Below, piece by piece: positions 1 to 64,000 of a stretch of DNA of 64,000 nucleotides. The position numbers and the translations under genes are program-made. The stretch is from Acidobacteriaceae bacterium. GTDB lineage: Bacteria; Acidobacteriota; Terriglobia; Terriglobales; Acidobacteriaceae. Location: positions 1 to 64,000 of the forward strand of contig CAHJWN010000001.1 of NCBI GenBank assembly GCA_903642265.1. Direction: 5' to 3'. Position 1 is the stretch's first letter, and each line of letters starts with the position of its first letter. The notes below the pieces were generated by a model. That model made no database searches and was not told the origin of the DNA. It saw only the letters and a list, made by a program, of their open reading frames with translations.

Positions 1-39
1 GTTCACGGCATGAAGCTGGCGGTGGAGGGGCTCGGCTAG
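1..39 (+). CDS. C-terminal end of an upstream gene (partial)
   Basis: Frame 1 is open from the window edge and encodes 12 residues (ending in Val-Glu-Gly-Leu-Gly) before a TAG at 37-39. The P450 gene starts 11 nt later on the same strand. Twelve residues are too few to assign a family. The only support is an open frame running into the edge and the tight spacing typical of co-oriented genes here. The TAG also forms part of a TAGACT hexamer that may be the -10 element of the P450 gene. Confidence 0.45.
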   Translation, partial: VHGMKLAVEGLG

Positions 40-50
40 ACTGGGACACT

Positions 51-1436
51 ATGCCGACGTTGCCACAAGCTGCGACTGCCCAGAGGCGCTATCCTCCGGG
101 GCCAAGGTTTTTGCCTAGGCTGCTCACGGGCAGGATCTTCCGCCAGAATGCAACTTCGTATCTGACAGAGTGCGCTCGGAAATATGGCGACGTGGTGCAT
201 TACACGGCGGTGGGGCGGCATGTGTACCAGATCAACCATCCGGCGCTGATTGAAGACTTTTTTCTGAAGGACGCGGCAAAGCATCATCGCGGGCTGGTGA
301 TCAAGCGGTCGGTCGCGGTGCTGGGGCAGGGATTGCTGACGAGCGAAGAACCTCTGCATATGCGGCAGCGGAGGCTGGCGCAGCCGGCGTTTCATCGCGG
401 GCGGATTGCCGGGTACGCAGAGACGATTGGGCAGCAGGCGCTGGCGATGACGGCTCGATGGAAGGGCGGCGAGACGCGGGACCTGCGCGAGGAGATGCTG
501 GCAATTGCGTTGAGGATCGTGGGGAAGTGCCTGTTCGATCTGAACGTGAAGTCGGATGCGGAGGTGAAGAAGATCTCGAGCGCAGTCGATGCGTTTATGG
601 GATTTCTGCCACTGGCGTTTCTGCCATTCTCGGAGCAGATACAGAAGCTGCCGCTGCCAAGAATGAAGCGGATCCGCAAGGGGATCGAGGAGCTGGATGC
701 GCTGATTTACGGGATGATTGCGCAGCGGCGGGTAGACTCGGCCGACCGGGGAGATCTGCTGTCGATGTTGATGGCGGCGGTGGACACGGAGGCGACGGGC
801 GGCGAGGCGACGACGATGTCGGACACGCAGCTGCATGATGAATGCGTGACGGTGCTGCTGGCGGGGCATGAGACGACGGCGAATGCGCTGAGCTTTGCGC
901 TGTGGCTGCTGGCGAAGCATCCCGAGGTGCAGGAGAGGATCTCGGGGGAGGCGCGGGAGGTGCTGGGTGGTCGGGCCCCGGCGGCTGAAGACTATGCAAA
1001 GTTGAAGTACACCACGCAGGTGTTTGCGGAGACGCTGCGGCTGTATCCTCCGGTCTGGGTGACGGCGAGGACGTGCAATGAGCCGTATGAGATTGCGGGG
1101 TACAAGGTGGCGAAGGGATCGATCCTGATTGCGCCGCAGTTCGTGGTGCATCGGGATGAGCAATGGTTCCCGGACCCGCTGCGGTTCGATCCGGAGCGGT
1201 TTGCGGAGCAGAACAAGAGTGGAAGGCCGAGGTACGCTTTCTTTCCATTTGCGGGTGGGAGCAGGCAGTGCATCGGCGAGGGGCTGGCATGGATGGAGGG
1301 CGTGTTTGTGCTGGCGGTGGTTGCGCGGGACTGGAGGCTTTCGCTGCCGGCGGGGTCGGCGGAGGAGATTGCCTATGAGCCGGCAATCAGTTTGAGGCCG
1401 AAGGCGGGCGTGCCGCTGCGGTTGGAGCGACGCTAG
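51..1436 (+). CDS. Cytochrome P450
   Basis: A 461-residue haem-thiolate monooxygenase of normal bacterial length with all diagnostic P450 motifs. The I-helix oxygen-activation motif is AGHETT near residue 270. The K-helix ExxR is ETLR (E327, R330). The haem loop is FPFAGGSRQCIGEG, with the axial thiolate Cys407. No signal or anchor segment is seen, so it should be a soluble cytosolic enzyme needing external ferredoxin/reductase partners, none of which is encoded nearby. The overall pattern (PPGPR start, HETTANAL, PERF before the haem loop) resembles the CYP102/CYP4-like fatty-acid hydroxylase side of the superfamily, but the substrate cannot be read from sequence. A TAGACT hexamer lies 8 nt before the ATG. 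Confidence 0.93.
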   Translation: MPTLPQAATAQRRYPPGPRFLPRLLTGRIFRQNATSYLTECARKYGDVVHYTAVGRHVYQINHPALIEDFFLKDAAKHHRGLVIKRSVAVLGQGLLTSEEPLHMRQRRLAQPAFHRGRIAGYAETIGQQALAMTARWKGGETRDLREEMLAIALRIVGKCLFDLNVKSDAEVKKISSAVDAFMGFLPLAFLPFSEQIQKLPLPRMKRIRKGIEELDALIYGMIAQRRVDSADRGDLLSMLMAAVDTEATGGEATTMSDTQLHDECVTVLLAGHETTANALSFALWLLAKHPEVQERISGEAREVLGGRAPAAEDYAKLKYTTQVFAETLRLYPPVWVTARTCNEPYEIAGYKVAKGSILIAPQFVVHRDEQWFPDPLRFDPERFAEQNKSGRPRYAFFPFAGGSRQCIGEGLAWMEGVFVLAVVARDWRLSLPAGSAEEIAYEPAISLRPKAGVPLRLERR

Positions 1437-1477
1437 GCAGGTGTGCGTTGCAGGGTGCACGTTGGTAGTATCCGGCT

Positions 1478-2260
1478 ATGTCGAGTGAGGGCGAGGTTCT
1501 GGTTGAGGCGGCGGGGCTGACGAAAGAGTACCCGCGCGACGGGGGGGTGGCGCGGGTGGTGGAGGATGTTTCGTTGAGCGTTCGGCGGGGCGAGGCGCTG
1601 GGGCTGGTGGGCGAGTCGGGGTCGGGTAAGAGCACGGTGGCACGCATGATTCTGCGGCTGGTGGAGCCGACGGCGGGGTCGGTGCGATTTGCGGGGGAGA
1701 ATGTGCTGGCCGCGGGACCGCGGCAGCTAAGGGCGATGCGGCGGCGGATGCAGATTGTGTTCCAGGACCCGTATGCGGCGTTGAATCCAAGGATGTCGGT
1801 GAAGCAGATCCTGGCGGAGCCGTTTGCGATTCATAGGGAGCGGCCTGAGAACGGCCTGGAGGCTAGGCTTAGAGAGATGCTGCGGACGGTGGGGCTGGAT
1901 GAGTCAGCCCTGGCGAGGTATCCGCATGAGTTTAGCGGAGGGCAGCGACAGAGGATCAACATTGCGCGGGCGCTGGCGCTGCGGCCGGACTTCCTGGTGC
2001 TGGATGAGCCGGTGAGTGCGCTCGATGTGCTGGTGGGGGCGCAGGTGGTGAACCTGCTGCGGGACCTGCAGCGGGAGTATGGGCTGACGTATCTGTTCAT
2101 CTCGCACTCGATGCCGCTGGTGCGCTATTTGTGCGATCGTGTGGCGGTGATGCGGAAGGGGCGGCTGGTGGAGATTGGCGATGTGCTGGAGGTGTGCGAG
2201 AGGCCTCAGGAGCCGTACACGCGGGAGTTGATTGCGGCTACGCCGGAGCTGCCGGTGTAG
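1478..2260 (+). CDS. ABC transporter ATP-binding protein, oligopeptide/dipeptide (OppF/DppF) type
   Basis: A 260-residue nucleotide-binding subunit of a peptide-type importer. Walker A is GESGSGKST at about residues 45-53, the Q-loop lies in IVFQDPYAALNPR, the ABC signature FSGGQRQR begins at residue 152, Walker B FLVLDEP is at about 172-178, and the H-loop is in FISHSM. The FQDPYAALNPR segment and the C-terminal YTRELIAATPEL are characteristic of OppF/DppF proteins. No permease or binding protein adjoins it, although the unidentified gene cut at the left edge could belong to the system. ATG at 1478 has no Shine-Dalgarno sequence, but TAGTAT ends 6 nt upstream, consistent with a leaderless transcript. 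Confidence 0.9.
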   Translation: MSSEGEVLVEAAGLTKEYPRDGGVARVVEDVSLSVRRGEALGLVGESGSGKSTVARMILRLVEPTAGSVRFAGENVLAAGPRQLRAMRRRMQIVFQDPYAALNPRMSVKQILAEPFAIHRERPENGLEARLREMLRTVGLDESALARYPHEFSGGQRQRINIARALALRPDFLVLDEPVSALDVLVGAQVVNLLRDLQREYGLTYLFISHSMPLVRYLCDRVAVMRKGRLVEIGDVLEVCERPQEPYTRELIAATPELPV

Positions 2261-2300
2261 ATGGCTGAGCAATGCTGCGGTTTAGAGAGTGTGTAGGAAT

Positions 2301-2378
2301 GTCGTACCTCAGCGGCTAAAGTCGCACGCGAAAAGTCCGGGGGCGGCACGGCTGAAGCCGTGCCCTTAAGCAAGACGT
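2301..2378 (+). repeat. Dispersed intergenic repeat, family A, copy 1
   Basis: This stretch shares conserved ends (CGTACCT.AGCG..T.AAGTC at one end, GCAAGAC at the other) and a central GGCACGGC hairpin with 33725-33805. Here the hairpin is perfect, with two 9-bp arms at about 2344-2363. Both copies are intergenic and have no open frame. The architecture resembles REP/MITE-like palindromic units. Confidence 0.7.
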
Positions 2379-2407
2379 TCGCAGGAAGTCTATTTACGAA
2401 TGAGGGA

Positions 2408-2566
2408 GCTTCGATGCGGGAAGGCATGGGGCTTCCATACGGGTGAGGCAGGGGCTCGACGGGGAGGCTGCGTGGGCTTCGACCCGGAAGGTGCACGGGC
2501 TTTGATGCGGAACATTCGGGGGCTTCGATGCGGATGAGCAGGGGCTTCGATGCTCAGCAACAAGAA
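2408..2566 (+). repeat. Minisatellite: about seven copies of a 22-23-bp unit
   Basis: A unit of the form GCTTCGATGCGG followed by a variable A/G-rich stretch and GGG restarts at 2408, 2431, 2454, 2476, 2499, 2522 and 2544. The copies at 2499-2543 are closest to consensus and the middle copies are degenerate. The period is not a multiple of three and no frame is conserved, so it is not coding. With repeat A it fills the 337-bp gap between the ABC ATPase and the TSUP gene. The last unit ends about 30 nt before the TSUP start codon. Confidence 0.85.
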
Positions 2567-2597
2567 GCAAGAGTGCGGTGAATAGAATGAAAGAGGA

Positions 2598-3401
2598 ATG
2601 CTTTCTTCGCTCATTGCGCATGCGCACTACGTCTGGCTGGTCACAGCGTCATTTATTGCGGGTGTGATGAACGCGATGGCGGGCGGCGGATCGTTCGTGT
2701 CGTTTCCGGCGATGCTGGCGATAGGGGTTGCGCCGATCCAGGCGAATGCGACGAATACGGTTGCGTTGTGGCCAGGGCAGTTGACGTCGGTTGCGGCGCT
2801 CCGGGACGACCTGCGGAAAGACCTGCTGCCGGTGGTTGTCGGCGCATCAATACTTGGCGGCGTGAGTGGCGCGGTGGTGCTGTTGAAGACGAAGCAGATT
2901 ACGTTTTTGCACATGGTGCCGTGGCTGCTGCTGGTGGCTTCGGTGCTGTTTGGGATCAGCGGGCCAATGTCGCGATGGCTGCGGACAAGAGCTGAATCGA
3001 AGGCGATGGCGGCGACGGCGGAGTATAACCACAATGCCACACCGGCGCTGATGCCGCTGTTCCTGGTGCTGCTGCCGGTGTGTTTCTACATCGGGTACTT
3101 TGGCGCGGGCGCGGGGTTCCTGATTATGAGCGCGCTGGCGCTGTTCGGGATTGAGGAGATGCGGGCGCTGAACTCGATGAAGGTGCTGGCGGCTTGTCTT
3201 TCGAATTTTTGCGCGGTGATTACATTTATTGTGAGCGGCGCGGTGATCTGGAAGTACTGCTTTGTGTCGATGGTGATCTGCGGAGTGGGCGGGTATATCG
3301 GAGCGCAGTATGCGAGGAAGATCAACCCAAACGTGCTGCGGCTGATCGTGGTTGGGACGGGCTGCGTGATGGCGGCGTATTTCTTCTGGCGGCAGGCGTG
3401 A
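2598..3401 (+). CDS. TSUP-family membrane transporter (TauE/SafE sulfite-exporter family)
   Basis: A 267-residue integral membrane protein with about eight hydrophobic helices. The family's repeated glycine-rich motif appears in the first half (AGVMNAMAGGGSFVSFPAML) and in the second half (GYFGAGAGFLIMSAL), reflecting the internal duplication typical of TSUP proteins. Members move sulfite, sulfoacetate or other small organic anions across the inner membrane; the substrate here is unknown. The start ATG has a GAGG ribosome-binding site 5 nt upstream. It stands alone, separated from the DUF971 gene by 37 nt. Confidence 0.88.
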   Translation: MLSSLIAHAHYVWLVTASFIAGVMNAMAGGGSFVSFPAMLAIGVAPIQANATNTVALWPGQLTSVAALRDDLRKDLLPVVVGASILGGVSGAVVLLKTKQITFLHMVPWLLLVASVLFGISGPMSRWLRTRAESKAMAATAEYNHNATPALMPLFLVLLPVCFYIGYFGAGAGFLIMSALALFGIEEMRALNSMKVLAACLSNFCAVITFIVSGAVIWKYCFVSMVICGVGGYIGAQYARKINPNVLRLIVVGTGCVMAAYFFWRQA

Positions 3402-3438
3402 GGGCAGCGTAAACGCCCGGCATGAAAGAATTGAAGGT

Positions 3439-3873
3439 ATGAGCCATGAAGGAATTCGCTTCGTAAGTGCGGAAGAAGCCGAGCAGAACGCCGCGATGGA
3501 AAGTAAGAAGCTGTCGCCGGATGCGGTGACTCCGGCGAAGGTGCGGGTGAAGAAGAGCGAAGGCACCGGGATGGAGATCGACTGGCGCGATGGGCATAAA
3601 AGCGCATGGAGTTTCTTCTGGCTGAGGCATGGATGTCCTTGTGCGACGTGCCATGAAGAGCGCGAGGCAAGCGGGCGGCCACCGGGGGAAGCGAAGCCGA
3701 AGGCGGCGACCTTGCTGCCAATGTATGAAGCGCCGATAAAACCGCTGGAGGTTTCTCCAGTGGGCAAATATGCGCTGCGATTCAAGTGGAGCGACGGCCA
3801 TGAAAGCGGCATCTACTCCTGGGAGTATCTGCGACGACAGTGCAGGTGCGAGGTGTGCAAAGGGACCGCATGA
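3439..3873 (+). CDS. DUF971 (gamma-butyrobetaine hydroxylase-like N-terminal domain) protein
   Basis: A 144-residue single-domain protein. Two half-repeats of the DUF971 type are visible: a WRDGHKSAWSFFWLR segment at about residues 49-63 and a KWSDGHESGIYSWEYLR segment near the C-terminus. Cysteines cluster as C66-x-C68-xx-C71 and C135-x-C137-xx-C140, a likely metal-binding set. Stand-alone DUF971 proteins are often linked to Fe-S or molybdenum cofactor contexts, but the biochemical role is not settled. Its stop overlaps the start of the DUF3050 gene (ATGA at 3870-3873), indicating translational coupling. Confidence 0.85.
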   Translation: MSHEGIRFVSAEEAEQNAAMESKKLSPDAVTPAKVRVKKSEGTGMEIDWRDGHKSAWSFFWLRHGCPCATCHEEREASGRPPGEAKPKAATLLPMYEAPIKPLEVSPVGKYALRFKWSDGHESGIYSWEYLRRQCRCEVCKGTA

Positions 3874-4679
3874 TGAAGCCGGTAGAACAGAGTGAAGAGT
3901 TGCAGCGGATGGCCGAGCGGCTGCGGCCGTTTTATCTGAATCTGGCTGACCATGAACTTTATCGCAGCTTTGAAACGATCGAAGACCTGCATGTCTTCAT
4001 GGAATCGCATGTGTTTGCGGTGTGGGACTTTATGTCGCTGCTGAAGACGCTGCAGCGTGGGCTGACATGCGTGGAAGTGCCGTGGGTGCCGAGTAAGTTT
4101 CCAGCAAGCAGGCGGCTGGTGAATGAGATTGTGCTGGGTGAAGAGAGCGACGTGTATGGCACTCGGCCGGTGAGTCACTTCGAATTATATGTTGGGGCAA
4201 TGCGGGAGTGTGGAGCTTCGACGGCGGCAATTGATGCGCTGATTACGCGGCTGCGCGAGGGCGCCGTGTGGTCTCTGGCCCTGGCGATGAGTGGAGCGCC
4301 TGAGCCGGCATATCGATTCGTGCAGTCTACGTTTGGCATCATCGAAGGCGGCAAGCTGCATGCGATTGCGGCAGCGTTTACGTTTGGGCGAGAGGACCTG
4401 ATTCCGGATATGTTTCGCGGGTTTATTCGCGACCAGGATGCGCGCCTGTCGGGCAGACTGGCTACGCTGCGGTGGTATCTTGACCGGCACATTGAAGTGG
4501 ATGGCGAAGATCATGGACCGATGGCCTTGCAGATGGTGAGCGAGTTGTGCGGAAATGATCCCGTGAAGTGGAGCGAGGCGGCGGAAGCGGCAGAGAGTGC
4601 GCTGCGGGCGCGGATTGCTTTCTGGGACGGGATCGCGGCGAGTCTTGACATTGCAGCGGTAAAGGTCCTGGTGAATTAG
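3870..4679 (+). CDS. DUF3050 protein (haem-oxygenase-like fold, predicted)
   Basis: A soluble protein of 269 residues. The N-terminal pattern (LHVFMESHVFAVWDFMSLLKTLQ at about residues 38-60) and the GEESDVYG segment match my memory of DUF3050, a helical family related to haem-oxygenase-like/diiron oxygenase folds. Candidate metal ligands are His and Glu residues in HVFMESH and SHFELY, and EVDGEDHGP near residue 210. The start is taken at the ATG overlapping the upstream TGA. An earlier in-frame GTG-less extension would run inside DUF971 and is unlikely. The pair DUF971-DUF3050 is probably one operon; the substrate is unknown. Confidence 0.75.
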   Translation: MMKPVEQSEELQRMAERLRPFYLNLADHELYRSFETIEDLHVFMESHVFAVWDFMSLLKTLQRGLTCVEVPWVPSKFPASRRLVNEIVLGEESDVYGTRPVSHFELYVGAMRECGASTAAIDALITRLREGAVWSLALAMSGAPEPAYRFVQSTFGIIEGGKLHAIAAAFTFGREDLIPDMFRGFIRDQDARLSGRLATLRWYLDRHIEVDGEDHGPMALQMVSELCGNDPVKWSEAAEAAESALRARIAFWDGIAASLDIAAVKVLVN

Positions 4680-4690
4680 AGATTGAAGGG

Positions 4691-4719
4691 TTGCCGTCTC
4701 ACCTGGTGGAGGTGATACT
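4691..4719 (+). promoter_or_regulatory. Sigma70-type promoter for the lipoprotein gene
   Basis: TTGCCG (4691-4696), a 17-nt spacer, then GATACT (4714-4719), ending 6 nt before the ATG at 4726. Transcription would begin at or next to the start codon, giving a leaderless mRNA. A GGAGG inside the spacer is 14 nt from the ATG, too far for a normal ribosome-binding site. Confidence 0.55.
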
Positions 4720-4725
4720 CGGCTC

Positions 4726-5580
4726 ATGATTTATCCGCGGCTATCAGTAGTTATTGCATCGGGCGCATTCCTGGTGCCCCTGGTTTTGCTGACGGGGTGC
4801 GGTTCGAACGCTCCTTCAATGGTTTCGGTGGTGTACCCGGATGTCACGGGAAACTGGCAGATACAGACGTCCGCCGTTCCGGTTGAAGGCCAATTAACGA
4901 ACCAAAGTGTGTTGCTGCTTGGAGCACTGCAGAGTACCGGCGCAGATGTAAATGGGACATTTCGGTTCTCGTACCTCGAGGCAACTCCCGGTTGTCCTCT
5001 CGATGAGGTTGTAACGTTGAGCGGGACGACCGATAGTGAAGGCAACTTAAGCCTTAGCTCGGCGACGCTGACGAACGGGGCGAAGATCAAGGTTGCACTG
5101 CACGCGCCAGTCAAGCCAACTCCCTTGAGGGCGGGAAGTATCGAGGTAGACGGAAGTTCGTGCGCAATTGCTTCGTCTGCCGCTATAGGAGGCGAGATCG
5201 CCTCAGTGACGGGCATTTTCGGCGGTCCGCTTTCGGCTGGGGCGGCCAGCAGCGCTGGCACTGTTGCCGGGAGCGCTTCACTGACTCTGAGCCAGTCGGC
5301 GACACCGGGTGTTGATGGTCGGTTTCCGGTTACAGGGATGCTGACGTATACCCTGGGAACGTGTTCTGGAACAGTGGCAATGAGTGGTGACGTAAGCGGG
5401 GTTGGAATGACGATTGCGGCGGTCGCCACGCCACTGAGCAGGCCATCAGTTTCGCTCCTCGGACTAATTGACCCAACCGCAGATCAGATCTCGGTAGCGA
5501 ATGCTGAGTTTACGTCATTCTCGTGCATGGGAACTCAGCCGGCGATTGGCTCGTACAGTGGGAAGTTCACTCGCCAGTGA
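4726..5580 (+). CDS. Hypothetical lipoprotein
   Basis: A 284-residue protein with a type II signal sequence. It has a short positive N-terminus, a hydrophobic core, and the lipobox LLTGC with the modified Cys at residue 25 followed by GSN, which favours outer-membrane sorting over inner-membrane retention in proteobacterial terms. The mature part is rich in Ser, Thr, Gly and Ala, has regularly spaced beta-strand patterns and paired cysteines (for example GCPLDE, SSCAIA, GTCSGT, FSCMGT), and shows no enzyme motif. It looks like a beta-rich surface or periplasmic protein of the type common in acidobacteria. I do not recognise a named family. Confidence 0.72.
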   Translation: MIYPRLSVVIASGAFLVPLVLLTGCGSNAPSMVSVVYPDVTGNWQIQTSAVPVEGQLTNQSVLLLGALQSTGADVNGTFRFSYLEATPGCPLDEVVTLSGTTDSEGNLSLSSATLTNGAKIKVALHAPVKPTPLRAGSIEVDGSSCAIASSAAIGGEIASVTGIFGGPLSAGAASSAGTVAGSASLTLSQSATPGVDGRFPVTGMLTYTLGTCSGTVAMSGDVSGVGMTIAAVATPLSRPSVSLLGLIDPTADQISVANAEFTSFSCMGTQPAIGSYSGKFTRQ

Positions 5581-5609
5581 GAGGCGATCAACTTGCGATA
5601 AGCGAGAGA

Positions 5610-5658
5610 TTCATCGCGCAGATCTCTGGACTTTAGTACCAGAGAACTGCGCGATGAA
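5610..5658. terminator. Long near-perfect hairpin between convergent genes
   Basis: Arms of 12 bp (TTCATCGCGCAG) and 7 bp (TCTCTGG) separated by a single A.A mismatch, with a 9-nt loop, give a 20-position stem. It sits exactly between the stops of the convergent genes ending at 5580 (+) and 5676 (-). There is no clear U-tract on either side, so it may act as a bidirectional transcript-end stabiliser or a weak terminator rather than a classical intrinsic terminator. Confidence 0.7.
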
Positions 5659-5675
5659 CCCGATGCAGTGAACGC

Positions 5676-6014
5676 TTACTTGATGCTGAGGGTGGCTCCG
5701 CTGAGATAGGTGTCGACCTGTGCGATGACTGAACCGGCGACAAGGTTGGGGGTGGCGGTGTTTGCAAGGACCTTGGTGCCGACAGCAAGATGCAGGGCGA
5801 GGGTCTTACCGGTTTCGACCGTCATGAGGTTCTCGCCGACCTTGAGTTCGACAGGTGCGCCGGAGTCGTTGCGAAAGCTGATGGCGACCATCTTTTCTTT
5901 GGAAAAGAATGCGTGAACGGGGGTTGTGATGCTGAGAGGTGCGGCGTAAACAGCAGGTGCTGCGGCAAGCGCGAGCGCAGCAATAGAAGTAACAAAGAGA
6001 GTACGAGTGGTCAT
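5676..6014 (-). CDS. Small secreted protein of unknown function
   Basis: A 112-residue protein with a Sec signal peptide (TRTLFVTSIAALALAAA, cleavage after VYA-A near residue 25). The mature 87 residues have alternating hydrophobic patterns suggesting a small beta-sandwich, with no cysteines or catalytic motif. The ATG at 6014 is preferred over an upstream in-frame start at 6155 because it has a GGAG ribosome-binding site at good spacing and places the signal peptide at the terminus. The region upstream (6015-6280) is a divergent promoter region shared with the helicase gene; no operator stands out there. Confidence 0.7.
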   Translation of the reverse strand: MTTRTLFVTSIAALALAAAPAVYAAPLSITTPVHAFFSKEKMVAISFRNDSGAPVELKVGENLMTVETGKTLALHLAVGTKVLANTATPNLVAGSVIAQVDTYLSGATLSIK

Positions 6015-6280
6015 AGTGGCTCCGGGTCCTATAAAGGACGATCGTTCAATTTCGGCGGGCCACTCTGCCATGGTACAGAGGGCGGGTCGTTGAAATGAAC
6101 TACGCAATGAGACTCGCAGCGGTTCCATAAAGTTCAGAGATATCTTGCGATTCAATGTCTATTAATCAACATGTTCAGAGATGGGCAGGCATGGTCCGGA
6201 TTTGGACATCGCGGACGATTCGCCAGGGATTAGGTAAGCACATCGCGATCCATTTAACATGGTGGCTGGAGTTGTGAAGC

Positions 6281-9133
6281 TTGAGTCATCTTCTGGAAAA
6301 AATGAACCCGCAGCAGCAGGATGGGATACGCACGGTCGATGGGCCGGTGCTGCTGCTGGCAGGTGCGGGCAGTGGCAAGACACGCGTGATTACGCATCGC
6401 ATTGCGTACCTGATTGAAGAGCGCGGCGTGCCAGCTGATGCGATCCTTGCGGTGACGTTTACAAACAAGGCCGCGAAGGAGATGTCGGAACGTGTGGACA
6501 AGATCCTGGGGCATGGGTCCTTAAGCAAACCGACGCTGGCTACGTTTCACAGCTTTTGCGTGCGCGTGCTGCGAAGAGATATAGAAGCGATGCGAACCAA
6601 TGGCGTGGGGCTGACGCGCACGTTTGCGATCTATGATGAGACCGATCAGCAGGCGGTGGTGAAGCAGGCGCTGAAGCGGCTGGGTATCGATGACAAGCAG
6701 CTGAAGCCACGGGTGGCGCTGGGACGAATCTCATGGGCGAAGAACCACATGATCGATCCGCAAGAGTATTTCCTTGCGAGCACAAACCCGATGGAAGAAA
6801 AGATCGCGCATATCTTCGAGATCTATAAGAAGGAGTTGTTCAAGGCGAATGCTCTCGACTTCGATGACCTGCTGCTTGAAACGGTGCGGCTGCTGAAGTC
6901 TTCAAGCGAGGTGCGGGAGCGATACAACCGGCGCTATCGCTACGTGATGATCGATGAATATCAGGACACCAATCGGCCGCAGTACGAGTTAATGAAGCTG
7001 CTGGCGGGATCGCACGGCAACATCTGCGTAGTGGGCGATGAAGACCAGTCGATCTATAGCTGGCGCGGCGCGGACATCAAGAACATTCTCGACTTCGAGA
7101 AAGATTTTCCCGAGACGAAGACGATTCGGCTGGAGCAGAACTACCGGTCGACACAGGTGATTCTTGAAGGTGCTTCGGCGGTGGTTGCGCAGAACACACA
7201 GCGTAAAGGAAAGAACCTTTGGACGTCGCGCGAGGGTGGGTCGCTGATCGGGTATTACGAGGCCCCCGATGGCGAGAATGAGGCGCTGTTTATCGCGGAC
7301 CGGATCAACAAGTATCTTCGCGCTGCGGGCGAGCAGGAAGACCTGCCGCGATGCGCGGTCTTGTATAGGACAAACTCGCAATCGCGGCTGGTAGAAGAGG
7401 CGCTGCGGCGATACCAGATCCAGTACCACATGGTGGGAGGCTTCTCGTTCTATGACCGCGCGGAGGTCAAGGACATCCTGAGCTACATGAAGCTGGTGCA
7501 GAATACGAACGACTCGATTGCGCTGGGCAGGGTGGTGAACTCGCCGCCAAGAGGCATTGGCAAAACGACGATGGAGACGTTGGAGCGCATGGCCCTGACA
7601 ACGGGCATCAGCACGTGGGATGCGATTGGGAGAGCGATTGAAGACAGGCTGCTGCCGGCGAGGGCGCTGACGGCGCTGACAGGATTCAAGCGGCTGATTG
7701 ATGATGCGCGGGCGATGCTGGGAACGGGGTTCGCAGAGAAACTTGCAGAGGACGTTGGGGCGGCTGCAGATGAGAGCGATGGAGATGCGGGATTCGATCC
7801 GGCGGCGTTTGAAGCAGCTTCGGATGTAGAGGAGGATGTAGCGTTTCCTCCAGTGGAGGGCAACGGGGCGGATACTTCCTTCGATACAAGTTTTAATTTC
7901 GGATTCGATTTTGGGCCGAGTGAAGAGGTATCGACGATTGCGGCTGAAAATGCTGCGGACCCTGCATTGGAGATGGAGGATGTGTCGTTCAATCCATTTG
8001 CGCCGGTGGTGTTGAAGGCTGCTCCAACGCTGAAGCGGAGTGCGGCGGATGGCAAGAACGGCGAGCCTGATGAACGTGCGGCAGACCGAATGATGGCCGA
8101 AGAGAAGCCGGCATTTCGCAAGCCAGGGGACGCGGCAACGCTGCCGGAGCTGATCAAGTTTTTGAACGATCGCAGCGGCTACATCCGGGCGCTTGAGGAA
8201 GAGGCGACGCCGGAGAGTTTCTCGCGAATAGAGAACTTGAAGGAACTTGCAAACGCGGCGCAGGATGCGCAGGAGCGGGGTGAGACGCTGCATGAGTTTC
8301 TGGACCACGCGGCACTGGTGTCCGATGCGGATTCGTATTCGGCCGAGGCGCGGGTGACGCTGATGACGCTGCACGCGGCAAAGGGGTTGGAGTTTCCGCT
8401 GGTGTTTCTTGCCGGGATGGAAGAGGGACTGTTTCCGCACTCGCGGACGTTTACCGATCCGGTAGGCCTCGAGGAAGAGCGGCGGCTTTGTTATGTGGGC
8501 ATGACGCGCGCGATGGATACGCTGGTGATGTCGCGGGCGCGCTATCGGCGGCGTTATGGAAGCGATATGCCGGAGGCGAGTGTGCCTTCACGGTTCCTGG
8601 AAGAGGTGCCGCATCGGCTGGTGGAGGACCTGGGAAGTCCGGCACAGAGGCCGGCGTGGAGTTCGAGCTACGGGACGCAGTATGGGTCAGGGGCGGCTCG
8701 CGGCGCCGGGTATGAGGGTGGTGAGCGGCACTACAGCTATGAGGATGAGGATCAAAGCAGCCAGAGCAGCGGAAGCGGGCAGAGCGGCGGAAGGGCGGCT
8801 GACAAAGGAACCAACGGCGCGCGGGCGGGCTCAGCGGCAGGAAGTTCGATGGATAACATTGCCAATTTCTTCGCCGGACGGGGGCAGGCGGTTCCCGGAC
8901 AGAAGCCAGGTCAGCGGCCTGGTTCGGGCTGGGGGCGGCCTAAGCTGGACATTCCGGAGCCGACAGGAAAGACAGGATTGAAGCAGGGAGCCAGGGTCAG
9001 ACATCCGAAATATGGGGAAGGTACCGTGTTTCGGCGCGAAGGCGATGGGGACGATGCGAAGATTACAGTACAATTTCAACAGCACGGTGTGAAGAAGCTG
9101 GTGGAGAAGTTTGCCCAGCTGGAACGACTCTAG
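6281..9133 (+). CDS. pcrA: UvrD/PcrA-family ATP-dependent DNA helicase
   Basis: A superfamily 1A 3'-5' helicase of 950 residues. Motif I GAGSGKT is at 28-34, motif II is DEYQD at 225-229, motif III GDEDQSIYSWRGAD follows, and motif VI is VGMTRAMDTLVMSRARYRR. The C-terminus (KHPKYGEG-type Tudor-like domain, about residues 900-950) is the RNA-polymerase-interacting module of PcrA/UvrD, linking it to repair and transcription-conflict handling. Two features are unusual: an acidic, low-complexity insert of roughly 140 residues (about 480-620) and a long Gly/Ser-rich linker before the Tudor-like domain, making it about 200 residues longer than typical PcrA. The TTG at 6281 retains the conserved LLEKMNPQQ start; ATG at 6302 is the alternative. 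Confidence 0.93.
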   Translation: MSHLLEKMNPQQQDGIRTVDGPVLLLAGAGSGKTRVITHRIAYLIEERGVPADAILAVTFTNKAAKEMSERVDKILGHGSLSKPTLATFHSFCVRVLRRDIEAMRTNGVGLTRTFAIYDETDQQAVVKQALKRLGIDDKQLKPRVALGRISWAKNHMIDPQEYFLASTNPMEEKIAHIFEIYKKELFKANALDFDDLLLETVRLLKSSSEVRERYNRRYRYVMIDEYQDTNRPQYELMKLLAGSHGNICVVGDEDQSIYSWRGADIKNILDFEKDFPETKTIRLEQNYRSTQVILEGASAVVAQNTQRKGKNLWTSREGGSLIGYYEAPDGENEALFIADRINKYLRAAGEQEDLPRCAVLYRTNSQSRLVEEALRRYQIQYHMVGGFSFYDRAEVKDILSYMKLVQNTNDSIALGRVVNSPPRGIGKTTMETLERMALTTGISTWDAIGRAIEDRLLPARALTALTGFKRLIDDARAMLGTGFAEKLAEDVGAAADESDGDAGFDPAAFEAASDVEEDVAFPPVEGNGADTSFDTSFNFGFDFGPSEEVSTIAAENAADPALEMEDVSFNPFAPVVLKAAPTLKRSAADGKNGEPDERAADRMMAEEKPAFRKPGDAATLPELIKFLNDRSGYIRALEEEATPESFSRIENLKELANAAQDAQERGETLHEFLDHAALVSDADSYSAEARVTLMTLHAAKGLEFPLVFLAGMEEGLFPHSRTFTDPVGLEEERRLCYVGMTRAMDTLVMSRARYRRRYGSDMPEASVPSRFLEEVPHRLVEDLGSPAQRPAWSSSYGTQYGSGAARGAGYEGGERHYSYEDEDQSSQSSGSGQSGGRAADKGTNGARAGSAAGSSMDNIANFFAGRGQAVPGQKPGQRPGSGWGRPKLDIPEPTGKTGLKQGARVRHPKYGEGTVFRREGDGDDAKITVQFQQHGVKKLVEKFAQLERL

Positions 9134-9205
9134 GGTCCGCACACTTGTGACATTTCCGATCCAGATTTGAATTTGATTCAAGAGAGACACGAGACCGAGA
9201 CATCC

Positions 9206-9361
9206 ATGGCAAACACGACGAGCATTACGGACAAGATTGAGCGCAAGAAGGTAAAGCGCGCGGCACGCAAGGCAGCACCGGCCAAGGGGCCTCGTGCGGG
9301 CGCTCGCGGTGAGAACAAGCAGACGTTGAAGAAGGCTTCGCGCGGCAAGGCCAAGCGCTAG
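9206..9361 (+). CDS. Small highly basic protein
   Basis: A 51-residue protein with about 19 Lys/Arg residues and an Ala/Gly/Lys-rich tail (KKASRGKAKR end), resembling histone-like or ribosome-associated tails. It follows the helicase by 72 nt and is closed by a strong terminator. The ATG at 9206 is favoured over an in-frame upstream ATG (9167) because the protein then begins MANTTS, a typical start context. No family is recognised; nucleic-acid binding is only an inference from charge. Confidence 0.6.
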   Translation: MANTTSITDKIERKKVKRAARKAAPAKGPRAGARGENKQTLKKASRGKAKR

Positions 9362-9374
9362 CGGACGAAAGCAA

Positions 9375-9415
9375 AATAAAGGAGCGGAGCTTTTAGGCTC
9401 CGCTCCTTTATTTTT
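9375..9415. terminator. Strong bidirectional intrinsic terminator
   Basis: A 16-bp perfect stem (arms 9375-9390 and 9397-9412) with loop TTTTAG, flanked by a T-run on the right and an A-rich stretch on the left. It can terminate both the helicase/small basic protein unit (+) and the protease gene (-), whose stop is at 9461. Confidence 0.93.
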
Positions 9416-9460
9416 GTGTATGAAGTACAGCTAGTGACTTGTGTCGGTTACAGGTTTGCT

Positions 9461-12400
9461 TTAGTTTCCAGTTCCGGTAAGCAAGACAGATTGCGGCGAA
9501 GCCGAACCATTGTCTGTAAGGGTCAGGGAGGCTTTGAAGGCAGCAGCTGAAGCCGGTTTAAACGCCATGAAGACTGAACAGGCAGCGTTCGGCGCGAGTG
9601 TTGGTCCACAGGTATTTACCGATTGAAAGTCCGCCGGGTTGGTTCCTGTGATCGTGATTGAGAGCAGATTCAGGGTTGATTTGCCTGCGTTTGTTACTAC
9701 GATTACGCTGGCCTGAGACGTTGATCCTGTCTTTGTCGCAGGAAAGGCAATGCTTGTGGCGCTCAGCTTGACAGTAGGCGCGGTTGTACCCGTGCCGCTG
9801 AGCGCGACTGATTGAGGCGACCCTGTTGCTGTATCGGTGACCTTCAGGGTTGCGGTTTGCGCTGCTGCTGTAGATGGTTTAAAGGCAACGTAGACAGGAC
9901 ACGAAGATCCGGCGGAAAGCGTCGGTCCGCAATCGTTGAGTTCAACAAAAGATGCTGTGTTGCCGCTAAGCGCGATCGACGTTATCCCCACAGTAGCGGA
10001 ACCCGTGTTCTTAAGGGTTATAGTTTGAGCGGTGCTCACCATTCCAGTAGCGGTAGTTGGAAACGCGACCGAAGTGGGAGAAAACGCTACTGTCAGGCTG
10101 GATGCTGCACCCGTACCTTTGAGGGCAACGATCTGCGGCGAGCCGGTCGCGTTATCTGCGATCGAAAGAGACGCAGTCAGCGAACCTGCAGTCGCAGGCT
10201 TCAGTTCCACAGAGAGGGTGCAGCTCGCGCCTGCCGCCAATGACGTTCCGCACGTTGTGGCAGATCGGATGAACGAGCTGGCGTTCGTGCCGGTAAAGCT
10301 GATCGCGCCAAGTGTCACTGAACCTGTTCCGGTGTTCTTCACCGTGACAGCCTGGGCGGCCGATGTGGAACCGACAACCGTAGATGCGAAGGTGAGCGAA
10401 GTTGGCGATGCCGTCACCGTGACTGTTGCCGCAGTGCCCACGCCACTGAACGTTACCGTCTGAGTGCCGGACGTGTCTTTGACAGTGAGGGTCGCGGTGA
10501 GCGTACCGGCGCTCTGCGGTTTGAAGCTTACGGTGTACGTGCAGGATGCGGCCGCAGCCAGTGTGCTGCCGCAGGTGGTGGTGTCTGAATAAGAACTCGC
10601 GGCGGCACCACTGAGCGCAGCGCTGCTGATCGTCTCAACCGTTGTACCCGTGTTCTTGAGCGTAATAACAGCCTTGGTGGCGCTGACTACGCCGACGTTT
10701 GTCGAAGGGAAGGTTGCGCTTGTTGGCGTAACCGAGACGGTCGTGGTTGAACCTGTCGTAGTCGGCCAGGCTTTGACCAGGTTGGCAACGTTGAACGAGC
10801 CCAGTCCGGTAGTCAAGTCGTAGCCGCTGGTCGCGTTGTAGCCGTTGAGAATGCCTACCTGATCGCCTGAAGTCTTGGTTACGCAGTTTGGGTCGCCCGT
10901 TATACAGACCGCGGCATTTGAGCCCGAAGTCGTGTCATAGAAGATGCAGGTATTGCCGGCGGCAACCGTGTTTGAGTTGCAATTCGCATAGTTCTCTTTC
11001 GCAGCAAGCTGGTAGAAGACGGGATTGGCGAGTCCTTGCGCGCTGCCGGTCTTCTGCACCACGAGAGCCATGATGCCGGCGGTCAGAGGCGAAGATGCGG
11101 ATGTGCCGCCGTTCTCCTGATACACGATGTAGTTGGGATCGCTGTAGTCGCAGGACGTCTCGGGCGACTCGGACGCCTGGCAGACCAGTAGAGCGCTGCC
11201 GGGTATCCCCGTACTGCTTTGGAAGCCGAACGCGGCAAACATAGAGACGTCAGGGAGATCTCGCTTTCCATCCGCAGGAATACCGGCAACGCCGGTCTGC
11301 CAGCTTGGCTTGGCATAGCCGCCTGCGCAGGTACCAGGAGTTGTTCCCGTCGGGGCAGTACAGCGGCTCACCCCGCCACTCCCTGAAGCCATCTCGACAA
11401 GTCCCGGATTGCCATTGATCGCGTCGTTGCAAAGAGCTTCATTGGTGGTGTATCCCGTGTAGACATTCAACAGCAGCGGGTTGGAGCAGGTGTCGTTCCA
11501 TGACATCTCAGGCATATAGCCTTTTGCGCTTGCTCCGCGCGCATCGTTGGTGGCGTTCCAGTAGGTGGAGACAGAATGCGTATTCTCGACAAATGGCCAC
11601 TGCAGATCCGTTCCACCAACCGCAGTCACATACGGTGTAGAAGCCATGCCGCTTACCTGCAAGCCGATGTTATCGGCATAAGGAGTTTGCATGCCCTGGC
11701 GCGTACAGACACCTGAGCCGGAGTCCCCTGATGCGACGAACGAACTAATGCCCGATGTCGCCGCCTGCTGAAAGATCTGGTTGAACAGGCTATTGTTCGA
11801 AGTTCCGTTCTCGAGCTCGCAGGCTCCGTAACTCATGGTCAGAATAGGCGCGACTTTGTTCTCGACGATGTAATTGACTGCCGTCACGAGGCCGTTTGTG
11901 GTGGCATTGTCCACATCCGAGACAAGCACAACCTGCGCGCCTGGAGCAGTCGAGGAGACCATCTCCACATCTTCTGTATTCTCTCCCTGGCTGTCGGTTA
12001 CGCCGGGGTCGGAACCGCTATGCAACGTGGTCAGCGTGCCGGCAGGAAGACCAAAGGAACTGCGGAAATTGTTGAAGTCCGAGGTCCGTACATCGCTGAG
12101 TCCGACAATGGCGACCTTTACACCCTTTCCATTGATCGGCGAGGCTTGCGTCCAGAGAGGAAGGATGTTGTAGATTGTGGCAACGTCATACGGGCTGAGT
12201 TCTTCACGTTGATATCCGGTATTTGCGTCAACATATCCAAACTCTGGATGCATACCGCCGGAGGGCTGCTTTCCTGTTTCCTTAAGGACCCCAGGCTGTT
12301 GCTTTTCGCTTGTCAATGTCAAACCTTGAACGTAGGGAGTCGCAACAAGCGAGTACTTGCCTGTCTTTAGATCGCGCTTGACGTAGTTACCAGGGTGGGA

Positions 12401-13036
12401 ATAGTGCTTTGGGAAAAAGTCGTTGAGGGATGCGACTCCGGTAACGACGGGGGACAGGGCCTCAGGAATTTGTGGATCACGGTTGTTGGCCAGATGCTCC
12501 TTGCCGTTCACAAAATACCGATGCATCTCGAGATGGAAGGCCTTTTGAACGTCCGCTACGGTCCCCGTGAACTGTATGGAAACGCGTCCTTTGCTTACCT
12601 CGTCAATCTGGAAGCCTTGATTCTTAAGCCAGCTGGTAACAGCGAGCATGTCGGTGTCCGACGGACCGTAGAGCTTGCCAAACTCCTCGGCATCAAGCCA
12701 GCGATGAAAGTCTGGCGAAGCAGAATTGTACTGGCGCTCGTTGAAAGCGGCCAGGGCGGTCTCCTGCTCCTGGCTTCGCTTGAGAACAAGGACCATGCGC
12801 CGGAGGACCTGGTTGGTGTCCGCCAATCCACGATCGTTTTCTGCCACGGCCATTGGATGGGTGTTGCCGGCCAGCCTGACCAGTTGGCTATTGTCGACGC
12901 GCCCAGTGATCCGCACAGGTGCAGTGACTGTATCTGGTGAAACTTCAGGAGTGATGGCCTGCGATGTGCCGGACACGAATGCACCAAGGCCGAGAGCTGA
13001 GGAGATGAAGAAACGGATAAATACCTGAATGCGCAA
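9461..13036 (-). CDS. Secreted S53 (kumamolisin/sedolisin) protease with four C-terminal Ig-like domains
   Basis: A 1191-residue precursor with a Sec signal peptide (about 1-28), a pro-kumamolisin activation domain (about 60-210), then an S53 catalytic domain. The nucleophile is in the GGTSASSP motif (Ser about 646), the oxyanion Asp is in SGDSG, and the Glu/Asp pair lies in the EDVEMVSSTAPG region. The C-terminal calcium-loop region (TGLGSFNVANLV) precedes about 425 residues (765-1191) made of four repeats of about 105 residues, of the choice-of-anchor-D/ASPM-SPD2-hydin type, each with a conserved CG...AG(A/S)SC pattern. S53 enzymes are acid proteases, fitting an acidophilic soil bacterium. 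The start is TTG with AGAGGTG upstream; no ATG fits the signal peptide. Confidence 0.9.
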   Translation of the reverse strand: MRIQVFIRFFISSALGLGAFVSGTSQAITPEVSPDTVTAPVRITGRVDNSQLVRLAGNTHPMAVAENDRGLADTNQVLRRMVLVLKRSQEQETALAAFNERQYNSASPDFHRWLDAEEFGKLYGPSDTDMLAVTSWLKNQGFQIDEVSKGRVSIQFTGTVADVQKAFHLEMHRYFVNGKEHLANNRDPQIPEALSPVVTGVASLNDFFPKHYSHPGNYVKRDLKTGKYSLVATPYVQGLTLTSEKQQPGVLKETGKQPSGGMHPEFGYVDANTGYQREELSPYDVATIYNILPLWTQASPINGKGVKVAIVGLSDVRTSDFNNFRSSFGLPAGTLTTLHSGSDPGVTDSQGENTEDVEMVSSTAPGAQVVLVSDVDNATTNGLVTAVNYIVENKVAPILTMSYGACELENGTSNNSLFNQIFQQAATSGISSFVASGDSGSGVCTRQGMQTPYADNIGLQVSGMASTPYVTAVGGTDLQWPFVENTHSVSTYWNATNDARGASAKGYMPEMSWNDTCSNPLLLNVYTGYTTNEALCNDAINGNPGLVEMASGSGGVSRCTAPTGTTPGTCAGGYAKPSWQTGVAGIPADGKRDLPDVSMFAAFGFQSSTGIPGSALLVCQASESPETSCDYSDPNYIVYQENGGTSASSPLTAGIMALVVQKTGSAQGLANPVFYQLAAKENYANCNSNTVAAGNTCIFYDTTSGSNAAVCITGDPNCVTKTSGDQVGILNGYNATSGYDLTTGLGSFNVANLVKAWPTTTGSTTTVSVTPTSATFPSTNVGVVSATKAVITLKNTGTTVETISSAALSGAAASSYSDTTTCGSTLAAAASCTYTVSFKPQSAGTLTATLTVKDTSGTQTVTFSGVGTAATVTVTASPTSLTFASTVVGSTSAAQAVTVKNTGTGSVTLGAISFTGTNASSFIRSATTCGTSLAAGASCTLSVELKPATAGSLTASLSIADNATGSPQIVALKGTGAASSLTVAFSPTSVAFPTTATGMVSTAQTITLKNTGSATVGITSIALSGNTASFVELNDCGPTLSAGSSCPVYVAFKPSTAAAQTATLKVTDTATGSPQSVALSGTGTTAPTVKLSATSIAFPATKTGSTSQASVIVVTNAGKSTLNLLSITITGTNPADFQSVNTCGPTLAPNAACSVFMAFKPASAAAFKASLTLTDNGSASPQSVLLTGTGN

Positions 13037-13506
13037 AGAACACCTCTTTTCTCGGCTGCCTGTAGGAATGCTGGCACGCCTGACATTGAATGATTGATCT
13101 TCAAGACGGAGAACGTTTTGCTCCGCTTATGTTTTCGGACGAGGTACACGAGGTGAATCTGGGTTGGCCTGAAGTGTAATGGGAGTACGCCTGAAGGTTT
13201 ACAGCACTTTAGATAATCTTCGGTAACCCGCTGGCCTTTTCTAACAGTCTCGTGGGCATCATCTGGTTCAGTTCAGTCTGTACCAAGGTGGGCGCGGAGG
13301 AGGCGGTTCGTGCCTTGCGCGAATGTCCCACCTTAGCGCGATAAAGCTGCGCGAAGATGGGGCACCCGGGATTGTGCGGGTTTTCTCGGAATTGCAACAA
13401 GGGAGATGGGGTGCCGCGAGAGGGTTGAGCAGACGATTGGCTGGCACTGATACACTCCGACCGAGCCCCATACCTCACGAACGACTCCCGGGAGAACCTC
13501 TCGTCC
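13037..13506. other. Divergent intergenic region, no gene seen
   Basis: This 470-bp region separates the protease (-) from the OPT transporter (+) and must hold both promoters. It contains dispersed repeat B (13301-13369). A TACACT hexamer at 13450-13455 is a possible -10 element for the OPT gene. Open frames here on either strand are overlaps of the OPT gene or lack codon bias. Confidence 0.6.
13301..13369 (+). repeat. Dispersed palindromic repeat, family B, copy 1
   Basis: The 53-nt core 13317-13369 matches 21033-21085 at 50 of 53 positions; weaker similarity (GGCGGTTCG) extends to about 13301. Within the core, GTCCCACCTTAGCGC on the left is an imperfect inverted repeat of GCGCGAAGATGGGGCAC on the right, so the element can fold as a hairpin. 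It is intergenic. Confidence 0.85.
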
Positions 13507-15831
13507 ATGGACACACCTGCTGTTTCGAAGACAAGCGTCACGACCACCTTCAAGCCGTTCGTCTCTGCGACTGAGACCCGTCCCGAGCTGACTCCGCGGG
13601 CCCTGATCCTTGGGGCGCTGTTTGGCATCTTGTTTGGGGCGGTAACGGTGTACGTCGGGCTGCGTGCCGGGCTTACGGTGGCGGCAAGCATTCCGATTTC
13701 GGTGCTGTCGATTTCGATCCTGCGGGCGTTTGGCAAAGCCAGCATCCTTGAAAACAATATTGTGCAGACAACAGGCAATGCCGGCCAGTCCATTGCATCG
13801 GGCGTAATTTTTACGCTGCCGGCGCTGATCTTCCTAGGGTTCGACCTGGAGTCGACAAGGATCTTTGCGCTGGCGCTGTTTGGCGGTTGGCTCGGCGTTC
13901 TGTTCATGATCCCGCTGCGCCGCCAATTGATTGTGGAAGAGCATGACACGCTGATCTATCCCGAAGGTACGGCGTGCGCCGACGTTTTGATGGCGGGCGA
14001 GAAGGGCGGCTCCTTTGCATCGCGGGTCTTCTTCGGGCTGGGCCTGGGGGCGCTGTACACCCTGTTTCAGAATGAAAATATCCTGGCGCTGTGGCCTTCC
14101 ACCCCGACGCGCGACTTTGATATCGGTGCACAGCATCTGCTGAAGGGATCAAGCCTTCGCGCCGATGTGACGCCGGAGTATCTCGGTGTCGGGTACATCA
14201 TCGGGCTGCGGGTGTCGGCTGTGATGCTGGCCGGGGGGGTGTTCTCGTGGCTGCTGCTGCTGCCGGCGATTTACTTCTTCGGGTCGCATATGACTTCGCC
14301 GCTTTATCCAGGCACAACGCTGATCCACGACATGAGCCCCTCTGACCTTTGGAAGACGTATGTCCGTCCCATGGGTGCAGGCGCTGTTGCCACGGCCGGC
14401 ATTATTACGCTTGCGCGTACGGCGCCGACGATCATCGGTGCGTTGACGGAGGGCCTGAGGAGCATAGGCAAGAATAAAGGTGCGGCGGCGAGTTCAACGC
14501 GCACCACGCACGATCTGCCGCCGTCGGTGGTCCTCGGCGGGTCCGCGATCCTGATCATCTTAATGTTTCTCTTCCTGGAGTTTCACCCGGTCCCGGGAGC
14601 GCAGGTTGGAGCGCTTGCAAACATTGCGGCCTCGCTGCTGGTGGTCGTATTTGGCTTCCTGTTTGTTACGGTGTCTGCGCGGATTGTGGGGATTGTGGGC
14701 AGCTCGGCTTCACCGGTGAGCGGCATGACAATTGCGACGCTGATGGCCACCTCTGCGATCTTCCTGGTAAAGGGCTGGACTGCTCCTGCCTTTGGAGCGC
14801 TCGCCATCACGATCGGCGGCATCGTCTGCATTGCTGCTTCGAATGCGGGCGACACGGCACAGGACCTGAAGACGGGCTATTTGATCGGGGCCACTCCCTG
14901 GAAGCAACAGCTTGCGCTGATGTTCGGCGTCGTCATCTGCGTCTTCTCGATCGGCTTTACGCTGAACCTGATGAACACCGGGCTGCAGGTCTTCCAACGG
15001 CTGCGCAAGCCAATGCCGTTTACGATTGCCGCGACGCCGGATGGGGTTGTGAATGGCGTGCAGACCAAGGGCAACTTTACGCTGGACCACATCCAGATCA
15101 CGCCGCAGGACCGCGCGGCGGCCAAAGAAGACCTTTCCGGAATGAAGCACTACGTGCTGCTGAATGCGATTGGTTCGACTACGCTTGAGGACGGGAAGTA
15201 CCTGTACAATCCGGACACGCAGCGGATCGAAATCCAGTGGATCCAGGGCATCGGATCAGAGAAGGCCGCCGCGCCGCAAGGCCGCTTGATGGCCACGGTG
15301 ATCAACGGCATCCTGACGCGGAAGCTTCCATGGGCGCTGGTGCTTCTGGGCGTGGCGCTGGTGATTGTGGTCGAACTGCTGGGTATCCGGTCGCTGACGT
15401 TTGCGGTCGGCGCATACCTGTCGATCGCAACAACGCTGGCTATCTTTGCCGGCGGGTTGATGCGCTGGATGGTGGACCGGGCGATGCTGCAACATGCGGC
15501 CAAGCTGGCAGCGACGAACCCCGAGGTGATCGATCCTGCGACGGGACTGCCGGTGCCGACGGGGGTTACGCCCGCGCTCGATAGCGAATCGGAGATCTCA
15601 CCGGGCAGTCTTTACGCGTCGGGGCTAATCGCTGCGGGCGGCATTGTCGGCCTGCTGGGCGTTGGGATCAGGGCTGGGGAGGGGATCTCGGAGCAGCGCG
15701 GGGGACATTGGCAATTCTGGCGCTTCACTGACCATAATCCGCTGCACCAGGATTGGATCAGCGTGCTGATGTTTGCCGCACTGGCGTTCAGTTTGTACTA
15801 CTTTGCGAGAAAGCCGCTGGATACGAAGTAG
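13507..15831 (+). CDS. OPT-family oligopeptide transporter
   Basis: A 774-residue integral membrane protein with about 14-16 hydrophobic segments. The N-terminus (LTPRALILGALFGILFGAVTVYVGLRAGLT) is the signature entry of OPT superfamily proteins, and NAGDTAQDLKTGYLIGATPWKQQ near residue 445 is the highly conserved central OPT motif. A soluble loop of about 100 residues (about 500-600) and a periplasmic/cytosolic loop near 690 are also visible. OPT proteins import oligopeptides or metal-chelate compounds by proton symport across the inner membrane. It is monocistronic or followed at only 14 nt by an unrelated-looking gene. Confidence 0.92.
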   Translation: MDTPAVSKTSVTTTFKPFVSATETRPELTPRALILGALFGILFGAVTVYVGLRAGLTVAASIPISVLSISILRAFGKASILENNIVQTTGNAGQSIASGVIFTLPALIFLGFDLESTRIFALALFGGWLGVLFMIPLRRQLIVEEHDTLIYPEGTACADVLMAGEKGGSFASRVFFGLGLGALYTLFQNENILALWPSTPTRDFDIGAQHLLKGSSLRADVTPEYLGVGYIIGLRVSAVMLAGGVFSWLLLLPAIYFFGSHMTSPLYPGTTLIHDMSPSDLWKTYVRPMGAGAVATAGIITLARTAPTIIGALTEGLRSIGKNKGAAASSTRTTHDLPPSVVLGGSAILIILMFLFLEFHPVPGAQVGALANIAASLLVVVFGFLFVTVSARIVGIVGSSASPVSGMTIATLMATSAIFLVKGWTAPAFGALAITIGGIVCIAASNAGDTAQDLKTGYLIGATPWKQQLALMFGVVICVFSIGFTLNLMNTGLQVFQRLRKPMPFTIAATPDGVVNGVQTKGNFTLDHIQITPQDRAAAKEDLSGMKHYVLLNAIGSTTLEDGKYLYNPDTQRIEIQWIQGIGSEKAAAPQGRLMATVINGILTRKLPWALVLLGVALVIVVELLGIRSLTFAVGAYLSIATTLAIFAGGLMRWMVDRAMLQHAAKLAATNPEVIDPATGLPVPTGVTPALDSESEISPGSLYASGLIAAGGIVGLLGVGIRAGEGISEQRGGHWQFWRFTDHNPLHQDWISVLMFAALAFSLYYFARKPLDTK

Positions 15832-15845
15832 GGAGCCGGAACTTT

Positions 15846-16538
15846 ATGCCGAGAGTGCCGCGGAAACTCAGGACTACTAAGAGCGAACACTGGTTGCGTT
15901 GCGCAATCGAGCACAACACAGCCGCTCTGAATGTGAGGGTAAGGCAATCCTTCGGCTTCCCGGTTGCTGAAGAACTCGAGTGGCTATCCCCATTAGCCAA
16001 CGATGGGTACGCGGAATACAGCGACCAAGCGTTTCTTGACCGCCTAGGTATCGCTACGACATCAAGCCCGCTTACGTCGTTTTGGCCGAGCAGAGGACCG
16101 CAATGGGATGGCCTTGCTCGAACCAAGTCTGGCAAGTACATCCTTGTTGAGGCGAAAGCTTACCCAGGGGAAGCAAAGAGCGTTTGCACCGCTACTGCAG
16201 CGAGGTCGAAAGACAAAATAGCTGATTCTTTATCACGATCTAAGCAGCATTTCGGAGTAGCCGAAGATGTCTGCTGGCAACACCCTTATTACCAATACGC
16301 AAATCGCCTGGCTCATTTGTATTTTCTTCGGCAAGTCTGCCATCTAGACACGTTCCTTCTATTTCTCAATTTCGCCGATGCTACAGATATGAGCAAGCCT
16401 TGCAGTGCTGATCAATGGAAGCTGGCAACCGATGCCATAGAAAAGGCACTTGGTTTACCCCTCGAAGGTAAGCCCGAGGGAGTAGCAACGATAATCTGGA
16501 GCGTTAAGCACGACATGGACATCAGTTCATGTGGGTAG
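15846..16538 (+). CDS. Hypothetical protein with a PD-(D/E)XK nuclease-like core
   Basis: A 230-residue protein with no hit I can name. A central segment reads WDG (D88), then KYILVEAKAY with E102 and K104: a hydrophobic strand carrying E-x-K after an Asp, as in PD-(D/E)XK nucleases. Further on, YYQYANRLAHLYFLR resembles the helix with a conserved Gln seen downstream of the core in such enzymes. There is no partner methylase or specificity gene. Base composition is clearly more AT-rich than the flanking genes, and codons such as AAA, AAT and TTA are frequent, suggesting recent acquisition. Start ATG 15846 has GGAG upstream. A role in defence or repair is inference only. Confidence 0.62.
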   Translation: MPRVPRKLRTTKSEHWLRCAIEHNTAALNVRVRQSFGFPVAEELEWLSPLANDGYAEYSDQAFLDRLGIATTSSPLTSFWPSRGPQWDGLARTKSGKYILVEAKAYPGEAKSVCTATAARSKDKIADSLSRSKQHFGVAEDVCWQHPYYQYANRLAHLYFLRQVCHLDTFLLFLNFADATDMSKPCSADQWKLATDAIEKALGLPLEGKPEGVATIIWSVKHDMDISSCG

Positions 16539-16609
16539 AAGGCGCTCTCAGGAAAGAGAAACGCCTTTCCGCATCTGATCCCTGTAACTCCAGAAAGGAC
16601 CATCGCACC

Positions 16610-17041
16610 ATGGCAATTGAAACGAAGGTTTACACCGCCCATGCAACCGCAACCGGAGGCCGCGACGGCGTCGCAAAGACCGATGACGGCAAGGTTGATC
16701 TGAAGCTACAGCTACCCAAAGAGATGGGTGGCACGGGCGAAGGCACCAATCCCGAGCAGCTGTTTGCCATGGGTTATGCGGCCTGCTTTATCGGCGCGCT
16801 GAAGCATGTATTTGGCGAGCAGAAGATGCGCCTTGATCCGGCCACCTTTATCAACTCGTCGGTGTCGTTCGGCCCGCTTGCGAACGGGGCGCATGGGTTC
16901 GGGGTCGAGGTTGCGCTTGAGGTGCACGTTCCCGGCGTCGATCATGAGAAGGCAGTGGAACTGGTACAAGCGGCGCACCAGATCTGCCCGTACTCCAATG
17001 CGACTCGCAACAATGTGGACGTGACGCTGACTATTGCGTAG
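16610..17041 (+). CDS. ohr: Organic hydroperoxide resistance protein (Ohr, OsmC superfamily)
   Basis: A 143-residue cytosolic thiol peroxidase that reduces organic hydroperoxides, using lipoylated proteins in studied examples. The reactive Cys59 lies in GYAACF and the resolving Cys126 in HQICPYSNATR, with the conserved Arg18 in the N-terminal ATATGGRDG segment; this is the complete Ohr set. Length is normal. ATG at 16610 has a near-consensus AGAAAGGA ribosome-binding site, so the longer in-frame extension overlapping the previous gene is rejected. No OhrR regulator adjoins it; the only MarR-family gene in the window (22624-23118) has its own target. Confidence 0.93.
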   Translation: MAIETKVYTAHATATGGRDGVAKTDDGKVDLKLQLPKEMGGTGEGTNPEQLFAMGYAACFIGALKHVFGEQKMRLDPATFINSSVSFGPLANGAHGFGVEVALEVHVPGVDHEKAVELVQAAHQICPYSNATRNNVDVTLTIA

Positions 17042-17068
17042 ATGCGCGGCGTTGCCAATTCTAAACAG

Positions 17069-17098
17069 CGGCCTGGAGTGTTTGCTCCGGGCCGTTTC
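17069..17098 (+). terminator. Intrinsic terminator after ohr
   Basis: Stem 17069-17078 / 17085-17094 (10 bp including one T.G pair) with loop TGTTTG, followed by TTTCGT. It is 27 nt downstream of the ohr stop. Confidence 0.75.
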
Positions 17099-17145
17099 GT
17101 GTGTGGCTGTGTTCCCTGCCAGCTGGCTCGGTACAATCAACCTGC

Positions 17146-17619
17146 ATGAGCCGTGTCCTCATCGTATTTCAGGCGAACCATGAGCCAGTTGAGCAGCTTG
17201 CGCTGGCGGTTGCCGTGGGCGCGGTGGAAGCCGAGGCGCTTATCCGGCTGCGACGGCTTGCGGCACCCGATGCTCCCGAGGTAGGCCATAAGTCGTACGG
17301 CACGATTGCCGCCTCCGACCTGGCGTGGGCGGACTCGATCGTGGTTGGCCTGGAGGATGCGATCCCTGATGAAAGGGTGCTGGGGCCACTGCTCGATTTG
17401 CTCGCGCCAAACCAATCTCCCGAACGGAAATGCGCTTTCGTGTTCAACGCTGAGGGCGGCGGCTCCCCTACCGTGGCCCAGAAGCTGGTGGGTGAGAGCT
17501 TCGAGCTTGCAGGGATTGTGCTTGCTACAGCGGATGACATCGCCTCGAACGATGTGCTGCTCAGGATGAAGCAGTTGGGACGCGCAGCTGCTGCACCGGC
17601 GGGTCAGCCACGCGACTGA
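17146..17619 (+). CDS. Degenerate flavodoxin/WrbA-like protein
   Basis: A 157-residue protein whose start (SRVLIVFQAN, then EQLALAVAVGAVEAEALIRLRRL) follows the beta1-alpha1-beta2 pattern of NAD(P)H:quinone oxidoreductases of the WrbA/flavodoxin type. DLAWADSIVVGLEDAIP corresponds to the strand that normally reads D.IIFGTPTRFG. The FMN phosphate loop (normally S/T-x-T-G-x-T) is replaced by QANHEP, and the Thr-Arg-Phe-Gly isoalloxazine loop is gone. FMN binding therefore looks lost or altered, and catalysis is doubtful. TACAAT ends 8 nt before the ATG and there is no Shine-Dalgarno sequence. The 62 bp between it and the convergent pheT stop hold nothing obvious. Confidence 0.6.
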   Translation: MSRVLIVFQANHEPVEQLALAVAVGAVEAEALIRLRRLAAPDAPEVGHKSYGTIAASDLAWADSIVVGLEDAIPDERVLGPLLDLLAPNQSPERKCAFVFNAEGGGSPTVAQKLVGESFELAGIVLATADDIASNDVLLRMKQLGRAAAAPAGQPRD

Positions 17620-17681
17620 TCGCTTGTGGCTGAGTGGCTTGGCGCGGGCTTGTGAACCAGAAATACCGTTGGTTTAATTGG

Positions 17682-19784
17682 CTACTGACCGTCGCGGATC
17701 GTGCCGCCGAGCCCCGTCAGCGCGGCGATGATGGCGGTCCACCAGGCGGTGAGTTCGTCTTCGCGCAAGGTGCGCTCGGTCGATTGAAAGACGCAGCGCA
17801 GGAGGATGGCGAAGTGAGCGTCGGGAACCGATCTGCCCTTCGGGTCGCGGAAGATCTCGAGTGGTGTGAGGCGTTTCAGGTCAGGGATCGCGAGGGCCTG
17901 GATGGCGGCGGCGATGGTGGCCCACTGCATGGTGTCGGGGAAGATGAAAGAGAAGTCGCGCTCGACGGCCTGAAAGCGGGAGAGATCGCGGGCGGTGGTT
18001 TTCTTGAGCGGGAGAGCGTAGAGTGCGGCGAGGTCGATCTCGGCGAGATGGACGGGCTGACGTAGCTTGCGGGCGGCCTGCTCGGAGGTGGCGAGTTCGC
18101 CGAAGTGGGCGATGGGTTTCCCGGCGATGAGAGCGGTGGCAGAGCGGCCGGGCTCGAGCCACTTGGGAGCGACGGCGGTGAAGGCGAGGCCGCTGTGATC
18201 GACGAGTGAAGATAGCGACTCAATGGCACCCTTGAGTTCATAGAAGGGCGTGTCTGCCGCAGAGTAAAGCGTGCCGGTAGCAGAGTCGCCGGTGAGACCA
18301 AGGGAAAGGTTTGCGGACTCTGCGACTTTGTTCGTGGATCCGGTAAAGACGGTTCCCTGCTCAAAGAGGCGCACGCTGCGAACATCGCGATTGAGATTAT
18401 GCGCAAGCATCGTGACCATACCCGGGATGAGCGATGGTCGAAGGAGCTTGGCTTCGTCCGAGAGTGGGTTCTCCATGGCAATGCTTCCCTCCCCTGCGGA
18501 CTTGCTCGCGGCGTAAAGGTCGCTCTCGTATTGAGAGGCGAAGGTGCTCGAAATCGATTCGCTGAAGCCAAGGGAGAGGAGACGCTGACGGACCGCTGCT
18601 TCGATGGCGGCGAGTGGTTGCGCGACGACGATGCCGGGAGCGGGGAGCGTGTTAGCGAACTTGTTGTAGCCGTAGACGCGGGCTATCTCTTCGATGAGGT
18701 CGATCTCGCGTTCGAGGTCGAGACGCCAGCTTGGGAGGGCGGCGGCGAAGGTGTCGGCCTCTTGAGGTACGAGGCTGCAGCCGAGCGAGGTGAGGTACTG
18801 GGCGACAATCTCGCGGGTAATGCCTTCGGGAGCGAGCGTGGTGCCGAGGTGGCGCTGAACCTGTTTGACGGAGAGTGAAACTGGCGGGCGTGAGGCAGTG
18901 CGGGCGGCGATCGCGGGGACAACGATGTCGATCAGGTCGCCTTCAATATGTCCGCCGGACAGGAGGACCATCTTTGATACTAGGGCATTGGCAATGGGTG
19001 CGGCGTTGAAGTCGGCACCGCGCTCGAATCGGTGGCTGGCGTCGGTGTGGAGGCCGTGGCGGCGGGCGCTGCGGCGGACACTGGCGGGATCGAACCACGC
19101 TGCTTCGACAAGGATGTTCCTGGTGGCGGCGGTGATCATGGAGTCGTAACCGCCCATGACTCCAGCGAGTGCGAGGGCTTTGCGCTCGTCGGCAACGACT
19201 AAATCGTCTGCTTCCAGTGAGCGGTCGGTGCCGTCGAGGAGCTTCAGCCTTTCGCCTTTGTGGGCGAGGCGGACGACGATGCCGCCTTCGATCTTATCGA
19301 GGTCGAAGGCATGGGTGGGGTGGCCCATGCCGAGGAGAACGAAGTTTGAGGCGTCGACGGCATTTGAGATTTGTTTCTGGTTGAGGAGGCTGAAGAGTTC
19401 GGAGACGATGCCGGTGCTGGAAGCGATGGTGACGTCGCGCAGAACACGGGCGGTGAAGCGGCCGCAGAGGGCCTTGGCGTCGGCTTCAATGCGGACGGGG
19501 AATGGTGTTGCCGCGGGGTTTGCGGCGGGAAGTGTGGTGTCGAGCGGCGGGAGCGGGAGATCGTAGATGGTCGCGGCTTCGCGGGCGATGCCGTAGTGAT
19601 TCATCGCGTCGACGCGGTTGGTGGTGATGTCCATCTCAAAGAGGTGACCATCATTTTCGCCGAGCGAATGAACGCCTTCCACGGCGATGCCGCGGAGGGT
19701 GAGATCTTCGGCCAGTCGGTGATCGTCCACTGAGGCGGGTATGTTCGGCACGTATGTGCGCAACCACTTGGTTAGAATATTCAT
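17682..19784 (-). CDS. pheT: Phenylalanyl-tRNA synthetase beta subunit, short form
   Basis: A 700-residue beta subunit of the (alpha-beta)2 enzyme that charges tRNA-Phe. The N-terminal NILTKWLRTYV...LRGIAVEGV is the first half of domain B1; it runs directly into FEMDITTNRVDAMNHYGIAREAA, the second half, so the EMAP-II-like tRNA-binding domain B2 (about 100 residues in the usual 790-800-residue protein) is absent. B3/B4 (GMGHPTHAFDLDKI, GVMGG, HRFERG), B5, the catalytic-like core and the C-terminal ferredoxin-fold anticodon-binding domain (YALPLKKTTARDLSRFQAVERDFSF onward) are present. It lies 18 nt downstream of pheS in the same operon. Confidence 0.95.
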   Translation of the reverse strand: MNILTKWLRTYVPNIPASVDDHRLAEDLTLRGIAVEGVHSLGENDGHLFEMDITTNRVDAMNHYGIAREAATIYDLPLPPLDTTLPAANPAATPFPVRIEADAKALCGRFTARVLRDVTIASSTGIVSELFSLLNQKQISNAVDASNFVLLGMGHPTHAFDLDKIEGGIVVRLAHKGERLKLLDGTDRSLEADDLVVADERKALALAGVMGGYDSMITAATRNILVEAAWFDPASVRRSARRHGLHTDASHRFERGADFNAAPIANALVSKMVLLSGGHIEGDLIDIVVPAIAARTASRPPVSLSVKQVQRHLGTTLAPEGITREIVAQYLTSLGCSLVPQEADTFAAALPSWRLDLEREIDLIEEIARVYGYNKFANTLPAPGIVVAQPLAAIEAAVRQRLLSLGFSESISSTFASQYESDLYAASKSAGEGSIAMENPLSDEAKLLRPSLIPGMVTMLAHNLNRDVRSVRLFEQGTVFTGSTNKVAESANLSLGLTGDSATGTLYSAADTPFYELKGAIESLSSLVDHSGLAFTAVAPKWLEPGRSATALIAGKPIAHFGELATSEQAARKLRQPVHLAEIDLAALYALPLKKTTARDLSRFQAVERDFSFIFPDTMQWATIAAAIQALAIPDLKRLTPLEIFRDPKGRSVPDAHFAILLRCVFQSTERTLREDELTAWWTAIIAALTGLGGTIRDGQ

Positions 19785-19802
19785 GATTGTTGAGCCTGTC
19801 GC

Positions 19803-20900
19803 TTACGCGAATTGTTCGAGGAAGCGCATATCGCCGGAGTAGAAGTGGCCGATGTCGGAGATGCCGTGCTGGATCATGGCGATGCGCTCGACACCCATGC
19901 CAAAGGCGAAGCCGCTGATTCGGGATGGGTCATAGGCGGGGGTGATTTCGCCAGCGAGGGCGCGTTGTTCGGTGACGGCGGCGAAGACGGCAGGATCGAC
20001 CATGCCGCAGCCGAGGAGTTCGATCCAGCCAGAGTGTTTGCACTTACGGCAGCCCTTGCCGGCGCAGAAGATGCAAGAGATCTGGACGTCAGCGCTGGGC
20101 TCGGTGAACGGGAAGAAGCTGGGGAAGAAGCGCGTTTTGACGGAGGAGCCGAAGAGCGCCTTCATGGCGTGGTCGAGGGTGCCCTTGAGGTCGGAGAAGG
20201 TGATGTTGGTGTCGACGCACAAGCCTTCGACCTGATGGAAGATGGGTGAGTGCGTGGCGTCTGCGGCGTCGTTGCGGTGGACCTTGCCGGGAATGACGAT
20301 GCGGATGGGCGGGGCCTGCGCGATCATGGTGCGAATCTGGACGGGGCTGGTATGGGTGCGCATCAGGAGGCGTTCGCGTGCGGGGCGGCCCTGCTGATTG
20401 GCAATCACGAGGGTGTCCTGGGTATCGCGGGCGGGGTGGTTGGGCGGGAAGTTGAGGGCTTCGAAGTTGTAGAAGTCCGTTTCAACCTGCGGGCCGGTGC
20501 TGGTGCTGTAGCCGAGATTGTGGAAGACGTCAACGATCTCCTGCATGGTCTTGAGGAGCGGATGCGGGACGCCCGGAGCACGAACGGTGCCGGGCAGGGT
20601 GATGTCGATGCCGTTTGTTTTAGAACCGACGGCAGCCGGGGTGTCCAAAGCGGCTTCGATGTGCTGCTTGAGCTGGTTGAAGCGGACACCAAGGGGCTTG
20701 CGAGCTTCGGGGGGAGCGGACTTGAGCCAGGCGTCGCTGATGAGCTTGAGGCGGCCTTGTTTGCGGCCGAGCCAATGAAGGCGGAAGGCTTCGGCGTCCA
20801 TGCTGGTGGTGTCGGAGGCGACTTCAGACGCAAGGCCGGTGAAGACCAGGTCGAGGGTGGCGTCGTCGAAATTTTCGAGGGGGATTGCGGCGTCGTTCAT
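19803..20900 (-). CDS. pheS: Phenylalanyl-tRNA synthetase alpha subunit
   Basis: A 365-residue class II catalytic subunit. Motif 2 and substrate loops are visible (QVETDFYNFEALNFP, FHQVEGLCVD), and motif 3 is FGMGVERIAM near the C-terminus, followed by the usual DIGHFYSGDMRFLEQF ending. A small Cys cluster CIFCAGKGCRKCKHSGW forms a zinc-ribbon insert found in some bacterial PheS lineages. The N-terminal coiled-coil region for tRNA binding is shorter than in E. coli. ATG at 20900 starts MNDAAIPLENF; the frame stays open upstream, but that part is low-complexity and passes through the promoter region. Confidence 0.95.
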   Translation of the reverse strand: MNDAAIPLENFDDATLDLVFTGLASEVASDTTSMDAEAFRLHWLGRKQGRLKLISDAWLKSAPPEARKPLGVRFNQLKQHIEAALDTPAAVGSKTNGIDITLPGTVRAPGVPHPLLKTMQEIVDVFHNLGYSTSTGPQVETDFYNFEALNFPPNHPARDTQDTLVIANQQGRPARERLLMRTHTSPVQIRTMIAQAPPIRIVIPGKVHRNDAADATHSPIFHQVEGLCVDTNITFSDLKGTLDHAMKALFGSSVKTRFFPSFFPFTEPSADVQISCIFCAGKGCRKCKHSGWIELLGCGMVDPAVFAAVTEQRALAGEITPAYDPSRISGFAFGMGVERIAMIQHGISDIGHFYSGDMRFLEQFA

Positions 20901-21016
20901 GCAGGTACAAGGGTAAATGATTGATCGACCATGCGGCGCGAGGGTGCTGCGCGACTGATGGGGTGGCACACAGGTGGCCGGATCGATAAAAGGAGAGGAG
21001 TGGCGGGTAGAGGGAA

Positions 21017-21085
21017 GGCGGTTCGCGCATAGGCGCGAATGTCCCACCTTAGCGCGATAGGACTGCGCGAAGATGGGGCACCCGG
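21017..21085 (+). repeat. Dispersed palindromic repeat, family B, copy 2
   Basis: The core 21033-21085 is 50/53 identical to 13317-13369, with the same imperfect inverted repeat. It lies between pheS (upstream side) and the yceI stop, in a 262-bp gap (20901-21162) that otherwise holds the pheS promoter. Confidence 0.85.
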
Positions 21086-21090
21086 CTCTT

Positions 21091-21178
21091 TGGTCGAAGA
21101 TGGAGTACCCGGATTTGGAGGGTTAGTTATGGTCGAAGATGGGGTATCCGACTTTTGGGGAGTTAGTTCTGGTCGGCT
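21091..21178 (+). repeat. About 40-bp tandem repeat entering the YceI stop codon
   Basis: Units beginning TGGTCGAAGATGG at 21091 and 21130, and a truncated unit beginning TGGTCGG at 21170, each followed or preceded by GGGAGTTAGTT-like sequence. The right arm of repeat B (GCGAAGATGGGGCACCCGG) is a partial unit too. The third unit overlaps the last codons and stop of the YceI gene, whose stop TAA is read from the GTTAGTT segment on the minus strand. Confidence 0.7.
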
Positions 21179-21744
21179 TCGACGTCGAGGGTGAACTTCA
21201 CTTCATCGCCGAGGATGGGGGCGGTGTACTTCTGGCCGAAGTTGAAGTCGCTGCGCTTGATCATGCCGGTTGCGGAGAATCCGGTAACCAGGCCACCCTT
21301 CATTCCTTTGACCGGGGCAGTGGGGCCATCGACATCGAGCGTTACGGACTTGGTGACGCCGCCAAGGGTCAGATCACCAATGACCTGGAGCTTGCCATTG
21401 GCGCGGGTGACCTGGCTGGACTTGAAGGTCATGGTCGGATATTTTTCAACGTTGAAGAATTCGGGGCTCTTCAGATGCTTGTCGCGAGCGTCGTTGTTGG
21501 TGCTGACGGTGGTGGCATCGATGGTTGTGTTTACGCTGGATTTGGAAAGGTCCTTTTCATCCCAGATAACGGTGCCGGTGATGTTGCTGATGGAACCACG
21601 AACATTGCTCACAGCGGCGTGGCGGATTTCGAAGTTGATCTGGCTGTGGTTCTTGTCGATTGTCCAGGTAGAGGACTGTGCAAGGACGGAGGTACTGGTA
21701 AGGAGCAGGCCGGCGGCAAGAGCGGTAAAGAGTCTACGGTTCAT
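21163..21744 (-). CDS. YceI-family periplasmic protein
   Basis: A 193-residue secreted lipocalin-like protein with a Sec signal peptide (RRLFTALAAGLLLTSTSVLA). The mature start WTIDKNHSQINFEIRHAAVSNVRG is the classic YceI N-terminus, and GDLTLGGVTKSVTLDV and ATGMIKRSDFNFG are the other conserved blocks. YceI proteins bind long isoprenoids or amphiphilic lipids in the periplasm; the exact ligand is unknown. The start at 21744 has an AAAGGACAAAAC ribosome-binding site and puts the signal peptide at the terminus. Confidence 0.92.
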   Translation of the reverse strand: MNRRLFTALAAGLLLTSTSVLAQSSTWTIDKNHSQINFEIRHAAVSNVRGSISNITGTVIWDEKDLSKSSVNTTIDATTVSTNNDARDKHLKSPEFFNVEKYPTMTFKSSQVTRANGKLQVIGDLTLGGVTKSVTLDVDGPTAPVKGMKGGLVTGFSATGMIKRSDFNFGQKYTAPILGDEVKFTLDVEADQN

Positions 21745-21875
21745 GTTTTGTCCTTTGGGTGGGTGTTTAGGTCGATGAGGATCGTTCTGGCGACCGGCGA
21801 ACAACACTGGTCCCGCGTACTTGGGAGATCGTGGGCAGATGAGGCCTCTACTCAGGGCAAGTTAGAACCCTTTAA

Positions 21876-22589
21876 CTAGTTGAGGTCGAAGAGGAGTATC
21901 TCACTCGTCTGCGTTGCCTGGGAAACATTGGCGACAATTTCAATCTTCTGTTCCTGCTCGATGGCGACCGAGTCGCCAGTTGAAAGCGGTTTGCCGTTGA
22001 CTGAGACTTCGCCGCGGACGACGTGAAGCCAGGCGTGGCGAGAGTCGCCGAGATCATACGCAAGACTGCGGCCGGGTTCGAGCTCGGCTACGGAGACAGT
22101 TGCGTCCTGGTTCAGGGTTGCGGCGCCGGGCGTGGGTGTGGGCGAAGCGAGGAGCTTGAAGCGGTTGTGCTTTTCTTGCGCGTCGAACTTCAGTTGTTCG
22201 TAAGCAGGCGCGGTGCCACGGGTCTTTGGCTCGATCCAGATCTGGAAGAAGTGAACAGGCTCGGTGTCGGAGCCGTTGAACTCACTGTGAACGACGCCGC
22301 TGCCCGCGGACATCTTCTGAATCTCATTCGGGCCGAGGAATTCGGTATGACCCATGCTGTCTTTGTGCGCGAGCTTTCCGCTGAGGACGTAGCTAAGGAT
22401 CTCCATATCGCGGTGGGCGTGGGCACCGAAGCCGCGGCCTTCGGCGACGCGATCCTCATTGATGACGCGAAGGGAGCGGTAGCCCATGTGGGAGGGATCG
22501 CTGTAATTAGCGAAAGAGAAGGTGTGGTGGGAATTGAGCCAGCCGTGGTCGGCATGGCCACGGTCATTGCTTTTGCGGATGGTGAGCAT
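21876..22589 (-). CDS. Pirin-family protein (quercetinase-type bicupin)
   Basis: A 237-residue two-cupin protein similar to E. coli YhaK/YhhW. The metal site is in the N-terminal cupin: GAHAHRDMEILSYVLSG followed by KDSMGH supplies the His/His/His/Glu ligands. The N-terminus (LTIRKSNDRGHADHGWLNSHHTFSF) and SAGSGVVHSEFN are the other family signatures. Some members cleave quercetin; others act as redox-sensing regulators. It lies 34 nt downstream of the MarR gene on the same strand, and a consensus AAGGA precedes the ATG at 22589, so the two are likely co-transcribed from the palindromic operator at 23139. Confidence 0.92.
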   Translation of the reverse strand: MLTIRKSNDRGHADHGWLNSHHTFSFANYSDPSHMGYRSLRVINEDRVAEGRGFGAHAHRDMEILSYVLSGKLAHKDSMGHTEFLGPNEIQKMSAGSGVVHSEFNGSDTEPVHFFQIWIEPKTRGTAPAYEQLKFDAQEKHNRFKLLASPTPTPGAATLNQDATVSVAELEPGRSLAYDLGDSRHAWLHVVRGEVSVNGKPLSTGDSVAIEQEQKIEIVANVSQATQTSEILLFDLN

Positions 22590-22623
22590 GGTGTTTCCTT
22601 TCTGAACTGCTACTGGACTGCTG

Positions 22624-23118
22624 TCACTGGCCGCCCTGATTCTCTGCAGGTCTTTGGGCATGACCGGATAATGAAGGTGTTGCCGCCTTTGCTGCGAATC
22701 CTATTTTCTTGAGGGCGGCGTAGAGGACACGGCGCTCTTCCTGCGAGAACCCTGCAGAGATGGCTTCGAGGTCGTTCTGGTGTTTTTCGAAGAGAAGAGT
22801 AATAAACTGCCGCCCCTCGCAGGTAAGGCTGACCAGGCGGACGCGTCGATCTTCGGCGCTGAGGCTGCGATGAACGAGGCGACGCTCCTCGAGACGGTCG
22901 ATCGCCGAGGTCATGGAAGCGCTGGCGAGCATCACTTTTTCGCCGATCGCGGAGATGGTGAGCGGCCCCTTGTGGAGGAGAGCTTCAAGGATCATGAAGT
23001 CAGTGAGGCAAAATCCTTGCTGGCCGAAGGACCGTTCGATGTAGGTGCCAATGGAAGCGGAGGCGCGGGCGAGTACGAACCAGAGTTTGGCGGCCGGAAT
23101 CACAGTTTGCTCGGGCAT
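22624..23118 (-). CDS. MarR-family transcriptional regulator
   Basis: A 164-residue winged-helix dimeric repressor. The helix-turn-helix is at about residues 52-76 (TISAIGEKVMLASASMTSAIDRLEERRLV), followed by the wing with the family-defining SAEDRRVRLVSLT. A cysteine near residue 37 (GFCLTDFMI) sits in helix 2 and could be a redox or electrophile sensor, but it does not match the OhrR Cys position exactly. The ATG at 23118 (or TTG at 23121) has AGGTG upstream. The perfect palindrome 21 nt upstream is its likely autoregulatory operator, and the pirin gene downstream is its likely target. Confidence 0.92.
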   Translation of the reverse strand: MPEQTVIPAAKLWFVLARASASIGTYIERSFGQQGFCLTDFMILEALLHKGPLTISAIGEKVMLASASMTSAIDRLEERRLVHRSLSAEDRRVRLVSLTCEGRQFITLLFEKHQNDLEAISAGFSQEERRVLYAALKKIGFAAKAATPSLSGHAQRPAENQGGQ

Positions 23119-23138
23119 CAATCACCTACGACATAAGA

Positions 23139-23156
23139 TATCTCGATGTCGAGATA
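23139..23156. promoter_or_regulatory. Palindromic operator of the marR-pirin operon (MhqR-like box)
   Basis: TATCTCGA-TG-TCGAGATA: perfect 8-bp arms around a 2-nt centre, 21 nt upstream of the MarR start codon. The sequence is very close to the box I remember for Bacillus MhqR (TATCTCGA-AT-TCGAGATA), a MarR-type quinone sensor. It is the most regular inverted repeat in the 227-bp divergent region between marR and the zapB-like gene. Confidence 0.8.
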
Positions 23157-23345
23157 AGATTCAAAACTTACGAGTGGTTGATCATCGAGGGTAAGGGCCG
23201 ATGCCCAGAAGAAGGGAAGCTCGAATTGTTTCGGCAAAGTTGCGAATCAGGTGAATGGAATACGCCGACGATAGCAGGTCAAATGCCGAAGTTAGCGGCA
23301 TAAATGTCTAGTGTTGGCGATCTTCCGGGGCGTTATACTTTAGTC

Positions 23346-23594
23346 ATGAGTGATGCCGCGTTTAGCTTCGACGAGTTCCATGCACTCGAACAAAAGGTTC
23401 TCCGCGCTGTCGAGATCGTGAAGCGTGAGCGTGAGGCGCGTACGGCTGCTGAAGCCGAGGTTGCCACGCTGAAGGCGGAGCTCGCCAAGGTTTCGTCGGA
23501 GGCGGAGGCGCAGGTCGTCACGCTGAACAAGGAACGCGACGCAATCCGTCAGAGAGTCGAAAGCATGCTGTCTCAGATGGATGAGCTTTTGTAA
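23346..23594 (+). CDS. ZapB-like small coiled-coil cell-division protein
   Basis: An 82-residue almost entirely helical protein with a heptad pattern from FDEFHALEQKVLRAVEIVKREREAR to VESMLSQMDELL, matching the size and organisation of ZapB/FtsB-like coiled coils. Being 45 nt upstream of zapA strongly supports a role in FtsZ-ring assembly. The start ATG at 23346 is chosen because TATACT ends 6 nt upstream (leaderless pattern); an in-frame ATG at 23304 would add 14 residues lying across that promoter element. Confidence 0.72.
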   Translation: MSDAAFSFDEFHALEQKVLRAVEIVKREREARTAAEAEVATLKAELAKVSSEAEAQVVTLNKERDAIRQRVESMLSQMDELL

Positions 23595-23639
23595 ATTGTG
23601 AACGTGCTGCAAATCCGTAAGGGACGAGAGGGGTAGAGA

Positions 23640-24026
23640 ATGACCGAAACGCTTGAAGCTTCAGCCGAATTACAGACGCAGGCGCCGGTTGCTCCTACAG
23701 CAGGCGCCCGGGATATCCCTTCCGCGCACGTTGAGATCTACGACCAGATTTACCACTTGCGCGGCGTCGATCCGGCATACATTTCCGCTTTGGCGTCGAT
23801 CGTAGACGAGAAGATGCGTGCTGTATCTGCCCAGGGCGGCACCGTCGACTCGCTCCGTGTGGCGGTGCTGGCGGCACTGAATATAGCGGACGAACTGCAC
23901 GGCTTGCGCAAGAAATACAACGAACTGGCAGGGGCCCAGCAGAACACGCAGAGCGATCTGCGACACCGTGCCGATTCGCTTTCAGGGATGCTGGATGAAG
24001 TCCTCTCGGACCGCCGCGCCGGCTAA
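23640..24026 (+). CDS. zapA: Cell division protein ZapA
   Basis: A 128-residue ZapA homologue that bundles FtsZ filaments. The conserved block VEIYDQIYHLRGVDPAYISALASIVDEKM lies at about residues 30-60, followed by the LRVAVLAALNIADELHGLRKKY helix of the dimer/tetramer coiled coil. The first 27 residues are a variable Ala/Thr-rich extension. GAGGGG precedes the ATG. The gene is followed, after one intervening gene, by the predicted 6S RNA, echoing the zapA-ssrS linkage of proteobacteria. Confidence 0.88.
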   Translation: MTETLEASAELQTQAPVAPTAGARDIPSAHVEIYDQIYHLRGVDPAYISALASIVDEKMRAVSAQGGTVDSLRVAVLAALNIADELHGLRKKYNELAGAQQNTQSDLRHRADSLSGMLDEVLSDRRAG

Positions 24027-24094
24027 TTATTCTGCTTGATGTTTGTGGCTGCCTCCGTGAAGATGAATTCGCACACTCATCTATCTTCCGGAGC

Positions 24095-25204
24095 ATGCGC
24101 ATGACCTCCTCCTGTTTTTTTTCATCGAAGCTCGCGATCGCCTGCTGTCTCTCGATTTGCGTCTTGTCGGCGGCTGCCCAGACGGCAGATCAACCAGCTG
24201 TACAGGCTGCGACGATGGCCACGGCCCCTGCTGCGACAGCTCTCGACCCTAAGTATGCTTCTGCGATGGCAGAGGCAAAGCAGATGGTGCATGAGGGCCA
24301 TTACGGCTTCGCAATCGACAAGTACAAGAAAGCGAACAAAATAGCAGGTGGGAAGGACCTTGCTAGCCTAACGAAGCTTTTGGACCTCCAGTTCAGGACG
24401 GGAGAGTTCAAGGACGCGATTGGTACGGCGGCAACCCTTGAATCGATGGCGGTGACCCCGGTACAGAAGGCGTCGGCCGAGTGCGAGCGAGGGCGCGCCA
24501 TCGTGGGCGAGATGGGGGACAAGAACAAGACCGATAAATTGCAGGCGGCAGACGAGGCGTTCAAGGCGGCGATTAGAGACGATCCACGCAATGGCACTGC
24601 GCATTATTACGACGGGACCGTGCTTGCCCGTCTGCAACAGCTGGATGCAGCCGGCGAGCAGTTCAAGCAGTGTCTCAGCTGCATCTCGCCCAAGGACCCC
24701 AGCTATACGCGCGCTCAACACTTTGCCGCGAATCCGCAGCTATCAACGGCAAAGATGGCCCCGGCATTTACGGTGACTGCGCTCGATGGAAACCGGTTCA
24801 ACCTGGACGAGATGGGCGGGCGGGTCGTGCTGATCGATTTCTGGGCCACATGGTGCGGTCCCTGCAATGAAGAGCTGCCCCACATCAAGAAGATTGCGAA
24901 AGAGTTTGCCGGCCAGCCCCTGGTCATCATCAGCGTGAGCTGGGACAACGACGAGACGAAGTGGAAGAACTTCGTCAACAAGAACGAGATGACATGGGTC
25001 CAGTATCGCGATGCCGACCACGAGCTGAGCAAACGCTTCGATATCAACGCGATCCCTCATTACTTCACGATCGACTCTGATGGCGTTCTGACCTCGGAGA
25101 TGCTGGGCTCCGGATCGAATGTCGAAGGCAAATTGAAGAAGCTGGTTGCCCGGGCTATTGCGTCGCAGGCAAAGACGGCACCGACCACAATCGGGACGAA
25201 ATGA
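24095..25204 (+). CDS. TPR protein with C-terminal TlpA-like thioredoxin domain
   Basis: A 369-residue secreted protein. It has a signal peptide (about 1-28, LAIACCLSICVLSAAA), a helical tetratricopeptide region (about 50-205: AEAKQMVHEGHYGFAIDKYKKA and similar), then a redoxin domain from about 220. The active site is FWATWCGPCNEE with Cys254 and Cys257, and the cis-Pro loop is NAIPHYFTID. CxxC proteins of this type are periplasmic thiol-disulfide reductases serving cytochrome c maturation or envelope repair. It overlaps no neighbour and ends just upstream of the 6S RNA. ATG 24095 and ATG 24101 are both possible starts. Confidence 0.88.
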   Translation: MRMTSSCFFSSKLAIACCLSICVLSAAAQTADQPAVQAATMATAPAATALDPKYASAMAEAKQMVHEGHYGFAIDKYKKANKIAGGKDLASLTKLLDLQFRTGEFKDAIGTAATLESMAVTPVQKASAECERGRAIVGEMGDKNKTDKLQAADEAFKAAIRDDPRNGTAHYYDGTVLARLQQLDAAGEQFKQCLSCISPKDPSYTRAQHFAANPQLSTAKMAPAFTVTALDGNRFNLDEMGGRVVLIDFWATWCGPCNEELPHIKKIAKEFAGQPLVIISVSWDNDETKWKNFVNKNEMTWVQYRDADHELSKRFDINAIPHYFTIDSDGVLTSEMLGSGSNVEGKLKKLVARAIASQAKTAPTTIGTK

Positions 25205-25280
25205 AAGTCATCTTGCACAGCTTACTTGCTAAATCCGAACACCCGCATTTAGCATCCAACTCAGATGAACCGGCCTGCAA

Positions 25281-25455
25281 AGCAGGTGCGCGACCAACGC
25301 TGGTTGAACCAATACTTATTGAACAGGGACCTAGCTCGTATACATGGCTCGGTGTGCTATGTCCGCCAGTTCGGAAAGCCTAAAGAGCCACGGCGGGGTC
25401 CCACCGTCTTAGACGGGTTCACCAGCGACTCGACGCACGGCCCAGCGGGTCGGTT
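25281..25455 (+). ncRNA. ssrS: 6S RNA (ssrS), predicted from structure and conserved core
   Basis: The non-coding gap contains the 6S architecture. The closing stem pairs 25286-25290 with 25434-25438, CGCTGG (25298-25303) with CCAGCG (25422-25427), and TGAACC (25305-25310) with GGTTCA (25416-25421). A central bubble follows (25311-25325 opposite 25403-25415), with a small GTCT/AGAC hairpin on its 3' side. Then a terminal arm pairs GGGACC (25326-25331) with GGTCCC (25397-25402) and TGGCTC (25345-25350) with GAGCCA (25385-25390), capped by TCCG/CGGA. The tip (GTCCG...CGGAAAGCCTAAA) resembles the E. coli GTCCGTCCGAGAAGCCTTAAA. A GGCCC/GGGTC hairpin with TTTTT ends at about 25459. 6S RNA binds sigma70 holoenzyme by mimicking an open promoter. 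Ends are approximate. Confidence 0.78.
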
Positions 25456-25487
25456 TTTCCTTTTTGCAATCCGCCGACCCACCCTGA

Positions 25488-26252
25488 GTGCACGCCCCCT
25501 ACCTTCAACTCGGCCATCTCCAGTTTCCTATCTTTGGCATCTTTGCTGCCATTGGATTGATGGCTGCTTTGACGCTCAGTCAGCGAACTGCCCGCTATGC
25601 GCCGCTTACGCCTGAGGCTGTATGGAACGCGGGAATGACCGCTGTCCTCGCAACGTTCGTCTTCTCGCGGCTGCTGCTGATCGCCTTCAACCTGCGCAGT
25701 TTCCTGCACTATCCCCTGCTGATCCTTGCGTTGCCTTCGCTTACGAGTGTTGGCATTGCGCTCACCGCAATCTTCATGCTCGGATACATTCGCTGGCGCA
25801 AGCTGCCGTTCCTGCCGCTGCTCGATGCCATTGCTCCCAGCGCAGCAATCCTGTGGGCGTTTCTAAGCCTGGGCCGCATTGTCGACGGCACCCGCGAAGG
25901 TATGCCGACGACCCTGCCCTGGCATGTGGTCGACTCGATGTCGGGCGCAGTGCATCCGGTCGAAGGCTACAGCCTGCTTGCAGCCCTGCTGATCTGGGTC
26001 GCGTCGCTGAGAAGCATTCGGTCAGTTCGCTATACGGCGGGACAAACCACTGCACTGGGGCTGGTTTCCTCAGGGGCAGCGATCTTCTTCATCGACTTCT
26101 TCCGCCTTCCTTCCGACCTGCTCGAACATGCGCCGCTCGATCCATCACAGATAATAGGGACAGCGATGATTCTGGCCGGCGCAGCACTGCTTCTGTGTGC
26201 CCGGTCCGGGACCAAGCGAGAGAGCGGGAACGAACCTCACCATGCCTTCTAA
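25488..26252 (+). CDS. Lgt-like (prolipoprotein diacylglyceryl transferase family) membrane protein, divergent
   Basis: A 254-residue polytopic membrane protein with about seven hydrophobic segments. The layout follows Lgt: LGHLQFPIFGIFAAIGLM at the start, PLLDAIAPSAAILWAFLSLGRI in the middle, HPVEGYSLLAALLIWVASL, and TALGLVSSGAAIFFIDFFR near the end. The canonical Lgt catalytic signature (HGG...GR.GNF.N.E..G) appears only as LGRIVDGTREGMP, so the enzyme may be a paralogue with altered activity rather than the essential Lgt. The start is GTG at 25488, just after the 6S terminator. The last 11 nt overlap the pseudouridine synthase start, showing coupling. Confidence 0.68.
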   Translation: MHAPYLQLGHLQFPIFGIFAAIGLMAALTLSQRTARYAPLTPEAVWNAGMTAVLATFVFSRLLLIAFNLRSFLHYPLLILALPSLTSVGIALTAIFMLGYIRWRKLPFLPLLDAIAPSAAILWAFLSLGRIVDGTREGMPTTLPWHVVDSMSGAVHPVEGYSLLAALLIWVASLRSIRSVRYTAGQTTALGLVSSGAAIFFIDFFRLPSDLLEHAPLDPSQIIGTAMILAGAALLLCARSGTKRESGNEPHHAF

Positions 26253-27399
26253 GAACATGCTGCCGAAGGGCCAGCGCCACCACTCAGTACGCAAGGAGTA
26301 CCGCGCCACCCGCGGCGCAGAGCCTGCACCCGAGGTTGTCGTCCCCGTCCTTGACTTTGAAGACGAAGAGGACTCGACCTTTGAAGACGGCATTCGCACC
26401 TTCACCGCAGCGCCCGAAGCTGCAGGCATGCGGATCGACGCGTACCTGGCGCAGACGCTGCCCGACATCTCCCGCGCGCGGGTCCAGTTGCTCATCGACT
26501 CCGGCCAGGTCCGTGTTGATGCAAAGCTTGCGAAGGCCAAGCAGAAACTCATTGGCGGCGAATCGATCGAAATCGAAGGGGAACCCCAGCCTCCGCCGCT
26601 TCACGCAATAGCCGAAGATATTCCGCTTGAAATCCTCTTCGAGGACCAGTACCTCGCCGTGGTCAACAAGCCTGCGGGGATGATGGTCCACGCGGGCTCC
26701 GGAGCCCATGAAGATGCGCGTAATCGCGGCACCCTTGTCAACGCGCTGCTCTTCCACTTCGGCAAGCTGTCGGAAGTTGGGGGCGATCTGCGCCCTGGCA
26801 TCGTCCACCGGCTCGACAAGCAGACCAGCGGGATCATCCTGGTTGCGAAGGACGACAGCACCCACCGCAAACTTGGCGAGATGTTCTCTGAGCGCCGCCT
26901 GGAGAAGAACTACCTTGCCCTGGTCCATGGATATCTTGCGAAGGACCATGTGACGGTCAACCTTCCTATCGCCCGCGACCTGATCCGCCGGACGAGGATG
27001 ACGACGCGTCGCGCAGCGTCAGACCCGGGCGCAAGGTCGGCCGTCTCGCACGTCAGCGTCCTTGACCGTCTCAGCACGCCCTATGGCCCCTTCACGCTGG
27101 TCGATGTAAAGATCGAGACTGGGCGGACGCACCAGATTCGCGTTCACATGCAGTCGCTCGGCCACCCCGTGGTGGGGGACTTCCTCTACGGTGCTCCACA
27201 CCGCATCCTTGCCAACCCGGCAGTCAAACATGATGAAGGGCTTGAGCTGGAACGCAACTTCCTGCATGCTGCGCACCTGGTCTTTGTCCACCCCAGGACG
27301 AGTAAGACGATGGACATGCAGTCACCTCTGCCAGCCGATCTTGCGGAGTTCATGGCTGCGCTCAAGGCTGGTCCTAAGCCGGCAGCATCTGTAAGTTGA
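26242..27399 (+). CDS. RluD-type ribosomal large-subunit pseudouridine synthase
   Basis: A 385-residue RNA-modifying enzyme. After a charged, acidic N-terminal extension (about 1-65) comes an S4 domain (MRIDAYLAQTLPDISRARVQLLIDSGQVRV), then the RsuA/RluA catalytic domain. The catalytic Asp192 is in HRLDKQTSG, and later motifs are LEKNYLALVHG and GRTHQIRVHM. It isomerises uridines in 23S rRNA (RluD modifies helix 69 in E. coli); the exact target is not certain. The N-terminal tail is longer than in typical RluD. ATG 26242 overlaps the upstream stop; ATG 26257 is an alternative. Confidence 0.9.
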   Translation: MPSKNMLPKGQRHHSVRKEYRATRGAEPAPEVVVPVLDFEDEEDSTFEDGIRTFTAAPEAAGMRIDAYLAQTLPDISRARVQLLIDSGQVRVDAKLAKAKQKLIGGESIEIEGEPQPPPLHAIAEDIPLEILFEDQYLAVVNKPAGMMVHAGSGAHEDARNRGTLVNALLFHFGKLSEVGGDLRPGIVHRLDKQTSGIILVAKDDSTHRKLGEMFSERRLEKNYLALVHGYLAKDHVTVNLPIARDLIRRTRMTTRRAASDPGARSAVSHVSVLDRLSTPYGPFTLVDVKIETGRTHQIRVHMQSLGHPVVGDFLYGAPHRILANPAVKHDEGLELERNFLHAAHLVFVHPRTSKTMDMQSPLPADLAEFMAALKAGPKPAASVS

Positions 27400-27412
27400 T
27401 ACACTCTACCCC

Positions 27413-28480
27413 GTGACATCTTTGAACGAATTGCCCTGCTTCGCGCGAACGCTTGCTGTTGCGTTGCTATCTGCCGTGTGCACGTTGAACGTTGCTGACG
27501 CGCAGACTCCTGCACCAGCCCAGCCGCAGCCGGCGACGCCGCAATCTGCCGGCCAGCCTGCAACACCTACGAACCAGACTGCGACACCTACAAACCAGAC
27601 TGCGACACCTACCGGCCAGACCTCCTCTGAAGGCGGCCAGGTATTTAAGCTTCCAACGATTGAGACTGATGAGGTCAGCCAGATCTTCACGGTTACAGAC
27701 CGCAAGGGCCACTTCATCACAGGCCTGCACCAGGAGAATTTTGGACTGCTCGATGACGGACGCCCGCCACTGTCTGTCCTTCAATTCACCCAGCAGACCA
27801 ACCTGCCGCTGCGTGTCGGCGTGTTGCTCGATACCAGCAGTTCCATACGCCAGCGCTTCCAGTTTGAGCAGGACTCCGCGGTCGAATTTTTCCTGCAGGT
27901 GCTGCACCTCAATGACCGTGCCTTCGTCGAGGGCTTCGACGTGCAGACGGATCTTGCCCAGGACTTCACAAACAACGTCGACCTGCTGAATCAAGGCATT
28001 CGCAAGCTTCGGCCTGGTGGCGGAACGGCGCTCTTCGACGCGCTCTACAAGACGTGCCGCGACCAGATGCTGACCCTGCGCGAGACTGGCTCCGTGCGAA
28101 AAGCACTTATCCTGGTCTCGGATGGCGATGACAATTACAGTCGCGCCGAAGAGACTGACGCCATCAAGATGTGCCAGCGCGCCGACACAATCGTCTACGC
28201 CATCAGCACCAATATCAGCGCCACCAAGGACAAGGGTGACGATGTGCTGAAGACGATCGCCGACGCAACGGGCGGTCGCGCCTTCTATCCCGTCCGCATC
28301 GAAGACGTTGCTACCGGCTTCCGCAGCATCGAAGAAGAGCTCCGGAGCCAGTACCTGCTGATCTATCGCCCTGCCAACTTCAAGACAGATGGCGCCTTCC
28401 GCACCATCTACCTGCATGCCATTGACCCGCGCTACCAGGTGAGCACTCGTAAAGGTTATTTCGCCCCACGACCGCAGTAG
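27413..28480 (+). CDS. Secreted VWFA-related protein, acidobacterial type
   Basis: A 355-residue exported protein: signal peptide (about 1-30, ending VADA-Q), a low-complexity Pro/Thr/Gln linker made of 21-bp DNA repeats encoding QTATPTN units (about 43-67), then a von Willebrand A domain. The N-terminal part (FTVTDRKGHFITGLHQENF) and the MIDAS DTSSS (D140) are hallmarks of the VWFA-related domain expanded in Acidobacteria. The second MIDAS region is SDGDDNYSRAEE. Function is unknown; adhesion or matrix interaction is typical for VWA domains. The start is GTG, with TACACT ending 7 nt upstream and no Shine-Dalgarno sequence. Confidence 0.88.
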   Translation: MTSLNELPCFARTLAVALLSAVCTLNVADAQTPAPAQPQPATPQSAGQPATPTNQTATPTNQTATPTGQTSSEGGQVFKLPTIETDEVSQIFTVTDRKGHFITGLHQENFGLLDDGRPPLSVLQFTQQTNLPLRVGVLLDTSSSIRQRFQFEQDSAVEFFLQVLHLNDRAFVEGFDVQTDLAQDFTNNVDLLNQGIRKLRPGGGTALFDALYKTCRDQMLTLRETGSVRKALILVSDGDDNYSRAEETDAIKMCQRADTIVYAISTNISATKDKGDDVLKTIADATGGRAFYPVRIEDVATGFRSIEEELRSQYLLIYRPANFKTDGAFRTIYLHAIDPRYQVSTRKGYFAPRPQ

Positions 28481-28546
28481 CTTCGAAGAACGTTTGGGAT
28501 GGTAACTACGTGGGAAGATCCGGGTCTAATTGGATAGGGGACACCT

Positions 28547-29119
28547 ATGCGCATTGCAAGTCGATTCACCTCCGCTTTGCTGGCTCTCATTTTCAGCGCT
28601 GTCGTGCATGCGCAGAACCAGCCCGTCGGCCCGCAGACGTTCGCCAACCTGGCCGACCAGCCCGGCACCCACACCGGCATGGTTTTTGACCGCTCCATGA
28701 TGCAGGTTGCGCAAGGAGTTCTGGAGTCCAGCGGCATCGATGAAAAACGTGCGGCCGCTTCGATCACGAGCATCAGCTTCGACACGTACAAGTATCCGCA
28801 GCCTGCGTTCTACACCCCCGAGGCGATGGCCTCGCTGGTCGCGGCCTACCACGCCGCCGGATGGAAGCACATGGTGAACGGAAATGCGTCGCCCGCCAAC
28901 TCGGCACAGCCAAAGTCTGCGATCACCGACCTCTGGCTGCACTTCAGCGGGTCGGATATCGATGACGTTACGGTGCTGGTGCGGGCCCCCAGGAATATGA
29001 ACGTGATCCAGGTCACGGGCGACCTGCGACCGCTCGATCTCGTCCACCTTGGCGGCCACTTCGGCATTCCCAAGGTCGATCCCGGCGCCGTCATGGTCCC
29101 CGCCCCCGACGGCCGCTGA
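28547..29119 (+). CDS. Secreted protein, possibly DUF4252-like
   Basis: A 190-residue exported protein with a clear signal peptide (ASRFTSALLALIFSAVVHA-Q). The mature part includes a helix with two basic/aromatic blocks, AAGWKHMV and then a strand region TVLVRAPRNMNVIQVTGDLRPLDLVHLGGHFGIP. The pattern of a Trp, a beta-strand with VLVR, then V.V.GDL...DL..LG recalls DUF4252 proteins, but similarity is weak and judged from memory. A GGGGA ribosome-binding site precedes the ATG. No cysteine or catalytic motif was found. Confidence 0.62.
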   Translation: MRIASRFTSALLALIFSAVVHAQNQPVGPQTFANLADQPGTHTGMVFDRSMMQVAQGVLESSGIDEKRAAASITSISFDTYKYPQPAFYTPEAMASLVAAYHAAGWKHMVNGNASPANSAQPKSAITDLWLHFSGSDIDDVTVLVRAPRNMNVIQVTGDLRPLDLVHLGGHFGIPKVDPGAVMVPAPDGR

Positions 29120-29128
29120 CTCCGGCAG

Positions 29129-30178
29129 CTAACCGTAAAGCTCAACGCTGCGCAGCACCGCCAGTTTGCGCTCTGGCGGCAGGAAGCTGGCCTCGACGGC
29201 ATTTGCGGCAAGCTCCCGTAACTGCTCCAGCGTGAATCCGAAGCGCTCGTAGGCGAGCATGTATTCCTCGAACAAGTTGCTGCCAAACATGGGCGGATCG
29301 TCCGAGTTAATTGTGACCATCAAGCCTGACTCGAAGTACTCACGGATGGGGTGCTGGTCGAAGTCAGGGCAGCTCCCGGTCCGGATGTTGCTGGTAACGT
29401 TCAACTCGAGCGGGATCTGCCGGGTCGCCAGGATCTCTAAGAGATCGGGATCGTATTGCGCCGCAAGGGCATGCCCAATGCGCTCTGCCCCTATGTTGAT
29501 CGCAGACCAGATGCTTGCCGCTCCGCTCTCGCGGCCTCCTGTCTCACCGGCATGGGCGGTCAGGCGCAGCCCGGCGGCCTTCGCCTCCGCATACGACTCC
29601 TTGAACAGGTCGGCGCTGCCTCGGGCTTCATCGCCGCCGATGCCAATGCCAACGATGCTTGGATACTGATGACGCAACTCCGCCGCCTTGCGAAATACCT
29701 TGGCAGCTTCCTCCGCTCCAAAGTGCCGCACTGCATCGATCAGCCAGTATATGGTCGTCCCAAACTCCGATTCGCCGCGTACTCGACCGCGTTCAATGGC
29801 CTCGACAAATGGCTCAACCTCGGCGTGTTTCCAGTAAAAGATGATGCCAAACGAGATGTACACCTCGGCGTGAACGATGCCCTGCGCTGCCAGTTCCCGC
29901 ACCATGTTGTACGTGATCAGCTCGTAGTCATCCGGGCCTTTTAATCGTGAGGACACGGCCTTGAACGAATCCATGAAGCCGAGGAAATTTTCGTAGACAT
30001 AGAGCTTTTTCGCTGCTGCGGCGGTAAGCGGCTCTGCATCGTGCCGCTTGCTTAGCTGCAGGAGCGTCTCTGGCAGGATTGTGCCCTCAAGGTGCAGATG
30101 CAGCTCGACCTTTGGCAGACCCCGCACCCACGCCGGGACGTCGATCTCCGGAGACTGCTTCGTTCGTTTCTGTGGCAT
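29129..30178 (-). CDS. add: Adenosine deaminase
   Basis: A 349-residue TIM-barrel purine deaminase (amidohydrolase family). The N-terminal zinc motif is KVELHLHLEG (residues 24-33), the catalytic region is LTAHAGE, a conserved Glu/His strand is ERIGHALA, and the final zinc Asp pair is in NSDDPPMF. It hydrolyses adenosine to inosine and ammonia in purine salvage; related subfamilies deaminate adenine or 6-substituted purines, so substrate range is not certain. The ATG at 30178 has no Shine-Dalgarno sequence but has TAGACT 7 nt upstream. The gene runs convergent to the preceding secreted protein (9-nt gap). Confidence 0.93.
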   Translation of the reverse strand: MPQKRTKQSPEIDVPAWVRGLPKVELHLHLEGTILPETLLQLSKRHDAEPLTAAAAKKLYVYENFLGFMDSFKAVSSRLKGPDDYELITYNMVRELAAQGIVHAEVYISFGIIFYWKHAEVEPFVEAIERGRVRGESEFGTTIYWLIDAVRHFGAEEAAKVFRKAAELRHQYPSIVGIGIGGDEARGSADLFKESYAEAKAAGLRLTAHAGETGGRESGAASIWSAINIGAERIGHALAAQYDPDLLEILATRQIPLELNVTSNIRTGSCPDFDQHPIREYFESGLMVTINSDDPPMFGSNLFEEYMLAYERFGFTLEQLRELAANAVEASFLPPERKLAVLRSVELYG

Positions 30179-30183
30179 AGGAC

Positions 30184-30244
30184 TTAGTCTAGCCCCGATG
30201 TGAGCCGCTCCTCGAGAATGATTAAACTAAGTCTGGTAGACTAA
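30184..30244. promoter_or_regulatory. Paired 8-mer inverted sites between ada and the toxin-antitoxin operon
   Basis: TTAGTCTA at 30184-30191 and its exact reverse complement TAGACTAA at 30237-30244 flank the divergent promoter region. The right site is also part of a local inverted repeat AGTCT-GGT-AGACT (30230-30242). The left site contains the likely -10 hexamer (TAGACT) of the adenosine deaminase gene. The geometry fits binding sites of the Phd/YefM-type antitoxin, which normally autoregulates its operon; the assignment is inferred. Confidence 0.5.
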
Positions 30245-30258
30245 GCTACAGGCTGACT

Positions 30259-30498
30259 ATGGAAATTGTGAACATGCACGAAGCCAAGACGCAGCTGTCA
30301 AGGCTGGTCGAGAAGGCAGTAAATGGCGAGGCGTTCGTTATTGCGAAGGCGGGAACTCCACTGGTTCGAGTCTCAGCTCTCAATAGTCCGAAATTGCCAA
30401 TGCGGCTGGGATTCATGGCTGGCGAAATTGACGTTCCGGCAGATTTCGACCGTATGGGCGAGAAGCAGATTGAGCGCCTCTTCAGCGGCAACGAATGA
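30259..30498 (+). CDS. vapB: Phd/YefM-family antitoxin (VapB-type)
   Basis: A 79-residue antitoxin. The N-terminal DNA-binding half follows the Phd/YefM pattern (MHEAKTQLSRLVEKAVNGEAFVIAKAGTPLVRV, residues 6-38), and the C-terminal half, likely the toxin-neutralising tail, carries FDRMGEKQIERLFSGNE. It precedes a PIN-domain toxin whose ATG overlaps its stop (ATGA at 30495-30498), the standard TA arrangement. Upstream inverted repeats (30230-30242) are candidate autoregulatory sites. Confidence 0.9.
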   Translation: MEIVNMHEAKTQLSRLVEKAVNGEAFVIAKAGTPLVRVSALNSPKLPMRLGFMAGEIDVPADFDRMGEKQIERLFSGNE

Positions 30499-30881
30499 GG
30501 CTCCTGCTGGATACGCATCTCCTGCTCTGGGCCGCCGGCGAGCCTGCAAAGATGTCCAAAGCAGCGCGCAGGTTACTTGCCGATCCGGGGAATGATCTGG
30601 TCTTCAGCGCCGCCAGCCTATGGGAGATTACGATCAAGCGTAGGCTTGGGCGCCCTGACTTTCGCGTTGAGCCACGCTTACTTCGTCGCGGCCTGCTCGA
30701 CAACGGCTACATTGAGCTCCCTATTACGAGCGAACACGCGCTTATGACCGAGAACCTACCAGGACTGCACAACGATCCATTTGACCGTATTCTGGTAGGC
30801 CAAGCCATGGTCGAGGGCATCACTCTGCTTACGGTTGACACGCTGCTCGCAAAGTATCCGGGTCCTATTAAGAAGGTCTAG
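30495..30881 (+). CDS. vapC: PIN-domain ribonuclease toxin (VapC family)
   Basis: A 128-residue PIN-fold RNase. The acidic metal-binding quartet is intact: Asp6 in LLLDTHLLLW, Glu44 in SLWEITIK, Asp94/Asp97 in HNDPFDRIL, and Asp115 in LLTVDTLL. That set predicts an active nuclease; VapC toxins cut initiator tRNA or the sarcin-ricin loop of 23S rRNA in studied cases. Translational coupling to the antitoxin is shown by the 4-nt overlap. It is convergent with the APC permease, the two stops being only 7 nt apart. Confidence 0.92.
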   Translation: MRLLLDTHLLLWAAGEPAKMSKAARRLLADPGNDLVFSAASLWEITIKRRLGRPDFRVEPRLLRRGLLDNGYIELPITSEHALMTENLPGLHNDPFDRILVGQAMVEGITLLTVDTLLAKYPGPIKKV

Positions 30882-30888
30882 CCGCCAC

Positions 30889-32454
30889 TTAGGCCCCCTC
30901 GTAGAACTCGCTCCGTTTTCGGCTGTAGAAGAAGTAAACCACCAGCCCAATCGCCAGCCACACAAAGAACCGCACCCATGTCACTGCTGGCAGCCCGGCC
31001 ATCAGCAGGATGCAGAAGAGGGTGCTCAGCACCGGGATGACCGGCCCGAAGGGGACGCGAAATCCACGATGCCGTGCGGGGTCTTTGGCCCGAAGCACGA
31101 TGACGCCGATGGAAACCAGCACGAACGCGAATAGGGTGCCGATGTTGGACATCTCGGCAAAGGTTCCCACGTCGAACAGGCCGGCCGGAATGGCGACCAG
31201 GATTCCAGCGAACCACGTCGCAAATGCGGGCGTCTGGAACCGCGGATGCAGGCTTGAGAAGACCTTTGGGAGCAGACCGTCGCGGCTCATGGCAAACCAG
31301 ACCCGGGCCTGTCCAAGTTGAAAGACCAGGATTGACGACACCATGCCGACCAGCGCACCCAGCAGTACCGCCAGCCTTACCCAGTGCAGCCGATGCCCAC
31401 CGGGTTCGAGGCTAACGCGCTTCAGAGCGTTTACTACGGGCGCGCCATCGCCTGCAACGGACGCCCACGGAACCATCCCTGTCAGCACCGCTGCCACGCC
31501 GATATAGAGCACTGTGCATACCACTAGTGTTGCAATGATCCCGATGGGCACATCGCGCCGCGGATTTTTGCACTCTTCGCTCGCCGTCGAGACTGAGTCG
31601 AAGCCGATGTACGTGAAGAAGATAATGGACCCGCCAGCGAGGACGCCCGTAAAACCGTTCGGCGAGAACGGATGATAGTTCGAAGGATGAATGAAGCTCA
31701 GCCCGAACGAGATGAATAGCAGGATGGCCGCGATTTTGATCAGCACCATTACGTTGTTGGTTTGCGCCGACTCGCGAATACCCCGAACGAGAATGACCGT
31801 GAGAAGCAGCACGATCACAAATGCAGGAAAATCGAATCCGACATGCCATCCTGAATGGAAGATGTCGTTGCCTGCGAGGTCCTGCAAGCCCAGGGGCAAG
31901 TAGGCCGGTGAAAGCCACTTCGGGTCGAGATGGATGCCCAGCCAGTCGAGCAGGTCCACGATATGCGCGGCAAACCCGACGCTCACACTCATGTTTGAGA
32001 ACGCGTATTCGAGGATCAGATCCCACCCAATGATCCAGGCGATCAGCTCGCCCATGGTCGCGTAGGTGTAGGTGTACGCCGACCCGGCGATCGGGATCAT
32101 GCTCGCGAGCTCTGCGTAACAAAGCCCGGTGAGCCCACACACAATCGCCACCAGCACCAGCGAGACCGCCAGCGCTGGCCCTGCGCCTGGTCTGCCTGCG
32201 ACTGCGCCGCTCGAATGATGGATCCAGCCGGCGATCAAGTCGATGATCGGCGAGCCCTTCCAGTCGGCAATCTTTGAAGGGTTGCCCCCGATTGCGGTGC
32301 CGATGACGGTAAAGATGCCTGACCCGATTACCGCGCCGATGCCGAGAGCTGTCAGCGAGACCGGCCCCAGCGTCTTCTTCAGCGCATGTTCCGGCCGTTC
32401 CGAATCAGAGATGAGCTTATCGATCGACTTCGTGCGAAAGATTTGGCGGGGCAG
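30889..32454 (-). CDS. APC-superfamily amino acid permease (cationic amino acid transporter type), apparent CTG start
   Basis: A 521-residue, about 12-TM symporter. The frame upstream of the first TTG (32238) is open to a stop at 32479-32481 and encodes a textbook APC/CAT N-terminus: RTKSIDKLI, SERPEHALKKTLGP, then TM1 with LGIGAVIGSGIFTVIG, which carries the substrate-binding unwound segment. There is no ATG, GTG or TTG in that stretch. CTG at 32454 has GAGGGA seven nt upstream and gives LPRQIFRTKS, aligned with the usual Met-initiated start. Starting at TTG 32238 would delete TM1. Later motifs include TAYTYATMGELIAWIIGWDL-like TM3 and FFTYIGFDSVSTASEECKNP. It is probably monocistronic. Confidence 0.85.
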   Translation of the reverse strand: MPRQIFRTKSIDKLISDSERPEHALKKTLGPVSLTALGIGAVIGSGIFTVIGTAIGGNPSKIADWKGSPIIDLIAGWIHHSSGAVAGRPGAGPALAVSLVLVAIVCGLTGLCYAELASMIPIAGSAYTYTYATMGELIAWIIGWDLILEYAFSNMSVSVGFAAHIVDLLDWLGIHLDPKWLSPAYLPLGLQDLAGNDIFHSGWHVGFDFPAFVIVLLLTVILVRGIRESAQTNNVMVLIKIAAILLFISFGLSFIHPSNYHPFSPNGFTGVLAGGSIIFFTYIGFDSVSTASEECKNPRRDVPIGIIATLVVCTVLYIGVAAVLTGMVPWASVAGDGAPVVNALKRVSLEPGGHRLHWVRLAVLLGALVGMVSSILVFQLGQARVWFAMSRDGLLPKVFSSLHPRFQTPAFATWFAGILVAIPAGLFDVGTFAEMSNIGTLFAFVLVSIGVIVLRAKDPARHRGFRVPFGPVIPVLSTLFCILLMAGLPAVTWVRFFVWLAIGLVVYFFYSRKRSEFYEGA

Positions 32455-32661
32455 GATCGTGTCCCTCAGAGATTGGATTTAGGTGGTGCAGCAAAGCGCG
32501 GTGGTTCCAAGGCACAATTTATTGAACTTTAGCAGATAGCCGAATCTCTGCTGTCGATGTGCGCCCGGCCAACGGCGGATGTGTTTACGGCAAGCTGTGA
32601 TCGAGGACAGGTTCGCTTCTCGCCTCGCGCTCAGCCGATTGCACGGCGCGACGGACCTTTG

Positions 32662-32690
32662 TTGGCGCGGTAGTGCGGTTGGGCTATACT
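32662..32690 (+). promoter_or_regulatory. Sigma70-type promoter upstream of comF
   Basis: TTGGCG (32662-32667), exact 17-nt spacer, TATACT (32685-32690). The predicted transcript starts at about 32697, where an ATG opens a 21-codon frame (32697-32762) whose stop overlaps the comF start codon. The rest of the 300-bp gap (32455-32754) shows no gene. Confidence 0.72.
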
Positions 32691-32754
32691 TCGGCCATGG
32701 CGCGGTCTGATCGACCTGGAGCGCCAGCGAGTGAGGTGCGTCTTCAGCGAAAGC

Positions 32755-33720
32755 ATGAATGACAATGCGCTCGATGTCTCCACGGGGGCTCCACCCAGTG
32801 GACCGCCAGGCCGGTTGCCGGGCGGCGCGGTGGAATGGCGTGCGACGACTGCCGTGCTTCGAAGTACGGTGCGTGCCTTCACCTCAGTTGTTGACGATCT
32901 TGTAGCAACAGTATTTCCGGCTGATTGCCGTGCGTGCGGTGGTTCCCTGCTGCGCGCTGACTCTTTGCGGTTCGATGTTCCTGTCTGCGACCTCTGCCTG
33001 TCGCGACTTTCTCCACAATCAGAGACTCTTGTCACTGCGCTTTGCCGGTGTTGCGGCGAAGCGATGGGCATGGAGAGTGACCGGTTTGCGTCACCTGTGG
33101 AAGGACTGCTGTGTACGCCGTGCCGGATGGTACCTCCGCCATTCGAACGGGCGGTGGCGTTTGGAGTTTACGAAGATGAGCTGCGGGAGCTGCTGCATTT
33201 ACTGAAGTACAACGGTGTGCGCAGACTGGCTGGGCCACTGGGACACAAGCTGGCGCAGGCGGTGATGCTGTTTGAGAGTGCGTCGCAGTGGACGGGCGAT
33301 GTGGTGGTGATTGCGGTGCCGCTGTTCGCCGCAAACACCCGGGCACGCGGCTTCAATCAATCGACTTTACTTGCGGATGAGGCTGTATCGCGGCTGCGCA
33401 AGCTGCGCCCAACGTGGAAGCTTGCGGCCCGGCACGGATTGCTGAAGCGAGTGAAATCTACGGAAAGCCAGTTCAACTTGAGCACGCGCGGGCGACGCAG
33501 GAATCTTGTTGGTGCGTTCAAGGTTGAGGATGCGCGGAACGAGTTGGCGGGCCGCGATGTCTTGCTGATCGATGATATTTATACGAGTGGCGCAACTTCG
33601 CGAACTTGTGCGCAGGCGTTGCGGCGGGCGGGTGTCAGACGGGTATGGGTAGCCACTTTGGCACGGGCACAGAGGGAGCAGGTGGAGTTTTGGAGCTCGA
33701 GCAGCGGGGATTCTGGATAA
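32755..33720 (+). CDS. comF: ComF-family amidophosphoribosyltransferase-like protein
   Basis: A 321-residue ComF protein. The N-terminal zinc-finger region has four CxxC pairs (CRACGG, CDLCL, CRCCGE, CTPC), followed by a type I phosphoribosyltransferase domain with the PRPP-binding motif VLLIDDIYTSGAT at about residues 275-287 and the FNQS...L signature. ComF proteins act in late competence/DNA uptake and in metabolism-linked recombination; the exact reaction is unresolved. The N-terminal 45 residues are a Pro/Gly-rich extension. Start ATG 32755 is in frame with an upstream GTG but has the better context. Confidence 0.9.
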   Translation: MNDNALDVSTGAPPSGPPGRLPGGAVEWRATTAVLRSTVRAFTSVVDDLVATVFPADCRACGGSLLRADSLRFDVPVCDLCLSRLSPQSETLVTALCRCCGEAMGMESDRFASPVEGLLCTPCRMVPPPFERAVAFGVYEDELRELLHLLKYNGVRRLAGPLGHKLAQAVMLFESASQWTGDVVVIAVPLFAANTRARGFNQSTLLADEAVSRLRKLRPTWKLAARHGLLKRVKSTESQFNLSTRGRRRNLVGAFKVEDARNELAGRDVLLIDDIYTSGATSRTCAQALRRAGVRRVWVATLARAQREQVEFWSSSSGDSG

Positions 33721-33724
33721 CGAG

Positions 33725-33805
33725 GACCGTACCTTAGCGATTGAAGTCACTGAGGTGCGATGACAGATGTACGGCACGGCAAGAGCCGTCCCTCAGGCAA
33801 GACCA
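33725..33805 (+). repeat. Dispersed intergenic repeat, family A, copy 2
   Basis: Same ends (CGTACCTTAGCG..TGAAGTC, GGCAAGACC) and central GGCACGGC...GCCGTCCC hairpin as 2301-2378, with a slightly longer interior. It lies between comF and the HNH gene. There is no open frame. Confidence 0.7.
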
Positions 33806-33891
33806 GCGCTCTTCGAACATTTGAAGGGTCAGGCCCTCAAGACAGACTTCCAACAGCATTCTCGATTGAACGATTGATGTGGAGGCAGTAG

Positions 33892-34545
33892 ATGCAACCA
33901 TCGAAGACGCGGAAACAGAGACTGGGCGGCAAGTGTCACACCATGCTGCATGGGCGTACGCCGAACCCGAAGACAGAGGTCGAGGTGCGTGCCGGGGTGT
34001 TTCGACAGCCGGCGATGCAGACACCGGTGCTGGTGCTGAATGCGTCGTATGAGCCGATCAATATCTGCGGAGCGCGGCGGGCGCTGGTGCTGGTGCTGAA
34101 GGGCGTAGCGCGGACGGAGGAGGAGCAGGGCTCCATGCTGCATGCGGCAAGGATGAACGTGGCGATGCCGAGCGTGATCCGGCTGCTGGAGTACCGCAGG
34201 ATTCCGCACCAGACACGGGCGCTGTCGCGCAAGAATATCCTGCTGCGGGACAGAAACTGCTGCCAGTATTGCAGCGTGATCCTAACGGCAGGAGAGTTGA
34301 CGCTCGACCATGTGATCCCGCGTTCGCGCGGAGGCCTGTCTACGTGGGAGAATCTTGTCGCGTGCTGCCACAACTGCAATCGGCGCAAAGGCAACCAGAT
34401 GCTGCATGAGTTGACAGAGATGAAGCTGCTGCGCGAGCCGCGTCCGTTCAGCCTGCATACCTCGCGGCACATAATGCGGATGATTGGCAGCGCTGATCCG
34501 AGCTGGCGGCGATATTTGTACTTCGAATCCGGGAATGCTGCATAG
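33892..34545 (+). CDS. HNH endonuclease
   Basis: A 217-residue HNH-family nuclease of the type found in many bacteria as a stand-alone gene. The core domain (about 45-100) has VLVLNASYEPINICGARRALVLVLKG, and the HNH zinc finger is CQYCS...LTLDHVIPRSRGGLSTWENLVACCHNCNRRKGN (about 123-165), with the first two Cys, the catalytic His of DHV, Asn and the second CxxC all present. The C-terminus ends in a Trp/Tyr/Phe-rich tail. The ATG at 33892 has GGAGG; a later ATG at 34015 would give the more commonly annotated start, so the first 41 residues are uncertain. The biological role (repair, defence or selfish element) is unknown. Confidence 0.9.
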   Translation: MQPSKTRKQRLGGKCHTMLHGRTPNPKTEVEVRAGVFRQPAMQTPVLVLNASYEPINICGARRALVLVLKGVARTEEEQGSMLHAARMNVAMPSVIRLLEYRRIPHQTRALSRKNILLRDRNCCQYCSVILTAGELTLDHVIPRSRGGLSTWENLVACCHNCNRRKGNQMLHELTEMKLLREPRPFSLHTSRHIMRMIGSADPSWRRYLYFESGNAA

Positions 34546-34650
34546 AGTCGTGCTGCGTGCCATGCAGCCGACTGCCGCTCCGGACCTGATGCGGAGGCTG
34601 TTCGCTGCGTTTAGAGCGACGGCCTTTTGTGGGGCAGGCTCTCTTGCTGG

Positions 34651-36063
34651 TTACAGCTTGTAGGCTTTTCGAACGAGGCCGACGGTGAGTTCGCGGGCGA
34701 GCTCGAAGGCTTCGTCTTCGTCGAGGCGGTGCTCGGCGACGAGGCGGGCAAGGAAGGCGCAGTCGACGCGGCGGGCGACGTCGTGACGTGCAGGAATTGA
34801 GAGAAAGGCACGGGTGTCGTCGTTGAAGCCAACGGTGTTGTAAAAGCCGGCGGTCTCTGTAGCCTGTTGGCGGAAGCGCATCATGCCTTCAGGCGAATCG
34901 TGGAACCACCAGGGTGGGCCGAGCTTGAGCGCGGGATAGTGGCCGGCGAGCGGAGCGAGTTCGCGGCTGTAGGCGGTCTCGTCAAGCGTGAAAAGGATGA
35001 GGGTGAGGCGTGGGTCGTTGCCATACTTCGAGAGCAGCGGGCGGAGGCTGCGGACGTACTCGGTGGACGAGGGGATGTCGGCGCCTTTGTCGCGGCCGAA
35101 GCGGTCGTAGAGGGCGCGATTGTGGTTTCGGATAGATCCGGGATGGAGCTGCATGATGAGGCCGTCGTCGAGGCACATGCCGGCCATCTCGGTGAGCATC
35201 TGGGCCTGGAAGAGTTCGAGGTCGCCTGATTGCGTTTTGCCCGAGAAGATGCGGGCGTAGAGGCGAGCGGCTCCGTCGGGTGCGAGGTCTGCGGTGAGGG
35301 CGGTGAGGTGGCCGTGGTCGGTGGCGGCGGCGCCGTTGGCGATGAAGAACTGGCGGCGGGCACGGAGTGCGTTGAGGTAGCCGTCCCAGGTGGAGACATC
35401 TTCTTTCGTGACTTCGCCGAGTTGGTGGAGGTTCTGTTGAAAGTCGACGAACTCGGCATCGATGACGGCATCGGGGCGGAAGGTGGGAAGGACTCTTCCC
35501 TTCCAGCCAGATGCTCTGATGGCGCGGTGATGCTCGAGCGAGTCGGTGGCGGCGTCGGTGGTGGCGAGGACTTCGATGTTGAAGCGTTCGAAGAGAGCGC
35601 GGGGAAGAAACTCGGGCGTGGCGAGTTTTTCGGCGATGCGGTCGTATGTGGCATCAGCGTTACTGGCGCTGAGGCGTTCAGAGAGGCCAAAAAGATTGGC
35701 GAAGGTGTAGTCGAGCCAGATGCACGTCGGGGTGCCGCGGAAGAGGAAGTAGTTTTCGGCGAAGATGCGCCAGGCAGCGCGGGGGTCGGCTGTGGCTTGC
35801 GGATCGGCATGGATGCCGGACTGCGGGATACCGAGCGATTCGAGTGAAATGCCCTGCGAGTAGAGCATTCGGAAGATGTAGTGGTCGGGCTGAACGAAGA
35901 GCGAGGTGGGGTTAGGGAACGGCTTATTCTCGGCAAACCAGCGCGGGTCGGTGTGGCCGTGCGGGCTGATGATGGGGAGAGCTTTTACCGTGTCGTAGAG
36001 CGCGGCTGCAAGGGAACGGACGCGAGCGCCGTCTGCGGGGAAGAGGATGTTCGGATCCTGCAT
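34651..36063 (-). CDS. uxaC: Glucuronate (uronate) isomerase
   Basis: A 470-residue UxaC of normal length. The metal motif SPHGHTDPRWF (His35, His37) is at the start, and the large conserved blocks (TCIWLDYTFANLFGL, EVLATTDAATDSLEHH, QLHPGSIRNHN, FHDSPEGM) are all present. It interconverts D-glucuronate/D-fructuronate and D-galacturonate/D-tagaturonate in hexuronate catabolism. It is the last gene of the GH3-MFS-uxaC operon, 23 nt after the transporter, with GGAG at the start. The downstream genes of the pathway (mannonate dehydratase, uxuB) are not in this window. Confidence 0.94.
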   Translation of the reverse strand: MQDPNILFPADGARVRSLAAALYDTVKALPIISPHGHTDPRWFAENKPFPNPTSLFVQPDHYIFRMLYSQGISLESLGIPQSGIHADPQATADPRAAWRIFAENYFLFRGTPTCIWLDYTFANLFGLSERLSASNADATYDRIAEKLATPEFLPRALFERFNIEVLATTDAATDSLEHHRAIRASGWKGRVLPTFRPDAVIDAEFVDFQQNLHQLGEVTKEDVSTWDGYLNALRARRQFFIANGAAATDHGHLTALTADLAPDGAARLYARIFSGKTQSGDLELFQAQMLTEMAGMCLDDGLIMQLHPGSIRNHNRALYDRFGRDKGADIPSSTEYVRSLRPLLSKYGNDPRLTLILFTLDETAYSRELAPLAGHYPALKLGPPWWFHDSPEGMMRFRQQATETAGFYNTVGFNDDTRAFLSIPARHDVARRVDCAFLARLVAEHRLDEDEAFELARELTVGLVRKAYKL

Positions 36064-36086
36064 AATACGGTCTCCAAGAATGGCGA

Positions 36087-37493
36087 TCAGGCTTGCGGGA
36101 AAGAGATGTCAATGACCTTCGCAGTGTGGCCGAGGCGCGGAACGAGCAACTGGAAGGTGGCGAGGGCAAGAAGGTAGGAGCTTCCACAAAGAGCGAAGAT
36201 GAGCAGCGGATGCAGCGAGAAGAAGTGCTTGACGATCCAGGTGAAGCCCGCGCCGCCGGCGGCTCCGATGGCGCCGCCGAATCCGACGACGGTGGAGACG
36301 GCGGTGGAGGGGAACATGTCGGTTGGAGTGGAGAAGAGGTTTGCGGACCAGCCCTGGTGGGCCGCCGCAGCAAGCGAGATGAGCAGAACGGCGGGCCAGC
36401 TGTTGAGGGGGAAGAGGTGGCCGAACTGCGGTACGAAGACGATGGGCGTGACGGCGAGGGCGCAGAGGAGCAGGGCGAACTTGCGGCCACTGTTGACGGT
36501 GTGGCCGCGCTTCATGCGCCAGCCAGAGAGACCTCCTCCGGCGATCGAGCCAACGCTGGAGATAGCGTAGACACAGACGATCTGCCAGTAAGCGTGCTTG
36601 AGGTCCAGACCGTAGTTTTCATTGAGGAACTTTGGGAGATAGAAGAGATAGAACCACCAGATGGGATCGGTCAGGCCCTTGGCGATGGAGAATGCGTAGA
36701 GGCCGCGGTGGCGAAATAGCCTTGCATAGGAAGGCGGCCCAGCGATGACGGTGGAAAGATCGCGCTGGGTCTGGGTGGACCCGCGGCGTAGGCGATTGTA
36801 GGGAAATAAGAGCCAGACAACGAGCCAGATCGTGCCGAGCGAACCAGTGGCAAGAAAGCCTGCCTGCCAGCCCCACTTTGCGGTGACGGCGGCAACAAGT
36901 GCGGGTGCGATGAAGGCGCTGGCATTCGAGCCGGAGTTGAAGAGACCGGTGGCGAGGGCGCGCTCTTCTGACGGGAACCACTCGGTGGTGGCCTTGATGG
37001 CGGCGGGGAAGTTGCCGGACTCGCCGAGGCCGAGAAGGGCTCGGGCGATGCAGAAACCGACGACCGATTTGACGAGCGCGTGGCCCATCGAAGAGAGTGC
37101 CCACACGGTGATCGCCAGGGCGTAACCGATGCGGGTGCCGACCTTGTCGATGATGCGACCGGCGGTGAGCAGGCCGAGGCCGTAGGCGAACTGGAAGCAG
37201 ATGACGATGTCGCCATAGTTGTTATTGAAGACGGACTGGTGGGCGGCATCAAGAGATGGATCCCACCCCATGAAGCTGAGATTGTGCAGCAGCGGTTCGA
37301 TCAGCGAGAGGACTGAGCGATCCATGTAGTTGATGGTGGTGGCGAAGAAGAGCAGGCCGCAGACGAACCAGCGGATGTTCGGATTGCCGGGGCTGTCGGG
37401 CTCGTCGGGATCGTCACTGGACTGCGGCGATGGCATTGGGCGCGCTGGACGGGGCAGGTGAGGAGATTCGATTGCGCCACTGTCCTTCGGCAT
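36087..37493 (-). CDS. MFS transporter, anion:cation symporter (hexuronate-type)
   Basis: A 468-residue, 12-TM major-facilitator transporter of the ACS/ExuT-GudP type. The signature loop after TM1 is NYMDRSVLSL, loop 2-3 is GRIIDKVGTRIGYAL, and GLGESGNFPAAIKATTEWFP is the family's conserved TM4-5 segment. Its position between a beta-glucosidase and uronate isomerase indicates uptake of hexuronates or oligouronides. It has a Pro/Asp-rich cytoplasmic N-terminus of about 35 residues; start ATG 37493 is preferred, but ATG 37523 or 37436 are possible because ribosome-binding sites are weak. Confidence 0.88.
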   Translation of the reverse strand: MPKDSGAIESPHLPRPARPMPSPQSSDDPDEPDSPGNPNIRWFVCGLLFFATTINYMDRSVLSLIEPLLHNLSFMGWDPSLDAAHQSVFNNNYGDIVICFQFAYGLGLLTAGRIIDKVGTRIGYALAITVWALSSMGHALVKSVVGFCIARALLGLGESGNFPAAIKATTEWFPSEERALATGLFNSGSNASAFIAPALVAAVTAKWGWQAGFLATGSLGTIWLVVWLLFPYNRLRRGSTQTQRDLSTVIAGPPSYARLFRHRGLYAFSIAKGLTDPIWWFYLFYLPKFLNENYGLDLKHAYWQIVCVYAISSVGSIAGGGLSGWRMKRGHTVNSGRKFALLLCALAVTPIVFVPQFGHLFPLNSWPAVLLISLAAAAHQGWSANLFSTPTDMFPSTAVSTVVGFGGAIGAAGGAGFTWIVKHFFSLHPLLIFALCGSSYLLALATFQLLVPRLGHTAKVIDISFPQA

Positions 37494-37548
37494 AAACGTG
37501 AGAACCCCCGTGCGAAGAATCATAGAGGGTATCGGCGCGGTCCGGCTA

Positions 37549-37581
37549 CCACCGGGCGGGTGTGGAGCTCTCACCCGGTGG
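37549..37581 (-). promoter_or_regulatory. Intercistronic hairpin between GH3 and MFS genes
   Basis: CCACCGGG (37549-37556) and CCCGGTGG (37574-37581) form an 8-bp GC-rich stem 15 nt downstream of the GH3 stop. No T-run follows, so it more likely stabilises the upstream mRNA or partly attenuates the operon than fully terminates it. Confidence 0.6.
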
Positions 37582-37595
37582 CTGGTGCGATAGAG

Positions 37596-40280
37596 CTACT
37601 TCACCTCCGCGCTGAGCGGCAGGTCGCGGGAAGAGCTGCCCGCAAGAACGATTCGCTTGCCGGCTGGCTTCATCCACATCTTCCTGCCTGTGGACCAGTA
37701 CTGGAAGGCGCGCGGCGCGACCTGCAGGGTGACGTCCCGTTCTTCCCCAGGAGCGAGCGTTATACGATCGAACGCGGCGAGCGTCGTTGGTGCAAACTGC
37801 GCGCCTTCTGGCTTGATCGCAGGAGCTTTGAGATACACCTGCGGGACTGCGTCTCCAGCGATGCTGCCCATGTTCTTTACGTAAAGCGAGACAGACGCGC
37901 CGCCATCGGGCCGGGGTGTGACTTTCAGGCCCGACATGGTGAAGGTCGTGTACGAAAGTCCATAGCCGAAGGGGAAGAGCGGCTCGATCTTCTGGTCGTC
38001 GAACCAGCGATAGCCGACCAGCACACCTTCCGAATACGTTGTTTTGCCACCAACACCCGCGGCGGAACGCTCTGGATGCGCTGGCGAAGTCGCGGGATAG
38101 TCGCCGAGCGACCTGGCCCAGGTCATGGGCAGCTTGCCGCCGGGATTGCTGAGGCCGAGCAGCAGCTTGGCTTCGGCTGTGCCCCCTTCGTCTCCTGGCC
38201 ACCACATCTCGATGACGCCCTTCACTTTGTCGATCCACGGCATCTTGACGGGCTGGCTGGTATTGAGGACGACGATGGTGTTTGGGTTGACGGCGGCAAC
38301 CTCTTCGATGAGGGCATCCTGTCCGCCGGGCAGCTCAAAGTGCGGCTTGTCGCGGGTCCAGGCAAAGACTACGGCTGTTGTGGCGTGCTTCGCTGCATCG
38401 ATCGCTGCGGCGTGGGCCTGCTCGCGCGCCTCGGGCGTCATCCAATTGAGGCGTAGTTGTACAGGCACGTTCGACGTGTCACTCGAGGTTACGACTTCAA
38501 TGGCGTGAGGGCCCTTGGTTAACTGCGCGGCACGGCGGACGTTGTCGAGGCCGTCGGTGGTGGGGATACCGTTGTCCTGCGTGGCATGCTGAACATCGCC
38601 GTGCACGGTGCCCTTGACTGCGCCGGTCCGGCCCAACTCCCTGCCATCGATGGTGATGGTCGCGCGGGTGCCGAGTGCCTGGAGATAGAGCCAGTAAGAG
38701 CCGCCCGAGGGAACCGTGAGCTCGCCCTTCCAGGTGGCGGCAGTGTTCGCCGGAAGCGACTTGCCGTTCGTCTTTGTGAAGTCGATGCCGGCATCGGTTG
38801 CAGTCTGGCCTGAGGCGTCGGTGCGGAGGAGACCAGGTTTGCCGTCATGGGTGAACAGTGCGGCATCGATGGGTGTGCCGGTCATGTCGTCGGCGACGGC
38901 GAAGGTGATCTTTGCGCCTGGGGCGAGCTGCCGCATGGCGGCGAGCGGGCCAACCTGGCGCTCCGGCACGCCAGGCGAGCGCTCGCCGAAGGTACCAATC
39001 GAGGCGACCTGGCCTGCAGTCGGGCCAATCAGAGCGATCGAGTCTGATTGCTTCAGAGGGAGGATACGGTCTTCGTTCTTGAGCAAGACAGCGGCATCTT
39101 CGGCGGTCTTCTCGATGATTGCTCCATTGGCTTCGAAGTCCTGCGGCGTCACGTTGTGTTTCTGCCTGCCATCGAGATAGCCAAAGCGATCGATCTCGTA
39201 AAGGACCTTGCGCGCCGCAGCAGTTACGGTTGCTTCGGTGATGGAGCCATCCTTCAGGGCGTCGTACATGGTCACGGGATCGGACTCGGTGGGGAAGGCA
39301 TTGAGGTCCATGCCTTTCGCGCCGGCTTCCTCAGGAATGGTGCCGCCCAGCATGCCTGCTAGTGCGGCCTCGTTGGGCTTGGTGGGCGGTGCTGCAGTGC
39401 CGGAAGCAGTACGGAAATAAGTGTGCATCATTCCAGCGAAGGGACTGTCGTCGGGAACGACGCCGGGCATCTCCATGGTGAGACCCTGATTAAGGAAGTG
39501 AACGTTGTGCACGCCACCCCAGTCTGAGGTGACGAAGCCTTTGAAGCCCATCTGGTCGCGGAGAACGGTCTTGAGCGTGTCTGCATTGCCGCAGGCGAAG
39601 GTCCCGTTGATCTTGTTGTAAGAGCACATGATCGATGCCACGCCGGCTTTAATGGCAGCGTCAAAGGGGGCGGCGTAGATCTCGTGCAGGGCTTGATCGT
39701 CGACAAAGATGTTGTAGGAATCGGAGTCGTAGCCGATGTAGTGCTTGGCCTGCGACATGACTCCCTGGGCCTGCTCACCGCGGATCTCGGCGGCGCCCAT
39801 TGTGCCGTTCAGCAGCGGATCTTCACCGAGCGTGTTGTAGCTGCGGGCGAAGGTAAGGTCACGATCGATATTGATGAAGGGCTGCAGCACGACGTCAATG
39901 CCGAGCGAGCGGGCCTCACGACCGATCGCGACGCCATTCTGTTCGGCGTCCTTGACGCTCCAGGTAGCGGCAACGCCCATGGTCGCGGTTTGCGCCTGAC
40001 CGGCGACGCGGGTGAGGACGCCTGGGGGCCCATCCGCCATACGCAGCGAAGGAATGCCGAGTCGTGGAACGCCGGGGAGAAAGCCTGCCTGACCCTGGTT
40101 GGTTGCAGCAGGTTCTACACCGCCGCGGATGAGGTCTATCTTTTCTTCGAGAGTCATTTGCTTGAGAAGGCGATCGATACGTGCCTCGTCCGCCTTCTCA
40201 GGCGGAACTACCTGGGCACGCATGGGGAGAGCGCAGGAGGCAAGGAACAGAAAGGCGGGAAGGGCAGACCGCAATGACAT
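37596..40280 (-). CDS. Secreted GH3 beta-glucosidase with PA14 insert
   Basis: An 894-residue exported glycoside hydrolase with a signal peptide (about 1-22). The GH3 N-terminal barrel carries the nucleophile Asp253 in FVTSDWGG and the substrate-binding block MCSYNKINGTFACGN. The C-terminal alpha/beta domain includes NEDRILPLKQSDSIALIGP and VLLNT-type strands; it is interrupted by a PA14-like sugar-binding domain (about 475-620), and a fibronectin III-like domain closes the protein (KNMGSIAGDAVPQVYL). This arrangement fits an exo-acting enzyme releasing terminal sugars from plant glycosides or xylo-oligomers. It is the first gene of the operon with the hexuronate transporter and uxaC. Confidence 0.92.
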   Translation of the reverse strand: MSLRSALPAFLFLASCALPMRAQVVPPEKADEARIDRLLKQMTLEEKIDLIRGGVEPAATNQGQAGFLPGVPRLGIPSLRMADGPPGVLTRVAGQAQTATMGVAATWSVKDAEQNGVAIGREARSLGIDVVLQPFINIDRDLTFARSYNTLGEDPLLNGTMGAAEIRGEQAQGVMSQAKHYIGYDSDSYNIFVDDQALHEIYAAPFDAAIKAGVASIMCSYNKINGTFACGNADTLKTVLRDQMGFKGFVTSDWGGVHNVHFLNQGLTMEMPGVVPDDSPFAGMMHTYFRTASGTAAPPTKPNEAALAGMLGGTIPEEAGAKGMDLNAFPTESDPVTMYDALKDGSITEATVTAAARKVLYEIDRFGYLDGRQKHNVTPQDFEANGAIIEKTAEDAAVLLKNEDRILPLKQSDSIALIGPTAGQVASIGTFGERSPGVPERQVGPLAAMRQLAPGAKITFAVADDMTGTPIDAALFTHDGKPGLLRTDASGQTATDAGIDFTKTNGKSLPANTAATWKGELTVPSGGSYWLYLQALGTRATITIDGRELGRTGAVKGTVHGDVQHATQDNGIPTTDGLDNVRRAAQLTKGPHAIEVVTSSDTSNVPVQLRLNWMTPEAREQAHAAAIDAAKHATTAVVFAWTRDKPHFELPGGQDALIEEVAAVNPNTIVVLNTSQPVKMPWIDKVKGVIEMWWPGDEGGTAEAKLLLGLSNPGGKLPMTWARSLGDYPATSPAHPERSAAGVGGKTTYSEGVLVGYRWFDDQKIEPLFPFGYGLSYTTFTMSGLKVTPRPDGGASVSLYVKNMGSIAGDAVPQVYLKAPAIKPEGAQFAPTTLAAFDRITLAPGEERDVTLQVAPRAFQYWSTGRKMWMKPAGKRIVLAGSSSRDLPLSAEVK

Positions 40281-40296
40281 ACAGACTCCAGGGTTA

Positions 40297-40375
40297 AGGT
40301 TGTCGGATGAAGGCTTTATCGACTTGAGACTTTGTCAACTAAAGTTTTGTCGATTGAGGGCTTTGTCGATTGAGG
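40297..40375. repeat. 16-bp tandem repeat upstream of the GH3 gene
   Basis: Units with consensus GCTTTGTCGATTGAGG occur at about 40313, 40329, 40345 (15 nt) and 40360, and a degenerate unit at 40297. On the minus strand the units contain a TTGACA-like -35 (from the variant AACTAAAG unit) just ahead of the GH3 start at 40280. They could be regulator-binding sites (1.5 helical turns apart) or a simple expansion. Confidence 0.75.
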
Positions 40376-40450
40376 CCAGTGGTTGCACATGTGCAAACCT
40401 GGACGACTCAAAAAGTGGAGTATATGCCTACGGCAGGAGACCTGTAACTG

Positions 40451-40478
40451 TTGTGCCCGGGTGTGTAGATCGTATCCT
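40451..40478 (+). promoter_or_regulatory. Promoter of the MFS efflux gene
   Basis: TTGTGC (40451-40456), 16-nt spacer, TATCCT (40473-40478). The -10 ends 8 nt before the ATG, and no Shine-Dalgarno sequence is present, giving a near-leaderless transcript. Confidence 0.5.
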
Positions 40479-40486
40479 GTTCGTAG

Positions 40487-41719
40487 ATGAGAAAACATTC
40501 GTTCGGTTTCACATTGCTGCTTGCGCTGATCTCTGGCGTGAGCTCACTGGGTGTGGACATGGGTCTGCCAGCGATCCCTGTTATCGAGCGGCACTTTGCG
40601 CTGCTCGATGGACGAGGGGCGCTGACGCTAAGCGTCTTTCTTGCGGGCTTCGCCGTGACGCCGCTGTTTGGCGGCCCACTGTCTGATCGCTTTGGGCGCA
40701 GGCCGGTGCTGATCGGAGCGCTCCTGATTTATGCGGCAGCGGCGTTTGGATGCGCAGCAGCTCCGAGTTTTGCCGTGCTGCTGGTGGCACGTGTGCTGCA
40801 GGGATCGGCTGCGGGGGTTTGTGTTTCGTTGCCACTGGCGATCATCCGTGACAGCCTGGAAGGGCCAGCCGCGCGTAACAGCATGTCACAGGTGACGACC
40901 GTGCTGGGGGTGGTGCCGGTGCTTGGCCCGGTAACGGGAGCGTGGGTGCTGCTGGTGACGAGCTGGCGCGGGGTCTACGTGGTACAGGGTTCGCTGGCAT
41001 TGTTACTGCTGATCACGGTATGGTTTGCCTTTCAAGAGACGCTGCACAAACATAAACGGCAGCGGCTTACGGTCGGGACCCTGATGCACAACTACGGCTT
41101 GCTGCTGATCGAGAAGGTCTTCCTGATACATGCAGTGGTCTACTCGCTGACGTTTGCCTGCCTGTTTGCGTATGTCTCCGCTTCACCGCTGGTGCTGATG
41201 GGAAGAATGCAGGTGCGAGAGCAGATCTACACGCTGCTCTTTGCCTGTACGGCGGGTTCGCAGATGGTGGGAGCGTTTTTCAGCGGTCTGCTGACACGGC
41301 GGCAGCTGGCGATGACCACGCTCATTCGTGGCGGATTGGTGGTGATGGTGTGCGCTGCAAGTCTTGGGCTGGTGCTTCAACTGCTCGGATTTGCACGGCC
41401 GATCGTCATCATGCCACCGACGATGATTTGCCTTTTCTGCTTTGGCTTTCTGTCACCATCGCTGACGGTCGGAGCGCTTGAACCAATTCCGCACATTGCC
41501 GGTGCAGGGAGTGGAGCGATCCGAAGTATGCAGTACTTCCTGGGAGCAGGGGCAAGTGCGTTGCTCGCATGGATGTGTGCGAGACCGAGTGTGAATCCGA
41601 TTATTGCGATGGTCGCGACGATGGCCATTGCGGCGGTGCTCGCATGTGCGCTTTACTTCGGGACGGGCATGCACACGTACGCGGCGAAGACTCAGCAGGA
41701 ACCTGCATCCATTGCATAG
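40487..41719 (+). CDS. Bcr/CflA-type multidrug MFS transporter
   Basis: A 410-residue, 12-TM drug:proton antiporter of the DHA1/Bcr-CflA type. The start LLALISGVSSLGVDMGLPAIPVIERHF is the standard Bcr TM1, motif A is GGPLSDRFGRRPVL, and motif C is visible as VVPVLGPVTGAWVLL in TM5. TM6 ends with FQETLHK, as in Bcr. The gene stands alone and runs convergent to the sugar isomerase gene, with a 14-nt gap. The exported compound is not predictable. Confidence 0.9.
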   Translation: MRKHSFGFTLLLALISGVSSLGVDMGLPAIPVIERHFALLDGRGALTLSVFLAGFAVTPLFGGPLSDRFGRRPVLIGALLIYAAAAFGCAAAPSFAVLLVARVLQGSAAGVCVSLPLAIIRDSLEGPAARNSMSQVTTVLGVVPVLGPVTGAWVLLVTSWRGVYVVQGSLALLLLITVWFAFQETLHKHKRQRLTVGTLMHNYGLLLIEKVFLIHAVVYSLTFACLFAYVSASPLVLMGRMQVREQIYTLLFACTAGSQMVGAFFSGLLTRRQLAMTTLIRGGLVVMVCAASLGLVLQLLGFARPIVIMPPTMICLFCFGFLSPSLTVGALEPIPHIAGAGSGAIRSMQYFLGAGASALLAWMCARPSVNPIIAMVATMAIAAVLACALYFGTGMHTYAAKTQQEPASIA

Positions 41720-41733
41720 CATGAGTCCAGGAG

Positions 41734-42699
41734 CTAGCCGGCCCTCGACTGATCGAGATCGGTCTTCATGCCAGCCCAACTAATACGCGTGGATTGTTCG
41801 GGCGTGCCGCCACCTTTCCAGTGCGTCTCGAGATTGATTGCGTCGGAGTAGCCGACTTTTGCAAGCGCACGGAACTGTGCGGCCCAGTCGATGTAGCCCT
41901 TGTCGACAGGCGACCAGCCGATCTTGCCGTCGCTTTCTTTGATCGCGTTCTTGACGTGGCAGTGGTGGATGCGGTCTTTCGGGAGGGCGTCCCAGCCGTT
42001 TGGGAAGGCGTCGAGTTCGCCGCGCATCACGGCGTTGCCAGGGTCCCAATTGAGGGCCAGATTGCGAGAGGGGATGCCGGCGAGCGTCGCGGCTGCTTCG
42101 CGTCCCGTAGCCGTGTTGCAGGCAAACTCGTTTTCGAGGACGAGCATAATGTCGTGCGCGGCGGCGTGTTCCGATGCTTGCTGCAGCGTCTCGTTGATCG
42201 CGGCGCGGTAGGGCTTCACGTCGTCGATACGCCAGAAATCAAAGCAGCGGACCTTGTTGGTGTTGAACTGCTTTGCGAGGGCGATGGAGCGATCGAGCAC
42301 TTCATTTTGATGCTTGAAGCTGACCTCGTCAGCGCCGTGCATGTCCTCCCTGGTGCCGTACTGGGAGATGGGCGCTCCGGGCCAGTTGACCTTGTAGAGC
42401 GGGCTGCTGATGTCGGTGACCTGGAGGCTGTACCTGGCCAGGATCTTCTGAGCCTCGGCGATCTGGGCGTCCGAAATGACTTGCAGGTTCTTGCCCCAGA
42501 GTTCGCGCAACTCAACGTAGTGGAGACCGAAGTCTTTCGCAATGACATAGCAGGCGTGGTCGAAGTCCTGCGAGATCTCGTCGGAGATGACGCCGATCTT
42601 GAACTTTGTTTCTGCGGCAAAGGCGCGCGCGTTGAAGAGGTGCGCTGCAGAGGTGGTGACCGCGGCCCCGACGAACCGCCTCCTGGATAGATTGATCAT
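41734..42699 (-). CDS. Tat-exported sugar phosphate isomerase/epimerase-like TIM barrel
   Basis: A 321-residue protein of the xylose-isomerase-like/AP-endonuclease-2 fold. A twin-arginine leader (NLSRRRFVGAAVTTSA) precedes a TIM barrel with metal-ligand positions in VLENEFACN (Glu), LNWDPGNA (Asp), HCHVKNA (His) and NLETHW (Glu). This set suggests a divalent-metal isomerase or epimerase acting in the periplasm. AGGAG precedes ATG 42699; the longer frame starting at 42750 lacks such a site. It is the third gene of the run beginning at 44991. The substrate is unknown; sugar or polyol processing is inferred from its neighbours. Confidence 0.85.
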   Translation of the reverse strand: MINLSRRRFVGAAVTTSAAHLFNARAFAAETKFKIGVISDEISQDFDHACYVIAKDFGLHYVELRELWGKNLQVISDAQIAEAQKILARYSLQVTDISSPLYKVNWPGAPISQYGTREDMHGADEVSFKHQNEVLDRSIALAKQFNTNKVRCFDFWRIDDVKPYRAAINETLQQASEHAAAHDIMLVLENEFACNTATGREAAATLAGIPSRNLALNWDPGNAVMRGELDAFPNGWDALPKDRIHHCHVKNAIKESDGKIGWSPVDKGYIDWAAQFRALAKVGYSDAINLETHWKGGGTPEQSTRISWAGMKTDLDQSRAG

Positions 42700-42777
42700 G
42701 TCGCTAGCTCCTATTTTCCGCTTTGCTGCTTTTCTCGGTGACTCGCACAAGCATCGTTATGCGAGAACGAAGCTACT

Positions 42778-43653
42778 TTACGCGGTGCTGCTGTAGTCCA
42801 TGCCAGCGAGGACACCGTGCATGTACGCGAAGCTGGCGATCACGCCGGGCAATGGATCGTCAGCGTGGACCTCATACTCGAGATCTACAAAGCCCTGGTA
42901 GTTTGTGGCGATAAGGGCATCGAAGATGCCGCGGATGGGCATCTTCCCTTCACCTACAGCGACCTGGCTCTCTTTGATGTGCATGTCGACGAGGTCTTTT
43001 ATGTGCATGTTGAAGAGCCTCGGCCCAACTTGGTGGATGGCCTCGACGACATCGGTGCCGGCGCGGGCGGTGTGGCCTGCGTCGATGCAGCAGCCGATGC
43101 GCGGGTCCATATTCCTGACGAGCTTGAGGATGTCGAGCGGCGACTGCCAGAGCTTGTCTTCGGGACCATGATTGTGGATGGCGACGCGGATGTCATACTC
43201 CTTCACAAACTTTTCGACACGGGACAGACTGGCGGGTGAGGGATCGCCTGCAACGATGACTCTTACGCCAGCACGCTTGCAGTATTCGAACTTGCTGCGG
43301 ATGTCGTCGTCTTCATCCTTGGAAAAATAGATGGCGCCGGCGGCGTGCAGCCTGATGCCGGCGGCGGTGTAGTCGGAGACGGCCTGCGCTTCCTGGGCAG
43401 GGTCGGTGGGGAGATGATCCTTGATGTCTTTCGCGTTGAGGTTCGGGACGCTGAGCTGCTTCATGTAGCCGATCATCCGGGCGCGGCTGAAGTTACGAAA
43501 GGTATAGCTGGCAAGGCCGAGCTTGAAGGGCGTGAGCTTGCTGGCTGCTTCTCGCGGTGCAGCCACAGCATGGGCGCTGGCAGGAGTCGCTGCAGCGATA
43601 CCGGCAAGCGCGGTTGTCGAGAGGAAGTTGCGGCGAGAGAGTTGCGGCTTCAT
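42778..43653 (-). CDS. Tat-exported sugar phosphate isomerase/epimerase-like TIM barrel
   Basis: A 291-residue homologue of the next gene, again with a twin-arginine signal (QLSRRNFLSTTALAGIAAATPASA). The barrel shows metal-ligand blocks in RVAIHNHGPED, GCCIDAGHTARAG, NMHIKDL and FVDLEYEVHADDP. It follows the Gfo/Idh/MocA gene after 18 nt. Pairs of such enzymes with an oxidoreductase are typical of inositol or 3-keto-sugar catabolism, and of hydroxypyruvate isomerase-like clusters; no specific activity can be named. Confidence 0.85.
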   Translation of the reverse strand: MKPQLSRRNFLSTTALAGIAAATPASAHAVAAPREAASKLTPFKLGLASYTFRNFSRARMIGYMKQLSVPNLNAKDIKDHLPTDPAQEAQAVSDYTAAGIRLHAAGAIYFSKDEDDDIRSKFEYCKRAGVRVIVAGDPSPASLSRVEKFVKEYDIRVAIHNHGPEDKLWQSPLDILKLVRNMDPRIGCCIDAGHTARAGTDVVEAIHQVGPRLFNMHIKDLVDMHIKESQVAVGEGKMPIRGIFDALIATNYQGFVDLEYEVHADDPLPGVIASFAYMHGVLAGMDYSSTA

Positions 43654-43671
43654 GGAACTCCTTCCTGTGGT

Positions 43672-44991
43672 TCAGACCTTAGGTGCCCAACCTTTTTCGT
43701 AGGTGCGGTTCCAGTAGGTCATAGCCTCGGGATCGTGAAGCACTTTCGCGGTTGCAGGGTCGAGGTGCAGTTCGCGCCCGGTCTCCCACGCAGTGTTTGA
43801 GAGCTGCAGCATGGTGACGGCGACGTTACCCTGGGCGACGGGCTGTCTGAGCTTCTCGCCCTTCTGGATGCCTGCGATGAAGTTGGCGAAGTGCGCATCA
43901 GTCATCGAATCCCGGCCGACAAGATCTGCGGATGCAGTGGTGTTGCCGACCTTGAACTCACTGGTCATTTTGCCTTTGAGGTCGTAGATCTCGTAACCAT
44001 CGCGGTCGATGACGACCGTACCGGTGGTGCCGATAATGGCGGCCCCGCGGTCGCGGCCGTAGTACTTCATACCACTGCAGCACTTCCCTTCCCAGGAGAT
44101 CATTGCGTCGTCGTAGGCGAAGCTGGTGACCATGGTGTCGTAGAACTGCCAGTCATCCTTGAATTGATAACGTCCCGCAGTCGAGGTGACGCTGTTGGGA
44201 TAGTCCACGCCGAGCGCCCAGCGGCAGATGTCGACTTCGTGGGTGCCGTTGTTGAGCGACTCGCCGGTGCCCCAGGTCTTGAACCAGTGCCAGTTGTAGG
44301 GCTGAACATTGTTCTTGTAAGCCTGGCGCGGAGCCGGACCCTGGAAGAGCTCCCAATCCAGCGTGGAAGGAACAGGAACTTCCTTTCCGAAGCCGATCGA
44401 TTTGCGGACGTTGCTGTACCAGGCCTTTGCGTAATAGGCGCGGCCGATGGAACCGCTGCGAATCTTGTCGACGATTTCGATGGTATGCGGCGAGGAGCGC
44501 TGCTGCGAGCCCATCTGTACAAGCTTGCCTGTCTTCTTTTGCGCTTCGATCAGCATGACGCCCTCGGCGGGATTGTGGCTGCACGGCTTTTCGACATAGA
44601 CGTGCTTGCCTGCCTGAACGCCGGCGATGGCCATGGGCGTATGCCAGTGGTCGGGCGTAGCGATGGTAATGGCATCAACCTCCCTGAGCGCGAGGATGTT
44701 GCGGAAGTCTTTATCGGTTGCGGGGGCCTCGCCCATCTCGGTCTTCGTTTCGGCAGCAAAGCGTTTTAGGATGTTGCTTTCAACATCACAGACATGCGAG
44801 ATGCGTGCGTTGGCCTTGTTCGCTTTCAAGGATGAGAGGTGCGCACCGGCGCGGCTATTGAGGCCAATCACGGCGAAGTTCAGCCGGTTGTTCGATCCCA
44901 TGATCTGACTGTAGCTCTTTGCAGATGAGCTCGCTGCAAGGGTCGCTGTGCTTGCTGCTGCTGCATCCAGGAACTGACGCCGTGTCATCAT
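43672..44991 (-). CDS. Gfo/Idh/MocA-family oxidoreductase, exported
   Basis: A 439-residue NAD(P)-dependent dehydrogenase with an N-terminal TRRQFLDAAAASTATLAASS leader (twin-arginine type). The Rossmann fold starts with LNFAVIGLNSRAG, an imperfect version of the GxGxxG loop, and the catalytic Lys motif is EKPCSHN (near residue 133). The C-terminal beta-sheet domain contains WALGVDYPNSVTSTAGRY. Exported Gfo enzymes usually keep their cofactor bound tightly and act on sugars or amino sugars in the periplasm. First gene of a probable operon with two TIM-barrel isomerases. Confidence 0.88.
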   Translation of the reverse strand: MMTRRQFLDAAAASTATLAASSSAKSYSQIMGSNNRLNFAVIGLNSRAGAHLSSLKANKANARISHVCDVESNILKRFAAETKTEMGEAPATDKDFRNILALREVDAITIATPDHWHTPMAIAGVQAGKHVYVEKPCSHNPAEGVMLIEAQKKTGKLVQMGSQQRSSPHTIEIVDKIRSGSIGRAYYAKAWYSNVRKSIGFGKEVPVPSTLDWELFQGPAPRQAYKNNVQPYNWHWFKTWGTGESLNNGTHEVDICRWALGVDYPNSVTSTAGRYQFKDDWQFYDTMVTSFAYDDAMISWEGKCCSGMKYYGRDRGAAIIGTTGTVVIDRDGYEIYDLKGKMTSEFKVGNTTASADLVGRDSMTDAHFANFIAGIQKGEKLRQPVAQGNVAVTMLQLSNTAWETGRELHLDPATAKVLHDPEAMTYWNRTYEKGWAPKV

Positions 44992-45067
44992 ACTTGTCCT
45001 CCTAGAGGCGCTGGTGCTGTTTGCCGCTCAAGATTTGTCACCCAAGACATGGGTTGCGGCTGCCGGA

Positions 45068-46069
45068 TTACTGCGCCCAGGCGAGGCCGTCCGCACCCTG
45101 TCCAGCCTGGATCAGTTGAGTCACTTTCCAGTCCGCGAGATCGATGGCTGCGACCTTGGTGATGCAGGACACGTACGCCACTTTGCCATCGGGACGGATG
45201 AGGACCTCGGTGGGATTATTCGGCACGTCGATGGTGCGGACGACCTTTGAAGTATCGAGATCAACGATCGCAACCTGATGGTGATCGCGAAGGGCAACAA
45301 GGAGCCAGCGGCCGTCACGAGTAGAGGCTGTTCCGTAGCCGATTGCGGGCAAGGGAATCCAACCGGTACGTTGGTTTGTCGATGTGTCTATCACGGCAAG
45401 CCGGGGCTGGGTCTGGTCGGCGGTGAAGACGTGGCGATCGTCGTTCGAGATGGAGATGCGCTGCGTGCTGGCCGAGATGGGGATCACCGCGATGGTCTTG
45501 CGGGCCGCCATGTCGAGCACGGAAACAGTGCCGGGGCCGACATTCGCGGTGTAGCCGAAGCGCCCGTCGTGCGAGAGGGCGAGCATGTGCGACTCGGCCT
45601 GACCGGTCGGGATCGAGCCCACGATCTTGAGCGTGGCGGGATCAACGATGGAGATGGCCTGATCAAGCTCGGCCGTGACATAGAGGAGGTTGCGAACTTT
45701 GTCGTAGACGGCGCAATGGGGACGGACGCCATGGCCAAAGTCGATCGTTCCGGTGACCTTGTGCTGCACCAGGTTGACTACGACGATCCGGTTGCCGTCG
45801 GTTCCGGGCGCGCCGACGCCTGCGCTGCCGTAGATGGGGACGAACGCTGTTCGGCCATCGGGAGTAGCGGCGACCTCGTGGCCAGTGACTCCGGCTACAT
45901 CCACCGCAGCCACCTGCTTACCGGATGCCGGGTTGATCAAGCTGAGATTGTGATCGGCCTGGTTGACTACGAGCAGTGTGGGCGCCAGGGTCGGCGAAGT
46001 CTCACCAGGGGTCGCAATGGCGACCAGCGCTGTTGCGACAAAACCGACGAAGATGAAGGCACTGCGCAT
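45068..46069 (-). CDS. YncE/YVTN-type seven-bladed beta-propeller protein, secreted
   Basis: A 333-residue exported protein with a signal peptide (SAFIFVGFVATALVAIATP). Six to seven repeats of about 40-45 residues follow, each of the form VVNQADHNLSLINPASGKQVAAVDV or ISIVDPATLKIVGSIPTGQAESHMLALSHDGRFGYTAN, typical of the YVTN/NHL propeller family. The role is usually binding or scaffolding in the periplasm or on the surface. Start ATG 46069 gives the signal peptide at once; TATGCT ends 8 nt upstream. It is 76 nt upstream of the Gfo gene and could be co-transcribed. Confidence 0.84.
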   Translation of the reverse strand: MRSAFIFVGFVATALVAIATPGETSPTLAPTLLVVNQADHNLSLINPASGKQVAAVDVAGVTGHEVAATPDGRTAFVPIYGSAGVGAPGTDGNRIVVVNLVQHKVTGTIDFGHGVRPHCAVYDKVRNLLYVTAELDQAISIVDPATLKIVGSIPTGQAESHMLALSHDGRFGYTANVGPGTVSVLDMAARKTIAVIPISASTQRISISNDDRHVFTADQTQPRLAVIDTSTNQRTGWIPLPAIGYGTASTRDGRWLLVALRDHHQVAIVDLDTSKVVRTIDVPNNPTEVLIRPDGKVAYVSCITKVAAIDLADWKVTQLIQAGQGADGLAWAQ

Positions 46070-46399
46070 GGGGGGACAGCATAGCATTGTGAAATGAAGA
46101 TAAGGAAGTGGTTCCGTCCTTTGTGGTGTTCCCGGACAATCGGCGTAGCCTTGAAGCGCGTCCAGGCGCATGCCTTCGATAGAACTTTGCCGGGAGCACT
46201 CATGTGGCTGGTGATCCTTAAGGTTGCGAGAGATTTGATTCTTCACTCGCCACCAGACTCCGGTGCAAGGTTCACTGCAGATTACAACGCGCAGGTGGAG
46301 TTGGCCCGGCCCCTGCAGTGGTCACGTGAATGAATCGAGGCGACTACTAAGCAGGTCGCCATCCAAATGCGTCATAGTTGAAAGGACGAGGTTGAATTG
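46070..46399. other. Divergent intergenic region, no gene or clear operator
   Basis: 330 bp between the propeller (-) and dehydrogenase (+) genes. A 79-codon frame (46094-46333, +) lacks a ribosome-binding site and recognisable content and is not called. CACGTG at 46322-46327 is the only small palindrome of note. The dehydrogenase's ribosome-binding site (AAAGGACGAGG) lies at its right end. Confidence 0.5.
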
Positions 46400-47455
46400 A
46401 TGCAGGCGATGCTGCTATCCGAATACTCCTCACTCGACGTTCAGGACCTTCCGCAGCCTGTCGCAGGGAGAGATGAATTGCTGATCCAGGTAGCTGCTTG
46501 CGGCATCTGCGGCAGCGACGTGCATGGCTACGATGGCTCAACCGGGCGCAGGATTCCGCCCATCGTGATGGGGCACGAGGCTGCAGGGACGGTCGCGGCA
46601 GTTGGTGGAGACGTGAAGGGATTTGCGGTTGGGGACCGGGTGACCTTTGACTCGACCATCTTCTGCGGCGAGTGTGAGTTCTGTAAGAAGGGCGAGGTGA
46701 ACCTTTGCAATGACCGCCAGGTGATCGGCGTTTCGTGCGGCGAGTATCGGCGTTACGGCGCTTTCGCGGAGTTCGTTGCGGTTCCAGAGCGGGTGGCTTA
46801 TAAGCTTCCGGATGAGCTAGGTTTTGCCGAGGCTGCGATGCTGGAGGCGGTATCGGTGGCGCTGCATGGCGTGGCGGTCTCGGAGCTCAAAGGTGGCGAG
46901 ACGGTCCTTGTAATCGGCGCGGGAATGATTGGACTGCTGCTGCTGCAAGCCGCGCGGGTCGCCGGTGCGGCACGGGTCTTCGTCTCAGATGTGGATGCGA
47001 CCAGGCTGAAGCTGGCTAAGGGCCTGGGGGCAGACGAGACGTTCCTGGCTACGGGGGGCGAGTTGGTTGGCGAGATGATGAGCGTGACGGGAGGGCGGGG
47101 TTTGGACATCGTGCTTGAGGCCGTTGGACGCGAAGAGACGATCGCGACTGGCATTGACAGCGTGCGGAAGGGTGGGACGGTGACGCTGGTCGGGAACATC
47201 TCTCCGCAGATCGGCTTGCCCCTGCAGAAGGTTGTGTCAAGGCAGATTCGGTTGCAGGGCTCGTGCGCTTCGGCGGGTGAGTATCCGCTGGCGATGGAAT
47301 TGATCGCCAACGGGAAGATTAAGGTCGCGCCGTTGATTACGGCGGTTGCACCGCTTGCCGATGGCCCATCGTGGTTTGAGCGGCTGCATGCAAGGGAGCC
47401 GAACCTGATGAAGGTGGTGCTCGATCCGCGGAGAAAAGCGGGCGTGACGCAATGA
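46400..47455 (+). CDS. Zinc-dependent alcohol/polyol dehydrogenase (MDR superfamily)
   Basis: A 351-residue medium-chain dehydrogenase similar to sorbitol/threonine dehydrogenases. The catalytic zinc site includes Cys in CGICGSDVHG and the GHEAAG block; the structural zinc loop is CGECEFCKKGEVNLC with all four Cys. The NAD-binding motif is VLVIGAGMIG. ATG 46400 follows an in-frame TTG at 46397 and is preferred. Its stop overlaps the SDR start by 4 nt (ATGA). With an SDR partner it probably oxidises a polyol or aldonate in a two-step pathway. Confidence 0.9.
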   Translation: MQAMLLSEYSSLDVQDLPQPVAGRDELLIQVAACGICGSDVHGYDGSTGRRIPPIVMGHEAAGTVAAVGGDVKGFAVGDRVTFDSTIFCGECEFCKKGEVNLCNDRQVIGVSCGEYRRYGAFAEFVAVPERVAYKLPDELGFAEAAMLEAVSVALHGVAVSELKGGETVLVIGAGMIGLLLLQAARVAGAARVFVSDVDATRLKLAKGLGADETFLATGGELVGEMMSVTGGRGLDIVLEAVGREETIATGIDSVRKGGTVTLVGNISPQIGLPLQKVVSRQIRLQGSCASAGEYPLAMELIANGKIKVAPLITAVAPLADGPSWFERLHAREPNLMKVVLDPRRKAGVTQ

Positions 47456-48261
47456 GCCAATTCGATCTCACGGGTCAGACAGCGCTGGTCACGGGTGCAA
47501 GCCGCGGGCTGGGGCAGTACTTCGGTCGCGCGCTGGCGCGGGCTGGCGCAGACCTGATCGTGACCAGCCGCCGTAAAGCTGATGTAGAGCCGTTCGTAGC
47601 AGAGGTTGAAGCGATGGGGCGCAGAGCGATCGCGCTGGAGCTCGACGTGCGTGAGGAGAACAGTATCGCGGCGATGGCAGCAGCACTCGCGACGGCGGCG
47701 CGCGTTGACATCCTGGTCAACAATGCCGGTTGCAATGTGCGCAAGCCGGCGATCGACGTGACCTGGGAGGACTGGAACCTGATTCTTGACACGAACCTGC
47801 GCGGCAGCTTCTTTGTCGCACAGGCAATTGCGCGGCAGATGGCACCGCGCGGCTATGGACGCATCATCAATATCGGCTCGGTGACGAGCGTGTTTGGCTA
47901 TGCCGGGCTGGCTCCTTATGGGGCGAGCAGAGGCGGGATTCGTCAGCTTACAATGAGTCTCGCAGATGACTGGGGGCGGCACGGCATCACGGTAAATTGC
48001 CTGGCACCGGGATGGTTCAAGACGGCCCAAAATAAAGTTCTGTATGAAAATAAAGAATGGGTCGAGTACCTTGTCGACCGCATTCCGTTGAAGCGGCCAG
48101 GTGCACCGGACGATCTTGATGGGCCGATCGTCTTCCTGGCTTCAGAAGCCAGCCGCTACATCACCGGGCAAACATTGCTGGTGGATGGTGGCATTTCGAC
48201 AGGAGCGATGCGGGCCAGTGTGCCTTTGCCGCAAGTAGATCCAGGAGATAAGGAATCATGA
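47452..48261 (+). CDS. Short-chain dehydrogenase/reductase with an Arg in place of the catalytic Lys
   Basis: A 269-residue classical SDR similar to gluconate 5-dehydrogenases. The cofactor loop is TGASRGLG (residues 14-21), NNAG is at about 86-89, the catalytic Ser is in NIGSVTS, and the catalytic Tyr156 is followed by GAS and then Arg160, where almost all SDRs have Lys (codon AGA at 47929-47931). The substitution could weaken cofactor and Tyr activation, or the enzyme may tolerate Arg. The C-terminal VNCLAPGWF and TGQTLLVDGG motifs are normal. It is translationally coupled to both neighbours by ATGA overlaps. Confidence 0.9.
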   Translation: MSQFDLTGQTALVTGASRGLGQYFGRALARAGADLIVTSRRKADVEPFVAEVEAMGRRAIALELDVREENSIAAMAAALATAARVDILVNNAGCNVRKPAIDVTWEDWNLILDTNLRGSFFVAQAIARQMAPRGYGRIINIGSVTSVFGYAGLAPYGASRGGIRQLTMSLADDWGRHGITVNCLAPGWFKTAQNKVLYENKEWVEYLVDRIPLKRPGAPDDLDGPIVFLASEASRYITGQTLLVDGGISTGAMRASVPLPQVDPGDKES

Positions 48262-49328
48262 GAGTTCTGAAGGCTTTTCTGGGCGCCGCGGCGTTCGCTG
48301 GTGTTGGACTAATGTTTCTAGGCACAGCCTCCGCCCGTTCTCCACAACAAGGTGAGGATGGAGCAAAGCTCAAGATCTTCTTTGTTGACGTGGAAGGCGG
48401 CCAGTCAACGCTTTTTGTGACGCCAGCCGGCGAGTCGCTGCTGATTGATACAGGCTGGCAAGGTCGTGAAGGCCGCGATGCTGACAGGATCGTTGCGATG
48501 GCCAAGCAGGCGGGCCTGAAGAAGATCGACTATGTACTGATCACTCACTATCACGAAGACCACGTGGGCGGAGTTCCGCAGCTGGTAGCGCGCATCCCGG
48601 TAGGCACATTTATCGATCATGGCCCCAACCGCGAAATGGACGGCGGTGTGACGCAAAGTGGATACGAGGCCTACCAGGCAGTGCTGGCAAAGGGCGGCGC
48701 TAAACGCATTCTCGCTCGACCAGGAGATGTGCTGCCGATCCACGGGATGAAGGTAACGGTCATCAGTGCCGATGGTGAATTCATTAAGCAACCGCTACCC
48801 GGGGGTGGCGCGGCGAACCAATTTTGCCATGCGTCTGAGACACGGCCGGCAGATGCGACGGAGAACAGCCGCTCCCTTGGAGTGGAGATCACGTTCGGTA
48901 AGCTCAAGCTGCTTGATCTTGGCGACCTGACGTGGGACAAGGAGATGCAGTTGATGTGCCCTGCCAATCCTCTTGGCAAGATGGACATATTGATCGTCTC
49001 GCACCACGGCTGGTATCAAAGTTCAAGTCCCGCGCTGGTCGATGCAATTCATCCGCGCGTTGCGGTGATGGACAATGGCGAGACCAAGGGTGGATCGACG
49101 CCAACGCTTAAGACGATTGCCGCGAGCCCTGGATTAGAGACGTTGTGGCAGCTGCACTACTCCGTTGAAGGCGGCCCGGAGAACAACACGCAGGCGCAGT
49201 ACATTGCGAATCCAGCAGGCACCGACGCGGGGTATTATCTTGAGCTGAGTGGAGCGAAAGATGGCGGCTTTGACGTGTTCAACGCGCGAACGAATGCCAC
49301 AAAGAAGTACGCGGCACCAGCCCGCTAA
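48258..49328 (+). CDS. Exported metallo-beta-lactamase-fold hydrolase (ComEC-like MBL)
   Basis: A 356-residue secreted MBL-fold protein. A signal peptide (KAFLGAAAFAGVGLMFLGTASA) precedes a core resembling the ComEC/Rec2 C-terminal hydrolase: IFFVDVEGGQSTLF, then the zinc motif THYHEDHVGG, LDLGDLTW, and SHHGWYQSSSP. Two or three metal ligands (His, Asp, His) are in place. Substrates of such stand-alone periplasmic MBLs are unknown. It is the last gene of the ADH-SDR-MBL operon. Its TAA shares bases with the TAG of the convergent MFS gene (49325-49328). Confidence 0.87.
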   Translation: MRVLKAFLGAAAFAGVGLMFLGTASARSPQQGEDGAKLKIFFVDVEGGQSTLFVTPAGESLLIDTGWQGREGRDADRIVAMAKQAGLKKIDYVLITHYHEDHVGGVPQLVARIPVGTFIDHGPNREMDGGVTQSGYEAYQAVLAKGGAKRILARPGDVLPIHGMKVTVISADGEFIKQPLPGGGAANQFCHASETRPADATENSRSLGVEITFGKLKLLDLGDLTWDKEMQLMCPANPLGKMDILIVSHHGWYQSSSPALVDAIHPRVAVMDNGETKGGSTPTLKTIAASPGLETLWQLHYSVEGGPENNTQAQYIANPAGTDAGYYLELSGAKDGGFDVFNARTNATKKYAAPAR

Positions 49329-50638
49329 GCGGCAGCCGCTTGGGGTGCAATCGGCTCAATGCGTCCAAGTAAAAACAAATAGCTGGCGATGCCAATGAGC
49401 AGATAGATGGCAGCGATGCCAAAGGCCCATGCGTAGGACCTGGTTGCGGCGACTACGTAGCCGGTGATGATGGGCGCGGCGATCCCGGAGATCTGATTGG
49501 AGAAGTTGACGATGCCGCCAACGGTGCCGACGCTGCCTCTTGGCGCGATCATCGACGGTACCGACCAGCCTACCGGTGCGGCAGCGGCCAGGCCACCGAT
49601 CGAGATGCTGATCCAGAGCAAGGCGCGCGTTGCTGTATGCGCATGTGCCGCGCCGAGGATGCCCAGGCCAAAGGCGGTGCCGCAGATGAGCACAGTGCGG
49701 CGGACGCGGCTTGCATCCCAGCCGCGCTGGATCAGGGCGTCCGAACCCCACCCGCCTAACAGGTCGGTACAGGTCGCGAAGAGCCATGGCACGCCCGTGT
49801 AGAGGAACGAGTGCAGCAGATCAATGTGCAGCGCGGAGGAGAGATAGCTGGGCAGCCAAGTTAGCAGAAGATAGAAGACGTAGTTATAGGAGCCAAACCC
49901 AAGGGCAAGGCCGAGCACCTTCCGCTGTCTGAGCAGGTAGCTGAGGGAAGCCTGGGGCTTTGCAGTTGCGAGGCTGGCGGAGACGCCTTCAGCGATGTAT
50001 TCGCGCTCTGAAATGGTGAGCTTCGGATCATCGGCGGGGTCGCGATAGATCGTGGAGAAGAGGACGAAGTAGAGCAGGCTGAGGAATCCTGTAAAGGCGA
50101 AGCTCCAACGCCAGCCTACTTTCAAGAGGAGGATGCCAAGCAGCGGAACGCCGATGGCCGAGGCGAACTTTGCGGCGGCGTCGAAGATGGACGTGGCAAA
50201 GCTTCTCTCACGGACCGGGAACCAGAGGCCGATCGCTTTCGCATTTGCGGGGAAGGTCGGCGCTTCACCGACACCCAGCAGAAGACGCGCCGCGAAGAAG
50301 CCGCCCATGCTCGGCGTCAGCGAAGCTGCGAAGGAGGCGATGCTCCAAAGCATGGTGCTGATGCGGCCTACGCGCCGGACGCCGAAGCGATCAAGCATCA
50401 CTCCGATCGGCAGTTGGCACATGGCGTAGGTCCAGTTATAAGCGCCGGAGAGATAGCCGAAGGTGATCGTCGAGATGCCGAAGGTGGTAAACAAGGCGTC
50501 GTGCGAGACCGAGAGATTGACGCGGTCGAAGTAGTTCACCAGCACGCCTATCCCAAGCAGCCAGGCGATGTGCCATCGCCTGCGTCCAGAGAGTGTCGGG
50601 ATGGAGATCGAGTCAGAGATAGGCTTCACGAGTGACAC
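49325..50638 (-). CDS. MFS transporter, ACS family
   Basis: A 437-residue, 12-TM anion:cation symporter-type transporter. GIGVLVNYFDRVNLSVSHDAL is the ACS signature, loop 2-3 is LDRFGVRRVGR, and GVGEAPTFPANAKAIGLWFPVRERS is the TM4-5 motif. Members take up organic acids such as glucarate, galactonate or tartrate. Its convergence with the dehydrogenase operon suggests that it imports that pathway's substrate. The start is GTG 50638, with no ATG available; another GTG (50629) is nearby. Confidence 0.87.
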   Translation of the reverse strand: MSLVKPISDSISIPTLSGRRRWHIAWLLGIGVLVNYFDRVNLSVSHDALFTTFGISTITFGYLSGAYNWTYAMCQLPIGVMLDRFGVRRVGRISTMLWSIASFAASLTPSMGGFFAARLLLGVGEAPTFPANAKAIGLWFPVRERSFATSIFDAAAKFASAIGVPLLGILLLKVGWRWSFAFTGFLSLLYFVLFSTIYRDPADDPKLTISEREYIAEGVSASLATAKPQASLSYLLRQRKVLGLALGFGSYNYVFYLLLTWLPSYLSSALHIDLLHSFLYTGVPWLFATCTDLLGGWGSDALIQRGWDASRVRRTVLICGTAFGLGILGAAHAHTATRALLWISISIGGLAAAAPVGWSVPSMIAPRGSVGTVGGIVNFSNQISGIAAPIITGYVVAATRSYAWAFGIAAIYLLIGIASYLFLLGRIEPIAPQAAAA

Positions 50639-50738
50639 GTTGGATTTGGAAGTGGGCCGGCACCCGGCGACAAGAAGTAGCTTACCCGATTACGAGCATG
50701 GAACCCGCGAAGACGTGTTGACTATAATCGCTGGAGTT

Positions 50739-52517
50739 ATGATCCTGCCGCGACGCCGCTTTCTTGGTTCTTCTCTCTGTGTGCTTGGCAATACGCTCAC
50801 CGATGCACTTGCCACGCCGCTGTGGAAATGGAACTCAGGGCTTGCGGTGGACGTTATCGCAGATAAGACGTCGTCCGCTGTCCAGTTCGTTGATGTGGCA
50901 AAGGAAGCCGGGTTGACGATACCGAACGTCTGGGGCGGCATCGATCACAAACGATCCATCATCGAGACCAAAGGGAGCGGCGTAGCTTTCTTTGACTACG
51001 ACCACGATGGATGGCTGGACATTTTTCTAACAAATGGAAGCAGACTGGATACGCAATGGCCAGCCGGTAAAGCACCTACTGCCCACCTGTATAAGAACAA
51101 TCGTGACGGTACCTTCACCGATGTCACACAGCACTCCGGTCTGGGAGCAACTGGCTGGCATACCGGAGTCTGCGTTGGTGACTATAACAATGATGGCTGG
51201 GATGATTTATTCTGCTGTTTTCTTGGCCAGAATGTTCTCTATAAGAATAATGGTGACGGGACCTTTACAGATGTCACGCACAAGGCCGGGCTTTCCCAGA
51301 CAAGAGGGCGGTGGGGTGCTGGCTGTACGTTTCTCGACTACGATCGTGATGGATTCCTAGATCTATTCGTCTGTAATTACATCAAGCTGGATCCCGAGCA
51401 CGTTCCTACAGAAAGCAATACCACCTTCTGCCAATGGAAGGGGATTCCGATCATGTGTGGGCCACGAGGACTGCCTGGAGATACCAACCTTCTTTACCGC
51501 AACAACGGGGATGGAACGTTTACAGACTCTTCGGAAAAGTCAGGCATTCTAAAACCAGGCCCGCGATATTCGATCACTGCCGTCTCGTATGATTTCGATA
51601 ACGATGGATGGCCAGATATTTATGTTGCGGTAGACTCCGAGCCAAGCATTCTGTTCAGGAATAATCATGATGGTACGTTTACGGATGTGGCAGTCGCTGC
51701 CGGTTGTGCCTACGACGATAACGGGCACGAGCAGGCGGGGATGGGTGTCGCCGTTGCTGATTACGACTGCGATGGATGGTTCGACATCTTCAAGACAAAC
51801 TTCATTGATGACACCAGCAATCTCTATCACAACAATGGCGACGGGACCTTTAGTGACGTGACGTTCGCCTCCGGAGTAGGTGCCAACAACCAGTATGTGG
51901 CCTGGGGTTGCGGTTTTCTTGACTATGACAACGACGGCTGGCCGGACATTATGCAGCTTAATGGCCACGTATACCCGGAAGTGGACAAGTACAAAGCTGG
52001 TGAGACGTTCAAGAATCCAAGGCTGGTCTACAAGAACCTGGGGAGTGGCCATTTTCGTGATGTGTCGGCCGAGATGGGTCCGGGCATCAGCGAGCGCTTC
52101 TCAAGCCGTGGCGCTGCATTCGGCGACTATAACAACAATGGAAGTATTGACGTGCTGGCTTTGAACTTGAACGACCTTCCGTCGTTGCTCCGCAATGATG
52201 GCGGAAACAAGCAGAACTGGATCAAGATCAAGCTGATTGGCACCCACTGCAACCGCACTGCTATTGGCGCGCGGGTGCGAGTTATTACAGGAAAGCATAT
52301 CCAGATGGATGAAGTTCATAGCGGAACGAGCGTGATGTCGCAAAGCGATCTTCGGCTGCATTTTGGGTTGGGACAGACCGCAGTGGTAGATGTGCTCGAG
52401 GTAAAGTGGCCGACAACGCAGAAGGTCGAACAATTCTTCAGATTACAAGCAAATCAAATCCTGACAATTCGCGAGGGTAGCGGGATAGTTCCCGCGGAAT
52501 CGCCCAAACCTCGTTAG
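50739..52517 (+). CDS. CRTAC1-family protein (VCBS/FG-GAP repeats plus ASPIC/UnbV), exported
   Basis: A 592-residue protein with a twin-arginine-like leader (LPRRRFLGSSLCVLG). About ten FG-GAP/VCBS repeats follow, each containing an EF-hand-like calcium loop such as DYDHDGWLDIF, DYNNDGWDDLF and DFDNDGWPDIY with a GDGTFTDV strand. The C-terminal ASPIC/UnbV domain spans about 490-590 (NWIKIKLIGTHCNRTAIGARV). These form a seven-bladed calcium-stabilised propeller. The role in bacteria is unknown. TATAAT (50723-50728) is 10 nt upstream with GGAG between. A paralogue starts at 62319, and TPR genes lie next to both. Confidence 0.9.
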   Translation: MILPRRRFLGSSLCVLGNTLTDALATPLWKWNSGLAVDVIADKTSSAVQFVDVAKEAGLTIPNVWGGIDHKRSIIETKGSGVAFFDYDHDGWLDIFLTNGSRLDTQWPAGKAPTAHLYKNNRDGTFTDVTQHSGLGATGWHTGVCVGDYNNDGWDDLFCCFLGQNVLYKNNGDGTFTDVTHKAGLSQTRGRWGAGCTFLDYDRDGFLDLFVCNYIKLDPEHVPTESNTTFCQWKGIPIMCGPRGLPGDTNLLYRNNGDGTFTDSSEKSGILKPGPRYSITAVSYDFDNDGWPDIYVAVDSEPSILFRNNHDGTFTDVAVAAGCAYDDNGHEQAGMGVAVADYDCDGWFDIFKTNFIDDTSNLYHNNGDGTFSDVTFASGVGANNQYVAWGCGFLDYDNDGWPDIMQLNGHVYPEVDKYKAGETFKNPRLVYKNLGSGHFRDVSAEMGPGISERFSSRGAAFGDYNNNGSIDVLALNLNDLPSLLRNDGGNKQNWIKIKLIGTHCNRTAIGARVRVITGKHIQMDEVHSGTSVMSQSDLRLHFGLGQTAVVDVLEVKWPTTQKVEQFFRLQANQILTIREGSGIVPAESPKPR

Positions 52518-52537
52518 AAATTTGCCTCTACAACGAA

Positions 52538-54247
52538 CTATGGGGTCTGTGCTGCTGAAGGCTGTGTCGGCAGCAACACTACGAATTGTTTAACTTCTTC
52601 CCGTTGCCGCTCGACTTCTTCAGCCTGCTGAGCAGCGACCTTGTCATGCAATCTAAACTCTTCCTTTGCTTTTGCAGCTTCACCGGTATGATCATACGCA
52701 ATAGCCAGGCGATAATACGCGTCGCTGAGCTTGGGGTCGGCCGCAATCGCCCTGGTGTACTGTTCGATAGCCTGGCTGAATTCATTTCGCGAAGCACTCA
52801 GATTTCCAAGCTGAAGATAGGCATCTGCGTAGGCGGGATCGATGGCTATCGTCTTCTGTAGAAGATTGGTGGTTTGATCCTGTATGCGAACAGTGGCCGT
52901 GAAGTCACTGCGCTTTCGAAGCGCCATTGCATAGAAGTAGTTTGCGGCAGCATCATCGGGCTGCTGTTGCACAAAGCGTTTGAGCCGCTGCTCGATGCAT
53001 CCGAGTTGCTTTGGTGCTGCGACCTGCACCTTCCCCATAAAGAGGTAGGGATCTGGGTCTAATACATTCAGATCGGATGCACTGCAGAGATTTGCCGCAG
53101 CCTTCTCGTAGGCTCCACCCGCAAAGAGTGCCGTGCCCAGGCCAGTGCGCATTCTGGACGACTGGGGGTATTGCTTGACTCCTTGCTCAAACACCTGCTG
53201 CGCCTGCCAAATGGCGCGATGAGTAAGCAGCTCGGAACCCCAACTGAAGATGTTTTGTTCTGTCGGCTCGAGACTTACAGCTTTCTGAGCCTCGTTCACT
53301 GCGGCAAGTGGATCGCCAAGACGTTCGTCCAACTCTGCGGCAAGATGATACAAGTCTGCGCTCGGATGCGTTGCCATCAAATGCTGCACGTATTTTCTGG
53401 AATGCGCATAGTCACCGATGGCCTTACAAGACAAAGCCAAATCGTATTCATTTTCCTGATTCTTATTATCGATACGGTAGGCGGACTCCAGGAAGGTAAG
53501 GGCCTGTTGAGGTTTGGCCATGTCTAGATAAAAAACGCCTAGACGTCGGTTCGCCTCGAAGCTATCAGGAGCTTCTTGTAGTTTGGACCTTAGAACAGCT
53601 TCTATAATGTCTGGGGGATTACGGCCCGCACCGGTGGACGAAGCATTTCGTACACTGTCGTCCGCTTTCAGAGTAGATGCTTTGGCGGCTAGGGTCTCGC
53701 TGGTTCTGAGGCTTGAATCGGAGCCGTGTCCTCCGGCCGCCGTGAAGTCGGTTATGCCTGCTACTGTGAACTCCGGCTGATCGGCAAACTGCGCTGTGCC
53801 TTCCGCAAGTAGCTTTGGCGCTGCAGGCTTGTCCGTATGCTGGTCAATCAGCAGCGTGAGTGTGGGTTGATTCTCCAGACTGACTTTCACAACTAATGAC
53901 GGAGGACTCTCTTTACCGTCCTTATCGGCTAGCAGAGAGTACGTTGCATCGTTGAAGACTGAAAAGGTGAAAGCACCTCGGTTGTCCGTCAGTACTCTCT
54001 GGCTGGTCTGGAGACCTTCCTGCTGCAACGTTACTGTAGCCTTTGCGATGGGTGAGCCGCGCTCACTTAGAACTACTCCGCTGACTGTCGCCCTGGGCGC
54101 TTGCGGCATGGATGCCTGCTGCGAAAGCAGCGTGGGAGTTGCAAGGTGCAACGACCATCCGAACCATGCAAACAAGATCCACGTTGCCGCACAGGACCTC
54201 CGTATATGTTTTGTACAAGGCCTGCGGCGTTCGTAAATGTTTGTCAT
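52538..54247 (-). CDS. Exported TPR protein with N-terminal carboxypeptidase-regulatory-like domain
   Basis: A 569-residue envelope protein. A hydrophobic export segment (about 17-45) precedes a carboxypeptidase regulatory-like beta-sandwich (SGVVLSERGSPIAKATVTLQQEG...TDNRGAFTFSV, about 52-115), then a long TPR array (about 215-540) and a C-terminal EEVKQFVVL tail. The TPR half is paralogous to 56716-58137: both share the same spacing and end with a K/Q-Q-F-V/I motif. It is convergent with the CRTAC1 gene (20-nt gap). ATG 54247 is favoured; the frame is open to 54301. Confidence 0.84.
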   Translation of the reverse strand: MTNIYERRRPCTKHIRRSCAATWILFAWFGWSLHLATPTLLSQQASMPQAPRATVSGVVLSERGSPIAKATVTLQQEGLQTSQRVLTDNRGAFTFSVFNDATYSLLADKDGKESPPSLVVKVSLENQPTLTLLIDQHTDKPAAPKLLAEGTAQFADQPEFTVAGITDFTAAGGHGSDSSLRTSETLAAKASTLKADDSVRNASSTGAGRNPPDIIEAVLRSKLQEAPDSFEANRRLGVFYLDMAKPQQALTFLESAYRIDNKNQENEYDLALSCKAIGDYAHSRKYVQHLMATHPSADLYHLAAELDERLGDPLAAVNEAQKAVSLEPTEQNIFSWGSELLTHRAIWQAQQVFEQGVKQYPQSSRMRTGLGTALFAGGAYEKAAANLCSASDLNVLDPDPYLFMGKVQVAAPKQLGCIEQRLKRFVQQQPDDAAANYFYAMALRKRSDFTATVRIQDQTTNLLQKTIAIDPAYADAYLQLGNLSASRNEFSQAIEQYTRAIAADPKLSDAYYRLAIAYDHTGEAAKAKEEFRLHDKVAAQQAEEVERQREEVKQFVVLLPTQPSAAQTP

Positions 54248-54287
54248 GGGGTTTAGACCTGGAAGTTTGTGTCTGCGTTCCAAGGCA

Positions 54288-55496
54288 TTAGCTCGTCGCA
54301 AGAGCGACTAACTCGTCGAGTCCCAAAGGAGATTGAGATTCTGTACCGCGAGGAAATTTAGATGAGATGACCAGAGCTTGATTGTGTCCTTCGTACCACA
54401 CGAGGAACGCTGAACGCTCAGAGCCGGGTAAACGCTGCTGATTGATCCAATGATAGTAGGCGGCCATGTCAGCATCAACAATGGAGCCTGCCGGGTCGGG
54501 CATGGACGCGCCGCTACGTGCCGACAGCAACTCGTTCATTGGTCGCTGACGCTGGCGGGGTGTGAACCTGGCCATCATGGTGAGTGGCTGCGCACGACGC
54601 AAGGCTTCGCGGGTAGCCCATTGAACGAACGTTGTGCTGAAGAGCTGGGTGCCTGAGCCCTCTGTAAGAACCTTTACCTGAAAATGATCCAGTACGGAAT
54701 CGCCCGTTCCTGCAAGGCCTAGATCTGCAGGTACAAGATGCGCCATGTCTGCGAGCAACTCTTCTGGCCCCATGCCTGGCACCTCGATCCTGGTATCGAT
54801 GTGCTTGAGCAGTGCGGTACGAACCGGCTCGAGGTTGGCATATGAGACCTGGGTGAGTAAGGAGGGAGACGGGTCCTGCTTTTCGCCATCGATGGACCAG
54901 TGTGCGTATGGCAGGGGATGGGCCTTTGCACGCGCCTCGACTGCGGAGACTAGAAGCTCCCTCCCATTTGCGGATCTAATCTTCGAAAAGTAGGTCCCAT
55001 GTTGGCGAAGGTTGCGAAAGAGCGGTTCCTTCCAGTCATCCACTCCATGGCCGAGAAGAACGATTCCCAGCCGGTTTACCGGAAGAGGCTGAGTTGAAGC
55101 ACTTGAGTGCAGCTGTTCGACATAATCGGCTGCGGCTTTCCTGAACGCATCGAGTTGATGGGTACACCATAGGAAAGCCGATTCCTGCTGGACAAAGACT
55201 GCAGGGGAATTAACCCAGTCAACTTCCTCCAGCTTCGCATTAAGCGAGATCTGCCCGAATTGCTGAAAAGAATGCTGAAGCTGTGCCGGGGAGATAGCAT
55301 TCAGTGCGACGAATTGCTGATCTAATTCTAGCTGTTCCTCAGGAAATTTGTAGTCGTACTCGATCAGCTCCCGCAAGAGACTTGGCAGAAATGCCAAGGG
55401 GAGAGTACGCAGGACAGCAAGATTGGCAACTGCCCGCTTTCTTGCCTCGGGCGGATATTTTGCAAAGTGATCCACTTGTAGATTCAATGGCAGCAT
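54288..55496 (-). CDS. Conserved-looking protein of unknown function
   Basis: A 402-residue protein without a signal peptide or membrane helix, so probably cytosolic. There are no cysteine clusters and no nucleotide motif. Segments that look structured include LRTLPLAFLPSLLRELIEYDYKFPEEQLE near the N-terminus, RLGIVLLGHGVDDW in the middle (a buried strand then Gly-His-Gly, the sort of block seen in alpha/beta domains) and AFLVWYEGHNQALVISSKFP at the end. It is tightly spaced with the phosphatase-like gene upstream (5 nt) and 40 nt from the TPR gene downstream, so it belongs to this operon. I do not recognise a family. Confidence 0.65.
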   Translation of the reverse strand: MLPLNLQVDHFAKYPPEARKRAVANLAVLRTLPLAFLPSLLRELIEYDYKFPEEQLELDQQFVALNAISPAQLQHSFQQFGQISLNAKLEEVDWVNSPAVFVQQESAFLWCTHQLDAFRKAAADYVEQLHSSASTQPLPVNRLGIVLLGHGVDDWKEPLFRNLRQHGTYFSKIRSANGRELLVSAVEARAKAHPLPYAHWSIDGEKQDPSPSLLTQVSYANLEPVRTALLKHIDTRIEVPGMGPEELLADMAHLVPADLGLAGTGDSVLDHFQVKVLTEGSGTQLFSTTFVQWATREALRRAQPLTMMARFTPRQRQRPMNELLSARSGASMPDPAGSIVDADMAAYYHWINQQRLPGSERSAFLVWYEGHNQALVISSKFPRGTESQSPLGLDELVALATS

Positions 55497-55501
55497 AGGA
55501 G

Positions 55502-56683
55502 TTATAACAGCTCCGTAATCGGCTTACCCTGCGACATGTCTGTTTGGAAGCCCATCATAGCGCCGAGGGTGGGAACAACATCAACAGACTGCATGGGGCG
55601 GTCGTACACAACGCCCTGACGTACACCCGCGCCCAATGCCATCATCCAGGTAGTACGCGAGGCGGCGTCACCCGTTCTATGGTGCTGAAAACCGTTTCCT
55701 CCGGAGTCCTGATCGCCGTCGCGCCCAAAGTCGGGGAGGATGAGCATCGTTGTATTTCCGGCATATTCCGGACTGTGCTGCACCGCCTGCCAGAGTTCGG
55801 CGCAGAGGCGGTCGGTCCGCCGAATGGCGTCAATGTAAAGCGAATAGGCGCCCGAGTGCGCGATGTCCATGTCGTGCATGGTGAGCCAGAGAAGGCTAGG
55901 TGACTCCTGCTGCATCAGTCGCTTGGCGATGTAAATGGAGAGTTCGTCAGGGCTCGAAGCGGTCCGGGCATGGGCTGTAAAGTCGGTCACTGAAAGCTTG
56001 AGGGTCTCCTCTAACTGGCGGAGTTCAAATTCGCCGCCGCCAAGTTGTGGCGCGTAGAAAGGCGTCTCGTAGTTATCGTGCAGCAAATGATCATAGTTCG
56101 TGGATTCGCCGCCTGAAGCTGCACGCAAGAGGTGTTTGGGCAGAATGACCTGCGCGCCGAGACCTGGTCCATAGGAGCGGCACTCACTTTCACCGATGCG
56201 ATTGAACCCGTTGCTGGGAGCTACTACCCAGGTATCGGATGAGGGCCGCTTCAATTGCTTACGGAAGTATTCAAACACGGTGGGATGTTCTGGCGGAACG
56301 GCGGAGAAGTTGTTGAACGTTTCGTAGACACCGGTTGCCAGGCTCGCAGTTGCTACATAGTGCCCGAGAATCCCCTGATTTGAGACGTGCGTAAAAAAGC
56401 TCGACTGAGGCACGAGATCGCGCATCAAGTTCGGAATGTTGTGCTGCCCTTCGGGGGCAAAGGTCTCTATGTCCCGGGCACCACCGCCGAAAGTGACGAC
56501 GATCAGCTTGCGTTTCTTCCTGGCTGCCTGCCCATGTAATAAGGGACTTGCGCTTGTGATGGCTGCGCCGAGCGACAACTTTGCAGCGTCGCGCAAAAAC
56601 TCCCGGCGCGTAAGACCGAGACGTTGCACAAGCTTGTCGCCAGTAAGGCCCGCATAGCTACGAGTTGATGGAATGTGAATCAC
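55502..56683 (-). CDS. Tat-exported alkaline-phosphatase-superfamily (DUF1501-like) protein
   Basis: A 393-residue protein with a twin-arginine-type leader (LTRREFLRDAAKLSLGAAITSA). The fold start KRKLIVVTFGGGARDIETF aligns with sulfatase/phosphatase members, but the usual metal-binding Asp after the first strand is a Gly. Later ligand-type blocks are LWLTMHDMDIAHSG, LILPDFGRDGDQ, HHRTGDAASRTTWM and SVDVVPTLGAMMGF. Metal binding may be partial, so the enzyme activity is uncertain. DUF1501 proteins commonly pair with TPR or cytochrome partners in envelope modules. It lies in the same operon as its neighbours, 5 nt before the unknown gene. Confidence 0.78.
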   Translation of the reverse strand: MIHIPSTRSYAGLTGDKLVQRLGLTRREFLRDAAKLSLGAAITSASPLLHGQAARKKRKLIVVTFGGGARDIETFAPEGQHNIPNLMRDLVPQSSFFTHVSNQGILGHYVATASLATGVYETFNNFSAVPPEHPTVFEYFRKQLKRPSSDTWVVAPSNGFNRIGESECRSYGPGLGAQVILPKHLLRAASGGESTNYDHLLHDNYETPFYAPQLGGGEFELRQLEETLKLSVTDFTAHARTASSPDELSIYIAKRLMQQESPSLLWLTMHDMDIAHSGAYSLYIDAIRRTDRLCAELWQAVQHSPEYAGNTTMLILPDFGRDGDQDSGGNGFQHHRTGDAASRTTWMMALGAGVRQGVVYDRPMQSVDVVPTLGAMMGFQTDMSQGKPITELL

Positions 56684-56715
56684 GAATGCACCCTGGCGCT
56701 ACAAACAACAAGTGA

Positions 56716-58137
56716 TTACGGTTGCGGCGAAGTTCGTGTGGAAGCCACAATGAATTGTTGTACTTCGGACCGTGCTTTATCTTCTTCAGCCTGATGGGCT
56801 GCCTTTAGTTTCTCGAAGGTGGCGAACTCGTCCTGTGCTTTTTGCTTTTCTCCCGCATGTAGATAGTATCGGCCGAGACGAAAGTGCGCGTCGGGAAGAT
56901 CGGGGCTTAGTTCCAGGGCGCGCTGGTACTCCACAAGCGCTTTCTCGTACTCATGCTGGTCGGTGTAGAGGATTCCGAGCTGGAGATGTGCGTCGGTCGC
57001 AGTATCGTCAAGGGCAACTGATTTCTTGAGCAGCGATTCGACAGGTTGGTACTCCACATTATGGCTTTCCTGCCGACGACCTTTCCAAAGACTAAGCGCA
57101 AGATAATACTGCGCCAAAGCATTTGAGGGTTCGAGATCTGCATAACGCTGGAATCGATTGATGACTTCTTCGGCTTGCTGGGGAGAGCTGAGGTATGCCT
57201 TGGACAGGAACAAATAGCAGCGGGGATCACGCGGATTCAGATCCGCCGCTGAAAGAAGCGAGCTTACCGCCTTCTCGTACTCGCCGCGGGAATAGAGCGC
57301 CATGCCAAGGCCGATAAATAATCGCGGCGACGATGGATATCTCTTGGTTGCTTCGGTGAAGACATCGATTGCTGGAACGTAGGTACGGTGCAGCAGAAGC
57401 TCGCTGGCCCAGAGGAAGAGATTGTCCTCGCTGGGGTCCATACGTGCAGCAGCTTCCAGCTCATTCGCGGCAGCGACATACGCGCCTTCTTTTTCATCAA
57501 TCCGCCCAAGCAGGTTATGGAGTTCCCCAGAGTCTTTTTGCTTTGCCAACTCTGCTACGAGAGTGCGCGCTTCCTGAAGCTCGTCGGAGAGCAGGCAGGC
57601 AAGAGCAAGGTCGTAGCTATTGTCATAGGCGTCGGGGTGCACCCGGTGTGCAGCTTCAAGGAGCGGCAGGGAGGCCGCAACATCATTTGTTTGAAGGTAG
57701 ATGGCGGCCAGGTTGTGGTTGGCGTTGTAGTTCAGCGGATCCAATCTAAGCGCTTCCTGATACTCAGCTTTTGCCTGCTCTGGCTTGCCGAGACGCATCA
57801 ACGCCGTCGCGAGATTGCTGTGAGCGGCAGCTGTCCCGGGTTGAAGCTTTGCTGCAAGCTGCATCTGCTGAACCGCTTTCGCATTCTGCGACTGTGCGCC
57901 GTAGGCGAGACCCAACAATTCATGAACTTCAAAATTCTTGGGAGCCTGGACCTGAAGTTTCTCGAGGATCGAAGCTGCGCCAGAGAAATTACCGGAATCG
58001 TAGGCGGCAGTTGCCGATTTGAACTCGCTTTCAAGTAGGTGAGTAGCCGGGCGAGACTGTGGTTGTGCCGAGGCAAGCGTCGAGCCATAGAGAAGAAGCC
58101 CGCATACTGCAAACGTCGATCTGGAACGGGTCTTCAC
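56716..58137 (-). CDS. Exported tetratricopeptide-repeat protein
   Basis: A 473-residue secreted protein with a signal peptide (TFAVCGLLLYGSTLASA) and about ten TPR units (for example AVQQMQLAAKLQPGTAAAHSNLATALMRLGKPEQA and YEKALVEYQRALELSPDLPDAHFRLGRYY). TPR solenoids scaffold protein complexes. Its C-terminus (EEDKARSEVQQFIV) parallels the second TPR protein of the cluster. The start is GTG with AGAGAGGA upstream and a TTGACA promoter. It begins a probable three- or four-gene transcript toward 52538. Confidence 0.88.
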   Translation of the reverse strand: MKTRSRSTFAVCGLLLYGSTLASAQPQSRPATHLLESEFKSATAAYDSGNFSGAASILEKLQVQAPKNFEVHELLGLAYGAQSQNAKAVQQMQLAAKLQPGTAAAHSNLATALMRLGKPEQAKAEYQEALRLDPLNYNANHNLAAIYLQTNDVAASLPLLEAAHRVHPDAYDNSYDLALACLLSDELQEARTLVAELAKQKDSGELHNLLGRIDEKEGAYVAAANELEAAARMDPSEDNLFLWASELLLHRTYVPAIDVFTEATKRYPSSPRLFIGLGMALYSRGEYEKAVSSLLSAADLNPRDPRCYLFLSKAYLSSPQQAEEVINRFQRYADLEPSNALAQYYLALSLWKGRRQESHNVEYQPVESLLKKSVALDDTATDAHLQLGILYTDQHEYEKALVEYQRALELSPDLPDAHFRLGRYYLHAGEKQKAQDEFATFEKLKAAHQAEEDKARSEVQQFIVASTRTSPQP

Positions 58138-58155
58138 GCGGTTCCTCTCTGTGCA

Positions 58156-58186
58156 ACGATAGCTCGTCTGCCGTGTTGTGTGTCAA
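58156..58186 (-). promoter_or_regulatory. Promoter of the TPR gene
   Basis: On the minus strand TTGACA (58186-58181) and TATCGT (58161-58156) are separated by 19 nt, slightly long. A perfect 12-bp palindrome GGCTTGCAAGCC (58187-58198) abuts the -35 and is a possible regulator site. Confidence 0.6.
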
Positions 58187-58206
58187 GGCTTGCAAGCCGT
58201 GCTTGA

Positions 58207-58250
58207 AAGTAGAAATGGAACGCCATGAACTGGCGCTCCATCGTCTACTT
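58207..58250 (-). terminator. Hairpin after the TonB receptor gene
   Basis: Outer arm AAGTAGA/TCTACTT (7 bp) plus inner arm ATGGA-CGCC/GGCG-TCCAT (10 positions, one G.U) separated by a small internal loop, apex about 7 nt. It starts 18 nt downstream of the receptor stop and lies upstream of the TPR gene promoter. No U-tract, so termination strength is uncertain. Confidence 0.65.
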
Positions 58251-58267
58251 CCATTTTGATTCAGCAG

Positions 58268-61200
58268 TTAGTAATACAGCTTCAGAGCGAACTGGATCTG
58301 GCGCGGATCGTTAGGAGCATCGCGCGTCGAACCGATCTCACCAAAGTGGGAATCATTGAAGTTGCCCGAGCCAGCGATTGCTACGACTCCATTACCGCCG
58401 AAGTTGGGAGCGTTGAAGTTCGGGTGGTTGAGGATGTTGAAGAACTCGGACCGGAATTCCATTCGGAAGCGTTCATTGATTGGAAATTGCTTGAATAGTG
58501 ACACGTCGAGACGTTTGAACCCCGGACCGACTGTCGTTCCACTGCCATAACCGAGAAGATTAGAGCCCGAGGCCGGAACGCATCCAGGAGTTGCCGCTCC
58601 GCCAAGTGGGCATGGCTGCTGGAACGCAGCTGGATTCCCGAACCAGAAGGGTCGCAGACCGCCAGAGCCACTAGGATCTGGCGCTGAGTGGATCCCGAGC
58701 TTCTGGCTTTGACCTGCAACGCGGATATCATTGCAATTCGTGCCCGAAGTAGTAGCGGAAGGACAGGAGAGCGTGATGGGCTGCCCACCTTCCACGGTCG
58801 ACAAGAACTGCAGGCTCCAACCGCCGATCGCTTCATCGGTGAGCTTATTGGCATTGCCCATGAATTGCTTGCCTCTGCCAACTGGAAGCTCGTATCCACC
58901 ACTGAAGTGCGCAACATTTCGGATGTCAAAGGAAGCTGGTCCCCAATCGAAACGAGGTCCAAGTCCGGGTACGTAGGGTGCGCGAAAGCCAGAGAGACTG
59001 CCCCCGTTGAGCAGGTCGAAGGCATCGGTCAGCGTCTTCGAGTAAGTGTAAGTGACTAGAGCGGTCAGCCCTTTATAGGAGCGTTGCTCTAGCTTGAACT
59101 GCAACCCGTTGTAAATGCTGGCGCCGAGTGTCTCCTGGTAGCTGCCGTTCTCTCCAAAGTCGCGGAAGGGAAGATAGCTTGGATTGGCCACCGACACGGG
59201 GAGGTTGACGTTCCCGGATAGTGAAGTACCTACTGGCAGCAACTGTGATGGCAAGTTATTGCCAACGCCGACCTGCAGGTGACTTGCATGGGTATAAACA
59301 TAGGCCGCAGTCGCCGAAAGATTCTGCGTGACCGCGTACTGAAGGCTGAGATTCGAGCTGATGGTATTCGGTGTCTTGAAGTTGAACTGCAGTCCCGAGA
59401 GACCCAAGCCCGCCGCATTCACGAGCGCTGGATCGAAGTTGGTGCAGGACAACCCTGAGCCGATCGTTGCACTTCCGCCAGGACCTGCCGTAGCACAACC
59501 AGCATACGCAGACGCCACACTGGAGAAGGGTTGCGAATCGGCAATTCCGTTGCCGTAGTTGAAGCTGAAAGCGAATGGGAAGTTCCGGCCTATGTTCGGG
59601 CCAAATCCAGCATTTTCGAAAGCGTTGAAGAACAGCCCAATGCCGCCGCGAGCTACGAGCTTGTTTGAGACTTCATAAGCAAATCCTGCGCGAGGACCAA
59701 AGTTGATCTTCTGTGCCAGCCCGACACCTTTCCCGTACTTGTCCGTTATGTCGAGCGCAATGCCGTCTTGAGCAAGCAGCTGGTCAAAGCTGCTCTGATT
59801 GTTGAGCAGCGTACTTCTGTCTGCTTTTCCGCTGGCAGGAACGATGTAGGTCGGCACTCCATTGGGTGGCCCGCTCTGAACGAAGTTAGCTTGTGCGCCG
59901 TTCGTCTCTGAGATGGGCGTGAAGAAGTCATACCGCAATCCAAGGTTCAGGGTCAGCTTGCTGCTGATTTTCAGATCATCCTGGAAGTACCCTGCGACAT
60001 AGTGCCTGAGATCGTAGACTTTGCTGATGTTTGAGGCCTGTACCTGGTTTGCGCCGCCGATAAAACTAACACCGTTTGCCACGGTTGCAGCTTGTGGGGT
60101 GAGCAGAATCTGGGCAAGTCCAAGGTTGTCGCCACTCTGGCCGGGAACGCCTTCAAAGTTACCGGTGAAGTCAAATTCACCACGCGAGTAGGCTGGCTGA
60201 AGAGTGTTGAAGTGAACAGCCTGGTATTCGAAGCCCACCTTGAAGGTGTTCTTGCCATAAATCTTGGTGAAGTCATCGGCGACTTGCAGCGTTTGGCTGA
60301 CCTCGTCAGAGGGAAGGAAGTCGTTGCTACCCAGAGTGCTGAGACCCGAGATGCTGATCTGTGGCAGACCACCGTTTTCAGCCTGCTGCGGAATGCCCTG
60401 AATGCCGTACTGCGCCGGGATTCCAGCAGTGCCACCGTCTGGACCGAAGCGGGTTGTGTGCAGGTGATTGATACCAACGCGTGCGACGTTAATCGTTGTC
60501 GGTGTAAACACGTGCGTGTAGGCTAAGACGCCTTGTTCAGAGCGTGCGGTCTGAAGACCTTGCTGGAAACCGCCACCGTCCGCTACACCGCCGAAGATAC
60601 CTGGTATCAGGTCCGGATCATCCACAAAGCTGACGCGAACGAAAGCCTGATCCTTGGGCGAGGCGTTGTAGTCAACGCGGGCATCGAAGGCATTCCGATG
60701 CTCGAACGAGCTCGGCGAGTTCGTAAATGTATCGCCGCTCTGCGGTGCGGGGTACAGGCTGAGAAGCTTGACTGCATTCGCATCCAGACGGGCAGCGGGA
60801 AGCTGATTAAGACCGCAAGCTGCGGCGGTGAAGACGGCGGTGCCTGCCGGACATGTTCCGAATGGGTCGCGCACAAAGCCGGTGCCATTCGCCACCAGTC
60901 CTGATACCGGATCGACGACCCCAGCAGTGACAGCCCTGGTTGTTGCTGGATCCAAGACCGTTCCCCGCGGGATAACGCGGCCGTTGTTGGCACCAATTGC
61001 ACCTCCAAGAAGGTCTCTACGGGTGCTGGTTTGAAGCAAGCTGGAGAGATCCGTGAAGCCGCTGCTGGTCTCTGCGACAGTGGGCACAGTGCCGGTCTGA
61101 ACGGTTCCCTGAACGCGGCGTAAACCTTCATAGTCGCCGAAGACGAACAACTTGTTTCTCAGGATGGGCCCGCCGATCGAACCGCCGAACTGGTTCTGCC

Positions 61201-62086
61201 GGAATTCGCCTTTCTTGATGCCAGCGTTGTCTTCAAACCAGTCCGCAGCATCAAGCTTGTCGTTCCGGAAGAACTCCCAGGCTGCGCCGTGGAACTGGTT
61301 GGTGCCTGACTTGATGGTGGCGTTGAGAACCGCGCCAGCCGAACGTCCGAGCTCAGCGCTAAAGTCAGCCGTCTGGACCTTGAACTCCTGGATCGCGTCG
61401 ACCGGAGGAAGGATGATGTAATTCGTGCCATTAAGAAAGTCGGCAGCGTTCGAGTTGTTATCGATACCGTCTAGAAGATAGTTGTTCTGAGCGGATTGGA
61501 GGCCGTTTGCGGTAAAAGCACCCGAGGCCGCATTACCGCGAGTATCCGCCTGCGAGACGTTCACGCCGGCACTGAGCTGCGCGAGAAAAGTAAAATTTCG
61601 ACCATTGAGCGGAAGACTGACGATCGTATGCTCATCGACAACCTGGCCGACCGAAGACTCGTCGGTTTGAAGTTGAGGTGGCGCTGCTGTGATCGTGATC
61701 GATTCAGAGCTCTGACCGGTCTGCAGGGCGATGTTCACCTGCACGTTCGCGCCGACCGTTACTGTTATATTTTCCTGGGTGGTGGTCGAGAACCCGGCTG
61801 CTGTGGCCGCAAGGGTGTAATGGCCAATTCTGACAGGAGAGAAGGTAAAGCTCCCATTGTCGGACGAGTGCGCCTGAAGCGAGAGTCCCTGGTCGGTATT
61901 TACGAGGGTCACAACCGCGTTTGGAATAACGGCGCCGCTTGAATCCTGGATGATGCCGGTGATCGCGCCTTCATCCACCTGCCCAAAGAGCTGCTGCGTG
62001 GAGAGCACCAACAGGCATAGTCCTAAAGAGAAGATGTATACGAGCTTCCTTCTCCAGACGGATAAAACTTGAATGTCATTGGCCAT
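58268..62086 (-). CDS. Oar-like TonB-dependent receptor with carboxypeptidase-regulatory N-domain
   Basis: A 1272-residue outer-membrane protein. A signal segment (VYIFSLGLCLLVLSTQQLFG-Q) precedes a carboxypeptidase-regulatory-like domain (ITGIIQDSSGAVIPNAVVTL...HSSDNGSFTFSPV, about 40-115), then a plug (about 120-260: PLNGRNFTFLAQLSAGVNVS, then NNYLLDGIDNNSNAA) and a 22-strand-type barrel ending in aromatic strands (NFNDSHFGEIGSTRDAPNDPRQIQFALKLYY). The terminal Tyr matches a barrel-assembly signal. Such receptors import large compounds using TonB. ATG 62086 has GAGGATTTAT at good spacing. A LacI-type palindrome and a TTGACA promoter precede it. Confidence 0.9.
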   Translation of the reverse strand: MANDIQVLSVWRRKLVYIFSLGLCLLVLSTQQLFGQVDEGAITGIIQDSSGAVIPNAVVTLVNTDQGLSLQAHSSDNGSFTFSPVRIGHYTLAATAAGFSTTTQENITVTVGANVQVNIALQTGQSSESITITAAPPQLQTDESSVGQVVDEHTIVSLPLNGRNFTFLAQLSAGVNVSQADTRGNAASGAFTANGLQSAQNNYLLDGIDNNSNAADFLNGTNYIILPPVDAIQEFKVQTADFSAELGRSAGAVLNATIKSGTNQFHGAAWEFFRNDKLDAADWFEDNAGIKKGEFRQNQFGGSIGGPILRNKLFVFGDYEGLRRVQGTVQTGTVPTVAETSSGFTDLSSLLQTSTRRDLLGGAIGANNGRVIPRGTVLDPATTRAVTAGVVDPVSGLVANGTGFVRDPFGTCPAGTAVFTAAACGLNQLPAARLDANAVKLLSLYPAPQSGDTFTNSPSSFEHRNAFDARVDYNASPKDQAFVRVSFVDDPDLIPGIFGGVADGGGFQQGLQTARSEQGVLAYTHVFTPTTINVARVGINHLHTTRFGPDGGTAGIPAQYGIQGIPQQAENGGLPQISISGLSTLGSNDFLPSDEVSQTLQVADDFTKIYGKNTFKVGFEYQAVHFNTLQPAYSRGEFDFTGNFEGVPGQSGDNLGLAQILLTPQAATVANGVSFIGGANQVQASNISKVYDLRHYVAGYFQDDLKISSKLTLNLGLRYDFFTPISETNGAQANFVQSGPPNGVPTYIVPASGKADRSTLLNNQSSFDQLLAQDGIALDITDKYGKGVGLAQKINFGPRAGFAYEVSNKLVARGGIGLFFNAFENAGFGPNIGRNFPFAFSFNYGNGIADSQPFSSVASAYAGCATAGPGGSATIGSGLSCTNFDPALVNAAGLGLSGLQFNFKTPNTISSNLSLQYAVTQNLSATAAYVYTHASHLQVGVGNNLPSQLLPVGTSLSGNVNLPVSVANPSYLPFRDFGENGSYQETLGASIYNGLQFKLEQRSYKGLTALVTYTYSKTLTDAFDLLNGGSLSGFRAPYVPGLGPRFDWGPASFDIRNVAHFSGGYELPVGRGKQFMGNANKLTDEAIGGWSLQFLSTVEGGQPITLSCPSATTSGTNCNDIRVAGQSQKLGIHSAPDPSGSGGLRPFWFGNPAAFQQPCPLGGAATPGCVPASGSNLLGYGSGTTVGPGFKRLDVSLFKQFPINERFRMEFRSEFFNILNHPNFNAPNFGGNGVVAIAGSGNFNDSHFGEIGSTRDAPNDPRQIQFALKLYY

Positions 62087-62132
62087 ATAAATCCTCAAAG
62101 CTTTCTTTCTAATTTCCATTTTTACTTTTCTT

Positions 62133-62150
62133 CATGTAACCCGTTACATG
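62133..62150. promoter_or_regulatory. LacI-family-type operator before the TonB receptor gene
   Basis: CATGTAAC-CC-GTTACATG: perfect 8-bp arms, 18 bp in total, close to the TGTAACCGGTTACA operator form common for LacI-family repressors of sugar regulons. It lies between the predicted transcription start (about 62171) and the ATG (62086), so binding would block elongation. No LacI-family gene is in the window. Confidence 0.75.
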
Positions 62151-62177
62151 TGGAGACGAGTTCTGAAGCACGTGAGA

Positions 62178-62206
62178 ACACTATTTGAACAATCGGGGAC
62201 TGTCAA
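62178..62206 (-). promoter_or_regulatory. Promoter of the TonB receptor gene
   Basis: On the minus strand TTGACA (62206-62201), exactly 17 nt, then TAGTGT (62183-62178). The -35 is consensus, the -10 weak. The predicted start is about 20 nt upstream of the operator, giving a leader of about 85 nt. Confidence 0.62.
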
Positions 62207-62318
62207 TCAAAAGATTGATGATGTTCTCCACCAAAAAGTCCGGCCATGACGATGGCACGCTTTGCACCGGATCCAGGTGCTATCCTTCGGTTGGTTCTTC
62301 CCGTTTCTGCAATCGATC

Positions 62319-64000
62319 ATGACTGTAAGCCGCCATCACGAGAAGCGCCTGATCTCGCGGAGAGCGGCACTGAAGAGCTTGAGTGCGGCTCCTCTTCTGC
62401 TTCGGTCGGCAGCCTTCTTCGGCTCTGAACCTCCCCACCTTCCTGAAGCGCCTACTGTGCCTGGTGCGAGTGCGCTGCCATTCGATGATGTGCGACTAAG
62501 GCCGCAATACCCGGCAAAGTTGCAGCTCGCAGACGTGCTTGGCCTGATCACGCCTGGCTCGGATGAATATGCCACCGAAGGCTTTGCTGTTGCCATTGAA
62601 GCCCAGCTTCTAAGCTGGGGCGAAGCGCTGAAGACTTCGCTCGCAGCAGGCATCGCATCGATCGACAAACTCCTGAACGCGTCGATGACGGGTACCCAAC
62701 TCGGCAAGGCGAAGGAAACTTTACTGCGTTCCGGTTATGGGATTGAGATCGTGCAACGAACCTTCAATCGCGTCGATGTTGTTGGCGACGCCTTCCAGTT
62801 TCGCAAAGAAGTCCAGGCATGGCTTGAGCCAATCGGCGAGGTTGAGACGGCGGAGTTCGAGGTTTACTCACTGCTCCTGCTTCCTGGGCCGTCCCTGCGG
62901 GTAAGCGCTTCGGTTCGGTACGATCTGGTCTCGAAGCGGAAGGATGGCCAGCGCGAGGAACGGGTTGGGAGTTGGGAGACCGAATGGATGCGCGGCGTGG
63001 CTGGGGAGTGGAAGGTCTCCAAGTGGAAGGCAAATGCGGAGACGTTGGCGACCTTACGCGGACCCGGATTCATCGATGTGACTGTTGCGGCGATCGGCGA
63101 GACGGAGTCCTTCAAAGCGCAGATGATGCGCGGGGTCGATCACTGGCGAACCGTAGTCGACGGCGCCTGCGGCATTGATGTCTACAGCAATAATGGTGTG
63201 GCGGCGGGGGACTTCGACAACGACGGGTTTGACGATATCTATGTGAGTCAGCCTGCTGGCCTGCCAAACCGGCTTTATAGGAACCGCGGCGACGGCAGCT
63301 TTGAAGATGTGACGGACAAGGCCGGGGTGGGCGTGCTCGACAATACCGCCTGTGCTCTCTTTGCAGATTTTCGCAACAAGGGTGTGCAAGATTTGCTTGT
63401 CGTGTGCGGAAGCGGGCCAATCCTATTTTTGAACCAGGGCGACGGGACGTTTGTCATGAAGCGCGATGCGTTCAAGTTTGCGCATCCGCCGCAGGGAACG
63501 TTCACCCATGCGGCGCTGGCGGATTACGACCGCGACGGGCTTCTGGATATCTACTTTTGCACCTACCAGTATTACCTTGGCCTCGATCAGTATCACTACC
63601 CGGTGCCATATTACGACGCGCGCAACGGCCCGCCGAATTGCCTGCTGCACAACCAGGGTGACGGAGTGTTTATCGAGCGGACCGAGGAAGCCGGGTTGAA
63701 TGCGCAAAACGATCGGTACAGCTTTGCCTGCGCCTGGGGCGATGCAGATTCGAACGGTCTGCCGGACCTCTGCGTGGCGAACGACTTTGGAACCACGCAG
63801 CTCTATCGAAATAACGGCGACGGGACCTTCAAGATCGCATCAAGCGAAGCGCATGTAGAAGACGTAGGCGCGGGGATGGGCGCCTGCTGGGCTGACGTAA
63901 ACAACGATGGGCATCAAGACATCTACATTACGAGTATGTGGGAGGCTGCGGGACAGCGCGTCTCCGAGCAGCCTCACTTCCATCCGGCAGCTTCACAGAA
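62319..64000 (+). CDS. CRTAC1-family protein with extra N-terminal domain, 3'-truncated by the window edge
   Basis: The frame starting at ATG 62319 stays open to the window end (560 codons). A twin-arginine-type leader (RLISRRAALKSLSAAPLLLRS) is followed by about 240 residues of unassigned domain, including a region with regular strands (TAEFEVYSLLLLPGPSLRVSASVRYDLV) like a NTF2/SnoaL-type or nuclear-transport-like fold. Then VCBS repeats with calcium loops DFDNDGFDDIYVSQ, DYDRDGLLDIYFC, DADSNGLPDLCVAN and DVNNDGHQDIYIT follow. A C-terminal ASPIC/UnbV domain is expected beyond the edge. It is a paralogue of 50739-52517 and is transcribed away from the TonB gene from a shared 232-bp region. 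Confidence 0.82.
   Translation, partial: MTVSRHHEKRLISRRAALKSLSAAPLLLRSAAFFGSEPPHLPEAPTVPGASALPFDDVRLRPQYPAKLQLADVLGLITPGSDEYATEGFAVAIEAQLLSWGEALKTSLAAGIASIDKLLNASMTGTQLGKAKETLLRSGYGIEIVQRTFNRVDVVGDAFQFRKEVQAWLEPIGEVETAEFEVYSLLLLPGPSLRVSASVRYDLVSKRKDGQREERVGSWETEWMRGVAGEWKVSKWKANAETLATLRGPGFIDVTVAAIGETESFKAQMMRGVDHWRTVVDGACGIDVYSNNGVAAGDFDNDGFDDIYVSQPAGLPNRLYRNRGDGSFEDVTDKAGVGVLDNTACALFADFRNKGVQDLLVVCGSGPILFLNQGDGTFVMKRDAFKFAHPPQGTFTHAALADYDRDGLLDIYFCTYQYYLGLDQYHYPVPYYDARNGPPNCLLHNQGDGVFIERTEEAGLNAQNDRYSFACAWGDADSNGLPDLCVANDFGTTQLYRNNGDGTFKIASSEAHVEDVGAGMGACWADVNNDGHQDIYITSMWEAAGQRVSEQPHFHPAASQ

Follow-up and report, generated by a model that had tools for sequence, protein, structure and literature searches.

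A predicted MhqR-like, quinone-responsive switch ahead of a pirin gene in an Acidobacteriaceae bacterium

The marR-pirin locus and its palindrome

The stretch of DNA analyzed here (the window; 64,000 nucleotides of contig CAHJWN010000001.1, from an Acidobacteriaceae bacterium) encodes on its minus strand, in this order, an MhqR-like MarR-family regulator (marR; 22624–23118, 164 aa), a YhhW-type pirin (21876–22589, 237 aa), and a YceI protein recognized by Pfam (yceI; 21163–21744). The coordinates place marR and the pirin gene 34 nt apart, as the initial annotation had stated. Both genes belong to the unit that it proposed, but that unit appears larger than described there: yceI, 131 nt after the pirin gene, is its probable third member, judging from gene order and strand in relatives. 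The regulator matches the MarR family (PF01047, E 1.2e-12). The pirin sequence matches both Pirin (E 1.4e-31) and Pirin_C_2, the “Quercetinase C-terminal cupin domain” (E 3e-24), so that the earlier description of a quercetinase-type bicupin stands, with a Pirin N-terminal cupin and a quercetinase-type C-terminal cupin as in YhhW-type pirins. It aligns end to end with Escherichia coli YhhW (1tq5, 6uts; E about 3e-66), and H57, H59, H101, and E103 are present in this alignment; these three histidines and one glutamate we take to be the metal ligands. There is no settled view of what bacterial pirins do in the cell. Divergent from marR (23346–24026) are genes for a ZapB-like protein (under the Pfam cut-off) and, adjacent to it, ZapA.

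Upstream of marR lies the predicted operator, TATCTCGATGTCGAGATA (23139–23156, minus strand), a perfect 8-2-8 palindrome of the form TATCTCGA-NN-TCGAGATA. An 18-bp palindrome had been noted before at this place, at a distance of 21 nt; the spacer to the marR ATG is 20 nt (23119–23138). The proposed near-identity to the MhqR box is borne out, as the palindrome equals the Staphylococcus aureus MhqR operator, TATCTCGAA-aTCGAaATA, at 15 of 16 compared positions. The S. aureus operator is bound by MhqR in gel shifts and covers positions -6 to +12.

Two sites with at most three mismatches occur in the whole window, against 0.12 expected in shuffled sequence, and one of them is perfect (23139–23156). 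A scan of the assembly (4,643,711 bases, 94.7% complete) returned 33 such sites, against 16 for the backwards control; one has no mismatch (the window site), two have two, and thirty have three. The search for further palindromes that the initial annotation had suggested thus recovers the window site and 32 others with two or three mismatches, and the window palindrome is the sole site with zero or one mismatch in the 4.64-Mb assembly. Mechanically called open frames of 130 aa or more contain 26 of these 32, and a dispersed repeat accounts for five, two of which are also among the 26; three sites (L007, L197, and L201) fall in neither set. The repeat, CCCACATCTCAGAATCGAGATATGGGGCAC, has 14 copies with at most three mismatches (G000 C3:40811, C10:73849, C77:16489, and 11 other places); its core resembles the operator, which accounts for several of the near-matches. 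No second target in this genome was accepted: among the 32, a single locus (L203) has a homologue from the tested MhqR-type gene set nearby (TrxR-type, 39%), and the operator-like site there falls inside an open frame. Since the near-sites lie mostly in open frames or repeat copies, the marR-pirin circuit looks local in this genome.

Across 24 loci, the block TT.TGAATCTTAT.TCGAT.TCGAGATATCT.ATGTCGTAG is common at 70% or more per column, and the 14 columns upstream of it are not. Within this block, TTGAAT (23159–23164, minus strand), which adjoins the palindrome, is a candidate -35 element, and TATCTT (23135–23140, minus strand), which overlaps the palindrome end and stands 18 nt from TTGAAT, is a candidate -10 element. 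The placement of the palindrome between these two elements is a guess, because a consensus promoter scan called no promoter at this region and because the S. aureus operator is situated at -6 to +12.

Conservation of the operator among relatives

Conservation was assessed at 112 MarR homologue loci of Acidobacteriota, taken from L016 and L017, a family search (100 genomes, E up to 1e-15), a class search (299 genomes, E up to 1e-24), and retrieved regions. They were classed by the gene directly downstream: a YhhW-type pirin (27 loci with a MarR of 40% identity or more, and 4 with a more distant one), a long pirin (24), or neither pirin (57). A box was called where at least 13 of 16 positions match TATCTYGANNTCRAGATA within -160 to +24 of the marR start, with start codons picked by script. 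It is present before marR in 22 of 27, 0 of 4, 21 of 24, and 18 of 57 loci, respectively, counts that are partly fitted because the Y/R motif was set after the first relatives had been seen, and in which near-identical loci (L054/L055, L061/L062, and L017/L067) are entered separately. With 300 half-site permutations, the mean numbers of loci in the same class order are 0.10, 0.02, 0.14, and 0.21, and the largest are 6, 3, 11, and 6. Conservation before homologous marR-pirin pairs, which the initial annotation had named as a check, is thus found with both pirin types. Four of the five box-less loci in the 27-locus class stand behind a doxX gene; before doxX, L026 and L075 carry a site of 14/16, and L068 and L070 score 12 and 10. 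The fifth exception (L069) scores 11. The four distant MarRs (L045, L046, L047, and L131; 29–34% identity), each directly followed by a YhhW-type pirin gene, share the pocket residues and lack the box. Outside the taxonomic class searched, three more loci were found: a long pirin with a 15/16 box (L174), yceI with a 15/16 box (L175), and a locus with neither gene and a 13/16 box (L173).

The conserved promoter block provides a second view. A pattern derived from relatives, with one mismatch allowed, finds 20 sites in 19 of the 62 genomes of the genus searched, and its reverse finds none. Eighteen of the 20 head marR-pirin, the window's own included. One of the others (L193) heads marR and a ring-cleaving dioxygenase gene, and the last (L191; G182, C19:140967) heads an LLM-class monooxygenase gene, a candidate second target alongside the marR-pirin site of the same genome. 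Six of the 20 sites are in genomes or places new to the analysis, and four of these six head marR-pirin, among them one (G563) that may be the strain of L016, given the same match percentages.

The form of the palindrome bears on whether it acts as DNA or as RNA. In a motif-blind MAFFT alignment of 12 upstream regions, symmetric changes (C-G to T-A) are seen at half-site positions 4 and 6, which stay complementary in 11 and 8 of the 12 regions; at the outer positions 1 and 3, complementarity holds in just 5, and the first site is lost in L038 and L040. Symmetric changes of this kind would suit RNA pairing and a dimer site alike, and a terminator scan does list the palindrome on the minus strand (seven pairs, four-base loop). 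An RNA hairpin, in a leader or terminator, is nevertheless a very improbable reading: the sequence itself is kept rather than pairing alone, it equals the site bound by S. aureus MhqR, no T run follows it, an Rfam match is absent, and the long-pirin group has a second, staggered copy. By eye, two operator-like sites can be made out in most of the 24 rows of that group, and the second extends to the start codon or close to it (e.g., TTTATCTTGATATCAAGCATCTTTATATCAAGATA in L039). In L032, L033, L035, L039, L083, L088, and others, the staggered sites are about 15 nt apart. A second site that ends at or near the marR ATG leaves little room for a ribosome-binding site, and the marR mRNA of this group is perhaps leaderless.

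The extent of the unit can be judged from the same loci, most of which have 1.5 kb of flank, so that absent neighbors may be cut off. On the same strand, yceI follows the pirin gene in 17 of the 27 loci of the YhhW-type class, and at L064 and L073, which each carry a 13/16 box, it follows marR with no pirin gene. No separate operator was recognized before yceI, and the pirin-yceI gap is poorly conserved; in several relatives (L054–L062) it contains an inverted repeat such as GTGACCGGC...GTCGGTCAC, which is not recognizable in the window. An arrangement in which the palindrome served marR only, with the pirin gene and yceI adjacent to it under promoters of their own, would suit the marR-pirin gap of 204–212 nt in L054, L055, L061, and L062 and the 131 nt between pirin and yceI in the window, a gap that holds an inverted repeat in some relatives. 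We regard such an arrangement as improbable given the 34-nt marR-pirin gap in the window, the 4-nt overlap in several relatives, and the finding that in most loci pirin remains next to a boxed marR, with other neighbors varying. Co-transcription of yceI with marR-pirin is probable from these patterns.

The regulator, its pocket, and its sister loci

The best match of the window MarR in the PDB is S. aureus MhqR (SaMhqR; 9qdr/9smz, E 1e-13), followed by 2rdp (2e-12); a long-pirin MarR likewise has SaMhqR as its best match (4.6e-15), with an ST1710-type chain next (2.4e-14). In SaMhqR, the quinone pocket consists of F11, F39, E43, and H111, as given in PMC12893000. Three of these residues are identical in the window protein and W replaces F11. 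Among the 112 homologues, F39, E43, and H111 are each retained in 111, and the F11 position is W in 26 of 27 (YhhW-type pirin), 24 of 24 (long pirin), and 50 of 57 (neither) loci, and Y in all four of the distant group. In four relatives, 30 of 70 MarR-domain matches were examined as loci; seven belong to the MhqR-like family by BLAST and carry W-F-E/D-H, and F, E, and H occur together in none of the other 23. The pocket is retained in box-less MarRs too (the box is found in 0 of the 4 distant pirin-linked loci and is absent from 39 of the 57 without pirin), so that pocket and box are not strictly coupled.

The DNA-reading region, which in MhqR comprises the loop IASSSI with S68 and Y69 and the wing residues D88, K89, R90, V91, and Y92, is partly different. 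S64, S66, D88, R90, and V91 are kept in the window protein, and the remaining positions are replaced (S65 by A, S68 by T, Y69 by S, K89 by R, and Y92 by R); for SaMhqR, Y92 and K89 are reported to be essential. Identity to Firmicutes MhqR-type proteins is 31–36% (SaMhqR 31%, a Bacillus velezensis homologue 34%, a Priestia protein 36%), below the level of more than 40% reported for Firmicutes MhqR homologues. Because of this lower identity and the differing part of the recognition region, the window regulator is filed as MhqR-like, an acidobacterial relative of MhqR rather than a proven MhqR; its likeness rests on the best PDB match, the pocket residues, and the MhqR-regulon-type neighbors of its sister regulators. 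A quinone sensor of the YodB/QsrR type (DUF24/HxlR) was rejected: Pfam gives MarR with no HxlR match, and the cysteines lie only inside the HTH region and wing, in contrast to the conserved N-terminal sensing cysteine (Cys5/Cys6) of YodB/QsrR. Paralogues were also set aside: PF01047 matches five further proteins of this genome, of which two are MarR proteins without the pocket residues and three look like DeoR- or ROK-type proteins.

In a phylogenetic tree, read for acidobacterial rows only and omitting L043 (too short), a clade of 52 rows (support 100/99) comprises 27 YhhW-pirin-linked MarRs, 23 others, and two long-branch PDB rows. Regulators L020 and L023, beside a dioxygenase and an esterase, nest with the pirin-linked L021 and L069 (99/96). 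The tree puts 2rdp and ST1710 within the family, each at the end of a very long branch, and leaves SaMhqR outside; these placements are unsure.

Counted over the 112 loci as matches to representative proteins in either orientation, neighbors of the sister regulators include a glyoxalase-fold dioxygenase of ring-cleaving type (12), an Abhydrolase_2 (MhqD-type) esterase (11), DoxX (15), an LLM monooxygenase (11), and a nitroreductase (1); in L069, marR, pirin, and dioxygenase genes are consecutive. This exchange of partners under one type of regulator suggests that the MhqR-like MarRs share one signal. In six loci (L041, L044, L110, L116, L123, and L124), sister MarRs are divergent from a small membrane gene, mostly with NmrA beyond it, and palindromes of the form TATATTGAYRTCAATATA lie between the two. 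A Pfam match is absent for this small gene, and its name, DoxX-like, is our own reading.

Related arrangements were seen among plasmid-borne homologues (40 of 57 records listed). The Priestia plasmid protein has the lowest E-value among the matches listed, and its gene carries TATCTTGATATCAAGATA at -39. The B. velezensis homologue, next among the matches listed, adjoins motB-motA, which we take to be the place of mhqR in B. subtilis; no box was found upstream of it at this presumed mhqR locus. An S. epidermidis plasmid homologue (L172; 71% to the SaMhqR fragment) belongs to an mhqRED-like cluster, with genes for a ring-cleaving dioxygenase, a VOC protein, and an alpha/beta hydrolase after marR; two copies of TATCTCGAATTCGAAATA (103 and 606) stand there, one at -39 of marR and one before the dioxygenase gene. 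A fused MarR-pirin query against plasmids of other phyla returned 619 records, one of which spans at least 80% of the query; none of the 25 matches listed does so.

A predicted quinone switch and its known counterparts

Taken with the linkage of the conserved palindrome to marR-pirin, these comparisons make it likely that the window holds an autorepressing, MhqR-like, quinone-responsive switch on marR-pirin and probably yceI, in which the binding, promoter, inducer, and pirin substrate are the predicted parts. A MarR dimer would bind the palindrome just 5' of its own gene and repress marR and pirin, and probably yceI with them. Entry of a quinone or a quinol-like aromatic compound into the pocket formed by W13', F41, E45, and H113 would disturb the recognition helix and release the repressor, and the pirin, a putative YhhW-type metal cupin, would then help to remove the compound.

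In a variant of this model, the same autorepression would serve to sense another aromatic, such as a phenolic acid, a salicylate-like compound, or, as the initial annotation had also proposed, a flavonoid: the pocket position is common to salicylate- and urate-binding members of the MarR family, lone pocket residues are found in AbsC, HucR, Rv2887, and ST1710, and a quercetinase activity of YhhW was reported by Adams and Jia, as cited in PMC5031710. We consider this variant unlikely, as the regulator matches SaMhqR in F, E, and H and in having an aromatic residue at the F11 position, the sister regulators adjoin MhqR-regulon-type genes, and the E. coli pirins are induced by hydroquinone. In E. 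coli, hydroquinone induces the yhhW and yhaK promoters via YhaJ, and the inducer accumulates in a yhaK mutant (PMC5031710); by analogy, this circuit provides independent precedent for the control of pirins by quinols.

The occurrence of a conserved MhqR-type operator and pocket before two types of pirin gene suggests that pirins handle quinones or quinols, and raises the question of whether the inducer of the MarR is also the substrate of the pirin. In broader terms, a soil bacterium would keep ahead of its pirin gene a switch resembling the toxic-quinone sensor of Bacillus and Staphylococcus, in an arrangement that recurs in relatives. That an MhqR-like family of local quinone sensors has radiated in Acidobacteriota, with one operator code and exchangeable outputs, is an evenly balanced proposition; those outputs would be the YhhW-type pirin with yceI, the long pirin, doxX, the dioxygenase with the esterase, the LLM monooxygenase, and NmrA. 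On that proposition, bacterial pirins and YceI would count by their regulation among the proteins of quinone stress, in an independent parallel to YhaJ and the E. coli pirins. In the open-access literature, with subscription papers mostly outside the scope, MhqR and pirin were not found together, nor was a paper on a MarR-pirin operon, Acidobacteria included, recognized by title (or abstract start) among the papers listed.

Three known systems may be compared with the window. With MhqR of S. aureus and B. subtilis (mhqRED; azoR2, mhqNOP, mhqED, mhqA), it shares the MarR fold, F39, E43, and H111, a 9-9 type operator before the operon, and, as predicted here, autoregulation of an operon with a degradative enzyme; an MhqD-type esterase, ring-cleaving dioxygenase, DoxX, and nitroreductase accompany the acidobacterial sister regulators. 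It differs in its low identity, in W at F11, in the replacement of S65, S68, Y69, and Y92, in its predicted target (pirin-yceI), and in its phylum. The E. coli YhaJ regulon (yhhW, yhaK, and yqjF) likewise includes pirin genes that are hydroquinone-induced, but YhaJ is a LysR-type activator and the pirin is not in an operon with its regulator. With YhhW itself, the window pirin has in common end-to-end homology, two cupin domains, and the four putative metal ligands, and it differs in being encoded in one unit with a MarR gene and in having an activity that is putative.
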